Source: Cyanobium sp. NIES-981
GTDB taxonomy: Bacteria; Cyanobacteriota; Cyanobacteriia; PCC-6307; Cyanobiaceae
Direction of reading: 5' to 3'
DNA length: 64,000 nt
Assembly (NCBI GenBank): GCA_945901765.1
Contig: CAMDLO010000002.1
Span: 1 to 64,000 of the forward strand
This document shows, one piece after another, positions 1 through 64,000 of this stretch; positions within the stretch are counted from its first letter, which is position 1; every line of letters begins with the position of its first letter. The notes under the pieces are model-generated. The model did no database searches, had not been told where the DNA came from, and saw nothing but the letters and a program-made list of their open reading frames with translations. Position numbers and translations under genes: made by a program.

Positions 1-1277
1 ACGGGCTTCGGTTGAATCCGTCGACCGACCCAGGCTGCCAGCACGGCGCTCAGCAGGATGCCGAACAGCCACTGCTGGTCGCCGGCCAGGCGGAGGGCGA
101 ACACGGTCGTCATCAGGGGCAGCTGGGTGGCGCCTGCCAGGCCTGCAGCCATCCCCAGGGCAACTCCCAGTTGGGCGTCCCCACCCAGCAGGGAGAGTGC
201 CCCTCCGCCGAAGACAGCCCCGATGGTGAAGGCCGGGTCGATCAGGCCCCCCGGCACGCCTGCAGCCAGGGCCAGCACCGGGGCCACCAGCCGGCTCACC
301 AGCAACACCAGCCAGTTGAGCAGGCTGCCTGGATCACCAGGCCGGGGCAGTACCCCTTGCGCATGCAGCAGGTGGCGCATCAGCGCCTCTCCATCGCCGC
401 CACTCCATCCGCCGGTGACCAAAGCAAGCCCTGCCAGGCCAGCCCCAAGGGCCAGACCCAGTGTCCATGGTTGGTGCTGGAGTCTGTCCCTCAGCCCCCG
501 CCCGGTTGCCAGCAGGCTGCGGGCGAACAGTCCGCCCAGCCAGCCACCGCCCACACCCAGGGGAATGGCCCAGAGCAGCTGCTGCCATTCCGGGGTGTCG
601 GTGGGCACGATGCCCAGGGGGAAGAGGGGGATACCGGCCAGGTTGCTGACCAGAGCCGCACCCGAGCACACCACCAGCGCAGGCCAGATCAGGGCCGTTG
701 CGATGCTGCCGGTGAGCTCTTCGATCACGAACAGGGTTCCCATCAGCGGGCTGTTGAACCCTCCGGCCAGGCCGGCCCCGGCACCCACCGCAATCAGCAA
801 CTGAGGGTTGATCGGACCGATCAGTCCCGGTGCCCAACGCCGCAGGGCCTGGGCCACGGCGGCGCCCACGTGCACCACCGGACCCTCCCGGCCAAGCGGC
901 ATCAGCGCCAGGCTTGCCGCCGTCCAGAGGCTGAGCCGGGCCACCGTGGGCCGCAGCCCCAGCAGCCGATCCGCCCGGGCCGGCTGCTCGAGGCTGGCCA
1001 TGGTCTGGGGGATTCCCGATCCGGCCCCGCTGGCCAGCCGTCCACCCTGCAGAACCAGCAGCAGGGGCATCACCAGCACCGGTGCCACCGCAAGGGCCAG
1101 GGTGGCGAGGTGCCAGGGATCGCCCGATGGTCCCGGAAGCCTGGCCAGCAGAGCCTCCTGCCAGCCATCGACCAGATTCAGGGGCCAGCAGGCCAGCCCC
1201 ACCAGCAGGCCGAGCAGGACCAGGCGCGTCCCCCTCAGCAGGTCGTCGCTTCGCAGAGGCCAGGGAGAACGGGGCAT
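1..1277 (-). CDS. CLC-family chloride channel/antiporter, runs off the left edge
   Basis: Reverse-strand translation begins MPRSPWPLRSDDLLRG and contains LGREGPVVHVGA, AGAGLAGGFNSPLMGTLFVIEE and GVPGGLIDPAFTIGAVFGG, typical CLC selectivity-filter motifs. 3' end is outside the window. Confidence 0.88.
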   Translation of the reverse strand, partial: MPRSPWPLRSDDLLRGTRLVLLGLLVGLACWPLNLVDGWQEALLARLPGPSGDPWHLATLALAVAPVLVMPLLLVLQGGRLASGAGSGIPQTMASLEQPARADRLLGLRPTVARLSLWTAASLALMPLGREGPVVHVGAAVAQALRRWAPGLIGPINPQLLIAVGAGAGLAGGFNSPLMGTLFVIEELTGSIATALIWPALVVCSGAALVSNLAGIPLFPLGIVPTDTPEWQQLLWAIPLGVGGGWLGGLFARSLLATGRGLRDRLQHQPWTLGLALGAGLAGLALVTGGWSGGDGEALMRHLLHAQGVLPRPGDPGSLLNWLVLLVSRLVAPVLALAAGVPGGLIDPAFTIGAVFGGGALSLLGGDAQLGVALGMAAGLAGATQLPLMTTVFALRLAGDQQWLFGILLSAVLAAWVGRRIQPKP

Positions 1278-3172
1278 CAGGCAGCCATGCCGAGGGCCAT
1301 GGCGGCATCCTGAAGCAATGCACGCAGGTAGGGGTGCTCGGGGGCGCTGTCACTGCAGAGTTCCTCTCCGGCGGCATTCCGCACCACCAACCCCTCTCCC
1401 TGGCGGCGGCACCAGTAGAGGCGCTGGCACCGTTCCAGGACCACCTCCTCACCGGGGTGGGCCCGCAGCCCCACCAGCTCCAGTTGGATCCGCTGCTCGC
1501 CTTGCCAGAACTCCCGCTGCAGCCGGAAGGCCACATCCACCCGGGCCGGGATCTGTTCGGCCTCCCCTGGCCAGCGCCAGCCGATCGCGCGGCGGCGGCT
1601 CCCTTCCTGCTCCAGCTCCAGTTGCAGGTGCCCGCCGCGCAGTCGCTTGCGGCTCACCACCCGGCAGCCGGAACTCCAGTACACAGGCTGCGGCTGGCCG
1701 ATGCCGAAGGGCGCGAGCCGCTGCTGTTGATCCAGAAACGCGGCGCTGATGGCCTGCAGGTTCAGCAGTGCTTCTGGCTCCACCGGTTGTCCATCACCCC
1801 GCCGTGCCAGCCAGGCGCGGGCCTGGTCCTCCAGGCGTTCCTGCAGGGCTGCCAGCAGCTCGGCCCGCACGCTGAAGCCTCCGGCGGCGGGATGGCCGCC
1901 GAAGCGCTCCAGCAGATCGGCGCAGGTGCTCAGGGCCTGATCCACCGCGAACCCCCGCGGCGCCCGCACCGAGGCGCGCAGCCTGCCGCCCCCTTCTCCG
2001 GCCAACAGGGCGCAGGGTCGGCCCAGCCGTTCCACCAGCCGGGCCGCCACGATGCCGATCACCCCGTGGTGCCAGTGGTTCTGTGCCAGCAGCAGGAAGG
2101 CAGGCAACCGCTCCCCATCGGCCTCCAGCAAGGCCAGGGCCTCGGCCTCGATCGCCTCGCACAGCTCCCGTCGCTGCCGATTGAGGGCGTCGCAGCTGCG
2201 GGCCAGCTCCAGCGCTCGGGCTTCGTCGTCGGTGGTGAGCAGCTCCACCACCAGGGCCGGATCCCCCAGCCGACCCACCGCATTGATCCGCGGAGCGATC
2301 TGGAAGCCGATGGTCTGGGCGTCGAGGCTGGAGCCATCCACACCCGCCAGGCGTTGCAGGGCCTGCAGGCCGGCCAGATCGCTGCTCGCCAGCTGGGGCA
2401 GCCCATCCATCAGCCAACGTCGGTTCACCCCCTGCAGGGGGGCCATGTCGGCGATGGTGCCGATGCAGAACAGATCGCGGGCCCTGCCCATGGCGGCCTG
2501 ATCCCCGAACCGCTCCGCCAGGGCCGCCGCCAGCACGTAGGCCAGCCCCACGCCGGCCAGTCCCCGATAGGGCGACTGCTCGGGTGTGCACTGCGGATGA
2601 AGGAGGGCGTGATGGGGCGGCAGCTGCTCCGGCAGGGTGTGGTGGTCGGTGATGATCACCTCCACTGCCAGCTCGGCCGCCCGCACCAGCGCTGCGGTGG
2701 CGGAGACCCCGTTGTCGACGGTCACCAACAGCGCCACGTCGGCGGCGGCCAGTCGTTCCACCATCGCCGGATTGAGGCCATAGCCCTCCTCCAGTCGGCT
2801 GGGGATCGCCGCCTCCGGTCTGGCCCCCAGTCGCCCCAGCACCCCCATCAGCAGGGCGGTGCTGGTCATGCCGTCGGCGTCGTAGTCGCCGCACACCGCC
2901 ACGCGTTCCCCCCGCTGGCAGGCCAGCTCAAGGCGATCGACGGCCTGTTGCAGCTGCGGGAAATGGTTGTGCGCTGCTGGAGCGTCCGGCGGATCCAGCA
3001 GGGCTGCCACCGCGGCGGCCGTGCTGTGGCCGCGGCGCGCCAGCAGGGCCAGCAGGGGCTCGGGCAGCGGCTCCATCGTCGCCGGGTTGAGGCGGCTCAG
3101 GGCTGCGGATGCCCCAAGGGCCCCCAGCGGTGCCGGCAGCTGCCAGCGCTGGGCGTCGAGGGCGGGGAGCAA
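1277..3172 (-). CDS. recJ: single-stranded-DNA-specific exonuclease RecJ (start uncertain: TTG 3172 or ATG 3076)
   Basis: VAVCGDYDADGMTSTALL, ITDHHTLPEQLPPHHALLHPQ and GGHPAAGGFSV (DHH/DHHA1 motifs) within ORF 1277..4051; the upstream ORF extension runs antisense to a HAD gene. Confidence 0.9.
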   Translation of the reverse strand: MLPALDAQRWQLPAPLGALGASAALSRLNPATMEPLPEPLLALLARRGHSTAAAVAALLDPPDAPAAHNHFPQLQQAVDRLELACQRGERVAVCGDYDADGMTSTALLMGVLGRLGARPEAAIPSRLEEGYGLNPAMVERLAAADVALLVTVDNGVSATAALVRAAELAVEVIITDHHTLPEQLPPHHALLHPQCTPEQSPYRGLAGVGLAYVLAAALAERFGDQAAMGRARDLFCIGTIADMAPLQGVNRRWLMDGLPQLASSDLAGLQALQRLAGVDGSSLDAQTIGFQIAPRINAVGRLGDPALVVELLTTDDEARALELARSCDALNRQRRELCEAIEAEALALLEADGERLPAFLLLAQNHWHHGVIGIVAARLVERLGRPCALLAGEGGGRLRASVRAPRGFAVDQALSTCADLLERFGGHPAAGGFSVRAELLAALQERLEDQARAWLARRGDGQPVEPEALLNLQAISAAFLDQQQRLAPFGIGQPQPVYWSSGCRVVSRKRLRGGHLQLELEQEGSRRRAIGWRWPGEAEQIPARVDVAFRLQREFWQGEQRIQLELVGLRAHPGEEVVLERCQRLYWCRRQGEGLVVRNAAGEELCSDSAPEHPYLRALLQDAAMALGMAA

Positions 3173-3256
3173 GGGCGGCCGGCAGAGCGTCCCATTCTGG
3201 AGGGCACGACCCCGGCCCGGCCTAGCCTGAGCCGGATCTGCCGGAGGGCGGTTGTC

Positions 3257-3994
3257 ATGGCCCTGGAAGCTCTGCTCTGGGATGTGGACGGCACCCTGGC
3301 AGAGACCGAGCGCGACGGTCATCGGCGGGCGTTCAACCGCGCCTTTGCCGAAGCTTCCATCCCGATCCACTGGGATGCGGCCACCTATGCCGACTGGCTT
3401 GCGATCAGTGGCGGGGCCGAACGGATTCGGGCGGCGCTGCTGGCCCTGGACGGGGTGGATCCGCCGCCGGAACAGGTCAGCCGGCTGCATCGGCGCAAGC
3501 AGTTGCATTACAGCGAACTGGTGGCCAGTGGCGTTCTGCAGCTGCGTTCCGGGGTGAACAGCCTGCTGGTGCAGGCCCGGGCCGCTGGCCTGCGCCAGGT
3601 GATCGTCACCACCAGCGGCCGCCGGGCCGTCGGCGCCCTGCTGGAGCAGTTGCTGCCTGCCGGCGAGCCTCTGTTTGCCTTCTGGGTGTGTGGTGAGGAT
3701 GTGACCCGCAAGAAACCGCACCCCGAGGCCTACAGCCTCGCCGCCGAACGGCTGGACCTGCCGCCAGCGCGGATGCTGGCCATTGAGGATTCGGTTGCGG
3801 GTCTGGAGGCGGCCCGTGCCGCCGGGGTGCCCTGCCTGATCAGCCGCAGCCACTACGGCGGACTGGAACCCCTGGAGCGGTTCAGCGCCGCCCGCGCCGT
3901 GCTCTCCGGATTTGGGCCTGCTGCCCAGGTGCTGGCCGGACCGGCTTGCCCGGCGGGGCCGGTCACGCTCTCCTATCTGCAGGCGCTGCTGTGA
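3257..3994 (+). CDS. HAD-superfamily phosphatase (CbbY/phosphoglycolate phosphatase-like)
   Basis: MALEALLWDVDGTLAETERDGHRRAFNRAF, KKPHPEAYSLAAERL, AIEDSVAGLEAARAAG. Confidence 0.85.
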   Translation: MALEALLWDVDGTLAETERDGHRRAFNRAFAEASIPIHWDAATYADWLAISGGAERIRAALLALDGVDPPPEQVSRLHRRKQLHYSELVASGVLQLRSGVNSLLVQARAAGLRQVIVTTSGRRAVGALLEQLLPAGEPLFAFWVCGEDVTRKKPHPEAYSLAAERLDLPPARMLAIEDSVAGLEAARAAGVPCLISRSHYGGLEPLERFSAARAVLSGFGPAAQVLAGPACPAGPVTLSYLQALL

Positions 3995-4032
3995 GGGCTT
4001 TGCTGTGAAGACTGTGCTGTGAAGACTGGGCC

Positions 4033-4404
4033 GTGACACCTTCGCCATCATCCCGTTCCCCGGGCGCTCGTCCCCAGAACACCCGCTTCCAGCGGCTCTC
4101 CGCCAGCCTCGGCGAAGGGCTGCTCGGTCAGCTGGGCGGGGGCTGGCGCCATCGCAGCGCGGTGCTGATCGCCCTGCTTGCGGGCTTCTACATCGGCGGC
4201 AATCTCACCTCCTATGTGCTGCCGCTTTTTCCCGGCGGCAGACCCGCCCTGGTGCTGGTGCTGGTGCTGGGTCTGGAGCTGGTGGTGCGGTTGCGCGGCC
4301 GGCTGGTGAGCGGATCGCCCGGCCTGGGCTGGCGCCTCGCCGACAACCTGCGCATCGGCATGGTGTATTCGGTGGTCCTTGAGGCCTACAAGCTGGGCAC
4401 CTGA
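4033..4404 (+). CDS. DUF565 / Ycf20-like membrane protein
   Basis: FYIGGNLTSYVLPL and ...GMVYSVVLEAYKLGT, typical of the cyanobacterial/plastid Ycf20 family. Confidence 0.75.
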   Translation: MTPSPSSRSPGARPQNTRFQRLSASLGEGLLGQLGGGWRHRSAVLIALLAGFYIGGNLTSYVLPLFPGGRPALVLVLVLGLELVVRLRGRLVSGSPGLGWRLADNLRIGMVYSVVLEAYKLGT

Positions 4405-5495
4405 TGGGGGTTGATGCATCGGCCCGGGATCCGCTGCTGGCCCCAGCGCCTTTCCAGGCGGCAAGCCGGTTGCTGCGTCATTGCGGTGTGGCCGATCCCG
4501 CGGCCTGGACCACCACCTGTCGCTCACGCCTGGCTGCTGCGGGGCCTCTGGCCGCCCCGCTCGATCCCGAGCTGCTGCATTGGTTTGCCCTGCCGCTGCT
4601 GGAGCGGCTGCGCTGCCTGGTGGCCGCGGGCCGTCGTCCGGTGCTGGCCCTCAATGCCCCTGTGGGATCCGGCAAGACCAGTCTCTGTCAGGTGGTGGCC
4701 CAGTTGGCAGCTGCATCGCAGCTGCGACTGGCGGTGGCCTCCATCGATGATTTCTACCTGCCCTGGGCAGCGCGATCCGCCGCGATGAGCGGCAATCCCT
4801 TCGGCGTGTCCCGGGTGCCGCCCGGCAGTCACGATCCAGCGCTGCTCTGTGCGGTGCTGGATGACTGGCGTTCGGGAGATGGCCTGCGGCTGCCCCGTTT
4901 CGACAAGACACGGCGCGGTGGCCAAGGGGACCGTTGCGACGCCGGTTGGCAGGAGGCTGATGCGCTGTTGCTGGAGGGGTGGCTGGTGGGCTGTCGCCCG
5001 CTCGGCCCTGCGCTGGCCGGCCTGATGGCTGAGCCGAGCCCCCTGGGGCTCGATCGGGATTCCGGGGGCTCCCCGGCCCTGACCGAGGTGGAAACCGGCT
5101 GTCTGCCGCGATGGGATCGGGCGCTGCAGGCCTATCAACCGGCCTGGGCCCGGCTGGATGAACTCTGGCTGATGCGGCCTCTGGACTGGAGTCTGCCCCG
5201 CCGCTGGCGTTTCCAGGCGGAAGCCCGTCAGCGGCGCATCCGGGGTGCAGCCTTGCCGGCCGAAGCGCTGGATCGCCTGGTGCGAGCCAGCCTCTGCAGC
5301 CTGCCGCCCCAGCTGTATCAGGACCCTCTGGTCGCTTCGCTTCAGCAGCCATTGCCCTCACCGTGGCCACAGCCTTCGGTTCTGCCCTCAACTGCCCTGG
5401 CTCCGGATCAGCAGCCGGATCAGCAGCCCGTTGTGCTGGCCGCGGCCTGGTTGGACGGGCGAAGACGGCTGCAGAGGCTGGCGGTGCGCGAGTGA
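4404..5495 (+). CDS. D-glycerate 3-kinase-like (plant-type GLYK)
   Basis: LNAPVGSGKTSLCQ P-loop, ASIDDFYLPWA, GNPFGVSRVPPGSHD, LPRFDKTRRGGQGDR. Confidence 0.8.
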   Translation: MGVDASARDPLLAPAPFQAASRLLRHCGVADPAAWTTTCRSRLAAAGPLAAPLDPELLHWFALPLLERLRCLVAAGRRPVLALNAPVGSGKTSLCQVVAQLAAASQLRLAVASIDDFYLPWAARSAAMSGNPFGVSRVPPGSHDPALLCAVLDDWRSGDGLRLPRFDKTRRGGQGDRCDAGWQEADALLLEGWLVGCRPLGPALAGLMAEPSPLGLDRDSGGSPALTEVETGCLPRWDRALQAYQPAWARLDELWLMRPLDWSLPRRWRFQAEARQRRIRGAALPAEALDRLVRASLCSLPPQLYQDPLVASLQQPLPSPWPQPSVLPSTALAPDQQPDQQPVVLAAAWLDGRRRLQRLAVRE

Positions 5496-5543
5496 GCCCG
5501 GAACGACGATGGCTTGAACGACTGGCGGTCAGTCACACCTGTT

Positions 5544-5607
5544 CACAGCCATGGTGTGCCACAGCCATGGTTGATCTCAGCCATGGTTGATCACAGCCAT
5601 GGTGAGA
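5544..5607. repeat. tandem repeat, 16-bp unit x 4 (CACAGCCATGGTTGAT-like)
   Basis: cacagccatggtgtgc / cacagccatggttgat / ctcagccatggttgat / cacagccatggtgaga, read directly. Confidence 0.95.
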
Positions 5608-5933
5608 CCACCGGCTGAGCGGGCCTGGCTCGTGCCGAACTTCTGCAGGGCTCCAGGGAGTCAGCCAGAGGCAAGACACTCCGGACGTCAGATCGACGGC
5701 CCTCCCTGCCCCAGCGCTCCCGTTTAAGGCTTTCCTATGGCTTTGCCGTTGATGGCCCTGCCATCACCAGAGCTTCGAGCGCTGGATCTGTCATGAGCAC
5801 TGGAGCTCACATCACCAAAACAGTGTGAGCCACCGAGATCGGATCGGCGGGTCCAGTCACAAGGATGAAGGTCCTACACGCCGTCTAACCCGTGTCGCCA
5901 CGGGAGATCGGCCAACGGGGCCGCCAACCAACT

Positions 5934-6113
5934 TCAGGACTCCTCGGACTCCTCAGATTCGCTGATCGGATACACAAATCCCTGGGCCCGGCCGCTCAGC
6001 ACGGATTTGCCCAGGGACATGGCCCGCTGAGCCGCAGCCCCGGCCTTGGCTTTCCAGTGGGCATGACGCTGATTGCGCTTGCCTTTGGAGGTTTTCTTCT
6101 TGGGAACAGCCAT
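5934..6113 (-). CDS. rpmF: 50S ribosomal protein L32
   Basis: [25 protein letters not shown]... Confidence 0.95.
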
Positions 6114-6197
6114 CCCCGACTCACAGCCAAACAACAATCTTCTCTGGCCGACTGTCCTTTCGTCAAATCGCTAAGCTCCAGGCAACGACGCAGGCCT

Positions 6198-8087
6198 GTG
6201 AGCACCAGCCCTTCCCCGGCCCCTGCTCCCGTTCCGGCAGGCCGATCCCAGGAGCGTTCAGCGCCCACGCTGGGTGATCTGCTGACGGGCAGGGACATCC
6301 CAGCACCGAGCTACAGCCAGTTGCTGCGGGACATCGGCGCTGGCCGGGTCAAGGAGCTCGAGCTTTCGCCGCAGCAACGGGAGGTGCGCGTCCAGTTCAA
6401 GGACGGACGCACTGCCCGCGTGCCGGTGTTCACCAACGAGCAGCAGGTGCTGCGCCGGGCCGAGAAAGCCGGCGTTCCCCTCAGCGTGCGCGACGACCGC
6501 GCCGAGGCGGCCAGCGCCGCCCTCGTGTCGAACGGGCTGCTGGTGCTGCTGTTGATCGCCGGTCTGGTGCTGCTGCTGCGTCGATCAGCCCAGGTGGCCA
6601 GCCGCACCCTGGGCTTCGGCAGCAGCAAGCCCAGGCTCCAGGCCGAGGGAAGCGTGCCCGTGCGCTTCGAGGATGTGGCCGGGATCGGCGAGGCCAAGGA
6701 GGAGCTCCAGGAGGTGGTCACCTTCCTGCGTTCCCCCGATCAATACACCGCCGTTGGCGCAAGGATTCCCAAGGGGGTGCTGCTGGTGGGGCCGCCAGGC
6801 ACCGGCAAGACCCTGCTGGCCCGTGCCATTGCCGGCGAGGCAGGCGTCCCTTTTTTCTCGATGGCCGCGTCCGAGTTCGTTGAGATGTTCGTGGGCGTCG
6901 GCGCCAGCCGGGTACGGGATCTGTTCCGCCAGGCCAAGGCCAAGGCACCCTGCATCATTTTCATCGACGAGATCGACGCGGTGGGGCGCCAGCGCGGTGC
7001 CGGCATCGGCGGCGGCAACGACGAGCGGGAGCAGACCCTCAACCAGCTGCTCACCGAGATGGATGGATTCGCCGACAACTCTGGGGTGATCCTGCTGGCG
7101 GCCACCAACCGTCCGGACGTGCTGGATGCCGCCTTGATGCGTCCCGGTCGATTCGACAGGCGCATCAGCGTGGATCTGCCCGACCGCCTTGGGCGCGAAG
7201 CGATCCTGGCCGTGCATGCGCGCAGTCGCCCCCTGGCGGACAGTGTCTCCCTCGCTGACTGGGCCTGTCGCACGCCAGGGTTTTCCGGTGCCGATCTGGC
7301 CAATCTGCTTAACGAGGCCGCCATACTCACGGCCCGTCGCCAGCAGAGCAGCATTGATGAATCGACGCTCAACGATGCGCTCGAGCGGATCACCATGGGT
7401 CTGGCTGTGGCGCCGCTGCAGGATTCCGCCAAAAAACGGCTGATCGCGTATCACGAGGTGGGCCATGCCCTGCTCACCACCCTGGTGCCCCACGCAGACC
7501 GGCTGGACAAGGTGACCCTGCTGCCCCGGGCCGGCGGAGTCGGCGGTTTCGCCCGCACCATGCCCGACGAGGAGGTGCTGGATTCGGGCCTGATCAGCAA
7601 GGCCTACCTGCGGGCGCGACTGGTGGTGGCCATGGGTGGCCGGGCCGCGGAACTGGTGGTCTTCGGAGCGGCTGAGGTCACCCAGGGCGCTGCCGGTGAT
7701 CTGCAGCTTGTGGCCAGGATTGCCCGCGAGATGGTGACCCGCTACGGATTTTCCGATCTGGGACCTCAGGCTCTCGATGGGGACGGCAGCGAGGTGTTCC
7801 TCGGCCGCGACTGGCTGCGGGCCCAGCCCCACTACTCGGAGGACACCGGCCGGCGCATCGATGCCCAGGTGCGTCAACTGGCACGTCTGGCCCAAGATGA
7901 GGCCGTGGCCCTTCTGGCGCCGCGCCGGGCGCTGATGGACACACTGGTGGACCTGCTGATCGCCGAGGAGACCCTGGATGGTGAGCGCTTCCGTGGCCTG
8001 GTCAACGCTGATGACCAGGCCGCTCTCGGCTCAACCGGCCAGGTTGCCGCTGAAGCGGATGTCGAGACTGCGCAAGTGGGTGTGTAG
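6198..8087 (+). CDS. ftsH: ATP-dependent zinc metalloprotease FtsH (GTG start)
   Basis: [64 protein letters not shown] zinc motif. Confidence 0.95.
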
Positions 8088-9011
8088 GCCCGCGTCCTGA
8101 ATCGGCAGCAGCCGGGCGTTACGCCCGCTCTCGTTCACATGGGCGTGCCAGTGGCCGGGAGGCGTCACGAAGGCGCCACCCGGTTCCCAGTCGATCCGTC
8201 GCGGGTTGCTGATCTGACCATCGGCGCCCAGTTCGGTGCCCACCAGGCTGAAGCAGCCAGGATCACAGTCGATGATCAGATCAAGGGCGACCGACTGATG
8301 GCGGTGTGGCGGCTGGATGGCACCGGCCGGCACCACACCGAACATGGCCCAGAGGGTGTGGCTGACGGTGCGGCTGGCGGGCAGGTCGGCGTTGGCGAGC
8401 AGCACGCTGAGGCGATTGCTGCGGGCCGCCGCCGGATCGTCCAGCAGGCTCTGCAGTTCGCTCTCCAGCAGTGCAGCCGGATAGTGGGTCGCTTCAAAAG
8501 CCGCCCGCTCCGGCCGCACGCCCAGATAACGCAACAGGGGGCCGTCGTGCACCCAGTAGAGAACGCTGGTGTGAGTGGCTTCCAGCAGGGGGGTGTCCTC
8601 GCCCCAGGGCAGCACGACCAGATCACCGCTGGCCCAGTTCAGCCTGCGGCCGTTCCAGCTCAGCTGACCGCTGCCTGCCATCACGTAGAACAGCGAGCTG
8701 GTGGCGCTGGTGTCGGCTTTCAATCCCTCGCCGGCCAGCACCCTCAGGAAATGGGCCGCCAGGGCCGGGCTGGTGGCCGGTCCCTCGCAGCCGAGCTGCT
8801 CGCTGAGGTCCAGCGGGATCACCCGCGTCGGTCCGCTGCCATGCAGCGCGGCAGACCAGCTGCGGTAGGGGATCGGCTCGGTGAGGCCGGCCCGCACCGG
8901 ATTGGCGGCCTGTCGGTAGTCGAACAGCTGGGCCTTGTGCTGCCAGGAGCTGTCGGCGGCCTGATCATCCAGGCGGGGGCTGGAGGTGGAGGGGACCGGC
9001 GTCTGGGTCAT
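8031..9011 (-). CDS. bicupin (gentisate dioxygenase-like cupin) protein
   Basis: Two cupin segments: SSLFYVMAGSGQLSWNGRRLNWASGDLVVLPWG and GAIQPPHRHQSVALDLII...FVTPPGHWHAHVNES. Confidence 0.7.
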   Translation of the reverse strand: MTQTPVPSTSSPRLDDQAADSSWQHKAQLFDYRQAANPVRAGLTEPIPYRSWSAALHGSGPTRVIPLDLSEQLGCEGPATSPALAAHFLRVLAGEGLKADTSATSSLFYVMAGSGQLSWNGRRLNWASGDLVVLPWGEDTPLLEATHTSVLYWVHDGPLLRYLGVRPERAAFEATHYPAALLESELQSLLDDPAAARSNRLSVLLANADLPASRTVSHTLWAMFGVVPAGAIQPPHRHQSVALDLIIDCDPGCFSLVGTELGADGQISNPRRIDWEPGGAFVTPPGHWHAHVNESGRNARLLPIQDAGLHTHLRSLDIRFSGNLAG

Positions 9012-9121
9012 GGTGGGGAGCTCCCGCGTTGAGCCTGAACGGATGGGCCAACCCTATTGAGCGGCAGCCTCGCCCTGGAGGTCTGCCTCAGCGGCTACGG
9101 CCTGGCCTGGCAGCCTGGGCC

Positions 9122-9397
9122 TCAGCCCCCGGCCACAGCAGGCACGATCGACACCTCGTCACCGTCACCGAGCACGGTGGTTTCGTTGTCGAGAAAGCGG
9201 ATGTCCTCGCTGTTCACGTAGATGTTGAGGAAGCGCCGCAGCTTGCCGTTCTCATCGCAAAGCCGTGCCCGGATCCCCGGATAGCGCTCCTCGAGGGCAT
9301 CCACCAGAGCGCTGACGCTGCCGGCTTCGATGGCCACGCTGGCGTCGTTGTTGGTGAACTTCTGAAGGGGGGTGGGAATCAGAACCTGAACGGCCAT
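9122..9397 (-). CDS. MoaD/ThiS/CysO-like ubiquitin-fold sulfur carrier
   Basis: 91 aa ending in ...[12 protein letters not shown] (C-terminal Gly-Gly); [29 protein letters not shown] motif; adjacent to thrC. Confidence 0.88.
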
Positions 9398-9452
9398 GGA
9401 ACTCTCAAAAAGGTGAACGGTTGGCTCAGGGCGGGGACGTGCCCTGGGGGCA

Positions 9453-10718
9453 TCAGCCCTGTTGGCTGGCCTGAGCCTGCTGCCAGGCCGCCGTGAAACT
9501 GTCGAGCTGGGCTTCGATCAGGTAGGGCTGGCCAATGGCGGAGGCAACGGCTTCTGTTGTTTTGAGGCCGTTACCGGTGATGTAGGCCACGGTGCGCTCC
9601 TCCGGGTTGATCTTGCCCTGCTCCACGAGCTTCTTGAGCACCGCGATCGTGGTGCCGCCGGCGGTTTCGGTGAACACCCCCTCGGTTTCGGCCAGGAGCT
9701 TGATGCCCTCGATGATCTCGGCATCGCTCACAGCGGCGATCGCGCCGCCGGTGGCTGTGGCGATGTCGATGGCGTAGGGGCCGTCGGCCGGATTGCCGAT
9801 GGCGATCGACTTGGCGATTGTGTTGGGTTTCACCGGTGTGATGAAGTCACGCCCCTCGGCGAAGGCCTGGGCGATCGGGCTGCAGCCTTCGGCCTGAGCG
9901 CCGCTGAAGCGCACGCGCTTCTCATCGACGAGACCGCACTTGATGAATTCGTCGAAACCCTTGCGGATCTTGGTGAACAGGGAGCCGGAGGCCAGCGGCG
10001 CCACGATGTGATCGGGCAGCTCCCAGCCCAGCTGTTCAATCACCTCGTAGCCGAGGGTTTTGGAGCCCTCGGAGTAGTAAGGGCGCAGGTTGATGTTCAC
10101 GAAGCCCCAGCCGTAGGTGTTGGCCACCTCTGAGCACAGCCGGTTCACCTGGTCGTAGTTGCCCTTCACCGCCATCAGGGTGGGGTTGTAGATGAGGGTG
10201 CCGAGCACCTTGCCCAGCTCCAGATCGCTGGGGATGAACACGCAGCACTCCAGCCCGGCATGGGCGGCGATGGCGGCGGTGGAGTTGGCCAGGTTGCCGG
10301 TGGAGGCGCAGCTCACCGTGCTGAAACCGAGTTCCCGGGCCCGGGTGAGGGCCACGCTCACGACGCGGTCCTTGAACGAGAGGGTCGGCATGTTGACGCC
10401 GTCGTTCTTGATGTAGAGGCTCTTGAGGCCCAGGCGCCTGGCCAGGTTGCCCGCCTTGAGCAGGGGGGTGAAGCCGGTGCCCACATCGATCGGGTCCCCT
10501 TCGATCGGCAGAAATTCGCGGTAGCGCCAGATGGAGGCGGGGCCGGCCTCGATCGTGGCTCGGCTGACGCGGCTTTTGATCGCCTCGTAGTCGTAGACCA
10601 CCTCCAGCGGCCCGAAGCACACGTCTTCGCAGACGTGCCGCGCCCCGGAGGCGTAGGGATGGCCGCACTCCTTGCAGCGAAGCCCCGTGAAGGTGGTGCG
10701 CGACAGGGTTGCGGTCAC
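9453..10718 (-). CDS. thrC: threonine synthase
   Basis: [45 protein letters not shown] (PLP lysine region), [18 protein letters not shown]. Confidence 0.93.
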
Positions 10719-10866
10719 GGTGAGGGTCCAGGAGTGAGCTGAAAGCTAACAGCGGCAACCGGGTCCCCCCAAAAAGCCCGACCTGAAACATCTGTTTAGT
10801 GGATTCTGGTCGAGGGAGCCGCCGCTGCCTAGCCTCAACCCAGCCCTTGATGCCGATCGCGGTGCG

Positions 10867-13785
10867 GTGCGTTCTCTGGGTGCGTTCGCGGGGAACCGTC
10901 GCTGGGGGCGCTGGCCGGTGACGGTTCGGATCGCCAGGCCCCGAGGCCTGTTGCTGGGGCTGGTCATTGTTCTGGGTGTTGCTCTGACCCTGCTCGTCGG
11001 CGCGGCGCGGCTGTGGATGGAGTGGCAGTGGTTCAGCCAGTTCGGCTGGGGACTGGTGCTGCTGCGGCGCCTGGCTCTGCAGCTGGCGCTGGCGGCGCTG
11101 GGCCTGCTCCTCGGCTTCGCTCTGCAGCGGTTGCTGGGTCGGTTCTGGGCTCTGGGGAGGGCCCGGACCCCTGCCGCGGCCCGGCGTGCCGCCCTCGCGC
11201 CGCTGCCCTATGCCGCAACCCTGCTGACGGTGCTGGTCTGTCAGCTGATTGCGCTGCTGCTGCTGCTGCGCCTGGCCCAGCGCCTGACCGTCAATGCCTT
11301 CGATCCCCACCGCCTGCATGGTCTGGTGGCGCTGTTCGAAGGCGCCCCTGGTGGCCTCCAGCCGTTGTTGCTCGTTGGGCTGGTGCCGTTGCTGGCCTGG
11401 CTGCTGTGGCGTCCCCGCCAGGCCGCACGGGTGGTGGCCGCGCTCGGCTCCGCAGCCGGGGCGGTGGTGCTGGCGCGCGGCTGGGGCATCTGGAGCCTGG
11501 CTGCCCTCACCCCGGCCAGTGGTGCCGCTGAGCCACTGCTGGGAGCGGACGTGAGCTTCACGTTGGCCCGTTTCCCTGCCCTTGCCCTGCTGCTGACGCT
11601 GTTCATCGCCTTGCTGGTGGTGCATCTGGGTGCCGCCCTCTGGGGGCAGCTGGCCCAGCCGCCCCAGCTCAGCGATGGCCGCTTTGCCGGCTTCACGGTG
11701 GCTCAGCTCCAGCTGCTGCGCTGGCCGCTGGCGGGGTTCGCCCTGCTGGCAGCCGCTGGGTTCTGGCTGGCGCGTCACCAGTTGCTGCTCAGCACGGCGG
11801 GCAGCGTGCCGGGAGCCGGCTGGGTGGATGTGCATCTGGCCCTGCCCCTGCGCAGCCTGGCGGCGGTGCTGGCCCTGGCTGCTGCCGTGCTGGTGATCTT
11901 CACCCGCTGGCGCCCTGTCGCTTCGGTGGCCGCCCTCGCCGTGCTGGTGCCGCTGCTGGAGACTGTGCTGCTGCCGCTGGTGCAGCTGCTGGTGGTCACG
12001 CCCCGCGAGCTGGAGCGGGAATCGCCTTACCTGCGCCGCTCGATCGACGCGACCCGGGCTGCGTTTCAGCTCGATCGGATCCGCACCCGCAACGTCAATC
12101 CGCGCCCCCGGCTCACCCGCGAGGATCTGGCGCAGAGCGAGGCGACGATCCGCAACATCCGCCTCTGGGATTCCAGACCCCTGCTGGCCACCAACCGCCA
12201 GCTGCAGCAGCTGCGGGTCTTTTACCGGTTCTCCGAGCCCACGGTCGATCGCTACGGCATCGGCCAGGTGGCGCGCACCGGCAAACAGCAGGTGATCATC
12301 ACCGCGCGGGAGATGGACAGCTCCGGTCTGCAACCCTCCGCCCGCACCTGGCTGAACCGCCATCTCGTCTTCACCCACGGCCAGGGTTTCACCGTGTCGC
12401 CGGTCAACACGAGCGGCCCCGATGGTCTGCCCGAATACTTCATCAGTGACCTAGGGCCCAAAAGCCGGGTGAGCGGCAGCCCCCAGCTGGGTATCACCCG
12501 GGAGCAGGTGAAGGCTGCCATTCCGATCGGTCGTCCCTCCCTCTACTTCGGCTCGATCGCTGCCCCTTACGCCCTGGCCCCCACGGAGGTGTGGGAGTTC
12601 GACTACCCCCAGGGCGACATGAACTTCTACAGCCGCTACAACGGCCAGGCGGGAGTGCCATTGCGCCATCCCCTGGCTCGCCTCGCTGCCGCGATCTATC
12701 TGGCCGAACCGCGGTTGCTGGTGGCCGGTGCACTCACCCCCCAGACCCGCCTGCTGCTGCGTCGCGAGGTGCGGGAACGGGTCAAACGGCTGGTGCCGTT
12801 CGTTCGCTTTGAGGCCGATCCCTATCTGGTCTCGGTGCGCCTCCAGCACCAGACAGGTCCTTTCCGCCCTGGCCAGCACCAGTTCTGGATCGTCGATGGC
12901 TTCACCGTCAGCCGCTCCTATCCCTACAGCGCCCCGTTGCCGGGCCGCTCCGATCTGCGTTACCTGCGCAACTCCGTCAAGGCGGTGGTGGATGCCTACG
13001 ACGGCCGTGTCGCGCTCTACGTGGCTGAACCGGATGACCCCCTGATCGCATCCTGGCGGCGCCTGTTTCCGGAACTGTTCCAGCCGATCAGCGCCATGCC
13101 CGCTCCCCTGCAGGCCCACATCCGCTACCCCATGCCCCTGTTCCAGCTGCAGACCACCCAGCTGCTGCGGTATCACGTCACCGAGCCAGGGGTGTTCTAC
13201 AGCGGAGATGACGTCTGGCAGATCCCCAAGGAGATCTACGGTTCCGAGCTGGTGCCGATGCAGCCCTATCACGTCAGTGCCCAGCTGGCACCTGATCTCC
13301 CTCCGGAATTTCTGCTGCTGCAGCCCCTCACCCCCCTGGCCCGTCCCAATCTGGTGGCCTGGCTGGCGGCCCGCAGCGACGCACCGCACTACGGCCAGCT
13401 CGAGCTGTTGCGCTTCCCCAGTCAGACCCCGATCCTCGGGCCCGAGCAGATCACGGCGCTGATCAACCAGAACCCTCGCATCAGCCAGCAGTTCGGGCTC
13501 TGGAACCGCTCGGGTGCCGAAGTGATCCAGGGCAATCTGCTGGTCGTGCCGGTGGGCCGTGCCCTGCTGTACGTCGAGCCCGTGTATCTCAAAGCCCGTC
13601 AGGGTGGACTGCCCACCCTGATCCGGGTGGTGGTGAGCGATGGCACCCGGATTGCCATGGAACCGACCCTGGATCAGGCGATTGAGGCCCTGCTGGATTC
13701 AGGACGGTCCCAACCGAGCAGTGCGGAGCTTCCTGAGCTGGCAGAGGTCGGGCCGGCTCGCCCCCTCAGTCCGTCTGCCCCCTGA
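10867..13785 (+). CDS. UPF0182 family large membrane protein
   Basis: N-terminal TM helices, then YFISDLGPKSRV, YFGSIAAPYAL, WEFDYPQG, VDAYDGRVALYVAEPDDPLI, typical of UPF0182. Confidence 0.88.
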   Translation: MRSLGAFAGNRRWGRWPVTVRIARPRGLLLGLVIVLGVALTLLVGAARLWMEWQWFSQFGWGLVLLRRLALQLALAALGLLLGFALQRLLGRFWALGRARTPAAARRAALAPLPYAATLLTVLVCQLIALLLLLRLAQRLTVNAFDPHRLHGLVALFEGAPGGLQPLLLVGLVPLLAWLLWRPRQAARVVAALGSAAGAVVLARGWGIWSLAALTPASGAAEPLLGADVSFTLARFPALALLLTLFIALLVVHLGAALWGQLAQPPQLSDGRFAGFTVAQLQLLRWPLAGFALLAAAGFWLARHQLLLSTAGSVPGAGWVDVHLALPLRSLAAVLALAAAVLVIFTRWRPVASVAALAVLVPLLETVLLPLVQLLVVTPRELERESPYLRRSIDATRAAFQLDRIRTRNVNPRPRLTREDLAQSEATIRNIRLWDSRPLLATNRQLQQLRVFYRFSEPTVDRYGIGQVARTGKQQVIITAREMDSSGLQPSARTWLNRHLVFTHGQGFTVSPVNTSGPDGLPEYFISDLGPKSRVSGSPQLGITREQVKAAIPIGRPSLYFGSIAAPYALAPTEVWEFDYPQGDMNFYSRYNGQAGVPLRHPLARLAAAIYLAEPRLLVAGALTPQTRLLLRREVRERVKRLVPFVRFEADPYLVSVRLQHQTGPFRPGQHQFWIVDGFTVSRSYPYSAPLPGRSDLRYLRNSVKAVVDAYDGRVALYVAEPDDPLIASWRRLFPELFQPISAMPAPLQAHIRYPMPLFQLQTTQLLRYHVTEPGVFYSGDDVWQIPKEIYGSELVPMQPYHVSAQLAPDLPPEFLLLQPLTPLARPNLVAWLAARSDAPHYGQLELLRFPSQTPILGPEQITALINQNPRISQQFGLWNRSGAEVIQGNLLVVPVGRALLYVEPVYLKARQGGLPTLIRVVVSDGTRIAMEPTLDQAIEALLDSGRSQPSSAELPELAEVGPARPLSPSAP

Positions 13786-13846
13786 AGCCTGCGTCGGTTG
13801 GGGCCCGGCGCGGCTCAACGGTGGAATCACAGTCCCCGCAACCACT

Positions 13847-13873
13847 AAAAAAGGAGGGGCCTGCAGCCCCTCC
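13847..13873 (-). terminator. Rho-independent terminator for the fba gene (minus strand)
   Basis: Plus strand AAAAAAGGAGGGGCctgcaGCCCCTCC: 8-bp perfect stem followed by a U-tract when read on the minus strand. Confidence 0.8.
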
Positions 13874-13928
13874 AGATGGTGTGCCGGATCGGAGTGGAAC
13901 CCAATCAGGCTGATGGTGTGAGCGAGGT

Positions 13929-15002
13929 TCAGGCAGCGACGGCGGTCTTGGGGTCGAGTTCGCCCTTGGCGTAGAGACCGGCGTAGTAGTTGATGTCGCG
14001 CTGCTTGATCTTGCTGGCATTGCCGGCGCACCAGAACTGCTGGTAGCGATCCAGGCACACCTGCTTCATGTAGGCCCGGGCGGGCTTGTTGAAGTGGCGG
14101 GGATCGAAGTTGGCAGGATCCTTGGCGGCGGCCTCCCGCACAGCGGCGGTGAAGGCCAGGCGGTTGTCGGTGTCGATGTTCACCTTGCGCACGCCGTTGC
14201 GGATGCCTTCCTGGATCTCTTCCACGGGCACGCCGTAGGTCTCAGGGATGGCACCGCCGTACTTGTTGATCATGTCCAGCCATTCCTGGGGCACCGAGGA
14301 GGAGCCGTGCATCACCAGGTGGGTGTTGGGGATGGCCTTGTGGATCTCGGCGATGCGGCTGATGGCCAGCACTTCACCGGTGGGCTTGCGGGTGAACTTG
14401 TAGGCGCCGTGGCTGGTGCCGATGGCGATGGCCAGGGCATCGACCTTGGTCTTGGCGACGAAGTCGGCGGCCTCGGCGGGATCGGTGAGCAGCTGGCTGT
14501 GGTCGAGCTTGCCCTCGAAACCATGGCCGTCCTCGGCCTCACCCATGCCGGTCTCCAGGGAACCCAGACAGCCCAGCTCGCCTTCCACGCTCACGCCGAT
14601 GGCGTGGGCCACGTCCACCACCTCCTTGGTGACCGCCACGTTGTACTCGTAGCTGGCCGGGGTCTTGGCGTCGTCCATCAGCGAGCCATCCATCATCACC
14701 GAGGTGAAGCCGTTGGCGGCGGCACCGAAGCAGGTGGCGGGGCTGTTGCCGTGGTCCTGGTGCATCACCACCGGGATGTCGGGATAGGTCTCCACGGCCG
14801 CCAGGATCAGGTGCCGCAGGAAGTTCTCACCGGCGTACTGGCGGGCACCGCGGGAGGCCTGCAGGATCACCGGCGAGTCGGTCTCATGGGCCGCCTCCAT
14901 GATCGACTGCACCTGCTCCAGGTTGTTCACGTTGAAGGCCGGGATGCCGTAGCCGTTCTCGGCGGCGTGATCAAGCAGCAGCCGAAGCGGGACGAGCGCC
15001 AT
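13929..15002 (-). CDS. fba: class II fructose-bisphosphate aldolase (Calvin cycle subtype)
   Basis: [81 protein letters not shown]. Confidence 0.93.
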
Positions 15003-15149
15003 GGGAAACCTCGGGAGACAGGATTGAGGATGGGCGGACTCTAGGGGATGTCCCCTCGGGGCCAGACCTGGCTTCCGTCGAGCAACTGATGCCGGCGCCC
15101 ACCCTCGCCGCCGCCCAGCCCAACGCAGAGCTGAGCCCCATCCCGAGGG

Positions 15150-16223
15150 TCAGCTGCTCCGCCTGGCCAGGTCGCAGCAGCGCTGGCTGGCCACCCCCTC
15201 GGTCAGGCCCGGCACCATCGGCCGTTGCTCACGGATCGCCGCGCTCCACCAGCTGTGCAGCCGTTCCAGCGGTGCGATCCGCCCATCGGCCCAGGTTCGG
15301 GCGAAGGCCCAGCGTGGATCGGGCTCCAGCCGGCGCAACGGCTCGCCGCCCCGGGACAGCCAGAGATTGAAGCCATGCACGTAGTCCGTCTGATTGTCGG
15401 AGCCGAGCACCGCCGTGCCTTCCCGGCCGTAAATCTCCAGCCAGCATCCCCGCCCGCGGCGGGTCACCGATGCCAGGTTGATCTGGGCAGGAACCGCCTG
15501 ACCATCGGCTCCCTCCAGTTCGAGCTGGAGCAGGGCGATGTCCTCGGCATCGACGGGGGCCTGTCTGCCGCTGCCATCGGCCAGCGGGCGTTCACGGATG
15601 GCTGTGCTCAGCTGGGCCTGGAGGGTGCGAGTGGGACCCACCAGCCAGTGCATCAGATCGAAGGCATGGGTGCCCAGCGCACCGATCACGCCACCTCCGG
15701 CTGCCGCATCGGAGTACCAGCTCCACGGCCTGGCGGGGTCGGCGCGGCTGCCCATCAGCCAGTCGAGCTTGACCAGCACCGGTTCACCCAGGACGCCCCC
15801 GGCCAGCAGCTCCTGCAGTTGCTGGAACAGGGGCACGGCCCGGTATTCGAAATCCACCGCCACGCTGAGGCCGCGCTGCAGGGCGAGACGCTGCAGTGCC
15901 TCCGCCGCATCAGCATTGAGGGTCACCGGTTTCTCCAGCAGCAGGTGCTTCCCTGCTTCCAGGGCACGTCGGGCCAGTTCGGCCCGTGGCGCCGGCGGCG
16001 TGGCGATCACCACGGCCTCGACCCTGGGATCGGCCAGGATCGCGTCGAAGTCGCTGCTGCCCGGGAGTCCTGTCTGCTGGCAGGCCGCTTCCAGGCGGTC
16101 GTGGCGTGGATGCCAGAGGGCGACTGGCACCGTGCCACTGCAGGCGTTCAGGGCAGGCAGGTGCACGGCCTGGCCGAAACCGAGCCCGGCGATGGCCACC
16201 CCGATGGGCCGATGGACCGACAT
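15150..16223 (-). CDS. Gfo/Idh/MocA-family oxidoreductase
   Basis: GVAIAGLGFGQAVHLPAL, VIATPPAPRAELARRALEAGKHLLLEKPVTLNADAAEAL. Confidence 0.88.
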   Translation of the reverse strand: MSVHRPIGVAIAGLGFGQAVHLPALNACSGTVPVALWHPRHDRLEAACQQTGLPGSSDFDAILADPRVEAVVIATPPAPRAELARRALEAGKHLLLEKPVTLNADAAEALQRLALQRGLSVAVDFEYRAVPLFQQLQELLAGGVLGEPVLVKLDWLMGSRADPARPWSWYSDAAAGGGVIGALGTHAFDLMHWLVGPTRTLQAQLSTAIRERPLADGSGRQAPVDAEDIALLQLELEGADGQAVPAQINLASVTRRGRGCWLEIYGREGTAVLGSDNQTDYVHGFNLWLSRGGEPLRRLEPDPRWAFARTWADGRIAPLERLHSWWSAAIREQRPMVPGLTEGVASQRCCDLARRSS

Positions 16224-16242
16224 GGTGCGGAAGGGGAACGCT

Positions 16243-16728
16243 TCAGCCAGCCTGCAGCAGCCCCGCCCCCGCCTCGCACGAGGCTTCGATCACCGCATTG
16301 ATGAGGACCTCGTTGCCGGCAGCCAGCCACGGTGCACCAAAACGGGGGATGCCGTTCACGCTTGTGTCGCGATACAGCTTCTGACCGCAGTCGATTTCCA
16401 TCACATAGAGATCGCCCATGCGGCCGCGGCCCCGCTGCTCCGGCTCGCTATCCGGATCGGTATCCGGATCGGCCGGCAGGAAGCGGCTCAGCACGCTGAG
16501 ATTGCCGTCCCGGCTGATGCGCAGGCTGCCGGAATCCCACCACTGCTGGCCCTCCGCCGTGGGTGCCACCGGCTGCCAGTCAACCGGGCCGGCCATGGCC
16601 GGCGTGGCCGGCAGGCTCAGGCTGGCCGCACAGAGCAGCAGCGCGATCAGGCCTGACACGAAGGTGTGGGCCCGGTCGCGGAGACGGCTCAGGACTCCTT
16701 TCAGCTCCCGCAGTCGTCGCATGGTCAT
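16243..16728 (-). CDS. secreted hypothetical protein, 4-bp overlap with accD
   Basis: [16 protein letters not shown]...[23 protein letters not shown] signal peptide; ATGA overlap at 16725-16728. Confidence 0.7.
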
Positions 16729-17600
16729 GCCGGTGTGAGCGCCCGGCAGCCATGCAGCTGCAGCAGGGTCGCCAGGGTGGTCTTCAGGTCCGGGCGCTCG
16801 ACGATGGCGTCGATGAAACCATGGTCCCGCAGGTACTCCGCCGTCTGGAATCCTTCCGGCAGCTTCTCCCGCAGCGTCTGCTCGATCACCCGCCGGCCGG
16901 CGAAACCGATCAGCGCCTTCGGTTCCGCCAGGATCAGGTCCCCCAGCATGGCGAAGCTGGCGGTGACGCCGCCGGTGGTGGGATGGGTGAGCAGGGGGAT
17001 GTAGAGCAATTCCGCCGCCCGGTGGCGCTCCAGCGCTCCGGAGATCTTGGCCATCTGCATCAGGCTGAGCATGCCCTCCTGCATCCGGGCGCCGCCGGAG
17101 GCGCACACGATCAGCACCGGATAGCGCCGGGCGGTGGCGGTTTCGATCAACCGGGTCAGCTTTTCCCCCACCACCGACCCCATCGAGCCGCCCATGAACC
17201 GGAAATCCATCACCCCAAGGGCGAGAGGCATGCCGCTGCTGCGGCACAGTCCGGTCACCACGGCGTCGCGCAGTCCCGTGCCCCGCTGGCTGTCGCGGAT
17301 CCGGTCGGCGTAACTGCGCCGGTCCTTGAAGGCGAGCGGATCGGTGGGGCTCAGGTCGGAATCGAGCGGTTCGAAACTGCCCGCATCAGCGATCAGCCGG
17401 ATCCGCTCCTCGCTGTCGATGCGGTGATGGTGGCCGCACCCCTTGCAGACGCTGGCGTTGGTCACCAGATCCTTGCGATACACCACCAGGGCGCACTCCG
17501 GGCACTTGCTCCAGAGGCCATCCCCTTCTTCAGGCTCCTGGACGAGGCGAACGGCTGGTGCGGTCTTGCGCCGGTCGGCGAACCAGTCGAACAGGGACAT
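16725..17600 (-). CDS. accD: acetyl-CoA carboxylase carboxyltransferase beta subunit
   Basis: [12 protein letters not shown], zinc ribbon [53 protein letters not shown]. Confidence 0.95.
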
Positions 17601-17658
17601 GGGGTTCCAGAGAAGGTCAGGCGCCCAGGCCGACGGGGCACCCACCCATTAAAGGCTG

Positions 17659-18486
17659 TCAGATCTGGGGCACCAGGCGGCTCAGCCAGAAGCCGTTGCC
17701 GAGCAGCCACACAGCCGCGCCGCCGCTGGCCAGGAACGGCCCGAACGGGAAGGGCTGGCCTGGCCCGAGCCGACCGCTCAGCCGACCCGCCAGCCCGATC
17801 ACGGCGCCGCTGAGCACCGCCAGCGCAACGGCCAGGCCCAGGCCTGTCAGTCCGAGCCAGGCCCCCAGCAGGGCCGCGAGCTTGGCATCCCCCAGGCCCA
17901 GGGCCGGTCGCCCCATCAGGCGTTCCGCCAGCGCGCTCATCGTTTCAAAGCCCACCAGTCCCACTCCGGCGGCCAGCAGGTGCTGGAACAGCAAGGCGGC
18001 CGCGATTGCGGTGCCCTGCAGCAGGCCGATCCCGGCCGTGCAGGCCAGACCGAGCAACAGGCCGAGCCGGCAGAGGGATTCCGGCAGCCAGAGGCTGTCA
18101 AGATCGATCAGCGTGAGCGGCACCAGCCAGCTCAACAGCAGCCAGCCGGCCAGCACCAGCAGCAGCGGCTCTGCGGCGGAGCCCATGGCCGTCGGGCGCG
18201 CCAGGCAGGCGGCCACCCAGAGCCCGGCTGTGAGCAGTTCCACCAGCGGGTAGCGCACGGCGATGGATGCCCCGCAGTGGCGGCAGCGTCCGCCCACCAG
18301 CAGCCAGCCCAGCACCGGCACGTTCTCGCGCCAGCGCAGGCCGGTGCCGCAGCGGGGGCAGTGACTGCCGGGATGGATCAGCGATTCCTGCCGGGGCAGC
18401 CGCCAGGCCACCACATTCAGAAAACTGCCCACGCAGGCGCCAAGGACCGCGGCCAGCAGGGGCGGAAACAGCAGCGTGGATGCCAT
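17659..18486 (-). CDS. pilD: prepilin peptidase (A24 family)
   Basis: GSFLNVVAWRLPRQ, CPRCGTGLRWRENVPVLGWLLVGGRCRHC (CxxC pairs), LIDLDSLWLPE, GLGDAKLAALLGAWLG. Confidence 0.92.
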   Translation of the reverse strand: MASTLLFPPLLAAVLGACVGSFLNVVAWRLPRQESLIHPGSHCPRCGTGLRWRENVPVLGWLLVGGRCRHCGASIAVRYPLVELLTAGLWVAACLARPTAMGSAAEPLLLVLAGWLLLSWLVPLTLIDLDSLWLPESLCRLGLLLGLACTAGIGLLQGTAIAAALLFQHLLAAGVGLVGFETMSALAERLMGRPALGLGDAKLAALLGAWLGLTGLGLAVALAVLSGAVIGLAGRLSGRLGPGQPFPFGPFLASGGAAVWLLGNGFWLSRLVPQI

Positions 18487-18497
18487 CGGGGTCAGGT

Positions 18498-18713
18498 TCA
18501 GCGGTTCCGAGGCATGCGCAGGCGGGAGTTCGGCCGGGTCGACGTCCTGCCGCGCAACAGCGCCAGTGGGATGAACTGCTCATCCGGCAACAGCACCGGT
18601 TGATCGAACACCACCCGGCCCCGATCCCCCTGCAGCACCACTCCGTGGGGTTCGGCCCCGCCTGGGCAGTGCTCCAGGTAGCGATAGATCACGCTCCTGG
18701 CCTGCTGAAACAC
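18498..18713 (-). CDS. conserved hypothetical protein; the true start may lie further upstream, as the frame stays open beyond the GTG
   Basis: ORF track plus upstream in-frame reading ...WPSFLIAGAIGTRAQELRLDRINSQAVFQQARSVIYRYLEH. Confidence 0.4.
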   Translation of the reverse strand: MFQQARSVIYRYLEHCPGGAEPHGVVLQGDRGRVVFDQPVLLPDEQFIPLALLRGRTSTRPNSRLRMPRNR

Positions 18714-18904
18714 CGCCTGACTGTTGATGCGGTCGAGACGGAGTTCCTGGGCCCGGGTCCCGATCGCCCCCGCGATCAGGAAGGAGGGCCAGCGTTGATC
18801 CGGAGGCGGACTCTGGGGGGGAGCGTGGTTGATGGCCTCACCGTCTCCGGGTTGTCAACCAGATTAAGGGTGAATCACAGAGCTGACTGAAACGCTGTCA
18901 GCGA

Positions 18905-19807
18905 TCAGGCCAGTTTCTTCTTCTCTTCGATCATCCTGTGGATGACAGGGGTGAGAATCAGTTCCATGGCGAAGCCCATCTTGCCACCATTAACCACGAT
19001 TGAGGTGGGGCTGGACATGAATGAATCATGGATCATGTCGAGCAGATAAGGGAAGTCGATCCCCCACTTTTCGCGCGCACCCTTGCGAAAATGAATGATC
19101 ACGAAGGATTCATCGGGTGTGGGGATATTCCGGATCATGAACGGGTTGGAGGTGTCCACGGTGGGAACCCGCTGGAAGTTGATGTCGGTGCGGCTGAACT
19201 GCGGGCAGATGTGGTTGATGTAATCCGGCATGCGGCGCAGGATCGTATCCACGGTGGCTTCGGCGGAGTAGCCCCGCTCCTGGTTGTCGCGAGCGATCTT
19301 CTGAATCCACTCCAGGTTCACGATCGGCACCACACCGACCAGCAGGTCAGCCAGGCCGGCCACGTCGTAGCCTTCGCCCTTCACGCCACCGTGCAGACCC
19401 TCGTAGAAGAGCAGGTCGGTGCCGGTGGGGATGGGCTCCCATGGGGTGAACTGACCGGGCTCCAGGCTGGTGCCCAGCCGGCCATTGTGCTCGGCGGCCT
19501 CCTCTGTGGAGTGGAGGTAGTAGCGCTTCTCGCCGCTGCCCGTTTCGCCGTAGGTGCGGAACAGCTCCTCCAGCTTGTCGAACAGGTTGGCTTCGGGGCC
19601 GAAATGGGAGAAGTTCTCCCCTTTGGCCAAGGCGGCCGCCATGGCCTCCTTCATCGCTGCGCGCTCGTAGCGGTGGTAGCTGTCGCCTTCGACCACGGCC
19701 GGAGTGATCCCCTCCCGGCTGAAGATGTATTCGAAGGCCCGCTTGACAGTGCTGGTGCCTGCGCCGGAGGAACCGGTGACGGCAACGACCGGATGACGCT
19801 TCGACAT
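18905..19807 (-). CDS. prk: phosphoribulokinase
   Basis: HPVVAVTGSSGAGTSTVKRAFEYIF, VVEGDSYHRYER, FYEGLHGGVKGEGYDVAGLADLLVGVVPIVNLEWIQKI. Confidence 0.96.
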   Translation of the reverse strand: MSKRHPVVAVTGSSGAGTSTVKRAFEYIFSREGITPAVVEGDSYHRYERAAMKEAMAAALAKGENFSHFGPEANLFDKLEELFRTYGETGSGEKRYYLHSTEEAAEHNGRLGTSLEPGQFTPWEPIPTGTDLLFYEGLHGGVKGEGYDVAGLADLLVGVVPIVNLEWIQKIARDNQERGYSAEATVDTILRRMPDYINHICPQFSRTDINFQRVPTVDTSNPFMIRNIPTPDESFVIIHFRKGAREKWGIDFPYLLDMIHDSFMSSPTSIVVNGGKMGFAMELILTPVIHRMIEEKKKLA

Positions 19808-19873
19808 CGACGCAGGGGGAGAAAACCGCGACTGAGTTTGGCAGGTCGCGGGTCCGTTCCCCCATCCTGCCCG

Positions 19874-20971
19874 TCAAGTCGGGGACAGATCGCTCTCCAG
19901 CGCCCCCAGCAGCTGTTCGCCCATGGCCCGACATCCCAGTTGGGTACAGCCTTCGGCCATCAGATCACCGGTCCGGTATCCGGCGCTCAGCACCCGGTCC
20001 ACGGCGGCTTCCAGGGCGGCGGCGGCGGCGTCCTGCTGCAGGCCGATCCGCAGCAGCATGGCGGCGCTGAGCACCATCGCCATCGGGTTGGCCTTGTCCT
20101 GCCCCGCAATGTCGGGGGCGGAGCCGTGGATCGGCTCGAACAGGCCCGGACCGCCGGCTCCCAGGGAGGCTGAGGGCAGCATGCCGATCGAGCCGCTGAG
20201 CATGGCAGCCTCGTCGCTGAGGATGTCGCCGAAGAGATTGCTGGTGAGCAGCACGTCGAACTGGCGGGGGTTGCGCACCAGCTGCATCGCGGCATTGTCG
20301 ACGTACATGTGGCTGAGCTCCACAGCTGGGTAGCTGCTGGCGTGCAGCGCTTCCACCCGGTCGCGCCAGAGCTGGCTCACGTCCAGCACGTTGGCCTTGT
20401 CGACGCTGCAGAGGCGGCCACGGCGCTGCTGGGCCAGGTCGAAGCCCACCTTGGCGATGCGGTCGATCTCGTCGTCGAAGTAGGCCATCGTGTTGAAGGC
20501 ACGCACCCGGCCTTCGGCCTCCACCCGGCCCTTGGGGGTGCCGAAGTACACGCCGCCGGTGAGCTCCCGCACCACCAGCAGATCCACCCCTTCGATCACC
20601 TCACGCTTGAGCGTGGAGGCCTCGATCAGGGCGGGAATGATCTTGACCGGGCGCAGGTTGGCGAACAGGCCCAGGCCGGCGCGCAGGCCCAGCAGCCCGG
20701 TCTCCGGCCGCTTGTCGCGGGGCAGGCTGTCGTACTGGGGAGAGCCGATTGCCGCCAGCAGAACCGCATCGCTGGCGCGGCAGGCTTCCAGCGTGCTGGC
20801 GGGCAGCGGTTCGCCGGTGGCGTCGATGGCGGCGCCACCGATCGGCTGTTCGTCGTAGGTGAGCGCGAAGCCGTGGCGGCGGCTCACCGCATCCAGCAGC
20901 TGGCGGGTCACGGCCATGATCTCCGGACCGATGCCATCTCCGGGGAGCAGGGTGATCCGGGAACTGGTCAT
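19874..20971 (-). CDS. leuB: 3-isopropylmalate dehydrogenase
   Basis: ITLLPGDGIGPEIM, LLVVRELTGGVYFGTPKGR, DKANVLDVSQLWR, NLFGDILSDEAAMLSGSIGMLPSASLG. Confidence 0.95.
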   Translation of the reverse strand: MTSSRITLLPGDGIGPEIMAVTRQLLDAVSRRHGFALTYDEQPIGGAAIDATGEPLPASTLEACRASDAVLLAAIGSPQYDSLPRDKRPETGLLGLRAGLGLFANLRPVKIIPALIEASTLKREVIEGVDLLVVRELTGGVYFGTPKGRVEAEGRVRAFNTMAYFDDEIDRIAKVGFDLAQQRRGRLCSVDKANVLDVSQLWRDRVEALHASSYPAVELSHMYVDNAAMQLVRNPRQFDVLLTSNLFGDILSDEAAMLSGSIGMLPSASLGAGGPGLFEPIHGSAPDIAGQDKANPMAMVLSAAMLLRIGLQQDAAAAALEAAVDRVLSAGYRTGDLMAEGCTQLGCRAMGEQLLGALESDLSPT

Positions 20972-21023
20972 GGTGGCGGCCGACGGCACGGAAGGGTCTG
21001 GAGGTTAGGCCGTGGCCCCGCAC

Positions 21024-22091
21024 TCAGTCGTGGCTGCGCTTCTCCAGTTGCCGAAGGCTGCGGGCCAGCTCCGGCAGCCTGTTGAAGGCGGCGGCGCAGC
21101 GCAGCCAGAGGCGGTTGGGGATGGCGGGGTAGCCGCTCACCACTTCGCCGGCAGCCACCTCGCCATGCACCCCGGATTTGGAGGAGGCGATGGCCCGGTC
21201 GCCCATCACCGCCCGATTGGCCAGGCCCACCTGGCCGGCCAGGATCACCCCGTTGCCGAGGCGGGCCCCTCCGGCGATGCCCACCTGGGCGGCCAGGGCA
21301 CAACCGCGGCCGGTCGTGACCCCATGGCCGATGTGCACCAGGTTGTCGATCTTGGTGCCGGCGCCGATGCGGGTTTCGCCCACAGCCGGGCGGTCGATGC
21401 AACTGCCGCTGCCCACTTCCACGCCGTCCTCCAGCACCACGCGGCCGGTCTGGGGCATCTTGCGCCAGCCTGCGGCCGTCGGAACGAAGCCGAATCCTTC
21501 GCCGCCGATCACTGCGTTCGCCTGCACCACGCAGCCCTCGCCCAGCTGGCTGCCGGCCTGCAGCACGGCGCCCGCATGCAGCTCGCAGCCGGCGCCGAGC
21601 GCCACGTCGTCATCCAGCACCACCCGGGGATGGAGCACGCAGCCGTCGCCCAGCCGCACGCCGGCCCCGATCACCACCTGGGCCCCCACATGAACGCCGC
21701 TGCCGAGCTGGGCCGAGGGATCGATCACGGCGCTCGGGTGGATGCCGGGCGGACGCTGCCGGGGTGGATGCAGCAGCTCCAGCGCCTCTGCGAAGGCGAG
21801 GCGCGGGTCCGCCAGGGCGGCCCAGGCCACCCCTCGCTGCCGCAGCAGTGACTGCAGCGCGACGGCCTCGTCGCCCCTGGCGGGAACCAGAACGGCGCCG
21901 GCATCGGTGGCTCCCGCCGCCCCGGCCAGAGCATGGCCGGGTTCCACAAAGCTCAGCTGGCTGGCTGTCGCCTGATCCAGGGCCGCGGCGCCGGTCAACA
22001 CAGGATCTTCCGCCAGGAAGCGTTCCGTCTCGCCGTCGTCAGGGCCGCAACCCCGGGCGCGGAGCAGATCGAGCAAGTGGCTGAAGCGCAT
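21024..22091 (-). CDS. lpxD: UDP-3-O-acylglucosamine N-acyltransferase
   Basis: Left-handed beta-helix hexapeptides; [77 protein letters not shown]. Confidence 0.92.
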
Positions 22092-22141
22092 GCGCCACGA
22101 TGGAAACGGGCTGGCCGGATCGTAGGCAGCCGGTCGGGGCT

Positions 22142-22197
22142 GACCGCCCGCAGCTGACTGCCCGCAGTGGACCGCCCGCAGTGGACCGCCCCACATT
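22142..22197. repeat. tandem repeat, 14-bp unit x 4
   Basis: gaccgcccgcagct / gactgcccgcagtg / gaccgcccgcagtg / gaccgccccacatt in the lpxD-proB intergenic spacer. Confidence 0.9.
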
Positions 22198-22213
22198 GGA
22201 GCGCCAGCTGTTG

Positions 22214-23296
22214 CTACAGCAGGGCCAACTGGTCACGGTGCACCACCTCCACGCCGGCTCGACCGATCAGCCCCCGCAGCTCAGCGCTGCCGAGGGCTGT
22301 CAGCCCGCGCCCCAGTTCGCGGCCGTCCTGGCTGAGCAGCCGCACCGGTTCCCGCGCAACGAACAGGCCCTCGATGGCCGTCACCCCCACCGCCAGCAGG
22401 GAGGCGCCCCGCTCCACCAGGGCCCGTTCCGCTCCGGCGTCAAGCCACAGGCTGCCTTTGGGTAACAGGGCATGGGCCAGCCAGCGTTTGCGGTCGGGCA
22501 GGGGGGTGATGGCGGGCTGGAAAATGGTGCCCACCCGGTCGCCAGCGAGCAGAGCATCGAGCACGTTGGGGTCGCGGCCATCGGCCAGGCGCACGCGGAT
22601 GCCGCTGGAGGTGGCGATCCGGGCTGCCGCCAGCTTGGTGGTCATACCGCCGGTGCCCCACTGGCCCCCGCCTGCGGCGACGTGGCTGAGGCGGGCCAGC
22701 TCCTCCAGATCCCGCACCTCCTCGATCGGCTCGGCGCTGGCGTCCTGGCGGGGATCGCCGGAATAGAGCCGGTCGACATCGGTGAGCAGGATCAGCTCAT
22801 CGGCCTCCACTGCCACGGCCACCAGGGCGGAGAGGGTGTCGTTGTCGCCGAAGCGCAGCTCGTCGGTGGCCAGGGTGTCGTTTTCGTTCACCACGGGCAC
22901 CACCCCCCAGGCCAGCAGCTGCTCAAGGGTGCGCCGGGCGTTCTGGAAGCGACGCCTGGAGGCCAGGTCGCCGCGGGTCAGCAGCACCTGGGCCACCGTG
23001 AGGCCGCGCACGGCAAACGCATCCTGGTAGAGGGCCATCAACTGCCCCTGCCCAACGGCGGCCGCCGCCTGCAGGGCTTCCACCGCTGTGGGTCGTGTGC
23101 CGATCGCCAGGTGGGCGCATCCCAGCCCCACCGCTCCGCTGGTGACCAGGGTGATCGCCTCGCCGCGGCGGCAGGCCCGATTCAGGCTGGCGGCCAGATC
23201 GGCGATCACCGCGGCTGTCGGCCGCTCTGGCGTGCCGCGCAGCAGGCTGGTGCCCACCTTCACAACCCGACGGCAGGGTTTGCTGGAACCGGTCAT
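22214..23296 (-). CDS. proB: glutamate 5-kinase with C-terminal PUA domain
   Basis: [63 protein letters not shown]. Confidence 0.94.
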
Positions 23297-23808
23297 CCGC
23301 CCAGGCTGGTTCCCATCCAATGGGCCAGGCGCAGCTCGAGCCGCTGCAGCCGGTCCCGTCGGCAGGGCCGTCCGTCCGGGTCGATGGGCTTCACCAGCAC
23401 GGTGAACAGGCCCAGCCGATTGCCGGCGATCACATCGGTGAACAGGCGGTCGCCGATCAGGGCCACCTGGGCGGGAGGCAGCTGCAGGGTCTCGAGCACT
23501 TTGCGCAGGGCGCTGCGGCGTGGCTTGCCCGCTGAGGTGGTGAAGGGCACGTTCAGCGCAGCGGCCACGGTGCCGATGCGCTGGCGGGAGGGGTTGTTGC
23601 TGAGCAGGTGGATGGGAAGCTGGCCGCGGGCCTGCTCAATCCAGATGCGCATGCTGTCGGGCAGGGTGGCTTGGCGGCGGGGCAGCAGCGTGCGGTCCAC
23701 ATCGAGCACCAGGGCCCGGATGCCGCGCCCTTGCAGCTCGGTGAGGGGCAGCTCCGCCAGGGTGCGTTCGATCAGCCAGTCCGGCCGGAGCAGCTGCCGC
23801 AGCCTCAC
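23293..23808 (-). CDS. YqeG-family HAD IIIA-type phosphatase
   Basis: RALVLDVDRTLLPRR, LLSNNPSRQRI, GKPRRSALRKVLE, VALIGDRLFTDVIAGNRLGLFTVLVKPI. Confidence 0.88.
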   Translation of the reverse strand: MRLRQLLRPDWLIERTLAELPLTELQGRGIRALVLDVDRTLLPRRQATLPDSMRIWIEQARGQLPIHLLSNNPSRQRIGTVAAALNVPFTTSAGKPRRSALRKVLETLQLPPAQVALIGDRLFTDVIAGNRLGLFTVLVKPIDPDGRPCRRDRLQRLELRLAHWMGTSLGG

Positions 23809-24356
23809 TCCTGCTCCTCCCGCTCCTCCAGCTCCGCTTCGATGCGGGGCTGCACACGCTCAAACTCCTCGCCTTCCACCAGCACCGCCGAGCTGCCGTC
23901 CATGCGGGCAACCACAAAGAAGGGATCGAGAGGGATGTAGAGGCCGTATTCCCGGTCATCCACCAGGAAGCTCACCAGCAGTTCGTAGGTCTCGGTGTCG
24001 TCGTCGCTGTCGTCGTCATCGAGGTCGTCCGGTTCCGGTTCATCCAGCTCGCCGCTCACGGTGAGTGTGACCGCTGAGCGCACCAGGGTGAGGTCATGTT
24101 CCTGCAGCACCACATCGGCAACCGAGAGAATCGGCTCGGCGGCATCCACGGCCTCGATCAGCTCCGGCTCCTCGCCATCGCTGAGGCGGAACAGGCATAC
24201 CGGGGTATCGACCGGTGTCAGCAGCACGTAGTCGTGGCCGTCGAGGGGGATCAGCTGCTCGAGGAAGCAGAGCAATTCACGGTTCTGCTGATCACGCACC
24301 AGCACGGTGGGCACATCGGTGGGCACATCGGTGGGCAGGTCGCCGGAGCCAGTCAT
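23805..24356 (-). CDS. DUF3727-type acidic protein
   Basis: LLVSFLVDDREYGLYIPLDPFFVVARM; acidic linker DEPEPDDLDDDDSDDDTE; 12-bp tandem repeat near the start codon. Confidence 0.75.
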   Translation of the reverse strand: MTGSGDLPTDVPTDVPTVLVRDQQNRELLCFLEQLIPLDGHDYVLLTPVDTPVCLFRLSDGEEPELIEAVDAAEPILSVADVVLQEHDLTLVRSAVTLTVSGELDEPEPDDLDDDDSDDDTETYELLVSFLVDDREYGLYIPLDPFFVVARMDGSSAVLVEGEEFERVQPRIEAELEEREEQE

Positions 24357-24443
24357 GAATGCAGCAGCGGGGCTCGGGAATCGAGCGGTGCCCTCAGGAT
24401 GGCCCAGCGTTTGACCGTCTGCCGCCGCCGATGGTCGCCGCGC

Positions 24444-24887
24444 TCACCGGCAGCAGGGGGGAGCGGTGGGTTCCGGCCCCTCCCGCAGCCACTGTTCCAG
24501 CAGCAGGGCGGCGGCGGCGCTGTCGAGGGCACCGCTGCGATCGCCCGCCAGGCCGTGGCGCTCGGCTGCTGCCCAGCTGCTGCTGTGCTCGTTCACCCAC
24601 ACCAGCGGCAGGCCGGTGGCGGCGCGCAGCTGCTCGCCGTAGCGGCGGCAGTGGCGGGCCTGAGAGGTGGGGGCTCCGCTGGCATCGAGGGGCAGACCCA
24701 CCACCAGCAGCTGCACCCTGCGGCTGCTGATCAGCGGTTGGATCACGTTCAGATCCGCACTGAAGCTGCTGCGGGCCACGGCGGTGAGGCGAGTGACCGT
24801 GAGGCCGAGGGGGTCGCAGCCGGCCAGGCCGATGCGCCGGCGGCCGACGTCGAAGGCCAGCACCGAGCGAGGGTGAGGTGCCGACAT
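24444..24887 (-). CDS. ruvX: Holliday junction resolvase-like RuvX/YqgF
   Basis: LAFDVGRRRIGLAGCDPLGLTVTRL, LLVVGLPLDASGA, VNEHSSSWAAAE, LDSAAAALLLEQWL. Confidence 0.88.
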   Translation of the reverse strand: MSAPHPRSVLAFDVGRRRIGLAGCDPLGLTVTRLTAVARSSFSADLNVIQPLISSRRVQLLVVGLPLDASGAPTSQARHCRRYGEQLRAATGLPLVWVNEHSSSWAAAERHGLAGDRSGALDSAAAALLLEQWLREGPEPTAPPCCR

Positions 24888-24891
24888 CGTT

Positions 24892-26049
24892 TCAGCGCGG
24901 CCCGCCGAGCGGGGTCGGCATCGGCCGGCGACGCGGCTGGAGCTGCTCCAGCACCGCATCCAGACGACGGCTGGTCTGGCTGGCGCGCACGGGCAGCTCC
25001 TGACGACGCCAGACGCTGCGGGCCATCAGCAGCCGTTCGCCGCGGGGTTCGGCCCCGCGGTGCTGCAGCCAGTGCTCCAGGGCGGTGTCGTGGCGGTCGC
25101 TGCGCAGCCAGAGGGGCTCGCCATCGCCGAGGGCCTGCTGGGCCTGGTGCAGCAGCAGCTCCGTGCCGGTGCCGATCAGGTGCTCCCAGCCCGGATGGAC
25201 GGTCAGTTCCAGGTCGTGGCCACCGCCCGGGTGTTCCCCCAGCCAGCGCACCGCCGCCACCGCCTGGTTGCGGCAGCGGTCGAGCAACAGCCAGCCCCGG
25301 CCGCGGCTCTGGTCCAGCAGGTCGTCGCTGCAGCGGTCGAGCAACTGGCGCAGCTGGGCCGGACAGGCCGCCTGCTCCAGCTGCAGGAGGGATTTGGCGT
25401 TGGCGCGGCAGAGGGATTGGGGCAGCAACTCCGCCGGGGGCTCCACCGGCTCCGCAGCCTGGTGCCATCGCCAGAGCCCTTCGAGGCGCAGGGGTTGAAA
25501 GCCCTGTTCGCGCAGCGATGCCAGCCGGTCACGGTCGACGCTGGAACTGGTGGCGATCCAGCTGGTGGCGGCCTCGGTGCGTTGCATCGCTTCGCGCAGC
25601 AGCAACTGGCTGAGCTGGCGACGGTCAGCGGTGCTGGCCAGGCGCAGATGCAGCACCTGCCAGCAGCTGCCACGACGGTTGATCTGGCGGGTGACGATCA
25701 GTCCCTCCGGCTGGGTACCCCGGCGGGCCAGCAGCACCTGGGCTGCACCGCTCGGCCGACCGCTGAACAGGTGCAGGAGCCGCTGAGGCAGGTTGAACAG
25801 AAGCGACTGCATCAGCACGGAGCGCTGCAGCAGCGGCTGAAGCGGCACGAAGGCCGGATCACCCAGCTGGGGCAGGTGCCAGGCGGCGAGCGGTTCGATG
25901 GTGTACTCAGGGTCCGGGACCGATGGAGTGCCAGCGGAGTGCGTCTCCACCAGAAGGTCCCCGGAATTGGGACCGGCTGGACCGGAACGCTCCGGCGTGG
26001 TGGATTGCACTGCCATCCCGGTCCGCTCCCCGATGCTGGCCCGAATCAC
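24892..26049 (-). CDS. conserved hypothetical protein, possible GNAT-like fold
   Basis: Long ORF between well-supported same-strand genes; EPLAAWHLPQLGDP..., DLELTVHPGWEHLIGTGTELLLHQAQQ acetyltransferase-like segment. Confidence 0.5.
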   Translation of the reverse strand: MIRASIGERTGMAVQSTTPERSGPAGPNSGDLLVETHSAGTPSVPDPEYTIEPLAAWHLPQLGDPAFVPLQPLLQRSVLMQSLLFNLPQRLLHLFSGRPSGAAQVLLARRGTQPEGLIVTRQINRRGSCWQVLHLRLASTADRRQLSQLLLREAMQRTEAATSWIATSSSVDRDRLASLREQGFQPLRLEGLWRWHQAAEPVEPPAELLPQSLCRANAKSLLQLEQAACPAQLRQLLDRCSDDLLDQSRGRGWLLLDRCRNQAVAAVRWLGEHPGGGHDLELTVHPGWEHLIGTGTELLLHQAQQALGDGEPLWLRSDRHDTALEHWLQHRGAEPRGERLLMARSVWRRQELPVRASQTSRRLDAVLEQLQPRRRPMPTPLGGPR

Positions 26050-26081
26050 TCTATCGAGGCAGATCCACCACCGCCGCTGGC

Positions 26082-27272
26082 TCAGGCGGGCCGCACCAGC
26101 ACCAGCGGCGTGCGCTCGTTGGCGTTACCAGCCGGGTTGGGGCGCAGGGCCCGCTGCAGCAGCTCCTCATCGCAGCCGGCACTGGCTGCCAGCACCTTCA
26201 CCCGCCCCAGGTCATTCACATCGACCACCGCCACCGCCACGCCGAGGGCCTGGGCCATGCGGCTGCAGAAGCTGGCTGGATCGGAGGGGCCCAGCACGAT
26301 CGTCTGGTCGTAGGGGGGGGTGGTGCCCGTCACGTCATCGATCAGGCGGGCCTGGTCACCGGCGAGGCGGTAGAACCAGCCCTTGGACCCCACCAGCTTC
26401 AGGGCGGTGCCGACCAGCCAGGCCGACAGCACGCGGGCGGGGCCGACCAGGTCGATCAGGCTCTGCAGCCCACAGGCCGTGGCCAGGGAGCTGGTGGGGT
26501 GGAAGACGCGGCAGAGCAACCGGGCCAGAGCGGAGGGGTGCACCGTCTCGGGATGGTGGTATCGGCCCTCCATCACCGCCAGGGGGGTCTCGCCGATCGT
26601 GAGCACATCGCCCGGTTGCACCAGGGCACCGGCATAACGGCGCAGCACCTGCTCCGGGTCGTCGAGGGTGCCGAGCAGATGGGTCCTGAGGGGCAGCACC
26701 CGGCAGCGCTCCCCCTCGCGCCAGGCAGCGCCGGCGGCCTCGAGGGGCTCAGGACGGCGCAGGGGTACGAGGATGCCGTCGCGGCGCCAGAGACGACCGA
26801 ACGGGCCGTAGTTGACCCAGAGCACCTCGAGCCAGAGGGTGTCGAGCAGGACGGCCGGATCAACGTCAGCCGGCGCTTCGATCGTCACGCTCAGGGCGGC
26901 GCGGGTGGCCTTGCGGCCCTTGATGATGTAGGCCGCCCAGTAGCCATCCGGCCGGCTCTCCTCGTCCGGGTGGCAGGCCTGTACGTGGGTGCGGATGCTC
27001 ACCCCGCTCAGGTCGCCCCGTCCCAGCAGGGTGGGACGCAGTTCCAGCTGGGGCACGAACACCTCCATGCGCCGGTGTGGATTGGCCAGCGTGACCATGC
27101 CGCGCACGATCACCCGGCCCCCTGCCTGTTCGACGGCAAAGGATTCGGCGGTGAGCCGCAGCGGCGATGCCGGCCGCAGCCGGTGGCGCAGCTCCAGCCA
27201 GAGCAGCAGCAGGCCGAGGAGCAGGGCAGCGATCAGGACCCCCTTGAGCAGCAACAGGAGCAGCAAGTGCAA
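26082..27272 (-). CDS. F420-0:gamma-glutamyl ligase (CofE)-like family protein; start uncertain
   Basis: VQPGDVLTIGETPLAVMEGRYHHPE, RLIDDVTGTTPPYDQTIVLGPSDPASFCSRMAQALGVAVAVVDVNDLG; N-terminal TM helix. Resembles the cyanobacterial CofE-like family. Confidence 0.65.
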   Translation of the reverse strand: MHLLLLLLLKGVLIAALLLGLLLLWLELRHRLRPASPLRLTAESFAVEQAGGRVIVRGMVTLANPHRRMEVFVPQLELRPTLLGRGDLSGVSIRTHVQACHPDEESRPDGYWAAYIIKGRKATRAALSVTIEAPADVDPAVLLDTLWLEVLWVNYGPFGRLWRRDGILVPLRRPEPLEAAGAAWREGERCRVLPLRTHLLGTLDDPEQVLRRYAGALVQPGDVLTIGETPLAVMEGRYHHPETVHPSALARLLCRVFHPTSSLATACGLQSLIDLVGPARVLSAWLVGTALKLVGSKGWFYRLAGDQARLIDDVTGTTPPYDQTIVLGPSDPASFCSRMAQALGVAVAVVDVNDLGRVKVLAASAGCDEELLQRALRPNPAGNANERTPLVLVRPA

Positions 27273-27345
27273 CGCGACGCGAATCGGGGGGAGCGTAGAG
27301 GCATCCGGCGCTTTAGCGTCCCCCCCAGATGGGGCCCGCTGGGCG

Positions 27346-28740
27346 ATGCGCAAGACCTTCGTCCTGGATACCAACGTGCTGCTGCACGATCCGGCTGCGC
27401 TCACCCGGTTTGAGGACAACAACATCGTCATCCCGATCGAGGTGGTCGAGGAGATCGACCGCTTCAAGCGCGACCCCGCCGAGAAGGGGCGCAATGCCCG
27501 CCAGGTGTCGCGCCTGCTCGATGAGCTGCGGGCCCGGGGCAACCTCTCCGACGGGGTGCCGATCGACGATCAGGGCGGCACCCTCAAGGTGGTGTTCTGT
27601 CGCGCCGAGACCCTGGCCACCCTGCCGCCTGAGCTCAAGGCGGGCAATGGTGACAACAACATCCTGGCGGTGGCGCTGGAGCAGCAGCGGCTGGAGGCGG
27701 TGATCGGCGACCAGCCGCCGGTGGTGCTGGTCACCAAGGACACCAACCTGCGCATCAAGGCGGATGCGGTGGGGCTGATCGCCCAGGACTACACCACCGA
27801 CAAGGTGGCGATCGGCGACCTGTACCCCGGCTTCAGTGAGGTCTGGGCGAGTGCCGACCAGATGGATGCCGTGAAGGTGGCGCCCGGGCTCGCACTGGAG
27901 GGGTTGGCGCTGCCCCAGCAGCTGGTGGCCAACGAGGGGGTGACGCTGATCGACCAGGTCCAGCCGGCCCACACCCTGCTGGCTCGCTTCAACGGGGCCA
28001 GCCAGACCCTCCAGCCGCTGCAGCGCGTCACCAAGGTGAAGCTCGGCCGGATTCAGGCCCGCAACCGGGAGCAGACCTTTGCCCTCGATCTGCTGCTCGA
28101 CCCGGCCATCCAGCTGATCACCCTGGTGGGCAAGGCGGGGACGGGCAAGACCCTGCTGGCCTTGGCGGCGGGCCTCAATCAGGTGGCCGATGAACGGCTC
28201 TACGAACGGCTGCTGGTGACGCGGCCGGTGATTTCCCTGGGCAAGGAGATCGGGTTCCTGCCCGGTGACCTTGAGGAGAAGATGGGGCCCTGGATGCAGC
28301 CGATCATCGACAACCTTGACTTCCTGCTCGGTTGCGACGATCAGCGAGGCGGGAGCAGCGCCGCCACCAGCCATGGCCCCAGGCCCGGTGGCCATCGGCC
28401 CCGCAGCAACTGGGCTGACCTCAAGGGTATGGGGCTGCTGGAGGTGGAGGCGATCAGCTATATCCGCGGCCGTTCGATTCCCCGTCAGTACATGGTGGTG
28501 GATGAGGCCCAGAACCTCACACCCCACGAGGTGAAGACGATCGTGACCCGGGTGGGTGAAGGCACGAAGATCGTGCTCACCGGCGATCCCTACCAGATCG
28601 ACAACCCCTATGTGGATGCGGAGAGCAATGGCCTCACCTGGTTGGTGGAGCGGTTCAAAGACCAGCCCCTGGCGGGCCATGTGACCCTGCAGCGGGGCGA
28701 GCGCAGTGCCCTGGCGGAACTGGCGGCCAATCTGCTCTGA
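27346..28740 (+). CDS. PIN-PhoH fusion ATPase (PhoH2-like)
   Basis: MRKTFVLDTNVLLHDPAALTRF PIN start; [57 protein letters not shown]. Confidence 0.93.
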   Translation: MRKTFVLDTNVLLHDPAALTRFEDNNIVIPIEVVEEIDRFKRDPAEKGRNARQVSRLLDELRARGNLSDGVPIDDQGGTLKVVFCRAETLATLPPELKAGNGDNNILAVALEQQRLEAVIGDQPPVVLVTKDTNLRIKADAVGLIAQDYTTDKVAIGDLYPGFSEVWASADQMDAVKVAPGLALEGLALPQQLVANEGVTLIDQVQPAHTLLARFNGASQTLQPLQRVTKVKLGRIQARNREQTFALDLLLDPAIQLITLVGKAGTGKTLLALAAGLNQVADERLYERLLVTRPVISLGKEIGFLPGDLEEKMGPWMQPIIDNLDFLLGCDDQRGGSSAATSHGPRPGGHRPRSNWADLKGMGLLEVEAISYIRGRSIPRQYMVVDEAQNLTPHEVKTIVTRVGEGTKIVLTGDPYQIDNPYVDAESNGLTWLVERFKDQPLAGHVTLQRGERSALAELAANLL

Positions 28741-28770
28741 CGGCAGCCTCAGGACCAGCGCAACAGTGGT

Positions 28771-30087
28771 TCAGCAGTCCAGGCTGGAACGGCGTTCGGC
28801 CTCGCTGATGTCACCGCGCTCGCGCTGCCACTGGCGGCGACGGAGGTGTTCATAGGCCTGGCAGAACTCCTCCCCCAGAGCCTGGCGCAGGGCCGTGTCG
28901 GCGGCGAAGGCCTCCAGAGCCTCACCCAGCTCGGTCGGCAGCCGCTGGCATTCGCTCTGGGCGAGGGGCTGGGCGTAGTTGTCGTTGTCGTGGCGGAGGC
29001 CGGGGCTGAGCTGGCGCTCGACGCCGTCGAGGCCGGCCGCCAGGATCGCGGCCTGCAGCAGGTAAGGGTGGGCCGAACCGTCGGGCAGGCGCAGCTCCAG
29101 GCGCTGGTCGTCGGGGATACGCACCATGTGGGTGCGGTTGTTGGCCGTGTAGCTGATGCCGCCGGGGCTCCAGGTGGCGCCGGAGGTGGTGGGCGGGGCC
29201 GCCAGGCGCCGGTAGCTGTTCACCGTGGGGTTGGTGATCGCGCACAGGGCCGGGGCGTGGGCGATCAGCCCGCCCAGGAAGTGATAGGCCAGGGCCGAGA
29301 GCCCCAGCTCCCCGGCCGGATCGTGGAACAGATTGCGGCCGGCGGCCGCTGTGCCGGCAGCGCCCCACAGCGACAGATGGGTGTGACAGCCGTTGCCGGT
29401 GAGGGCGGCGAAGGGCTTGGCCATGAAGCTGGCCCGCAGGCCCTGCTGCTCGGCCATCGCCTTGACCATGACCTTGAAGAAGGCGTGACGGTCGGCGGTG
29501 GTGAGGGCATCGGCGAAGGTCCAGTTGATCTCGAACTGGCCGTTGGCGTCTTCATGGTCGGCCTGGTAGGGGCCCCAGCCCAGCTGTTCCATCGCCGTGA
29601 GCAGGGGCCCGATCAGGCCGAAACGGCGCATCAGGGCAAGCTGGTCGTAGCAGGGTTTCTCCTGGTGATCGGCCGGATCGGCGATCGCCGCCCCATCCGG
29701 GCTGAGCAGGAAGAATTCCGCCTCCACGCCGCTGCGCAGTTCGAAGCCGAGGACGGCGGCCCGCTGCTGCTGCCGGCGCAGCAACCGCCGCGGGCACTGG
29801 GCCATCGCCGTGCCGTTGAGGGTGAGTTCGGCGGCCATCCAGCCCACGCCGCTCTGCCAGGGCAGGGCTGTGAGGCTGGCCGGATCAGGCACCGCCAGCA
29901 CGTCGCCGTCCGCGGGGGAGAGATCCAGCCAGGCGGCGAAGCCGGCGAATCCCGCTCCGCCGGTGGCCATCGCCGCCATGGCGGAGGCCGGCACCAGCTT
30001 GGCCCGCTGGATGCCGAACAGGTCGGTGAACGACACCAGCACGAACTGGAGGTCCTGCTCCAGGAGCCGGTGGGTGAGATCAGCCAT
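28771..30087 (-). CDS. glutamine-synthetase-fold ligase (GlnT/PuuA-like), paralogue 2
   Basis: VSFTDLFGIQRAKLVP, AEFFLLSPDG, YQADHEDANGQFEIN, LTGNGCHTHLSLW, ANNRTHMVRIPDDQRLELRLPDGSAHPYLLQAAILAAGLDGV. Confidence 0.85.
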   Translation of the reverse strand: MADLTHRLLEQDLQFVLVSFTDLFGIQRAKLVPASAMAAMATGGAGFAGFAAWLDLSPADGDVLAVPDPASLTALPWQSGVGWMAAELTLNGTAMAQCPRRLLRRQQQRAAVLGFELRSGVEAEFFLLSPDGAAIADPADHQEKPCYDQLALMRRFGLIGPLLTAMEQLGWGPYQADHEDANGQFEINWTFADALTTADRHAFFKVMVKAMAEQQGLRASFMAKPFAALTGNGCHTHLSLWGAAGTAAAGRNLFHDPAGELGLSALAYHFLGGLIAHAPALCAITNPTVNSYRRLAAPPTTSGATWSPGGISYTANNRTHMVRIPDDQRLELRLPDGSAHPYLLQAAILAAGLDGVERQLSPGLRHDNDNYAQPLAQSECQRLPTELGEALEAFAADTALRQALGEEFCQAYEHLRRRQWQRERGDISEAERRSSLDC

Positions 30088-31078
30088 GGGGTGCCTGCTG
30101 GAGAAGGTGGTCGACGATTGCGCGCAGCTGCTGCTGCTCGGCCGGGCTGCTGTGGGGGTTGCCGGCCCGGTGACCGAGGTGCGACGCGATCAGGTGGAAC
30201 CCGGCGCCGGGGATGGCCGCCGCGTCGGCTTCCACGTCCTCGGGGGTGAAGTAGAGGTCGTGGCTGCCTGCCACCACGGCACAGCGCGCCCGGATACCGC
30301 CGAGCACGGCAGCCAGATCGGCGCCGGGGGCCACGTCGTGGGCCAGCCAGGTGTCGAGCATGGCGATCAGGTCGCGCGGGTCGTGGCGCCGGTAGTGGGG
30401 CAGCCACTGCAGTTCCACGTGCTCCTCCACCGGCTCACGGATGGTGCGGAAGAAGGGTTGGCTGGCGGCCCAGCTGGCGTAGATCAGGGCGTAGGTGCGC
30501 AGCCCCTGCTCCGGATCGGCGTCGAAGCCGGCTCCGTTCCAGTGGCGGTCGGCGGTGAGGGCCTGGCGCAGGCTCTGGCAGAACAGCCGGGTGTGGGGGG
30601 AGGTGCGGGCGCTGCCGCACACGCAGCAGATCCGCTCCACCAGCTGTGGATGATCCACCGCCCACTGATAGGCCTGCTGAGCTCCCATCGACCAGCCGTA
30701 GACCAACGGCAGGCGGCGGATGCCGTAGGCCTCCTGCAGCAGGTGATGCTGGGCGGCCACGTTGTCGCGGTGCTGCACCACCCAGCCCTGCTCCGCCAGC
30801 CCCATGGCGCTGTTGCTGGGGCTGCTGGAGGCTCCGTTGCCGAACTGGCTGGCGATCACGATGCACCAGCGCTGCGGGTCGAGCACCGGGCCCGCCAGCC
30901 AGGCCAGATCTTCAGGCCGGGCGCCGTAGGAGGTGGGCACCAGGATCAGATTGGTGCGATCGGCATTGAGTTCGCCGATCTGCAGCACCGTGATCTGCGC
31001 GTCCGGGATGGTGTGGCCGCAGGCCAGGGGGAAGTCGCCGAGGCGGTGCTGATGCAGGTTCCGGGCCAGGGTCTTCAT
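30080..31078 (-). CDS. alpha/beta hydrolase, homoserine O-acetyltransferase-like
   Basis: NLILVPTSYGA, VIASQFGNGASSSPSN, PLVYGWSMGAQQAYQWAVDHPQLVERICCVCGSARTSPH, ASHLGHRAGNP. Confidence 0.8.
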   Translation of the reverse strand: MKTLARNLHQHRLGDFPLACGHTIPDAQITVLQIGELNADRTNLILVPTSYGARPEDLAWLAGPVLDPQRWCIVIASQFGNGASSSPSNSAMGLAEQGWVVQHRDNVAAQHHLLQEAYGIRRLPLVYGWSMGAQQAYQWAVDHPQLVERICCVCGSARTSPHTRLFCQSLRQALTADRHWNGAGFDADPEQGLRTYALIYASWAASQPFFRTIREPVEEHVELQWLPHYRRHDPRDLIAMLDTWLAHDVAPGADLAAVLGGIRARCAVVAGSHDLYFTPEDVEADAAAIPGAGFHLIASHLGHRAGNPHSSPAEQQQLRAIVDHLLQQAPHG

Positions 31079-32073
31079 GCCGGCTGACCGCCTGTGCCGG
31101 GCAGGGCCAGGGATGGCAGATCGGCCAGCAGCAGACGGTGCACCTGCAGATAGCCCGGGTCCAGATGGTGCAGGTGGGGGGCGATGTGGCGGTGGGCCGC
31201 CGGCAGGGCGTGGAAGGGAAGCGAGGCGTAAAGGTGGTGCTCGGCGTGGAACGGCATGTTCCACATCAGCCAGCGCACCGGCCAGAGGGTGAGGGTGGTG
31301 CGGGTATTGGCGGTGCCGTCGCTGGAGAAGCTGCAGCCGCTGTGTTCGGCCAGCAGCACGAACCGCAGAAAGGGCTGACCCACGGCCAGCGGCAGCAGCC
31401 AGAACCGCCACAGGAAGCCGTTGGCTTCGATCAGCGACACCGCCGCCAGGGTCAGGTAGAGGCCCACCTGCAACCAGGCTGAACGGCGCACCTTCGGGAT
31501 CAGCTCGGCGTTGAGGTAGGGCACCGCCGCCAGATCACCCCAGAGGAGGCGTGCATAACTGCTCAGCTTGCCGCTCCACCAGTGCCAGCCGCTGATCTCC
31601 AGCAGGTAGGCCACCACGCTGGTGGGCACCGGGTCGTCGAGCTCGGGGTCCAGCCCCGGTTGATGGGTGTAGCGGTGGTGCCACTGGTGGTAGCGCCGAT
31701 AGGCGGTGGCGTTGTAGAAACTCAGCAGCCCCAGCAGCCAGGCGATGCCGTCGTTGAGGGCGAGGCTCCGGAAGGCGGTGCGATGGCTGCATTCGTGCAG
31801 CCCGGCGAAGCAGGTGGCCAGCCCCAGCCCACACGCCAGCAGTCCCGCCAGCCGCAGGGACAGGGGCCAGTGCGGCTGTCCCCAGGCCAGGCCTCCGGCC
31901 ACAATTGTGAGTAGGTGGCTGGCGAGCCGCAACCAGGCGGGGCCATCACGCAGCCGGTTGAGGGCCGCCAGCTCCTCGCGGGGGATCAGGGGCGGCAGGC
32001 TCGTCCTTGCGGCGGTCGCGCAGGGAGTTGCGGGGCTGGTGGCGTTCAAGGGGGCGTATGGCGCTTCTCCCAT
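31075..32073 (-). CDS. membrane fatty-acid-desaturase/hydroxylase-family protein
   Basis: Three His boxes: HECSHRT, HQWHHRYTH, FHAEHHLYASLPFHALP. Confidence 0.85.
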   Translation of the reverse strand: MGEAPYAPLNATSPATPCATAARTSLPPLIPREELAALNRLRDGPAWLRLASHLLTIVAGGLAWGQPHWPLSLRLAGLLACGLGLATCFAGLHECSHRTAFRSLALNDGIAWLLGLLSFYNATAYRRYHQWHHRYTHQPGLDPELDDPVPTSVVAYLLEISGWHWWSGKLSSYARLLWGDLAAVPYLNAELIPKVRRSAWLQVGLYLTLAAVSLIEANGFLWRFWLLPLAVGQPFLRFVLLAEHSGCSFSSDGTANTRTTLTLWPVRWLMWNMPFHAEHHLYASLPFHALPAAHRHIAPHLHHLDPGYLQVHRLLLADLPSLALPGTGGQPA

Positions 32074-32077
32074 CCCA

Positions 32078-32158
32078 GCAGCGGCCAGCCTGTGGCTTCG
32101 GTAGGGATTGCAACCATCAGCCCGCCCCGGGAGGGCTGATGGTGTGGCTGGCCGCTGC
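32078..32158. repeat. nested perfect inverted repeats in a divergent intergenic region
   Basis: Outer arms GCAGCGGCCAGCC (32078-32090) / GGCTGGCCGCTGC (32146-32158); inner arms ACCATCAGCCC (32113-32123) / GGGCTGATGGT (32133-32143). Confidence 0.95.
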
Positions 32159-32202
32159 CATCAGCGACCCTGCCTAGATTGACCCTGTACGGCGCTTCCC
32201 CC

Positions 32203-32397
32203 ATGGCCAACGGAGACCCCCTGCCGGCTGTGTCGCCGAGCCTGGCGGCCGACCCGCGTCGGCTGGCGCTGGTGGCGTCGCTGCGCAGCCGCTTCCGCAG
32301 CGCCGAGGAGTGTCAGGACGCCGCGGCCAAGCAGGCCCTGTTCAAGGAGGCGGTGTATCTCGGCATTCAGCCCGAAGAATTCACTGGGCAGGCCTGA
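32203..32397 (+). CDS. small hypothetical protein (64 aa)
   Basis: MANGDPLPAVSPSLAADPRRLALVASLRSRFRSAEECQDAAAKQALFKEAVYLGIQPEEFTGQA; same strand as the TIM-barrel gene downstream. Confidence 0.55.
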   Translation: MANGDPLPAVSPSLAADPRRLALVASLRSRFRSAEECQDAAAKQALFKEAVYLGIQPEEFTGQA

Positions 32398-32414
32398 GCG
32401 ATGCAGGTGCGGCT

Positions 32415-33263
32415 GTGATCCAGCCCGGAACCCCGCTTGTGCTGTTCAGCCTCTGGGGCTTCAGCGGTGATCTGACCGCTGCCATCAGCACGGCCCGGAA
32501 CCGGGGCTTTGACGGCCTTGAGCTGAATCTCCGCCATTCAGTCCTTGCCGATCAGGCTGGGGAGGAGGTGAACCCTGCACTGCGGGCCGCTGGCCTGGCC
32601 CTGGTGCTTGAGCTGCTCACAGGGGGCGACTATGTGCCCGATCTGAGCTGGACCCCGGAGCAGCACCTCGAGGACCTGGCTGCCCAGCTGGCCTGCGCAC
32701 CAGCTCTCGATCCCCTGCGCGTCACGGTGCTCACGGGCAGTGACAGCTGGCCCTGGCCCGTGCAGCATCGCTTCTGGGGCGAGGCCCTGGCACTGGCCGA
32801 GGCCAGCGGCCTGCCGGTGAGCTTTGAGACCCACCGTTCCCGCAGCCTTTGCAGCCCCTGGTTGCTGGAGCCGTACCTGGAGGCCTTCCCAGCGCTGCGG
32901 CTCACAGCCGATATCAGCCATTGGTGTGCGGTGGCCGAGCGGTTGATGACGCCCGAACTGGAGCCCGTGCGGGCGATGGCCGCCCGCGTCGACCACATCC
33001 ACGCCCGGGTGGGCCATGCCCAGGGGCCCTCGGTGGGCCATCCCTTCGCCCCGGAGTGGACGGAGGCCCTTGAAGCCCATCGCCGCTGCTGGCAGCTCTT
33101 CGCCCGGGAACGCTCGGAGGCGAGCCAGGGTCCGTTCACCATCACCCCGGAGTTCGGTCCGGATGGCTATCTGCCCCAGCTGCCGTTCACCCGCCAGCCG
33201 GTGGCCGATCTCCTGGAGATCAATGGAGCGATGGCCGACTGGCTGCGGCGCCAGAGCTGGTGA
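32415..33263 (+). CDS. xylose isomerase-like TIM-barrel (sugar phosphate isomerase/epimerase) protein
   Basis: ISTARNRGFDGLELNLRHS, LPVSFETHRSRSLCSPW, LRLTADISHWCAVAERL, VDHIHARVGHAQGPSVGHP, ITPEFGPDGYLP. GTG start. Confidence 0.8.
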   Translation: MIQPGTPLVLFSLWGFSGDLTAAISTARNRGFDGLELNLRHSVLADQAGEEVNPALRAAGLALVLELLTGGDYVPDLSWTPEQHLEDLAAQLACAPALDPLRVTVLTGSDSWPWPVQHRFWGEALALAEASGLPVSFETHRSRSLCSPWLLEPYLEAFPALRLTADISHWCAVAERLMTPELEPVRAMAARVDHIHARVGHAQGPSVGHPFAPEWTEALEAHRRCWQLFARERSEASQGPFTITPEFGPDGYLPQLPFTRQPVADLLEINGAMADWLRRQSW

Positions 33264-33279
33264 GGGGGCCAGCGTCTCC

Positions 33280-34338
33280 TCAGCCGGGATGCATGCTGTC
33301 CAGGTCCATCAGGCGGTGGTACAACGCTTGCCACTGCACGATCCGCTGCTCCAGCCGATGCACCGGTCCGGGGGTGAGCTGGCTCCCATAGCCGCGTTGG
33401 GCCGATTCCACCAGGCGCCGGTCCTCCTCCAGGAAGCTCTGCATGTCGTCCATCCAGCCCGCGGCCTTGGCGGCCAGTGCGGCGGGACCGAACAGCCACA
33501 CGTCCATGCTGCACTGATCCAGTGCTGATGCCGGTGCGGCGGTGGAGCCCCGGGGGAGAAAGCTGATCAGGGCCAGTCGCTGGTCTGGCCAGAGCAGCAG
33601 GTGCGTCCAGGGGGCGAGTCCGAAGGTGTAGAAGGTGCCCTGGCCGTGGGGTGTGGCCAGCAGAGTGCCGTGGGCACTGAAGGCATGGCGGTAGTCGCGC
33701 ACCGGCCCCTGCTCCCGGTGCAGGGTTGTGGGATGGGCGATCGCCACGTGATAGTCGTCGAGGGTGTTGTCGTGGGCAAGCTTCCAGTTGCATGCCAGAG
33801 GCCGCTGTTGCCGGGCCAGCAGGGGCCGCGGTATGGCAAACAGATCTGCCGCCTCCTGCAGCACCAGATCCAGCTGGTGCTCGAGGGGCAGGGGATCGGC
33901 CGTCAGGGCCACCCAGATCAGCGGGCCCAGCTCACGGCAGGCCAGGGCCTGCAGGGGCCAGTCGGCCCGATCGAAGCGCTCCAGGAAGTCGCTCTCCCGC
34001 GCCGCTGCCAGCAGCTGGCCCTGGAGGTCGTAGGTCCAGCCGTGATACGGGCAGATCAGGCGGCGGCAGGCTGCCCCGGTGCCTCCGGTCGCCTGCAGAG
34101 CCACGCCCCGATGGGGACAGCGGTTCACAAAGGCGCGGGGAGCCACTTCCCCCTCGCCACTGGGCCTGGTGAGCAGCACGGGAATCCCCAGCAGTTCCAC
34201 AGTCAGTGCTGACCCTGCTGTCAGGTCGGCAGCGGCTGCCAGCGGGTGCCAGAAACGGTTGGCGTAGTGGGAGAGCTCCCGCGCGGCCACGGCAGCGGAG
34301 GTATAGACCCAGCTGGGCATGAAGGTGGTCGAAACCAT
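33280..34338 (-). CDS. Rieske non-heme iron oxygenase, alpha subunit
   Basis: Rieske cluster CPHRGVALQATGGTGAACRRLICPYHGWTYDL; mononuclear iron region NWKLAHDNTLDDYHVAIAHP. Confidence 0.9.
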   Translation of the reverse strand: MVSTTFMPSWVYTSAAVAARELSHYANRFWHPLAAAADLTAGSALTVELLGIPVLLTRPSGEGEVAPRAFVNRCPHRGVALQATGGTGAACRRLICPYHGWTYDLQGQLLAAARESDFLERFDRADWPLQALACRELGPLIWVALTADPLPLEHQLDLVLQEAADLFAIPRPLLARQQRPLACNWKLAHDNTLDDYHVAIAHPTTLHREQGPVRDYRHAFSAHGTLLATPHGQGTFYTFGLAPWTHLLLWPDQRLALISFLPRGSTAAPASALDQCSMDVWLFGPAALAAKAAGWMDDMQSFLEEDRRLVESAQRGYGSQLTPGPVHRLEQRIVQWQALYHRLMDLDSMHPG

Positions 34339-34357
34339 GGTCTGGCGACGGGAGGGG

Positions 34358-35128
34358 TCAGGCGGCGAGAGCCGGCTCCAAGCCCCGCAGGTCCGCGGCG
34401 AGCTCTTCGCGCAGATCCAGAAACGGCCGCGATAGCCGCAGTTTGGCCAGCGAGGAGCGATCCAGATCCACCCTGACACTGCGCACGATCCGTCCAGGGC
34501 TGGGCGCCATGATGTGCACCGTGCCCGCCAGCAGCAGGGCTTCCTCGAGGTCGTGGGTGATGAGCAGCGCTGTGAGGCCGGTGCGCTGCCACAGGGTGTG
34601 CAGGAACTCCTGCATCGATTCGCGGATCTGGATGTCAAGGGCGCCGAAGGGTTCATCGAGCAGAAGCACCTGCGGTTCGGCCGCCAGGGCGCGGGCGATG
34701 GCCACCCGTTGCTGCATTCCCCCCGAGAGCTCCCGTGGCAAGCGCCGGGCCGCGTCGGCCAGCCCCACCACTTCCAGGAAGTAACCCGTGCGCTCACGGA
34801 TCTCCTGGCGCGGGCGACCCTGCAGCTCCATGCCGAAGGCCACGTTCTCGGCAGCGGTGAGCCAGGGGTAGAGGCTGTACTTCTGGAACACCATCCCCCG
34901 GTCGGAACCCGGGGCGGTGATCGGCCGGCCGTCCATGCTGATCGTGCCGGCGCTTGGCTGCTCGAGGCCGGCGATCAGGCGCATCACGGTGGATTTGCCT
35001 GAGCCGGAGCTGCCCACCAGCGCCACGAACTCGCCGGAGTGGACAGCAAAGCTCACGTTGCGCAACACTTGTTTGGCTCTGGCGCCATAGCCAAAGGTCT
35101 TGGACACGTCGGCGATCTGCAGATGCAT
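34358..35128 (-). CDS. ABC transporter ATP-binding protein (nitrate/sulfonate/taurine class)
   Basis: FVALVGSSGSGKSTVMRLIAG, RELSGGMQQRVAIARALAAEPQVLLLDEPFGALD, ALLITHDLEEALLL. Confidence 0.95.
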   Translation of the reverse strand: MHLQIADVSKTFGYGARAKQVLRNVSFAVHSGEFVALVGSSGSGKSTVMRLIAGLEQPSAGTISMDGRPITAPGSDRGMVFQKYSLYPWLTAAENVAFGMELQGRPRQEIRERTGYFLEVVGLADAARRLPRELSGGMQQRVAIARALAAEPQVLLLDEPFGALDIQIRESMQEFLHTLWQRTGLTALLITHDLEEALLLAGTVHIMAPSPGRIVRSVRVDLDRSSLAKLRLSRPFLDLREELAADLRGLEPALAA

Positions 35129-35145
35129 GGAGAAAGTGATTGGGG

Positions 35146-35913
35146 TCAGTTGGCCCAGGCGCAGGCACGGCGCATCACGGCGCGGAAGCCCAGATCGATC
35201 AGCAGGCCGATCAGACCGATCACGATCAGACCCATGAAGATTTCATCGGTGCGCAGGAAGCGCTGGGCGAGGCTGATGCGCTTACCCAGGCCTTCGGTGG
35301 CCGCCACCAGCTCTGCCACGATCACCAGATTCCAGGCTGAAGCCATGTTGATTCGGTAGGTGTCGAGCACCTGGGGAGCAATGAAGGGAGCCACCACCTT
35401 CACCAGAATCGGCAGAGTGCGGCCGCCGAGGGTGCGGGCGGTTTCCATCAGTTCCCTCGGCACGAACTTGACGGAATCCATGATCATCAGGGTGTTGAAG
35501 AAGAAGGTGCCGATGAAGATCAGCAACACCTTCGGCAGTTCATCCAGTCCGAAATAGATGATCAGCAGGGGAATGAAGGCCGGCGCCGGCATGTAGCGGA
35601 TCAGGCCCATCAGCGGCTCCAGCAGCCGGCAAATCACCGGGCTGGTGCCCATGGCGATGCCGACCGGCAGGGCCAGGCCCGCCGACATGGCAAAGCCGAT
35701 GAACACCCGCTGAATGCTGGCCAGGGCATCCTTCAGCAGCAGGCCACTGGTCCACTGCTGCTGCCCCGCCAGCCAGACGGCCTGGGGCGAGGGCAGGAAC
35801 AGCTTGTTCACACTGCCGCTGGCGGTGGTGATCCACCACAGCAGCAGCACGGTGAGGATGCCCAGCAGGCCGAGCGACCAGGGGTGACGGATCAGGCGTT
35901 GGAACGCAGGCAT
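35146..35913 (-). CDS. ABC transporter permease (SsuC/TauC class)
   Basis: LPSPQAVWLAGQQQW, MPAPAFIPLLIIYFGLDELPKVLLIFIGTFF, TARTLGGRTLPILVKVV, AWNLVIVAELVAATEGLGKRI. Confidence 0.92.
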   Translation of the reverse strand: MPAFQRLIRHPWSLGLLGILTVLLLWWITTASGSVNKLFLPSPQAVWLAGQQQWTSGLLLKDALASIQRVFIGFAMSAGLALPVGIAMGTSPVICRLLEPLMGLIRYMPAPAFIPLLIIYFGLDELPKVLLIFIGTFFFNTLMIMDSVKFVPRELMETARTLGGRTLPILVKVVAPFIAPQVLDTYRINMASAWNLVIVAELVAATEGLGKRISLAQRFLRTDEIFMGLIVIGLIGLLIDLGFRAVMRRACAWAN

Positions 35914-35929
35914 GACCAACGGCTGGGGA

Positions 35930-36970
35930 TTACTTGGCGTTGTCGACGAACGTGGCATTGAGCAGGTTGCTCAGATCCGGCTTGCTCTTGGCCAGACCCA
36001 CCTCCACCAGGAAGGCACTGATCTGCTCTGCGGCGAAGGGCAGGGAGGTCATGGTGGTTCCTGGTTTGAAGTTGGCCCGGTTCTGCGCCAGGGTCTGAAT
36101 GGTGGTGCCGGCGTCGTACTCCTTGAACTCCTGCTCGGACACCCCCGAGCGCTGCACCAGGATCGGCAGGGTGGTGGCTGGATCGTCCTTCATCAGCTGC
36201 AGCGTGGTGAACCAGGCATTCACCACTTGTTGGATGGCCTCGGGGTTCTTCTCGACAAACTCCCGCCGGCACACCAGCAGGTCGCTGATCGCGCCGGGAT
36301 GCTCGCGGGAGGAGGTCAGCACCTTGCTGCCCGGACGCTTGATGGCCTGGCTGGTGAAGGGGGCGTAGACGGCAGCGGCATCCACCTGGCCAGCGGCGAA
36401 GGCCGCGGCGGCAGCGCCCGTCTCGAGAGGCACGAACTGGATGTTCGCGGCAGTCATGCCGTTGTCCTTGAGCACCTTGAGCAGCAGGTAGTGGTCCACC
36501 GTGCCCTCCTCGGCAGCCACCTTCTTGTTCTTGAGATCTGCCACCGTCTTGATGCCTTCGGCCACGATGATCTGGTCGTTGCCAGTGGAGTAGTCGTTCT
36601 GCAGCACCACTTGCAGATCGGCACCACCGGCCATGGAGCTGATGGTGTCGTTAAGGGTCTGGCTGTTGCAGTCGAGCTGGCCGGCATTGAGGGCATTGAT
36701 GCTGTCGAGATAGCCGTCAAACCACTGCATCCGGGCGCTCACGCCGGCCTTGCTGAACAGGCCTTTGGTTTCGGTGACGGCCCAGGGGAACCAGCCGGGC
36801 CAGGCGCTGTAGCCGATGCGCACGACCGGACTCTCACCGCTTGGGGCCTGGCCGCCTGGGCTCTGGCAGGCCGCCAGCAGGCTGGTGCCCAGTGAGGTGA
36901 TCAGGGCGAGAACCGCCAGTCGGCTGCGGGCTGGCCGTCGGGAAGGACGGTTGGGAGTGAGCTGTGCCAT
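35930..36970 (-). CDS. ABC transporter substrate-binding lipoprotein (SsuA/TauA/NrtA-like)
   Basis: Lipobox SLLAAC; VVRIGYSAWPGWFPWAVTETKGLFSKAGV; YSTGNDQIIVAEGIKTVADLKNKKVAAEEGTVDHYLL; GQVDAAAVYAPF. Confidence 0.9.
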   Translation of the reverse strand: MAQLTPNRPSRRPARSRLAVLALITSLGTSLLAACQSPGGQAPSGESPVVRIGYSAWPGWFPWAVTETKGLFSKAGVSARMQWFDGYLDSINALNAGQLDCNSQTLNDTISSMAGGADLQVVLQNDYSTGNDQIIVAEGIKTVADLKNKKVAAEEGTVDHYLLLKVLKDNGMTAANIQFVPLETGAAAAAFAAGQVDAAAVYAPFTSQAIKRPGSKVLTSSREHPGAISDLLVCRREFVEKNPEAIQQVVNAWFTTLQLMKDDPATTLPILVQRSGVSEQEFKEYDAGTTIQTLAQNRANFKPGTTMTSLPFAAEQISAFLVEVGLAKSKPDLSNLLNATFVDNAK

Positions 36971-37074
36971 GGGTGAATCAGGGGGTGTGTTGGGGTGGGG
37001 TTGGTTGCTTTGGACGAATGACCGGTATGGGTGCTCTGTGGTGGTTTCAGAGGGGCGCTGCCATGACGGAGTGC

Positions 37075-38433
37075 TCAGAAGAACTCGAGGTACCGCTTCT
37101 GTTCCCAGTCGGAAACGGAGGAGTGGTATGACTCCCACTCCTGCCTCTTGTACGTCACATAGGCCTCAAACATGGCATCACCGAATACGGATCTGGAGAG
37201 AGGATCTGCGGCGAAGGCATCTGTCGCTTCCTCCAGATTGCGGGGCAGCATGGTGAGCCCTCGTTCCTGCCGTTGTTGGGGTGTGAGGGTGTAAGCATTC
37301 ACCAGGTTCGGAGGGCCGGGATCCAGCCCTTCGCGGATGCCCTCGAGGCCTGCAGCCAGAATCATGGCGGCTCCGAGATAGGGATTGCAGGAGATGTCTG
37401 CAGCCCGGCATTCCACCCGACCTCCAGGTGAAGGGACTCTCAGCATGTTGGTACGATTGTTGTTGCCGTAGCAGATGAAGACAGGGGCCCAGGTGAAGCC
37501 CGACATGCTGCCCTGGGCCACCAGCCGCTTGTAGCTGTTCACCGTGGGGGCGATCACGGCGCAGATGGCTGGCGCATGACGCAGCACCCCGGCGATGAAG
37601 CTGTGCGCCAGCTCGCTCACCTGGCCGGGTGCCCGATCGGCCGTTTCAAAGAGATTGATGCCGCTCTGCAGCTCGGCCAGCGACATGTTGAAGTGGGCGC
37701 CACTGCCGGTGCGGTCGGCATAGGGCTTGGGCATGAAGGTGGCGATCAACCCATGGTGGTGGGCGATCTCCTTGGCCATCAGCTTGAAGAAGGTGAGCCG
37801 ATCCGCCATGGTGAGCACCTCCGCGTAATCGAAGTCGATCTCAAACTGCCCCGGGCCATCTTCGTGATCGAAGGAATAGACTCCCCAGCCGAGCTGGTTC
37901 ATCGCGCTCACCAGCTCATCGAGCCAGGGGAGGTTGTCGAGCAGGGTGCGGACGTCGTAGGCCGGTTTGTCGAGGCAGTCGCGCGGGCTCAGGGGCACGG
38001 GGCGGCCCTGGTCATCCCGGCGCAGCACGAAGAATTCGGTTTCGATGCCAAGGTTGAAGCGATAGCCCATGGCGGCGGCCTGGGCCTGCACCCGCTGAAG
38101 GATGTGACGGCTGCAGGCCTCAAAGGGAGTGCCGTGCAGATGGAGCGTGCTGGCCATCCACACCAGCTCGCGCTGCCACGGCAGCACGGTGGCTGATGCC
38201 GGGTCGGGTACGGCGGCCACTTCGTCGTCGCTCACGTCCTGGGGCACGCCATCGAGGGCGGCACCGGTGAACAGCTCCGAGCCGGCAAGCATCTGACCAA
38301 GGTGGCTGAGGGGCACGGCCTTGGCTTTGCATACCCCGTGCAGATCGACGTAGCTCGCCAGGGCATAGCGCACCCCCTGACTTTCAAGGCTGCGGCGCAG
38401 TTCGTCAGCGGCTGGGGAGGTGGGGCCGCTCAT
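37075..38433 (-). CDS. glutamine-synthetase-fold ligase (GlnT/PuuA-like), paralogue 1, in the guanidine operon
   Basis: [109 protein letters not shown]. Confidence 0.88.
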
Positions 38434-39158
38434 GCCGTCACCAGGGTGGGGGACGTGGCGCGAGCGAACGGGCCACACACGGCTGCCTGCTGATCGCGTA
38501 CCCAGCCATGCCAGGCCGCCAGCCCTTCACCGCTGCTCGCCGAGACGCGGATCACGGCACAGCGCGGATTCACGGCGCGGATGTGGGCCTCGATCCGCGC
38601 GATGTCGACCGGCAGGTAGGGCAGCAGGTCGGTCTTGGTGATCAGCACGCAGTGGGCCTCGCGGAACATCACCGGGTACTTGAGGGGCTTGTCGTCGCCC
38701 TCGGTGACGCTGAGCAGGGCCACCTTGCGGTGCTCGCCCACCTCGAATTCGGCGGGGCACACCAGGTTGCCCACGTTCTCCACCCAGAGCAGGTCGAGGC
38801 TGGCGGGATCGAGCCGCTGCTTGAGCAGCTTCAGGCCGCCGCTCACCATCGCCGCATCGAGGTGGCAGGCGCGGCCGGTGGTGATTGGCACCACCGGCAC
38901 GCCCACGGCCTCGAGCCGCTCGGCATCGAGCTGGGTGGTCATGTCGCCCTCCAGTACCGCCATCTGCAGGTCGGTGGCGAGGGCAGCCAGGCTGCGCTCG
39001 AGCAGGGAGGTCTTGCCGGCGCCTGGGCTGCTCATCACGTTGAGGCAGAGCAGCTGCCAGGCATCGAAGTGCTCGCGGTTGTGTTCGGCCTGGTGCTGGT
39101 TGGCGGCCAGCAGGTTGAGGCCAAGGGTGTCTTCCAGGGGCATGTGCATGGCCGTCAC
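38430..39158 (-). CDS. hypB: HypB-like nickel-insertion GTPase
   Basis: [23 protein letters not shown]-loop, [80 protein letters not shown]. Confidence 0.92.
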
Positions 39159-39574
39159 ACCGCAGCGGCGGTGGCGAGGGGGGCTTGGGGGGCGGTTGTC
39201 GCGCTGGGGCTGGCTGGTTCCGGCAAGCGGTAATCGACGGAGCGGATGCGCAGTTCACGGCCGCTCACGATCTCCTCCATCGGCTGGTTGCAACAGGGGG
39301 AGCGGTAGGCCTGCTGGGGATCGGGGCTGTAGGTGCCGTTGCACAACACACAGCGCCCCACCAGCGGCACGGTTTCGATCGCCAGCTCGGCGCCGTCGAG
39401 CCAGCTGCCGCGCACGGCCGCCCGCCAGGTGGTGACCAGCTGGTCGGGCTCCACACAGGTGAAGGTGCCCACCTGCAGATGCACCGTCTGAACCTGCGGC
39501 GTGACGGGGTCGTGCTGCTGCCTCCACTCCTGCATGGAGAGCACCAGGCATTTGGTCATGTCGACTTCATGCAT
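39155..39574 (-). CDS. hypA: HypA-like nickel chaperone
   Basis: [15 protein letters not shown]-terminus (MHE Ni motif); zinc site [41 protein letters not shown]. Confidence 0.9.
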
Positions 39575-39578
39575 GGCG

Positions 39579-40769
39579 CTATCTCCACGTCTGGTCGACG
39601 TTCATGTTGCAGACGTCGCTGATCCAGCTCGGCTTTTGCTTCCGCGGCAACTGACCGCTCACCACCAGGTGGGCCATGGTGTCGCAGATCACCCGGCAGG
39701 CCATCAGGGAGGTCATGTCGCTGATGTCGTAAGGGGGCGACACCTCCACCAGCTCCAGGCCGCACACCGGTACGTTGCGCACGATCAGCTCCAGCAGCTT
39801 GAGGGCCTCGCGCGGCAGCAGGCCGCCGGGCTCGGGCCAGCCGGTGCCGGGCACGAAACCGGCATCGATGCAGTCAATGTCGAAGGAGATGTAGACGCAG
39901 TCGGTGCCATCGGTGGCCCGCTCGATCGCGAACTGGGCAGCGGCCTCCAGCCCCATCTCACAGATGTCGGTGACAGTGAGCACGTTGGTGCCCCGCTCCC
40001 GGCACACCTTCACGCCTTCGCGGGGCACCTGCCAGCCGCCGATGCCCAGCTGCACCAGGTTCTTGGCCGGCGCATTGGCCATGTTCGTGGCGTGGAACCA
40101 CGGACAGGTGTGCATGCGCTCGTCGAGGTCGATCTCCTGGGTGTCGACGTGACGATCGAAGTGGATGATGCCCACTTTCTTGTCGCCCAGGTGGCGGCAG
40201 ACGCCGCGCACGGTGGGGAAGCCGATCGAGTGGTCGCCGCCGAGGATGATCGGGAAGGCGCCGCTGGCGAACACGTGGGCGACGCCCTTGGAGATCTGAT
40301 CGAAGCTCTTCTCGTTGTTGGCCGGAATCGTGAAGATGTCGCCGACGTCGCAGAGCTTGATCTGCTCGCGCAGATCCACCCCCATTTCGTAGTTGTAGGG
40401 GGTGTAAAGCGCCGAAATCCGGCGGATACCCTGGGGCCCGAATCGGGTGCCGGGCCGGTAGGTGGTGCCACTGTCGTGGGGCACACCCACGATTGCCACA
40501 TCAAATTCACCGACACGGTTCACGTCCTCGATGTAGGGCGCCTTCATGAAGGTGTTGATGCCCGCGTAGTGGGGCAGTTCACCGCGGGAGAAGGTGGAGA
40601 TGCGCCGGTCGACGATGCTCTCGGCCGCTTCCAGGCCGTAGCGGTGGGCCTGGTCGACCTCCTGTTGCCAGCCGGTGAGGGGAAGGGCTCGCTCCTTTTC
40701 GAGGGCCTGCATCCCCTCGCTCGGGTGCAGACGTTCGAAGGCGCCAGAGGCACCTGAGGGGGTCTTCAT
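39579..40769 (-). CDS. gdmH: guanidine hydrolase (Ni-dependent ureohydrolase-family), GdmH-like
   Basis: Ureohydrolase motifs GGDHSIGFPTV, IIHFDRHVDTQEIDLDERMHTCPWFHATNM, YISFDIDCIDAGFVPGTGWPEPGGLLPRE; coupled to hypA/hypB and preceded by a guanidine-I riboswitch. Confidence 0.88.
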   Translation of the reverse strand: MKTPSGASGAFERLHPSEGMQALEKERALPLTGWQQEVDQAHRYGLEAAESIVDRRISTFSRGELPHYAGINTFMKAPYIEDVNRVGEFDVAIVGVPHDSGTTYRPGTRFGPQGIRRISALYTPYNYEMGVDLREQIKLCDVGDIFTIPANNEKSFDQISKGVAHVFASGAFPIILGGDHSIGFPTVRGVCRHLGDKKVGIIHFDRHVDTQEIDLDERMHTCPWFHATNMANAPAKNLVQLGIGGWQVPREGVKVCRERGTNVLTVTDICEMGLEAAAQFAIERATDGTDCVYISFDIDCIDAGFVPGTGWPEPGGLLPREALKLLELIVRNVPVCGLELVEVSPPYDISDMTSLMACRVICDTMAHLVVSGQLPRKQKPSWISDVCNMNVDQTWR

Positions 40770-40796
40770 GACATGGCAGGGGGTGAGGAGTGGTTG

Positions 40797-40895
40797 CGGT
40801 CTCCCGGGCTTTTATCCCTCCGTGCCCCGGCCTGCGCCGGTGGAGCTCTCTTGGACCAGACACCCAGTGATGGGCCGGAACCCTAGAACTCCTGT
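40797..40895 (-). promoter_or_regulatory. guanidine-I riboswitch (ykkC class), boundaries approximate
   Basis: Minus strand reads CTAGGGTTCCGGcccatcactgggtgTCTGGTCCAAGAGagctccaccggcgcaggccggggcACGGAGGGATAAAAGCCCGGGAG, i.e. the conserved CUAGGGUUCCG / CUGGUCC-AGAG / ACGGAGGGAUAAAAGCCCGGGAG blocks in order. Confidence 0.92.
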
Positions 40896-40960
40896 TCCGC
40901 AGTGAAAGTGTGAAGGACCTGAGCGTCGCTGATGGTGGCGGTCGTTACCGCAGCGGCGAT

Positions 40961-40994
40961 CGGGCGGTCGATTGATCCGGGCGGTCGATTGATC
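40961..40994. repeat. perfect 17-bp tandem duplication
   Basis: cgggcggtcgattgatc x 2; second copy reaches into the stop codon of the His-rich ORF. Confidence 0.95.
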
Positions 40995-41163
40995 AGTCGT
41001 GGTGGTGGTGCTCGTGCTCGCCCTGCTGGGTTGGCTGGTGGTGGTCAGGGTGGGCGAGGGCGGCGGTGGGGTTGGCTGCGGACAACCAGGCCAGCGCCAG
41101 CAGCAGCGCTGCGACCAACCGGCCATCAGGACGCCGCGATGAGAGGGGAAGACGGGGATTCAT
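40993..41163 (-). CDS. small secreted His-rich protein (56 aa)
   Basis: MNPRLPLSSRRPDGRLVAALLLALAWLSAANPTAALAHPDHHQPTQQGEHEHHHHD: signal peptide (ALA-H) and His-rich tail. Confidence 0.7.
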   Translation of the reverse strand: MNPRLPLSSRRPDGRLVAALLLALAWLSAANPTAALAHPDHHQPTQQGEHEHHHHD

Positions 41164-41269
41164 GGAGAGAGCCGTGCGGCAGTGCGAGTAAAGGCCAATG
41201 GCCTGGGGCGGACCGTAAGGAGCCGGCTGCGCTTGTCCAGTAGCCATGGCAACAATTTGCCAGGCCGGG

Positions 41270-42664
41270 CTAGACCATCGATTCGGGTTGCACCCACTGC
41301 TCGAACTCCTCGGCGCTGAGCTCACCGAGCACCAGGGCTGCCTCCTTGAGGCTGAGCTGGTGCTGATGGGCATGTTTGGCAATGGTGCAGGCCCGGTCGT
41401 AGCCGATCGCCGGGGTGAGGGCGGTGACCAGCATCAGGCTCTGGTCGAGCAGGGCGCTGATGCGGTTTTCATCGGCGGCGAGGCCCTCGATGCAGTGCTG
41501 GCGGAAGCTGCTGCAGCTGCCTGCCAGCAGCTCGATGCTCTCCAGCAGGTTGTGGGCGATCAGCGGCTTGAACACGTTGAGCTCGAAATTGCCCTGGCTG
41601 GCGGCGATCTGCACGGCCGTGTTGTTGCCCATCACCTGCACGGCCACCATCGTCAGGCTCTCGCACTGGGTGGGGTTCACCTTGCCGGGCATGATCGAGC
41701 TGCCCGGTTCGTTTTCCGGCAGGATCAGCTCGCCCAGGCCGCAGCGGGGGCCGCTGGCCAGCCAGCGGATGTCGTTGGCGATCTTCATCAGGCTGCCCGC
41801 CAGCACGGTGAGGGCGCCGTGGGCGGCGGCCAGGGGCTCGTGGCCCGCCAGGGCCTGGAACGTGTTGGGGGCTGAGGTGAAGGGCAGGCCGAGGCGCTCG
41901 GCCAGCCGGGCCGCCACCGCTTTGCCGAAGCCGGCCGGCGCATTGAGGCCCGTGCCCACCGCTGTGCCGCCGATGGCCAGCTGGAGCACCTGGGGCAGGC
42001 TGGCGCGCAGAGTCTCCAGCCCCAGCTCCAGCTGGGCGGCGTAGCCACTGAATTCCTGGCCCAGGCTGAGGGGGACGGCGTCCTGCAGGTGGGTGCGGCC
42101 GATCTTGATGATCGCCTTGAAGGCCTCGGCCTTGGCAGCCAGGGCCTGGCGCAGCGCCTCCACCGCCGGGATCAGCCGCTGCTGCAACTCGAGGGCCACG
42201 GCGATGTGCAGGGCGGCCGGGAAGGTGTCGTTGCTCGACTGGCTGAGGTTCACATGGTCGTTGGGGTGCACCGGGCTCTTGCTGCCCAGCACGCCGCCCG
42301 AGGCCGCGATCGCCCGGTTGGCGATCACCTCGTTCACGTTCATGTTGGTCTGGGTGCCGGAGCCGGTCTGCCAGACCTTGAGCGGGAACTCCCCGTCGAG
42401 GCGGCCTTCGGCCACCTCCTCGGCCGCCGCCACGATCAGGGCGGCCAGCTCGGGGCTGAGCCTGCCCCTGGCCTGGTTCACCTCGGCGCAGGCGGCCTTG
42501 AGGGCGCCGAAGGCATGCACCACCGCCAGGGGCATTCTCTGGCCAAAGGGGAAGAAATGCAGGGAGCGCTGGGTCTGGGCTCCCCAGAAGTGCTCGGCGG
42601 GCACGGTGATCGTGCCCATCGCGTCGCTCTCCTGGCGCGTTGTCGCCATGGGGTGTTCGCTCAC
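41270..42664 (-). CDS. fumC: fumarate hydratase class II
   Basis: [61 protein letters not shown]. Confidence 0.95.
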
Positions 42665-43272
42665 CGGCGCACCACCTCCGCGTTGAGCTCGTTGATGCTC
42701 ACCGTGGAGCTGCGGCGGAACTCCTCAGGAATGGTGATGCCCGTGGCCTCACTGATGGCGTCGTTGATGGTGTCGAGGGGGACCTGTCCGTCCTGATCCA
42801 GCAGCACCTGCCCTTCCGGGCTGAACACCACCACCTGAGGGATGTGGCCATGCCAGTAGTGGGCTGGATCGCTTGGGCCCTGGTCGGGGCGGTCCTGCAG
42901 GGGGTCGGTGACCAGGGGGATCAGCTCGATGCTGTTGCCCCAGAGCCGCTGCAGCTCCGACACGGCGGGGGCGAACTGCTTGCTGGAGGTGTCGTCGTCG
43001 AGGTAGTACACCACCACAGCTGGTCGGTGCTCCGCCAAGGCCTGCTCCAGGCTGCTGCGGGGCGGCACCAGGGAGCCGTTGCCGGCATAGAGGGCGTAGA
43101 TGTTGCCGTCGTAGGTGTTGTTGGTGAGGGATGCAGCGGCGATCGGTGGGGCCACCACCATCACCAGCAATCCCAGAAGCAGGGAGAGCCAGGTTGAAAG
43201 CCGCCAGCTGGCGGTGACCGACCAGCCTGCGGGCGGATTGCCCTGGTCCTGCCGTTGCCGCCTGTCGTTCAC
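42661..43272 (-). CDS. thioredoxin-fold membrane-anchored protein (PSI accumulation factor-like)
   Basis: N-terminal [82 protein letters not shown]. Confidence 0.65.
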
Positions 43273-43322
43273 CCGCTTCGCTCAGCTGCGGCCATTGTGA
43301 CCGTTGCCCGCGGCAGAGCCGA

Positions 43323-45020
43323 TCAGGACCTGCCGATGCTGCGGCCCATGCCCTGGAGGATGCCCCGGCCCACCAGGCCGATCGCCCGGCCCACCACCTG
43401 GGTCAGCAGCACCACCAGCAGGTTCCCCACGCCGCTGATCAGCTGGCGCAACTGGGGGGCGAGGGCATCGCGGGCCTCAAGGGCGAGGGCCACCAGCTGC
43501 TGGAGCCAGCCCAGCTGGCGCAGCTCCTGGTCGCGCGGTTCGAGCAGCTGCAGGGTGGCGATCTGGCTGCCATCGAGACAGAGCAGCTCACGGCGGCTCT
43601 CGTAGAGCGCGATCGGCCGCTGAAACCAGCTGAGCCAGCGCTGCTGGGCGTTGAGCTGGTTGCGCAGCCGCTCCAGGTTGCGGGTCGACAACAGTTCGGG
43701 TCGCAGCAGGTAGCGGCGCAGATCGGGCCAGTCGCCGCAGCAGGCCAGCACGTCGGCCGCAAGCAGCTCGGCGCTGCGCAGCAGCCAGTTGGACACCAGC
43801 CGCTCCAGGTGCAGCACCGCCTGAGGTTCGTCGGCGGGCAGCAGACGGCCGTCGACCAGCAGGGGCCTGGCCAGCACCAGGGTCGCCAGCATCGCCTGGG
43901 CATCGGGCAGTTCCGGATCCCCGGCCTCGGGATCGCTGGCTTCCACCAGACTCACGGCCACGGGCCGCAGGGCGCCGTCGCGGGGGAGCTGGACATAGGG
44001 GCTGGCCATCGCCACCAGGGCCTGCTGGCGCAGCTGACGCTGCAGCGCTGGCCAGCGTTCGGCGAGCAGGGCGGCGGCATCGCCGGGGCTCTGGCCCACC
44101 TCCTCGGCCAGCTGGCGGCGGATGCAGTCGAGCTGGTGCAGCAGGGCGATCAGCAGATCAATGCGCCGCTGGGGGTTGAGCCCCTCGATCGCCAGCAGCT
44201 GGCCCGTGTGGTTGGCGGGGCCTGCTTCGATCGCCGCGGTGAGCCGCTGCTGCACCGCCGACCAGACCCCTGCGGCATTGCGTTGCTGCAGGGTGAGGCT
44301 GGTGCGGGCGGGAGCGCTGCTGCCCACCAGTGCGGCCCGGTTGGCGGCCCGGTTGGCGGCTGGGGCGGCGCCGCCAGTCTCCCCCTGATCGGGCCCCTGA
44401 TCGGGCCAGGCCAGGCTCAGCGGTCCCCAGAGCCAGAGCAGCAGGCGCCGTGCTGCGCCCAGCTCCCGCAGCCGCCCTTCCAGCATCAACCGGGCGAGGG
44501 GGTGCAGATTGGTGCGCTCCAGCAGCAGCCGGCAGCCGCAGCGGGCCACATCGATCTGCTGCAGACCGCCCACCAGCAGCGCCTGGCCGATGCTGAGGCG
44601 CTGGGAACTTGGTGGCACCGCCCCGCTGGCGCTGCACAGTTCCACCACCCGCCCGCCCTGGCGCAGGGTGGCGATGGCGCGGTGCAGCAGGTCCGCATCG
44701 GGGGCTTCCAGCAGGCCTTCGGCCGGCAGCAGCAGCAGGGCCGCACGATCGAGGCCATGGCCGCTGCCCAGCACGATCAGCAGCGGTGCTGGTTGCCAGC
44801 GTTCCCGCAGCAGGGTGGCTTCCCGCTGCAGCACCGCCAGCGGGGTGGCATCGGCCGGTCGCCACAGCACCAGATCGGGGGCGCCATTGAGCTCTTCGGC
44901 CGCCTGCACCGGCCTGATTGCGGCATCGGGTGCACCTTCCAGCCAACGGGTCAGACCTGCCGCCAGCACGGGTTCGGCGATCAGCAGCAGCTGGCAGGTC
45001 ACGGCCGCGCGGCGGAACAC
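43323..45020 (-). CDS. DUF3685 family cyanobacterial protein
   Basis: 565-aa Leu-rich ORF with no competing same-strand frame; C-terminal LISGVGNLLVVLLTQVVGRAIGLVGRGILQGMGRSIGRS. Confidence 0.65.
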   Translation of the reverse strand: MFRRAAVTCQLLLIAEPVLAAGLTRWLEGAPDAAIRPVQAAEELNGAPDLVLWRPADATPLAVLQREATLLRERWQPAPLLIVLGSGHGLDRAALLLLPAEGLLEAPDADLLHRAIATLRQGGRVVELCSASGAVPPSSQRLSIGQALLVGGLQQIDVARCGCRLLLERTNLHPLARLMLEGRLRELGAARRLLLWLWGPLSLAWPDQGPDQGETGGAAPAANRAANRAALVGSSAPARTSLTLQQRNAAGVWSAVQQRLTAAIEAGPANHTGQLLAIEGLNPQRRIDLLIALLHQLDCIRRQLAEEVGQSPGDAAALLAERWPALQRQLRQQALVAMASPYVQLPRDGALRPVAVSLVEASDPEAGDPELPDAQAMLATLVLARPLLVDGRLLPADEPQAVLHLERLVSNWLLRSAELLAADVLACCGDWPDLRRYLLRPELLSTRNLERLRNQLNAQQRWLSWFQRPIALYESRRELLCLDGSQIATLQLLEPRDQELRQLGWLQQLVALALEARDALAPQLRQLISGVGNLLVVLLTQVVGRAIGLVGRGILQGMGRSIGRS

Positions 45021-45038
45021 CCGCTCAAGGTACCGGTC

Positions 45039-45560
45039 TCAGCAAGCATCGGGCCGTCGCCCGGTGAGCTGGAGGGTGTACGACTCGATGCGAAAGCCGG
45101 TCTGCTGTTCGATTGCTTGCAGCAGTTCGGCCGGCAGGCTCACGTCGAGGTCGTGGATCGCTCCTGAATCCAGACAGGTGAGATGGCTGTGGGGATCGCT
45201 GCGGTAGCCGTAGAGCCGACCGCTGGCCCGCTCCAGGCACTCGATCACGCCGGCGGATTGGAGCGCCTCCAGGTTCTGATAAACGGACGTGTGGCCGATG
45301 TTGCGGCCGAGATTGTTCAGCTTTTCAAAAATGTCGCGGGCGCTCAGGTGGGCTTTTTCCGCCCACAGCAGGTCGAGCACCATGCGTCGCTGCCGGCTCA
45401 GGCGCATGCCGAGGTCCCGGCAGCGACGGTAGACCGCCTCAACGCTGGAGCAGCCCGCGGGCGAGGACGCTGCGCCGAGCACTGCTGGGTTCAGCACCGG
45501 AAGCAGCTGGTGTGTGGAGCTGGCAACAGCTGGACTCAAGCGCGACAATGTCTGCGGCAA
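45039..45560 (-). CDS. Fur-family transcriptional regulator
   Basis: LGMRLSRQRRMVLDLLWAEKAHLSARDIFEKLNNLGRNIGHTSVYQNLEALQSAGVIECLE winged helix. Confidence 0.88.
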   Translation of the reverse strand: MPQTLSRLSPAVASSTHQLLPVLNPAVLGAASSPAGCSSVEAVYRRCRDLGMRLSRQRRMVLDLLWAEKAHLSARDIFEKLNNLGRNIGHTSVYQNLEALQSAGVIECLERASGRLYGYRSDPHSHLTCLDSGAIHDLDVSLPAELLQAIEQQTGFRIESYTLQLTGRRPDAC

Positions 45561-45622
45561 CTCTTCTGTTATAGAGCACTCCGCAACCGCCCCGTGTTCG
45601 GGTTGCTGCGGCCCGGCACCAG

Positions 45623-46396
45623 TCAGGCCAGTCTGCCGCTGCCGGGCGTGGTGCTGACGTCCTGGAGGCGGCCGTCGCCGATCGCCTGCAGCGCCTCGTT
45701 CAGGTCGACGCGACCGTCATAGAGCGCGCGGCCGACGATCACACCCTCCACACCCTGGTTCGCCAGGCTGAGCAGCGACAGCAGATGCTCCAGGTTGCCG
45801 ATGCCACCGGAGGCGATCACCGGCACGCCGCTGGCTTCGGCCATCCCCCGCAGAAACGCCAGATTCGGACCCGCCAGCGTGCCGTCGGTGGCGATGTCGG
45901 TGCAGATCAGGGCGGCCAGGGGACTGCGGCTGAACCGTTTGGCCAGGTCGGTGGCCTCCGTGCCGCTCGCTTCGATCCAGCCCCGGGTGGCCACCTTGCC
46001 GTCGCGAGCGTCGATCCCCACCACGATCCGCTGCGGATGGCGAGCTGCCAGACGATCAACCAGTTCCGGCTGCTCCAGGGCAACCGTGCCCAGGATCACC
46101 CGATCCAGCCCGCAGGCCAGAAGCTCCTCGGCGCGCTGCTCGGTGCGCACACCGCCGCCGAGCTGCACCGGGATGGCAAGGGCAGCGGTGATCGCCCGGA
46201 TCACCGCATCGTTCACCGGCTCGCCCGTGCGGGCACCGTCGAGGTCCACCAGGTGCAGCCGCTCGGCCCCCTGCTGCTGCCAGCTGAGGGCCTGGGCCAC
46301 CGGGTCGGCTGAAAAGTGGGTCACCTGGGCGTAATCGCCCTGGTGAAGGCGCACGCACTGGCCGTCGAGCAGATCGATGGCGGGGATCACCTGCAT
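45623..46396 (-). CDS. hisA: HisA phosphoribosylformimino-5-aminoimidazole carboxamide ribotide isomerase
   Basis: MQVIPAIDLLDGQCVRLHQGDY, LHLVDLDGARTGEPVN, IPVQLGGGVRT, ICTDIATDGTLAGPN. Confidence 0.95.
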   Translation of the reverse strand: MQVIPAIDLLDGQCVRLHQGDYAQVTHFSADPVAQALSWQQQGAERLHLVDLDGARTGEPVNDAVIRAITAALAIPVQLGGGVRTEQRAEELLACGLDRVILGTVALEQPELVDRLAARHPQRIVVGIDARDGKVATRGWIEASGTEATDLAKRFSRSPLAALICTDIATDGTLAGPNLAFLRGMAEASGVPVIASGGIGNLEHLLSLLSLANQGVEGVIVGRALYDGRVDLNEALQAIGDGRLQDVSTTPGSGRLA

Positions 46397-46651
46397 GGCT
46401 CGGCCTGGAGGCAAGGACTGCCAGCCAGGCTGCCAGAGCTGGCGGTCTCGCAGCTGCGCCAGCGGCACCAGCAGGCGGAACCCCGGCTCCAGCACAGCGG
46501 CCAGCTCGACGGCCCGCTGCTGGCCGCGGCCCCGCTCGCCGATCAGGCGGAAGTGGCGGAAGCCTCCGGCGCTTGAGCGCATCGCTGGCAGGGCTGTGTA
46601 GGCAGGGCTGGGTCGCATCGGGCCATCCTGGGCGTAGATGCGGCGTCCGCC

Positions 46652-47554
46652 GTGGCGTTCCTGCTGGAGCTGGTGCCGCCCCTGTTGCTGGGCCTGGGGT
46701 TGGCCCGGCGCTGCCCGCAGCTGGCGGGGCGGCTGGCGCCGCCCCTGGTGCGCTGGGGGGTGCCCTTCAGCCTGATGGGGCTGCTGTTGCGCAGCGGGCT
46801 GCAGTGGCGCTACGCCGAGGTGCTGCTGCTGGCGGTGCTGGTGGTGGTGGTCGGCCTGCTGATGGTGCATCGGCTGCCCCGGTTGTTCCCGGGGCCGGCG
46901 GAACGGCTCGGAGCCGTGGTGGGCAACACCGCCTACTTCGGCATCCCCGCCGCCCTGGCCCTTCTCCCGACCGAGGCCGTGGGCTACGCCATCAGCTACG
47001 ACCTGGCGGCCACGCTGTTCACCTGGACCATCGGCCCCTCGCTGCTGGCCGGACGGCGCCTGCGCCTGCAGGTGCTGCTGCGGGCACTGGCGGCCAGTCC
47101 CGCCAGCCAGGGGTTGGCCGGCGCGTTGCTGCTGCAGCTCACGCCCTGGCACGCCGGCCTGGCGGGCCTGCTGTGGTGGCCGGCCCGGGCAGTGGTGTGG
47201 CTGTCGCTGGTGGTGCTTGGCCTGCGCATGGTGGCCGTGCTGGGCACTCCCCTGCCGCGGCCGCTGCTGCCGGCCATGATCTGCAAGCTGCTGCTGTTTC
47301 CGCTGGCGGTGCTGGGGCTGGCCCTGCTGCTGCGCCTGCCGCCGCTGCTGCTGGCGCCGCTGGTGCTGCAGGCTGCCGCCCCCACGGCGGTGGCCGTGCT
47401 GTTGCTGGCGGAGGCAGCGGCACCGCCCGGAGGCGAACAGGCCCGGTCGGCGGCCCTGGTGCTCTGGAGCACCCTGCTGGCCCTGGGCAGCGTGCCGCTG
47501 TGGGCCTGGCTGCTGCGCCTCGCCGGCCTGAGCCCAGCGGCCGGCGGCGGCTGA
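46652..47554 (+). CDS. AEC-family (auxin efflux carrier) transporter
   Basis: Multi-TM; VVGNTAYFGIPAALALLP; QAAAPTAVAVLLLAEA. Confidence 0.75.
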   Translation: MAFLLELVPPLLLGLGLARRCPQLAGRLAPPLVRWGVPFSLMGLLLRSGLQWRYAEVLLLAVLVVVVGLLMVHRLPRLFPGPAERLGAVVGNTAYFGIPAALALLPTEAVGYAISYDLAATLFTWTIGPSLLAGRRLRLQVLLRALAASPASQGLAGALLLQLTPWHAGLAGLLWWPARAVVWLSLVVLGLRMVAVLGTPLPRPLLPAMICKLLLFPLAVLGLALLLRLPPLLLAPLVLQAAAPTAVAVLLLAEAAAPPGGEQARSAALVLWSTLLALGSVPLWAWLLRLAGLSPAAGGG

Positions 47555-47605
47555 GCAACGCCCAGAATGGCTCCGACCTTTTCGGGCCCGCGGGCCGGTA
47601 GCGGC

Positions 47606-48523
47606 ATGGACATCCTGGTGATGGGCGGCACGCGCTTTGTCGGCAAGCCCCTGGTGGAGCGGCTCCTGGCCGCGGGCCATGCCCTCACCCTGTTCACCCG
47701 GGGCAACAGGCCGGCGCCGGCGGGTGTGGAACATCTGGTGGGCGACCGCAGCAGTGTCGAGGGCCTGCGGCTGCTTGACAGCCGTCGCTTCGATGTGATC
47801 GTCGACAGCTCCGGCCGCAGCCTGGAGGATTCCGAGGCGGTGATCAGCCGCACCGGGGCCCCCAGCCACCGCTTCGTGTACGTGAGCTCGGCCGGGGTGT
47901 ACGCCGACAGTGAGCTCTGGCCCCTGGATGAGGACAGCCCCACCGATCCCCAGAGCCGCCATGCCGGCAAGCTCGACACTGAAGCGTGGCTGCGGGGCCA
48001 GGGCATTCCCTTCACCAGTTTCCGCCCCACCTACATCGTCGGGCCGGGCAACTACAACCCGGTGGAGAGCTGGTTCTTTGATCGCATCGTGCATGGCCGG
48101 CCCGTACCCCTGCCCGGCGATGGCAGCACGATCACCCAGCTGGGCCACGTCTCCGACCTGGCCGCCGCCATGGCCCGCTCCATCGAGGTGGATGCCGCCG
48201 CCAACCGCACCTACAACTGCAGCGGCCGCCAGGGAATCACCTTCCGGGGGTTGGTCCACGCTGCTGCGCGAGCTGCAGGCAGGGATCCTGCGGCGGTGGA
48301 GATCCGCAGCTTCGATCCCGCCGGGCTCGACAAGAAGGCGCGCAAGGCTTTCCCGCTGCGGCTGGCCCACTTCCTCACCGACATCACCCGGGTGCGGCGC
48401 GAGCTGGCCTGGGATCCGGAATTCGATCTCGAGGCCACCCTGGCCGACAGTTATGTCAACGATTACGCCCTGCGGACGGGAAGCGATCCGGATTTCAGCG
48501 CCGATGCGGCCCTGATGGGTTGA
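47606..48523 (+). CDS. NAD-dependent epimerase/dehydratase (CSP41-like SDR)
   Basis: MDILVMGGTRFVGKPLVERLLAAGHALTLFTRGN, YVSSAGVYADSE, SFRPTYIVGPGNYNPVESWFFDRI. Confidence 0.85.
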   Translation: MDILVMGGTRFVGKPLVERLLAAGHALTLFTRGNRPAPAGVEHLVGDRSSVEGLRLLDSRRFDVIVDSSGRSLEDSEAVISRTGAPSHRFVYVSSAGVYADSELWPLDEDSPTDPQSRHAGKLDTEAWLRGQGIPFTSFRPTYIVGPGNYNPVESWFFDRIVHGRPVPLPGDGSTITQLGHVSDLAAAMARSIEVDAAANRTYNCSGRQGITFRGLVHAAARAAGRDPAAVEIRSFDPAGLDKKARKAFPLRLAHFLTDITRVRRELAWDPEFDLEATLADSYVNDYALRTGSDPDFSADAALMG

Positions 48524-49096
48524 TCAGCGGCGCCGGAGATAGCTCCAGGCCGAGCTGAGGGCCAGCACCAGCGACGGCCAGAACAACCACCAGCCCAGCT
48601 GATGCAGGGTTGCCGCCAGGTCGGTCTGGCCATACCCCTGCCCCCCGCCCAGCCCCCAGCCGAGGGGCCAGAGCAGCAGCAGCAGGCTGGCAAACTGCAG
48701 CACCGTTTTCGCCTTGCCGGCCGGGGAGGCCGGACCGCCGCCGCTGGCGCCGCTGCGCCAGCCGGAGATCAGCAGCTCGCGGGCCAGCAGCAGCCACACC
48801 GCCCAGAGCGGCAGCTGCTGGGGCCAGCTGGGCTGGGCGGCCAGCCAGAGCAGGGGGGCGGCGATCAGAATCTTGTCAGTGAGCGGATCGAGGCGAGCAC
48901 CCCAGGCCGAGCCGCCGCCGGCGCGGCGGGCCAGCAGGCCGTCGGCCCAGTCGCTCAGCCCGCCCAGCAGCAGCAGCCACCAGGCCAGGCCCGCCGCCCC
49001 ACCGGCGAGGGCCAGGATCAGCGGCAGCCCCAGCAGGGCGCGGCCGACGGTGAGCCCATCGGCAAGGCGCCGCAGCCTGGACCGGGCCAGGCTCAT
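48524..49096 (-). CDS. pgsA: CDP-alcohol phosphatidyltransferase (PgsA-like)
   Basis: LSDWADGLLARRAGGGSAWGARLDPLTDKIL (CDP-OH-P transferase motif DG..AR...G..LD...DK). Confidence 0.88.
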   Translation of the reverse strand: MSLARSRLRRLADGLTVGRALLGLPLILALAGGAAGLAWWLLLLGGLSDWADGLLARRAGGGSAWGARLDPLTDKILIAAPLLWLAAQPSWPQQLPLWAVWLLLARELLISGWRSGASGGGPASPAGKAKTVLQFASLLLLLWPLGWGLGGGQGYGQTDLAATLHQLGWWLFWPSLVLALSSAWSYLRRR

Positions 49097-49791
49097 GGCA
49101 GCGGCCCCAGCTGGCTGTCGAGGCCGTAGGGCTCGGCGTCAGCCGGGTCGTTGATGCCGAGCTCCTGGCGCCACTGGCGCACCGGCTTCTCCCAGCCCTC
49201 CTCCCACTTCACCGCCGCCAGGCACTGGGCCTGGCGGGCGATGGCGTGGCCGTGAGCCTGGGCGGCGCTGAGCTTTGGGTAGCGCTCGGGCTGGAAGCGG
49301 AAGGCGGCCAGCTGAGCGGCGCTGGTGAGCAGCACATAGCCCGGGAAGCCGATCTGGGCGGCGGTGATCGCCAGCACGCCGTTCTCGCCGGCGGCCTCGG
49401 TGCCGAATCCCGCCACCACGTGGTGGATGTCGTGGGTGGTGGCGATGCGCTGGGTGAGCCAGCGGTCATCACTGCCGGTGTCGCGGGGGCGGAAGAACGC
49501 GGGGTCGTAGCCCAGCGAGAGGATCAGGTCGGCGTAGCGGCGGCCCAGGGTACCGGGGGGCAGCTGGCGCAGCCGGTCGATGTCCGGCTGCAGGGGGGGA
49601 TAGTGCTCGGCCAGCAGGGCCGCCCCCTCCGGCAGGGCCCTGAGGCGCTCCACGCTGGCGGCCAGCTGGGGGCTGCCCAGGAAGTTGTCGATCAGGTCGG
49701 CGATGCTGCTCAGCTCGCCGCCGCTGCGGCCCACGGCCGCCAGCAGGCGCAGATTGTTGGCGGCGCGCAGGGCCTCCTGGAAGCGGCTCAT
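49093..49791 (-). CDS. Coq4-family protein
   Basis: TTHDIHHVVAGFGTEAAGENGVLAITAAQIGFPGYVL (Coq4 HDxxH region). Confidence 0.75.
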   Translation of the reverse strand: MSRFQEALRAANNLRLLAAVGRSGGELSSIADLIDNFLGSPQLAASVERLRALPEGAALLAEHYPPLQPDIDRLRQLPPGTLGRRYADLILSLGYDPAFFRPRDTGSDDRWLTQRIATTHDIHHVVAGFGTEAAGENGVLAITAAQIGFPGYVLLTSAAQLAAFRFQPERYPKLSAAQAHGHAIARQAQCLAAVKWEEGWEKPVRQWRQELGINDPADAEPYGLDSQLGPLP

Positions 49792-49836
49792 CGGCGGGCT
49801 GGTTTGTATGACCGCAGTCTGCTCAGGCTCGCGGCC

Positions 49837-50370
49837 ATGGGCAGCCCACCCAAGCGCGGTGCGCCCGCGGGCTCAGAATGCGCCCAGCCGTCCGACTCGC
49901 CCGTGGTGCAGCAGCCCGTTTCCGCCGTGATGACCACCCCGGTGCTGAGCGTGAACCAGGATTCGCCCCTGCAGGAAGCGGTGACCCTGATGAGCGAGCA
50001 CCACATCAGCGGCCTGCCGGTGCTCGATGGCAGCGGCGCGCTGGTGGGCGAGCTGAGCGAGCAGGACCTGATGGTGCGCGAGAGCGGCTTCCAGCCGGGG
50101 CCCTACGTGATGCTGCTCGACGCGGTGATCTATCTGCGCAATCCGCTCAACTGGGACAAGGAGGTGCACCAGGTGCTGGGCAGCACGGTGAAGGACGTGA
50201 TGAGCACCCGCACCCACACCTGCGGCGTGGACCTGCCCCTGCCGGCGGCGGCGCGCCAGCTGCACGAGGGCGGCACCCAGCGGCTGTTCGTGCTCGACGG
50301 CAACGACAAGCTGGCCGGTGTGCTCACCCGCGGCGACGTGGTGCGGGCCCTGGCGGCCGCTGAGGGCTGA
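49837..50370 (+). CDS. CBS-domain pair protein
   Basis: VMTTPVLSVNQDSPLQEAVTLMSEHHISGLPVLDGSGALVGELSEQDLM and VKDVMSTRTHTCGVDLPLPAAARQLHEGGTQRLFVLDGNDKLAGVLTRGDVV. Confidence 0.9.
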   Translation: MGSPPKRGAPAGSECAQPSDSPVVQQPVSAVMTTPVLSVNQDSPLQEAVTLMSEHHISGLPVLDGSGALVGELSEQDLMVRESGFQPGPYVMLLDAVIYLRNPLNWDKEVHQVLGSTVKDVMSTRTHTCGVDLPLPAAARQLHEGGTQRLFVLDGNDKLAGVLTRGDVVRALAAAEG

Positions 50371-50408
50371 GCAGGGCCCCCCTATCCACCCGCCGCAGAG
50401 CCAGTCCT

Positions 50409-51347
50409 GTGACCACCACCAGCGCCGCCGATCCCCTGCCCTCCTGGCGGCCCGGTGCCGTCAAGCAGGCCCTGCTGGCCTTCGTGGCGGCGGTGAGCAG
50501 CGAGGGCTCGGATCGTTTCGTGCCGGAGCCGGAGCGGGTGGCGGTGTTCGACAACGACGGCACCCTCTGGCCGGAGCAGCCGCTGCCCTTCCAGGCGGCC
50601 TTCGCCTTCGCTGAGCTCCAGGGGGCGGTGCAGCGCCAGCCGGAGCTGGCCAGCGACCCGATGGTGCAGGCGGCCCTGGCCGGCGACATCGGCGCCCTGC
50701 TGGCCGGTGACCACTTCGACGGGCTGCTGCGGGTGATCGCCGTGAGCCATGCCGGCATGACCACCGAGGCCTTCGCCGCGGCGGTGGAAGCCTGGCTGGG
50801 CTCCGCCCGCCATCCCCAGCTGCAGCGGCCCTACGACGCCCTCACCTATGGGCCGATGCAGGAGGTACTGGCGCTGCTGCGGGCCCATCACTTCCGCAGC
50901 TTCATCGTGTCCGGCGGCGGCGCCGACTTCATGCGGGTGTGGGTGGAGCGGGTGTACGGCATCCCGCCGGAGCGGGTGGTGGGCTCCACCGGCCGCACCC
51001 ACTTTGAGCTGCGCGACGGCGCGCCGCTGCTGGTGAAGTCGCTCGACACCCTGTTCGTGAACGACGGCGCCGGCAAGCCGGCGGGCATCCACCAGTTCAT
51101 TGGTCGCCGGCCGCTGATGGCCTTCGGCAACAGAGATGGCGACCTGGCGATGCTGCAGTACACCACCATCAACAACCCGCGCCCGAGCTTCGGGTTGATC
51201 GTGCACCACACCGACGCCGAGCGGGAATTCGCCTACGACGCCGAAACCAGAAGCACCGGCCGGCTGGTGGAGGCCCTGCGCCAGGCCCCCGAGCGCGGCT
51301 GGCACGTGGTGGACATGGCCCGCGACTGGACGACGGTGTTTGCCTAG
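50409..51347 (+). CDS. HAD-family phosphatase (SerB-like, haloacid dehalogenase)
   Basis: VAVFDNDGTLWPEQ, FIVSGGGADFMRVWVE, MAFGNRDGDLAML. Confidence 0.88.
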   Translation: MTTTSAADPLPSWRPGAVKQALLAFVAAVSSEGSDRFVPEPERVAVFDNDGTLWPEQPLPFQAAFAFAELQGAVQRQPELASDPMVQAALAGDIGALLAGDHFDGLLRVIAVSHAGMTTEAFAAAVEAWLGSARHPQLQRPYDALTYGPMQEVLALLRAHHFRSFIVSGGGADFMRVWVERVYGIPPERVVGSTGRTHFELRDGAPLLVKSLDTLFVNDGAGKPAGIHQFIGRRPLMAFGNRDGDLAMLQYTTINNPRPSFGLIVHHTDAEREFAYDAETRSTGRLVEALRQAPERGWHVVDMARDWTTVFA

Positions 51348-54300
51348 GCGGCCAGCAGCGGCCGGGCCCGGTCGTTGATCAGCTGGAGCAGATCAAACAG
51401 CTGCTCCGCCTCCGCATCCGAGAACAGGCCTTCCGGGCCGGTGGGGGCCAGGTCGCTGAAGGGTGGGTCGTAGAGGCGGGCGGGATCCATGGCGCCGCGG
51501 CTGGTGAGTTCATCGATGATCTCGTTGATGAAGCGGATCTGGGTGGCGGTGTGGGTGCCCTCGGCCAGGTAGTCGGCAAACAGCTCCTTGGCGGCATTGC
51601 GATCGAGGCCCACCATGGAGCGGATGAACACCCCGAAGCCATTGCACTCCTCACGGGCACGCGCGATGGCCTGCTGATCGCCGATGCCATGGCTGATCAG
51701 GAACTGCTCCAGTTCGTTGAGATCGGCGGAGGTGAGGGGCTGGTTGCGGCGCAGGCGCTGCATGGTGAGGTGGTCGTCGTGCGCCCGCAGGAACTCGCGG
51801 GCCCGCAGGCGGAACTGCTGGAACTCGTCGCGGCTGAGCAGGGCGGCGGCATCGAGTTCGCGCAGCGCTCCGAGCTCGTCGGCGAAGTTGGTGTAGAGGG
51901 GTTCCCTGCTGATCGTTTCGATCAGACCCATCAGGCCCCGCAGGCGCCGCCGCGCTTCCTCGAGCATCGGCACGGTGACGTCCTGCCACCATTCATCGCG
52001 CAGTAGATCGCGAATCAGCTCCAGCTCGGCCGCCACCTGGGGAATGTTGGGCCGGGCCTCCAGCTGGGCGGCCAGCTCGCGGAGCTGCAGCTGGAGGCGC
52101 TGGAAGCGTGGCTCGCCGCGCAGCAAGGCGAGCTGCAGGTTGTAGAGGAGCAGATCGAAGCGGCGCGCGTCGGCATCGGTGTCGCCCTGCTGCTCGGCGT
52201 AGGCCGAGGGCAGGGGGGCCAGGGTGGCGGCGAGGGCCTGATAGTCATCGGGGCTGAGGCTGGCCCAGGCCTCATGGTTGCGGAAACGCTCCACAAGCTG
52301 CAGATGGGGTCGCACCAGAAAGTTGTCGGCCGGGCAGGCGGCCACATGGCAGCGCAGGAGTTCGGCGAGCGTGTGGCGATACAGCCCTAGAGCGTTGTCG
52401 TGATCGGCTGGCTGGCCGTCTCGCGAGGGAATGGCCATGCTGGGCACCGAAGGCAGGATCGAAAGCAGCCCTTTCTGGTCAATCGTGTCGATCAGCGCCA
52501 GGCGACTGCGGAACAGGCGAGTGCTGAGGCTTTCGGGCGCGGAAGTGGCCTCGGCGCCGCCCTGGCCGAGAAAGAATTCGAGGTTTTGGCAGAGATCGAA
52601 GATCCAGAAGCACTCCTTGTCGCGTCCAGGGCCAAATAAGCCCTTGCAGGTGCGGGTGCCGCGCCCCACCATCTGCCAGAACTTGGTGCGCGAACGCACC
52701 GGCTTGAAGAACACCAGGTTGACGATCTCCGGGATGTCGATGCCGGTGTCGAGCATGTCGACGGAGATGGCGATCCGTAGATCGCTGTCTGGATTGGAGA
52801 ACTCGTCAATGAGCGATTGGGCGTACTTCACCTGGTTGTCGATCACGCGGGCGGCCTTGCCGGCCAGGTGGGGGTAGTGGTGATCGAAGCGCTCGCGGAT
52901 GAACTCGGCATGCTTGTGGTTGCGCGCGAAGATCACGCTCTTGCCAAGGCGATCACCGGCGGCTTCGAGGCAGCCCTTGGTCATCAGCACCTGCAGCCCC
53001 TTGTCGACGGTGTCGGCGTTGAACAGCCAGGCGTTGACGGCGCCGGAATCCACACGGCCGGCGTTCTGCACGTTCTCCTCCCAGTCGAGCAGGTCCCACT
53101 GGGTCTTTTCCTCGTCGCTGAGGGCGGCATAGCTGATGCCCTCGCGCGGGAAGCGCAGCGGCACGGAGATGGGCTTGAAGGGCACCAGAAAGCCATCGGC
53201 GACGGCCTGATCGAGGCCGTACTCATCGGTGGGTAGGCCGATCTCTCGGTCGAAGAGCTCGTAGGTGTTGCGGTCGATCTCCTCGCGGGGCGTGGCGGTG
53301 AGACCGCTGAGCAGCGAATCGAAGTAGGCAAAGATCGCCCCGTACTTCTGATACACACTGCGGTGGGCCTCGTCGATGATCACCAGATCGAAGTGGCCCA
53401 CCCCAAAGCGCTTGACGCCGTGGGCATCCTCTGCATCGATGAGGTTCATCATCGTGGGGTAGGTGGAGAGGAACACGCGCCCCTCACCGCCCTTGTTGGT
53501 GACCAGATTCACCGGTGAGCAATCGGGCAGGAAGCGGCGAAAGGCCCGCTCGGCCTGGAGGACGAGGGAGGTGCGATCGGCGAGAAACAGCACCCGCTTC
53601 ACCCAGTTGCAACGGGTGAGCAGGTCGGTGAGCGAGATGGCGGTACGGGTCTTGCCGGTGCCGGTGGCCTGCACCAGCAGGGCTTTGCGCCGGCCCTGCT
53701 CCAGGGATTCACAGATCGCCCGGATCGCCCGCTGCTGGTAGTAGCGCCCGGCAATTGCGGTGGAGATGGTGGCCTGGGCAAGGGGCTGGCGGATCTCGCG
53801 GCGGCGGATCAGGGTTTCGAGCTCCTCCTTCTTGTAGAAACCCTGAACGTCCCGGGGTGGATAGCGCAGGTCATCCCAGAGGCGGTGCCGGTAGCCGTTG
53901 GAGAGAAAGATCAGGGGCCTCTGGCCGTAGCGCTGCTCGAGACAGTTGGCGTACAGCTCAGCCTGGCGCTGGCCTTCCATCGGATCGCGGCTGGTGCGCT
54001 TGGCTTCCACCAGGCCGAGCGGTTTGCCGTCGTCGCCCCAAAGCACGTAATCCACGAACCCTTGGCCCGTGGCATTGGGCATGCCCTGCACCTCGTGTTC
54101 ATGGGTGCAGCTCTGGCCGTGCACCCAGCCGGCTTCCTCGAGGTAGTGGTCGATGGTGGCGCGGCGGGTCTCGAATTCGCTAAGGTCGGGTTCGGGCTGG
54201 GCGGCAGCTTCATTGACCTTGCGCAGAGCGGTGATCTCCTGTCGCAGCCGATCGAGTTCTTCCTGGGAGGCCAGGGCGGCCAGGCGTTGATCGCGCAACT

Positions 54301-54820
54301 GGGCATCACGCTCGGCCAGCTGGTCCGCCAAGGCCTCCAGTTGTTCGCGGCTCTGGGCCTGTTGGGCGGTGGCGGCGTCACGGCTGGGCAGGAGATCGGC
54401 GTTGAAGCTGCAGCCCCGTACGCGATGGGGATCACGGCCATAGGTGAGCGCAAACCAGCGCAGCACCTGGAACAACTCCCGAGCAGCCAGCACGGCATCG
54501 CCAGGGCGGATCGGATCGCTGCGATGCACGGCCTTGTTGCCGAGGTCTTTGAGCAGGCGGAAGCGACGCATCTGCTCGCCCGCCACGTCGCAGAACACGC
54601 GTGCGTACATCAAATCCGCCAGGGTCTGGGCGGTCAACGGCCGCTCCAGCTGCCCGTCGTTGTCGTACACCCACTCCACCAGCAGCTCGATGGTGCGGCG
54701 GGCGTAGAAGCAGGCGGTGCGCGGATCGGAGAGAGCGAACTGCTCGACCTTCTGCGCCTCCTCGTGGAGCTCAGGCCATTGGCCTGCGATGAGGGCGTAC
54801 TGGGAAGAGACAGTGGTCAT
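51344..54820 (-). CDS. hsdR: type I restriction endonuclease R subunit (EcoEI-like) with N-terminal DUF4145/HEPN-like domain
   Basis: GFVDYVLWGDDGKPLGLVEAKRT nuclease motif; LVQATGTGKTRTAISL; DLVIIDEAHRS; SVDMLDTGIDIPEIVNLVFFKPVRSRTKFWQMVGRGTRTC. Confidence 0.93.
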   Translation of the reverse strand: MTTVSSQYALIAGQWPELHEEAQKVEQFALSDPRTACFYARRTIELLVEWVYDNDGQLERPLTAQTLADLMYARVFCDVAGEQMRRFRLLKDLGNKAVHRSDPIRPGDAVLAARELFQVLRWFALTYGRDPHRVRGCSFNADLLPSRDAATAQQAQSREQLEALADQLAERDAQLRDQRLAALASQEELDRLRQEITALRKVNEAAAQPEPDLSEFETRRATIDHYLEEAGWVHGQSCTHEHEVQGMPNATGQGFVDYVLWGDDGKPLGLVEAKRTSRDPMEGQRQAELYANCLEQRYGQRPLIFLSNGYRHRLWDDLRYPPRDVQGFYKKEELETLIRRREIRQPLAQATISTAIAGRYYQQRAIRAICESLEQGRRKALLVQATGTGKTRTAISLTDLLTRCNWVKRVLFLADRTSLVLQAERAFRRFLPDCSPVNLVTNKGGEGRVFLSTYPTMMNLIDAEDAHGVKRFGVGHFDLVIIDEAHRSVYQKYGAIFAYFDSLLSGLTATPREEIDRNTYELFDREIGLPTDEYGLDQAVADGFLVPFKPISVPLRFPREGISYAALSDEEKTQWDLLDWEENVQNAGRVDSGAVNAWLFNADTVDKGLQVLMTKGCLEAAGDRLGKSVIFARNHKHAEFIRERFDHHYPHLAGKAARVIDNQVKYAQSLIDEFSNPDSDLRIAISVDMLDTGIDIPEIVNLVFFKPVRSRTKFWQMVGRGTRTCKGLFGPGRDKECFWIFDLCQNLEFFLGQGGAEATSAPESLSTRLFRSRLALIDTIDQKGLLSILPSVPSMAIPSRDGQPADHDNALGLYRHTLAELLRCHVAACPADNFLVRPHLQLVERFRNHEAWASLSPDDYQALAATLAPLPSAYAEQQGDTDADARRFDLLLYNLQLALLRGEPRFQRLQLQLRELAAQLEARPNIPQVAAELELIRDLLRDEWWQDVTVPMLEEARRRLRGLMGLIETISREPLYTNFADELGALRELDAAALLSRDEFQQFRLRAREFLRAHDDHLTMQRLRRNQPLTSADLNELEQFLISHGIGDQQAIARAREECNGFGVFIRSMVGLDRNAAKELFADYLAEGTHTATQIRFINEIIDELTSRGAMDPARLYDPPFSDLAPTGPEGLFSDAEAEQLFDLLQLINDRARPLLAA

Positions 54821-55194
54821 GACAGCTGACGTTCTACCTGCGTCAACAGCGAGGACGTGACGGCAAGAAGGAGCGGCCAATCGGGGGGGCTGATCTCCAG
54901 GCTGTCGTCGTAACGCGTCTGAACTGCGAAGAAAGTGAGATCAGCAATCCGTTCGAATGGACTGAGATCCGATCCCACTTCTTCCAGCCAGTCCATCAGG
55001 GCCATGATGTCGTGTGTGAAGGGTGCGAGCCCTCCACGGGAATGAATCCAGCTTTTGAGAGCCTTCTCGCAGGCCTGTTGCAACAGGAACCCGATGCTGC
55101 TGTCGCGGAACCCCGAAAGCTCAACCATGCGCTGCGCCTCGGCAAGATCGGCCTGGGCAATGCGGAGGTAGCGAATGGCGTCGGGATCAGCCAT
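54817..55194 (-). CDS. HEPN-domain protein (toxin partner of MNT)
   Basis: RYLRIAQADLAEAQRMVELSGFRDSSIGFLLQQACEKALKSWIHSRGGLAPFTHDIMALM. Confidence 0.85.
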   Translation of the reverse strand: MADPDAIRYLRIAQADLAEAQRMVELSGFRDSSIGFLLQQACEKALKSWIHSRGGLAPFTHDIMALMDWLEEVGSDLSPFERIADLTFFAVQTRYDDSLEISPPDWPLLLAVTSSLLTQVERQLS

Positions 55195-55540
55195 GCAGCA
55201 GGATTCCCTCCTCATAGGCGCGCGTGGTGACGGCGCTTCGATACTGCTGCCGTTGGTTCACTTCACTCTCGGAGTACAGCAGCAGATCGAGAGGAAGCCG
55301 ATGGCTGGAGAACTGGCGCCAGAGGGCCCCCAGTACACGCACCCGGTCATGGGTTGTCAGCCAGAGATCCGGCACGGTGATCAGCAGATCCACGTCGGAG
55401 TCGGGCCGGGCAGTGCCCCTGGCGCGGGATCCGAACAACCGCACCTGGGCCTCCGGGATGGCCGCTGCGATGCCGGCTGCCACGGTGCTGATCCGCGGAT
55501 CGATCGGGTTGGCAGTAGGAGTGGAGGTGGATTCGGTCAT
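55187..55540 (-). CDS. MNT-type nucleotidyltransferase (antitoxin partner of HEPN)
   Basis: AQVRLFGSRARGTARPDSDVDLLITVPD (GSxxRG...SDxD). Confidence 0.88.
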   Translation of the reverse strand: MTESTSTPTANPIDPRISTVAAGIAAAIPEAQVRLFGSRARGTARPDSDVDLLITVPDLWLTTHDRVRVLGALWRQFSSHRLPLDLLLYSESEVNQRQQYRSAVTTRAYEEGILLHG

Positions 55541-55553
55541 GGGGCCATTCTGG

Positions 55554-57695
55554 TCACGGACCTTCAGGTGCGTCATCCAGTTGTCGCTCCAGCGACTGGC
55601 GGATCAGGCCGAGGGCATAGGGAACTTCCTCCAGGCTGGAGATACCCAACTCCACCTCGCCATTGCCCCAGCGGCCGATGCCGGCGACGTTCTTGGCGAT
55701 GCCCCTGGGGTCGTCGAGCTCGGCGAAGGGCATGTTGAGGCTGAGGCGCAGCCGCTTGGCCTGGGGAACGATGTCAACGACGTTGGTCTCAGCCTTGTAG
55801 GCGATGTAGAGCTTGAGCACTTCCTGGCTCACGTTCGGGTCCAGAGCCCGGATGCGGACGTCCAACAGATCGAAGACCGCTCGGATCTGGGGGTTGGACA
55901 GCTGGGGATGGTCGTCGAGGGTGTAGCTGGCGACCTGGCTGCGGCTGGGTTGCCGGTAGGCCTGGCGCTGCTCCTCGCTCAGCTGGGGCGATGCCCACAC
56001 CTCCAAAGCGCGTGCGGCGAGGGTCTCCCCGCGCTGGCGCATGGCACCCACATCCCAGCGCTCCAGTTGGCCCAAGCCCTGGTTGAGGCGCAGGGGGCTT
56101 GTGCAGAAACCGCCCTCGGGGTGGTCGCGCTTGTCTGTGAAGGGCCGATCGCTGAGTTCGGGGTTGTAGCCGGTGAGGGTGAGGTTGCCGAGGCGGTGCA
56201 GCCACTCCTCCTGCAGCTGGGCCCACTCGGGGCCAAGCGCCTCGCGCCAGGCAGGGGAGAGGTCGGGGTTCTGGGGAAGGATGTGCTCGATCGTGTAGTC
56301 GGCCACGGCGATGGGCTCCTTGCGCTGGCGGTTCTCCAGGCGGCGGAGCCAGTAGCTGCAGCTCTTGTTGAACTTGTAGAGATTGCGGATCTGCAGGTCG
56401 CGGCGGAACTCCTCATCAGAAGGGAAGCGCCGGTAGGAAGGCAGATCGAGCAGGTGGGCCTTGAAGCTGGGCAGGTAGTGGCCTGCTTCGCGGCGCAGGG
56501 CACGGCTGAAGGTGGCGAAGGTTTTCTGCTGGGAGTTGGAGGGGATGGCGCAGACCGCCCGGCGGAACACGTAGGCCTCCAGCAGCCGCAGGGCTTCCAG
56601 CAGCTCATCGCGGCTGAGCAGGCCGGTTTGATGGTCGCCATAGAGCTCCAGCAGCAGGGGCGTGACCACGTTCACCTTGAGCTCCCGCAGGTCGTGGAAG
56701 GCCTCCTTGAGCTGGGGGTCAGGCTCCTGGCCGAGTGCCACGCGGCAATACCGGATGGCGGTGGTGTGCAGATCACGCAGCAATGCCTCGATGCCTGCTT
56801 CCGCGACGGCCGGCTTGCGTTCGTACTGCTTGAACACCTCGTAGACCAGATCGAGCCGGGGGACTTCGCCGGTCTTGAGTGTGAGGAAGTCGCGCATGAA
56901 GGCGCTGAACTCGTTGCCGCTGTAGGCCTCCTGCCCGAAGGCCAGCTCCATCGGCCGCCAGTGGAGGGTGTACAGCCGTTCCTGCAACTCGGGCGGCTGG
57001 CCCATCAGCACGTAGTTGCGGATCAGATCGGCCTGGGAGAGCTCCCGGCCGGTGGAGTTCATGCTTTCGAAGATCAGCTGGGGATTGTCCTGATCGCGGG
57101 AGAGGGCCACGTCCACCACCAACAGCTTGCTGATGCCACGGCAGACCACGGCCAGATCGGTGGTGGATGCGCGGAGTTGCTCCAGGAAGAACTGGTGGTT
57201 CTCCTGGATCCGGATGGAAGGCTCGGCTGGCAGTGCTGCAGCGGTGGGATCCACCAGCGCCATCAGGGTGGCGCGATCGGTGTCGGAGAGCAGCAGCTTG
57301 AAGCGCTTGTCGCCTTTCTGGTGCCGGCGGGTGAGGTAGGTCTCGCGGATGATGGCCGGAGCGAACTCCTCGATCGGCTCCTGCTGATCCACTGGCAGCC
57401 CATCGAGCACATCCGCCAGGGCGGTGAGCAGCAGGGTGACGGTGGTGAGCCGCTGCTGGCCATCGATCACCAGCTTGGGTGCCTGCACGGCGAGGTTGCC
57501 GAGGCCTTCATCGATGTGCACCACTGAGCCGATGAAGTGAACACCGATCTCATCGGTGGAACCAGCACGGAGGATGTCAGCCCAGAGCTGCTGGCATTCC
57601 TTGAGCGTCCAGGAATAAGTCCGCTGATAGATAGGGATGATGAACTGAGAGACGGCGCCCAGGATCTGGAGGAGTTTGGCTTCTGTGGCTTTCAT
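55554..57695 (-). CDS. DUF262/DUF1524 (GmrSD-like) protein, putative restriction/defence nuclease
   Basis: QFIIPIYQRTYSWTLKECQQLWADI, LVIDGQQRLTTVTLLLTAL, YTIEHILPQNPDLS...WLHRLGNLTLTGYNPELSDRPFTDKRD. Confidence 0.88.
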   Translation of the reverse strand: MKATEAKLLQILGAVSQFIIPIYQRTYSWTLKECQQLWADILRAGSTDEIGVHFIGSVVHIDEGLGNLAVQAPKLVIDGQQRLTTVTLLLTALADVLDGLPVDQQEPIEEFAPAIIRETYLTRRHQKGDKRFKLLLSDTDRATLMALVDPTAAALPAEPSIRIQENHQFFLEQLRASTTDLAVVCRGISKLLVVDVALSRDQDNPQLIFESMNSTGRELSQADLIRNYVLMGQPPELQERLYTLHWRPMELAFGQEAYSGNEFSAFMRDFLTLKTGEVPRLDLVYEVFKQYERKPAVAEAGIEALLRDLHTTAIRYCRVALGQEPDPQLKEAFHDLRELKVNVVTPLLLELYGDHQTGLLSRDELLEALRLLEAYVFRRAVCAIPSNSQQKTFATFSRALRREAGHYLPSFKAHLLDLPSYRRFPSDEEFRRDLQIRNLYKFNKSCSYWLRRLENRQRKEPIAVADYTIEHILPQNPDLSPAWREALGPEWAQLQEEWLHRLGNLTLTGYNPELSDRPFTDKRDHPEGGFCTSPLRLNQGLGQLERWDVGAMRQRGETLAARALEVWASPQLSEEQRQAYRQPSRSQVASYTLDDHPQLSNPQIRAVFDLLDVRIRALDPNVSQEVLKLYIAYKAETNVVDIVPQAKRLRLSLNMPFAELDDPRGIAKNVAGIGRWGNGEVELGISSLEEVPYALGLIRQSLERQLDDAPEGP

Positions 57696-58798
57696 CTGCC
57701 AGAATCTCCATGGAAAGTTGCATGCCGAAGTGCACCGCTAAGCCTCGAAGTCTGCCATGCAGATATCTCGGCCTGAGCAAGCTTGGCATCCAACGCAGCC
57801 AGCACTGATTCAAAGCGCTCCTGAAGATCCAGCGGAGGGAGGGGAACAGGAAGGGAATCAAGAGCTGATCTTGTCAACTTCGGCTGAGCCGAGCCCGTCA
57901 CAAAAGGCTTTAGATCAACAAGGCCAAAGTAGAACTCCAGGAAACGAAGCTTGGCTTTTCCGTTCTCGCCAAGAACATGGGCATGGTTATTAACCCAGTA
58001 CTTGCCATCTGCCATGAAGGCAATCGGGGATGAGCGGGCGATTAGATTCGCTCCGTCTTCACCTACCAGAAGCCTCCGCCCGTCAAACAAGTAGTCGTCG
58101 ACATGGTCGATAACCCCCGATGCACCGTAGTAGGGGTATCGACCTTGCATGGCTTTCCGATCGGAAGATTTTACGGGTACTCGCCTCGCGTCTTCGTTTA
58201 AGCAAATCTCGCCCAAGCGGAAAACAGGCCACTGAAAAGGATTGTGCCGAGGATCGCCAAACATTTGCCTGTAGACAGATAGCGGGAAAGCTTTCAGCAG
58301 ATTGTGTCTCCGCCTTTCAGCGCCGGAGAGCTCATCGGTCTTATCCAGGATCGCCGCGATGCGCCGCTGCTCCTCCAGTGGGGGGAGGGGGATTTGCGCA
58401 GATTTCAGCTTCGCAACCGAAAGATGTTTGACAGTGACAAATGGCGTCTCGTCTTCAATCTTCTTGAGAAGAATTGGGAGGAAGTGGTATAGGTAGGCAT
58501 CGTCTAAAAGGCTTTGTCTGGAAATGGCCTTGCAGACCCGCTGGTTGAGCAGGGCTGGATCACTTTTCCATCTCTCGCGATTGAACTCTCCATCCATTCC
58601 AATCAGGATGTCTCCCTTCTCGACTATGTATAGGGGTTGATAGTCACCGCTATAGAAAGTGGCGCTCGAACCTGGCAGGACGTCTCTAATCCGAATAATG
58701 GGCAATCCAATTGGCTCGGCCGAGAAAAAATCTGACTTGAACGCAAAGCCAGACAGAAAATCACAAACCTCACCAAGCTCAACAGTTGTCCGTTTCAT
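57692..58798 (-). CDS. hsdS: type I restriction specificity subunit HsdS
   Basis: VELGEVCDFLSGFAFKSDFF, IRIRDVLPG, IPLPPLEEQRRIAAILDKTDELSGAERRRHNLLKAFPLSVYRQMFGDP, second TRD, VPLPPLDLQERFESVLAALDAKLAQAE. Confidence 0.93.
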   Translation of the reverse strand: MKRTTVELGEVCDFLSGFAFKSDFFSAEPIGLPIIRIRDVLPGSSATFYSGDYQPLYIVEKGDILIGMDGEFNRERWKSDPALLNQRVCKAISRQSLLDDAYLYHFLPILLKKIEDETPFVTVKHLSVAKLKSAQIPLPPLEEQRRIAAILDKTDELSGAERRRHNLLKAFPLSVYRQMFGDPRHNPFQWPVFRLGEICLNEDARRVPVKSSDRKAMQGRYPYYGASGVIDHVDDYLFDGRRLLVGEDGANLIARSSPIAFMADGKYWVNNHAHVLGENGKAKLRFLEFYFGLVDLKPFVTGSAQPKLTRSALDSLPVPLPPLDLQERFESVLAALDAKLAQAEISAWQTSRLSGALRHATFHGDSGR

Positions 58799-58915
58799 CG
58801 CAGCATCCCCTCCAGCTCCTCGATCCCCTGCAGGATCTCCTGCTCCTGCTCAATCGCCCGCAGTTCGGCCAGGATCTCCAGCGGTGGACGTTGCTCCACC
58901 TCTTCGTGGATCAGC
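58795..58915 (-). pseudogene. duplicated 3' end of hsdM (hsdM' fragment)
   Basis: Encodes LIHEEVEQRPPLEILAELRAIEQEQEILQGIEELEGMLR*, near-identical to the hsdM C-terminus at 59595-59709. Confidence 0.93.
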
Positions 58916-58972
58916 CCAGGCCAGCAGCGCAAGCTCCGGCTAGGGTGACATGTAACCGTTGCGGGAGTCGCC

Positions 58973-59251
58973 ATGGGACCCGAATCCTCCCCGGAGCTGG
59001 GTTGCTCAGAGGCCACAGCCCAGGAGGCGCGACGTGCGGCCAATCGCCGCAAAGTGCGGGAGCACCGCCAGCGGTTGCGGGGCCAGGGGATGCGGCCGAT
59101 CCAGATCTGGGTGCCGGATGTGCATTCACCTGAGTTTGCCGCCGAAGCGCGGCGGCAGTGTCTGCTGGCCAATGCCAGCGAGGAGGAAACCGAAATCCAG
59201 GCTTTCATCGACTCGGTGTACGAGTGGCCGGACGACGAGACCAGCCGGTGA
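58973..59251 (+). CDS. MazE-family antitoxin (DUF3018-like)
   Basis: REHRQRLRGQGMRPIQIWVPDVHSPEFAAEARRQCLLANASEEETEIQAFIDSVYEW. Confidence 0.83.
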   Translation: MGPESSPELGCSEATAQEARRAANRRKVREHRQRLRGQGMRPIQIWVPDVHSPEFAAEARRQCLLANASEEETEIQAFIDSVYEWPDDETSR

Positions 59252-59577
59252 AGCGCGGTGAGATCTGGACCATCGCCGGCGGCTCCGGCTATGCCAGCAA
59301 GCTCCGCCCTGTGGTGATTGTTCAGGACGACGCCTTTACCGCCCGCGACTCCGTGACGGTGTGTCTGATCACGACCGACCCGTCTGATCTGCCGGTCTTT
59401 CGCGTCCCCGTCGAGCCCACAACGGAGAACGGTCTGCGAGCCCTCAGCCGCCTGATGGTCGACAAGGTCACCACTGTGTCCAGAAGCCGCCTGGGCCAGT
59501 GCATCGGCTGCCTTGCGGATGACGACCTTCTGCGGCTCAACCGCTCGTTGCTGGTGTTTCTGGGCCTGGCCCGCTGA
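59248..59577 (+). CDS. MazF-family endoribonuclease toxin (GTG start)
   Basis: VKRGEIWTIAGGSGYASKLRPVVIVQDDAFTARDSVTVCLITTD...LSRLMVDKVTTVSRSRLGQCIGCL; 4-bp overlap with the antitoxin. Confidence 0.9.
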   Translation: MKRGEIWTIAGGSGYASKLRPVVIVQDDAFTARDSVTVCLITTDPSDLPVFRVPVEPTTENGLRALSRLMVDKVTTVSRSRLGQCIGCLADDDLLRLNRSLLVFLGLAR

Positions 59578-59594
59578 TCGCGCTTGCGTGCCTC

Positions 59595-61478
59595 TCATCG
59601 CAGCATCCCCTCCAGCTCCTCAATCCCCTGCAGGATTTCCTGCTCGATCGCCCGCAGTTCAGCCAGGATCTCCAGCGGTGGCCGGTGCTCCACCTCTTCG
59701 TGGATCAGCTCCTTGTAGCGGTTGAGGCTGAGGTCGTAGCCCTGCTCGGCGATTTCCGCCTTGGGCACGCAGAAACTCTGGGCGGTGCGTTCCCTATCTC
59801 GCTCGGCATCCTTGCGCTGCCGCCAGCGGACCAGGCAGTCGGGGAGGTTGTTCTTCTCGTGCTCTCCCTCGGCCAGGGCTTCCTTGGGAGCGGGGCCCAG
59901 CTTTTCCAGCGGCAGCAGTGGATTGCGCTTGTCGTCGAGGCTCCAGCCGTCGGCCGTCATGTCGTAGAACCACACCTGATCTGTGCCGCCGCGGCCGGTT
60001 TTGGTGAAGAACAGGATCGCCGTGCTTACGCCGGCATAGGGGCGGAACACACCGCTGGGCAACGACACCACGCCCTCCAGGAAATGGTCTTCCACCAGGG
60101 TGCGACGCAATTCCTTGTGGGCCTTGCTGGAGCCGAACAGCACCCCATCGGGCACGATCACCGCCGCCCGGCCGCCGGGTTTGAGCAGCTGCAGGAACAG
60201 GGCCATAAACAGCAGCTCGGTTTTTTTCGTCTTCACCACCCGCTGCAGCTTGCCGCTGGTGCTCTCGTAATCCAGGGATCCGGCGAAGGGTGGATTGGCC
60301 AGGATCAAGGTGTACCTGTCCTGCTCATCGGCGCCGTCTTCTGAGAGCGAATCGCGGTAGCTCACATCGGGGTTCTCCACCCCGTGCAGCAGCATGTTCA
60401 TTGCCCCGATGCGCAGCATCGTGGTGTCGAAGTCGAAGCCATGGAACAGGCCATGGTTGAAGTGCTCGCGCAGCTCCGGATCGCTGAGCACCTCGGGGTG
60501 GTGCTCGCGCAGGTATTCGCCCACCGCCACCGGGAAGCCGCAGGTGCCGCAGGCCGGATCCACCATCACGTCCCGCGGCGTGGGCTCGGTCATCGCCACC
60601 ATCAGCTCGATGATGTGGCGCGGCGTGCGGAACTGGCCGTTGGTGCCGGCGGTGGCAAGCTTGCCGAGCATGTACTCGTAGATGTCGCCCTTGGTGTCGC
60701 GGTCCTCCATCGGCACCGCATCAAGCAGCTCCACCACCTTGGTGAGCAGCCCCGGCGTTGGAATCGTGAAGCGGGCATCGCGCATGTGGGTGGCGTAGGC
60801 CGATTCCTCACCGCCCAGCTCGCGCAGGAACGGGAACACCCGCTCGCCCACCACCTTGAACATCGAAGCGGCCTCGCCCAGCTCCTTGAAGCGGCTCCAG
60901 CGCAGTTCGCTCCAGGGGCGGCCCTGCTCATCAGCCCCCTCCGGGAAAATGCGGCGGCGCATCGGCTGCTCGGCTCGCTGGCTGCGGCGCTCCTCCAGGG
61001 TTTCCAGTTCATCCAGCCGGCGGATGAACAGCAGATAGGTGAGCTGCTCCAGCACCTCCAGCGGGTTGGCGATGCCGCCGCTCCAGAAGGCATCCCAGAT
61101 CCGGTCGATCTGATTTCGGAGTTCCCCCGTGAGCACCGAGGCCGCTGTGGTGCCGGGGGCGATGGCGGATTGGGGGGCTGGCGCGGCTGAGCCGTTACCG
61201 CTGCGACGGGTGCGGGAGCCTGCGGCTGGAGCAGCAGCTCGCGGAGGCGGGTCGATCCCCGGCGCTCTCAGGCCTCCGCCGGGGCCTTTCACACCCTCCG
61301 CTGCGCCCAGGGCCACCACCTGGTTCTTGAGCTCCTTGAGCTCCTCATCGCTGATGGACTCTCCCGACTCCCGCTCCAGGGCAGCGCGAATCTCGTCGTT
61401 CGTGATCCGGCTGCCGTCCTCTGGGATGAGAGCGATCAGGTCGTTGACGAGGTCAGCGAGGTCGGCGAGGGGGGGCAT
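59595..61478 (-). CDS. hsdM: type I restriction-modification methyltransferase HsdM
   Basis: LEVLEQLTYLLFIRRLDELE, NGQFRTPRHIIELMVAM, DVMVDPACGTCGFPVAVGEYL, LILANPPFAGSLDYE, GRAAVIVPDGVLFGSSKAHKELR. Confidence 0.95.
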   Translation of the reverse strand: MPPLADLADLVNDLIALIPEDGSRITNDEIRAALERESGESISDEELKELKNQVVALGAAEGVKGPGGGLRAPGIDPPPRAAAPAAGSRTRRSGNGSAAPAPQSAIAPGTTAASVLTGELRNQIDRIWDAFWSGGIANPLEVLEQLTYLLFIRRLDELETLEERRSQRAEQPMRRRIFPEGADEQGRPWSELRWSRFKELGEAASMFKVVGERVFPFLRELGGEESAYATHMRDARFTIPTPGLLTKVVELLDAVPMEDRDTKGDIYEYMLGKLATAGTNGQFRTPRHIIELMVAMTEPTPRDVMVDPACGTCGFPVAVGEYLREHHPEVLSDPELREHFNHGLFHGFDFDTTMLRIGAMNMLLHGVENPDVSYRDSLSEDGADEQDRYTLILANPPFAGSLDYESTSGKLQRVVKTKKTELLFMALFLQLLKPGGRAAVIVPDGVLFGSSKAHKELRRTLVEDHFLEGVVSLPSGVFRPYAGVSTAILFFTKTGRGGTDQVWFYDMTADGWSLDDKRNPLLPLEKLGPAPKEALAEGEHEKNNLPDCLVRWRQRKDAERDRERTAQSFCVPKAEIAEQGYDLSLNRYKELIHEEVEHRPPLEILAELRAIEQEILQGIEELEGMLR

Positions 61479-61564
61479 CGGCGGGCGAGCGGGCAAACCT
61501 GGGCAGAGCATGGCCTGGGAGGCCCCCTTGTGCAGCGGTTCTGCTGCGAAGGACGGGCTGAGGT

Positions 61565-62227
61565 TCAGGCCGCTCGCCTGGTTTCTGGTGATATGGCCAG
61601 CACAATCCCCTCCGCCACCAGCCACTGGCGCTCATGGGCCGGCAGCGGCATGCCGCCCGTGAGCGCCCCGAAGGCGGGCAGGGCCAGGCGCTCGCTGCGC
61701 GGGCAGTAGCTGAAACAGCTCAGCCGCAGGCGGTCGCCGTTGCGACCCAGCAACGCCACCGGGTGCAGGTGGCCGCAGAGGTTGAGCAGGCCGGCGCGGG
61801 GTTCGGGCTCGTGGCTGAGCCACCAGGGGCCGAGGGCCTGGCTGGGCTCCTGGGCCAGGCCGGCGATCCAGCTGCCCCGCTCGTGGTTGCCGCCGATCAG
61901 CCGCAGCGGGCAGCCCAGCAGCGCCGGCAGGGCCGCCAGCTTGGCGCGCAGCTCGCCCGTGAGTCCCAGGCGGCCGTGGATCAGGTCGCCCAGCACAATC
62001 ACCTGCGCCGGCTGCAGCCGCGTCGCCAGTTCCAGCAAGGCGTTGAGGGTGGCGGCGTCGCCATCGCTGGGCAGGGGGATGCCCTGGGCCTGGAAGCTCT
62101 CGGCCTTGCCCAGGTGCAGGTCGGCCAGCAGCAGCGTGCGCCGCAGGGGATCCCACACCGCCCGCTCAGCCAGCAGCTCCAGCTGCTCACCGCCCCAGCG
62201 GAACGGGGCCGATGCCGGCCCGCTCAC
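61565..62227 (-). CDS. metallophosphoesterase, PdeM-like (ligase-associated DNA damage response family)
   Basis: LLLADLHLGKAESFQAQGIPLP, VIVLGDLIHGRLG, LIGGNHERGSW, LCGHLHPVALLG. GTG start. Confidence 0.85.
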   Translation of the reverse strand: MSGPASAPFRWGGEQLELLAERAVWDPLRRTLLLADLHLGKAESFQAQGIPLPSDGDAATLNALLELATRLQPAQVIVLGDLIHGRLGLTGELRAKLAALPALLGCPLRLIGGNHERGSWIAGLAQEPSQALGPWWLSHEPEPRAGLLNLCGHLHPVALLGRNGDRLRLSCFSYCPRSERLALPAFGALTGGMPLPAHERQWLVAEGIVLAISPETRRAA

Positions 62228-62823
62228 CGGCTGCCCATCGCCCGCTGGTAGGCCGGGCTGGCCTGGGCGGCGGCGATCGTTGCCCGCACCCCCGGCCAGG
62301 GCTCCAGGTCGATCTGGGGGAAGAAGACCGGCAGGTAGGCCAGGTAGGCCTGCACGGCGCAATCGGCCGCGCCCCACTGCTCGCCCACCAACGGCCGCCC
62401 GCCTTCCAGCAGGCCATCGAGCACCCCCATCAGCCGCGGGAACTCCCGTTCGCGATTGCTGGGCACGAACAGGGCCACGGCCAGGGTGGCGTTGGCGAAC
62501 AGCAGCCACTGGGCCACCTTGGCCCGCCGCACCGCCGCCTGCTCCGGCGGGCCGCTGAACTCACCGCCGTCGTGCTCAGCCAGGTGCAGCAGGATCGCCC
62601 CGCTCTCGAACAGCCGCAGCGGCCCGCCGGCCGGATCAACAAAGCGGTCGTCCTCCAGGGCCGGCAGCTTGGCGAAGGGGTTGATCGCCGTGAAGGCCGG
62701 CTGCCGGTGCTCACCCGCCTCCATGTCGAGCTGGCGCCAGCTGTAGGCGATGCCTTTTTCCTCCAGGTACCAGCGGGGCATCGAGGCGCGGCTGCGGGCG
62801 CCGCCGTAGAGGGTGAGGGCCAT
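62224..62823 (-). CDS. glutathione S-transferase family protein
   Basis: MALTLYGGARSRASMPRWYLEEKGIAYSWRQLDMEAGEHRQPAFTAINPFAKLPALEDDRF...LFESGAILLHLAEHDGG. Confidence 0.9.
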   Translation of the reverse strand: MALTLYGGARSRASMPRWYLEEKGIAYSWRQLDMEAGEHRQPAFTAINPFAKLPALEDDRFVDPAGGPLRLFESGAILLHLAEHDGGEFSGPPEQAAVRRAKVAQWLLFANATLAVALFVPSNREREFPRLMGVLDGLLEGGRPLVGEQWGAADCAVQAYLAYLPVFFPQIDLEPWPGVRATIAAAQASPAYQRAMGSR

Positions 62824-62957
62824 GGGAGCGCTGCGGGCAGGACGGGACCGAACCCCAGCCTATGGAGTGTCAGACGGGTGCTGGTGGCGGGTTTGCTGCA
62901 TGGCAGGGTGTCATCGCATGACAAGGTGTTGCTGTGGCGTTGTGATGGTGTTGTGCG

Positions 62958-64000
62958 ATGGCGAGCACGTCCCCTGCCGGTCCCGCCGCCGACAGTCAGG
63001 CCTGCCTGCTCAAGCTGGCGCCCCACCTGCTGGGCCGCTCCCGCCGCGGGGTAGTGGGCAGCAGCCGCTACGCCGACCGCCTGCGCGCCGCCGTGCGTGA
63101 CGCCGCCGCCGACCCCGCAGCCCGGCCGGTGCTGATCAGCGGCGAGCCGGGGCTGGAGAAAGACAACCTCGCCGCTCTGATCCATTTCGGCAGCCCGCAG
63201 CGGCGGCGGCTGATGGCCCGCGTCGATGCCGCCAGCCTGGGGGACGACGGCGCACCCCTGTTCGGCCCGGCCTCCAGCGGCGGCGCTGGCTCCCTGCTGG
63301 AGTGCCTGGGCGACGGCGCCCTGCTGATCGACAACCTCGATTGCGCCGATCCGGCCCTGCTGCCCCAGCTGCTGGAGCTGGCCCGCAGCGGCCGCTGGGG
63401 GGGGCCTGGCGGCACGGGGCCCATGCGCCGCTTCAGCGGCCGCCTGTTCGTCACCACCGAATCGGCGCAGCCGGCCTTCGACGGCTGCTGCACCCTGATC
63501 CGGGTGCCACCGCTGCGGGTGCGCCGGCAGGACCTGGGCGAGTGGCTGCGTTACAGCAGCCGTCAGCAGGCACGCCGGTTCGGCTGGCGACGGGCGCCGG
63601 CGATCAGCGAGGCAGCGGTGAAACGGCTGCAGAACCACGACTTCCCGGGCAACATCCGCGAGCTCGACCTGCTGATGCAGCGGGCCCTGCGCCAGTGCGG
63701 AAGCGAGAGGCCGGTGCTGCTGCCCGACGATGTGTTCTGGACCGGCAGCCGCGCCAGCCGCCTGCGCGTCGATCTGTTCCGCTGGCGCCCACGCCTGCGC
63801 CAGTGGCTGCGGGCTCCGGCGCTCTGGAACCTGCTGCTGTTCGGCCTGGTGAGCTGGGTGTTCGTGCTGGTGAACCTGTGGCTGTGGCTGGGGCCGCAGG
63901 ACCGGGCCCACAACGGCGCCCTCACTGTCTTCTGGGCCTGGTGGTGGCCGTTGATCCTGCTGGCCTATCCCGTCGTGGGGCGGCTGTGGTGCTCCTTCTG
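62958..64000 (+). CDS. sigma-54-activator-like AAA+ domain fused to membrane (possible NapH/CcoG-type) region; runs off the right edge
   Basis: VLISGEPGLEKDNLAALIHFGS (degenerate Walker A), GALLIDNLD, DFPGNIRELDLLMQRAL (cf. WPGNVRELEN), then TM helices NLLLFGLVSWVFVLVNLWLWLG and WWWPLILLAYPVVGRLWCSF. Confidence 0.75.
   Translation, partial: MASTSPAGPAADSQACLLKLAPHLLGRSRRGVVGSSRYADRLRAAVRDAAADPAARPVLISGEPGLEKDNLAALIHFGSPQRRRLMARVDAASLGDDGAPLFGPASSGGAGSLLECLGDGALLIDNLDCADPALLPQLLELARSGRWGGPGGTGPMRRFSGRLFVTTESAQPAFDGCCTLIRVPPLRVRRQDLGEWLRYSSRQQARRFGWRRAPAISEAAVKRLQNHDFPGNIRELDLLMQRALRQCGSERPVLLPDDVFWTGSRASRLRVDLFRWRPRLRQWLRAPALWNLLLFGLVSWVFVLVNLWLWLGPQDRAHNGALTVFWAWWWPLILLAYPVVGRLWCSF

Follow-up and report, generated by a model that had tools for sequence, protein, structure and literature searches.

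The 64,000-nucleotide stretch of Cyanobium sp. NIES-981 DNA analysed here (the window) carries, immediately upstream of a guanidine riboswitch and the guanidine hydrolase gene gdmH, a small, unannotated open reading frame (sORF) that by the sequence evidence is a genuine small gene and no chance frame. Its conserved reading frame, the signal-peptide-like N-terminus of its product, its tight link to gdmH and two NtcA-type promoters, one ahead of the sORF and one ahead of gdmH, are consistent with a model in which an NtcA-induced, exported metal-binding peptide helps to provide GdmH and urease with Ni(II). We regard this model as about an even proposition, in which the response to NtcA, export, metal binding, specificity for nickel and benefit to both enzymes are the inferred parts.

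The sORF runs on the minus strand from an ATG at 41163 to a stop at 40993 (40993..41163, stop codon included), encodes the 56-residue protein MNPRLPLSSRRPDGRLVAALLLALAWLSAANPTAALAHPDHHQPTQQGEHEHHHHD and has relatives in nine further genomes. A basic N-terminus leads into a hydrophobic core, an A-L-A motif and then HPDHHQPTQQGEHEHHHHD, so that the positive n-region, hydrophobic core and A-x-A type site expected of a Sec-exported protein are all present by inspection. Assignment of the n, h and c regions by eye together with the -3/-1 rule places the signal peptide at residues 1-37, ending in A-L-A (41053..41163, minus strand), which leaves HPDHHQPTQQGEHEHHHHD as the mature peptide (40996..41052, minus strand), with an HPDH start that is invariant in the alignment and a His-rich tail that is variable. 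The signal-peptide-like N-terminus thus predicts export of the peptide, and because nine of the 19 mature residues are His, the exported product very probably binds divalent metal; a His-rich chain of this length is expected to be disordered without it. The original prediction of a 56-residue His-rich frame with a signal peptide is borne out, with the mature part exactly as first given, and the sORF also lies where it was said to lie, on the same strand about 100 bp upstream of the riboswitch, with its stop 95 bp from the aptamer start. Two perfect copies of a 17-bp tandem repeat overlap the stop codon (40961..40994, no strand assigned); among the leaders of the members that were read, the repeat is peculiar to the window copy.

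The genes downstream of the sORF on the minus strand form a gene cluster, comprising gdmH itself, which encodes an arginase-family guanidine hydrolase of 396 aa (39579..40769; Pfam Arginase, E 1.9e-78), the nickel metallochaperone gene hypA (39155..39574; Pfam HypA, E 9.8e-25) and a hypB-like GTPase gene (38430..39158; Pfam cobW, covering CobW/HypB/UreG, E 7.2e-21). On the other side lies fumC (41270..42664, minus strand; Pfam Lyase_1 and FumaraseC_C), an upstream neighbour outside the system. In the parts of the published accounts available to us, a cluster of a guanidinase with nickel factors is described for Synechocystis and marine picocyanobacteria (PMC8390497, PMC10119275), the picocyanobacterial form (speB2/sll1077-hypA-hypB-ABC transporter) has the same neighbourhood of gdmH, hypA, hypB and riboswitch, and Sll1077 has the same riboswitch context as the window gdmH (PMC8390497). 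Those same parts make no mention of a His-rich peptide or of NtcA boxes, and the open-access literature on guanidine and NtcA, or on His-rich proteins and nickel in cyanobacteria, reported no such peptide.

Upstream regions of gdmH were gathered from 113 genomes within the bacterial family, and at ten of these loci, in four genera, a relative occupies the same place, so that the conservation in related genomes proposed at the outset is present; the members comprise four genomes of genus g1 (G000, G001, G006, G012), four of genus g10 (G157, G193, G219, G286) and single representatives of genera g47 (G058) and g34 (G196). Close relatives of the window genome, which is picocyanobacterium-like, include the metagenome-assembled genome Cyanobacteria bacterium M_surface_10_m2_119. 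In the alignment AHPDH is identical in all ten members and sits exactly at the predicted signal-peptidase site, followed in each by a His-rich tail that varies freely; across the family the end of the mature chain is rich in His, Asp and Glu. All ten relatives obey the -3/-1 rule, with A, V or S at -3 and A at -1, and inspection finds an export signal in every member with a readable N-terminus, several of which probably start at TTG. The five residues of the core do not change, while their codons differ at third positions (GCC/GCT/GCA, CAC/CAT, CCT/CCC/CCG/CCA, GAC/GAT and CAC/CAT), and pN/pS lies between 0.42 and 0.61 across six member pairs.

The link to gdmH extends to every convincing member of the family. 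A profile built from the ten gdmH-linked members, run against 400 genomes of the family without regard to position, returned exactly those ten genomes (E 8e-22 to 1.5e-12) and no other convincing member; the next matches, at 9e-4 or worse, proved on reading to be other frames or unrelated proteins. Gene content divides the 400 genomes into 126 with gdmH and 274 without a gdmH match, and the profile search found no sORF member in the latter. Conservation in genomes without gdmH had been named in the original prediction as an observation that would speak against it, and all ten members are in genomes that have the gene, an outcome with a chance of about 1 in 100,000 on the assumption, not fully valid, that the genomes are independent. 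Because the profile derives from gdmH-linked members only, diverged members elsewhere could be missed. Each of the ten strong members immediately precedes a Guanidine-I/gdmH unit, and it is this side that stays constant while the upstream neighbour differs between groups: in genus g1 the sORF sits between fumC and the riboswitch, and in G219 a gene that is thioredoxin-like by eye takes the place of fumC. Relatives that have no sORF carry another open frame (TenA-like by eye) or nothing in this slot; at three such loci (L005, L008 and L009, from G004, G010 and G003) a frame of about 220 aa, TenA/thiaminase-like by eye, lies between fumC and the riboswitch. Mapped on the gdmH tree, gain and loss of the sORF involve at least four changes by well-supported branches and six in the best tree. 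Presence at only ten of the 113 gdmH loci together with these changes suggests that the sORF is an accessory gene, lost or moved several times, and that GdmH works without the peptide.

Distribution beyond the family rests on a narrow DNA pattern, the 30 order-level genomes searched all belonging to the same family. This pattern, HPxHH(Q/H)PTQ, matched 53 loci in about 85,000 genomes; a signal peptide and tail accompany it only at L074, which is Cyanobacteria bacterium M_surface_10_m2_119 and corresponds to G006, and since the rest are other frames we rejected a wide distribution on this basis. Matches with three mismatches in G021, G102, G124, G132 and contig C35 of G000 were unrelated frames, and the viral contigs searched for the sORF gave no match.

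Upstream of the sORF we identified a promoter with the layout of an NtcA-activated gene. The arrangement GTN10AC-N22-TANNNT precedes the sORF with the same spacing at all ten loci; in the window it consists, on the minus strand, of an NtcA-type box GTTGCCATGGCTAC (41240..41253), in the same relative place at every locus, and 22 nt after it a -10 box read by motif as TACGGT (TAN3T; 41212..41217). The -10 box is TACGGT, TACGTT or TAGCTT at exactly N22 in all ten, and the strict motif arose in 0-0.4% of dinucleotide shuffles per locus for the nine sORF regions tested, the promoter of the tenth (G058) having been read from its own contig, outside the shuffle test. Transcription would start near 41205, with a leader of about 42 nt. 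The NtcA box is defined as GTAN8TAC, in practice GTN10AC, and in the canonical activated promoter the centre of the box lies about 41.5 nt ahead of the start and the -10 box is TAN3T (PMC3898017). The window box (GTT-N8-TAC) is one base off GTAN8TAC, and nitrogen genes of Synechococcus WH7803 are reported to have GTG, GTT, AAC and CAC box variants with N22 (PMC9430850), so that the layout of the sORF promoter, N22 spacing included, matches published NtcA promoters (PMC3898017, PMC9430850). With a TAN3T -10 box placed 20-24 nt after the NtcA box as the criterion, box and spacing are those of a class II promoter, and the sORF should respond to nitrogen limitation and not to guanidine.

All ten sORF loci have a further NtcA-type promoter, placed between the sORF and the aptamer. 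In the window the Guanidine-I aptamer occupies 40799..40897 on the minus strand (Rfam RF00442, 81.1 bits against a gathering score of 63, E 7.2e-13), preceded on that strand by an NtcA-type box GTAACGACCGCCAC (40935..40948), found at ten of ten sORF loci, and by a -10 box, CACACT on motif reading, 22 nt after it (40907..40912); gdmH transcription is predicted to start about 3 nt before the aptamer. Such a separate promoter would place the sORF outside the riboswitch leader and leave it not guanidine-gated. A member of the Guanidine-I regulon would be expected to follow the aptamer within one transcript, and the sORF precedes it. A place for the sORF in the riboswitch-controlled transcript is accordingly not supported, given an NtcA-type promoter of its own and a separate one predicted for gdmH, so that the earlier reading is supported in part. 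An NtcA-type box precedes the riboswitch at 84 of 96 riboswitch loci versus 1.3 expected from shuffles, which points to control of the operon by both nitrogen and guanidine with or without the sORF. From these sequences the picocyanobacterial guanidine operon seems to answer to nitrogen status as well as to guanidine, an arrangement that is not described for the guanidinase cluster in the available parts of PMC10119275 and PMC8390497. The riboswitch core string CTAGGGTTCC is missing within about 1 kb upstream of gdmH at L210-L222 (genus g18), L150, L151, L184 and L185, and at these loci, judged by string search, the aptamer may be absent or diverged.

These features suggest how the peptide could operate. 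Under nitrogen scarcity NtcA would activate the sORF promoter and thereby production of the peptide, independently of guanidine, and would also arm the separate gdmH promoter, whose transcript the guanidine riboswitch would then gate. Once exported to the periplasm or the cell surface, the peptide would bind divalent metal, most likely Ni(II), and hold or concentrate it for import; GdmH would be metallated through HypA and HypB, followed by urease, which would handle the urea released by GdmH. A bolder version, which we offer only tentatively, is that these exported peptides, with His-Pro-Asp-His as a metal site at the N-terminus, form an unrecognised NtcA-induced family acting as a dedicated extracytoplasmic nickel collector, readying cells for the use of guanidine and urea before the riboswitch opens. 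If so, nitrogen status would control the metal supply and guanidine would control the enzyme. For cyanobacteria, such a peptide, being conserved, closely tied to gdmH and preceded by an NtcA-type promoter, would offer a concrete and easily tested connection between nitrogen status and the delivery of nickel to nitrogen-scavenging enzymes.

Nickel is our best guess for the metal because hypA, hypB and gdmH adjoin the sORF and because the alpha subunit of urease, itself a nickel enzyme, is encoded in 14 of the 15 genomes tested, the one miss being a 68%-complete genome. GdmH is a nickel-dependent enzyme, and a counter-point to a role in nickel supply is that it is metallated in the cytoplasm, whereas the peptide is predicted to lie outside. 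Nickel superoxide dismutase was rejected as a client: it is absent from all ten sORF genomes and so is not the reason for the peptide. HupE/UreJ occurs in each of the 20 genomes tested, whether or not they have the sORF, which implies no partnership and led us to reject it as an obligate partner, and HupE-type permeases could be the route by which metal is imported.

Metal binding by His-rich peptides extends to Zn, Cu and Co, and the explanation that competes most directly with nickel supply makes the peptide an exported binder of one of these metals, or a general metal sponge, that belongs to the nitrogen-stress response and lies near gdmH as a fellow NtcA target. We consider this conceivable but rather doubtful. 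The sequence is without metal specificity, its tail varying freely, the sORF promoter is separate from that of gdmH, and HupE of some cyanobacteria has been assigned to cobalt (PMC4284471); against it stand the position of all ten members beside gdmH, with none found elsewhere in 400 genomes, a gdmH side that stays while upstream neighbours change, and the two adjoining nickel factors. Less likely still is a protective role, in which the peptide detoxifies excess nickel or another metal outside the membrane while nickel import is raised on guanidine or urea. His-rich sequestering peptides can serve as sinks, and the predicted export takes the peptide away from the compartment of the enzyme, but nitrogen control suits demand better than metal excess, and no efflux gene occurs among the neighbours examined with Pfam.

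In another reading the peptide itself does nothing, and translation of the sORF acts in cis as a leader, tuning read-through into the riboswitch and gdmH; the sORF shares the strand of the aptamer and ends 95 bp before it, and since no terminator-like site was found between the two, transcripts from the sORF promoter could run on into the riboswitch. We nevertheless judge such a leader very improbable, as the intervening promoter is present in all members, the distance from stop to aptamer varies among them, the core keeps its protein sequence through synonymous codon changes, and a leader needs neither a signal peptide nor a His tail. A chance frame is scarcely credible, for although this GC-rich region is rich in long open frames, chance would hardly yield ten relatives, an AHPDH that never changes where cleavage is predicted, E values down to 8e-22 in the profile search and consistently positioned promoters.

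Comparison with known proteins places the peptide within a broad kind, the exported His-rich metal-binding peptide, that is already known; what would be new, as far as our sources show, is this particular family, together with its association with gdmH and its control by nitrogen. Small His-rich proteins that store nickel and support nickel enzymes, as proposed here for the sORF peptide, are familiar from the Hpn and Hpn-like proteins of Helicobacter; the likeness is one of description, with no sequence relation claimed, and Hpn, unlike the sORF peptide, is cytoplasmic, larger and contains Cys. Database searches found no Pfam or NCBIfam family covering the sORF family. Proteins of the HHHH-motif family NF040554 (mini_HHHH) are likewise very short and, to judge from the match at residues 15-55, hydrophobic at the N-terminus and His-rich at the C-terminus; membership was rejected because the match (E 0.27, 11.5 bits) fell far below the curated cut-off of 40 bits, which was exceeded in none of 300 genomes of the family. 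HupE/UreJ proteins (PF04955), at the loci read, have a signal peptide ending in A-x-A and a mature chain starting with His, as the sORF protein does, and they too are exported and handle Ni or Co. HupE is a multi-helix permease, whereas the sORF product is a free peptide (about 20-35 aa) that lacks any membrane domain beyond its signal, and the shared His start is an intriguing parallel with no evidence of homology.

The DUF3721 proteins (PF12518) are, like the sORF product, short exported picocyanobacterial proteins, and one from G091 has the same AHP mature start and His-rich end, but the core G-C-x-G-x-H...WMPC of this domain is missing from the sORF, and neither the window protein nor its G058 relative matched above the Pfam gathering score. 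At L212 (G281) a 72-aa DUF3721-like protein with a lipobox-like Cys and a WMPCSMHKHNH end is encoded about 440-660 nt upstream of gdmH, putatively another small exported metal-binding candidate beside this gene. Within the gdmH cluster, a gene for a glutamine-synthetase-like protein (37075-38478 in the window; Gln-synt_C, E 1.2e-100, weak N-domain) sits between hypB and an NMT1-type binding protein.
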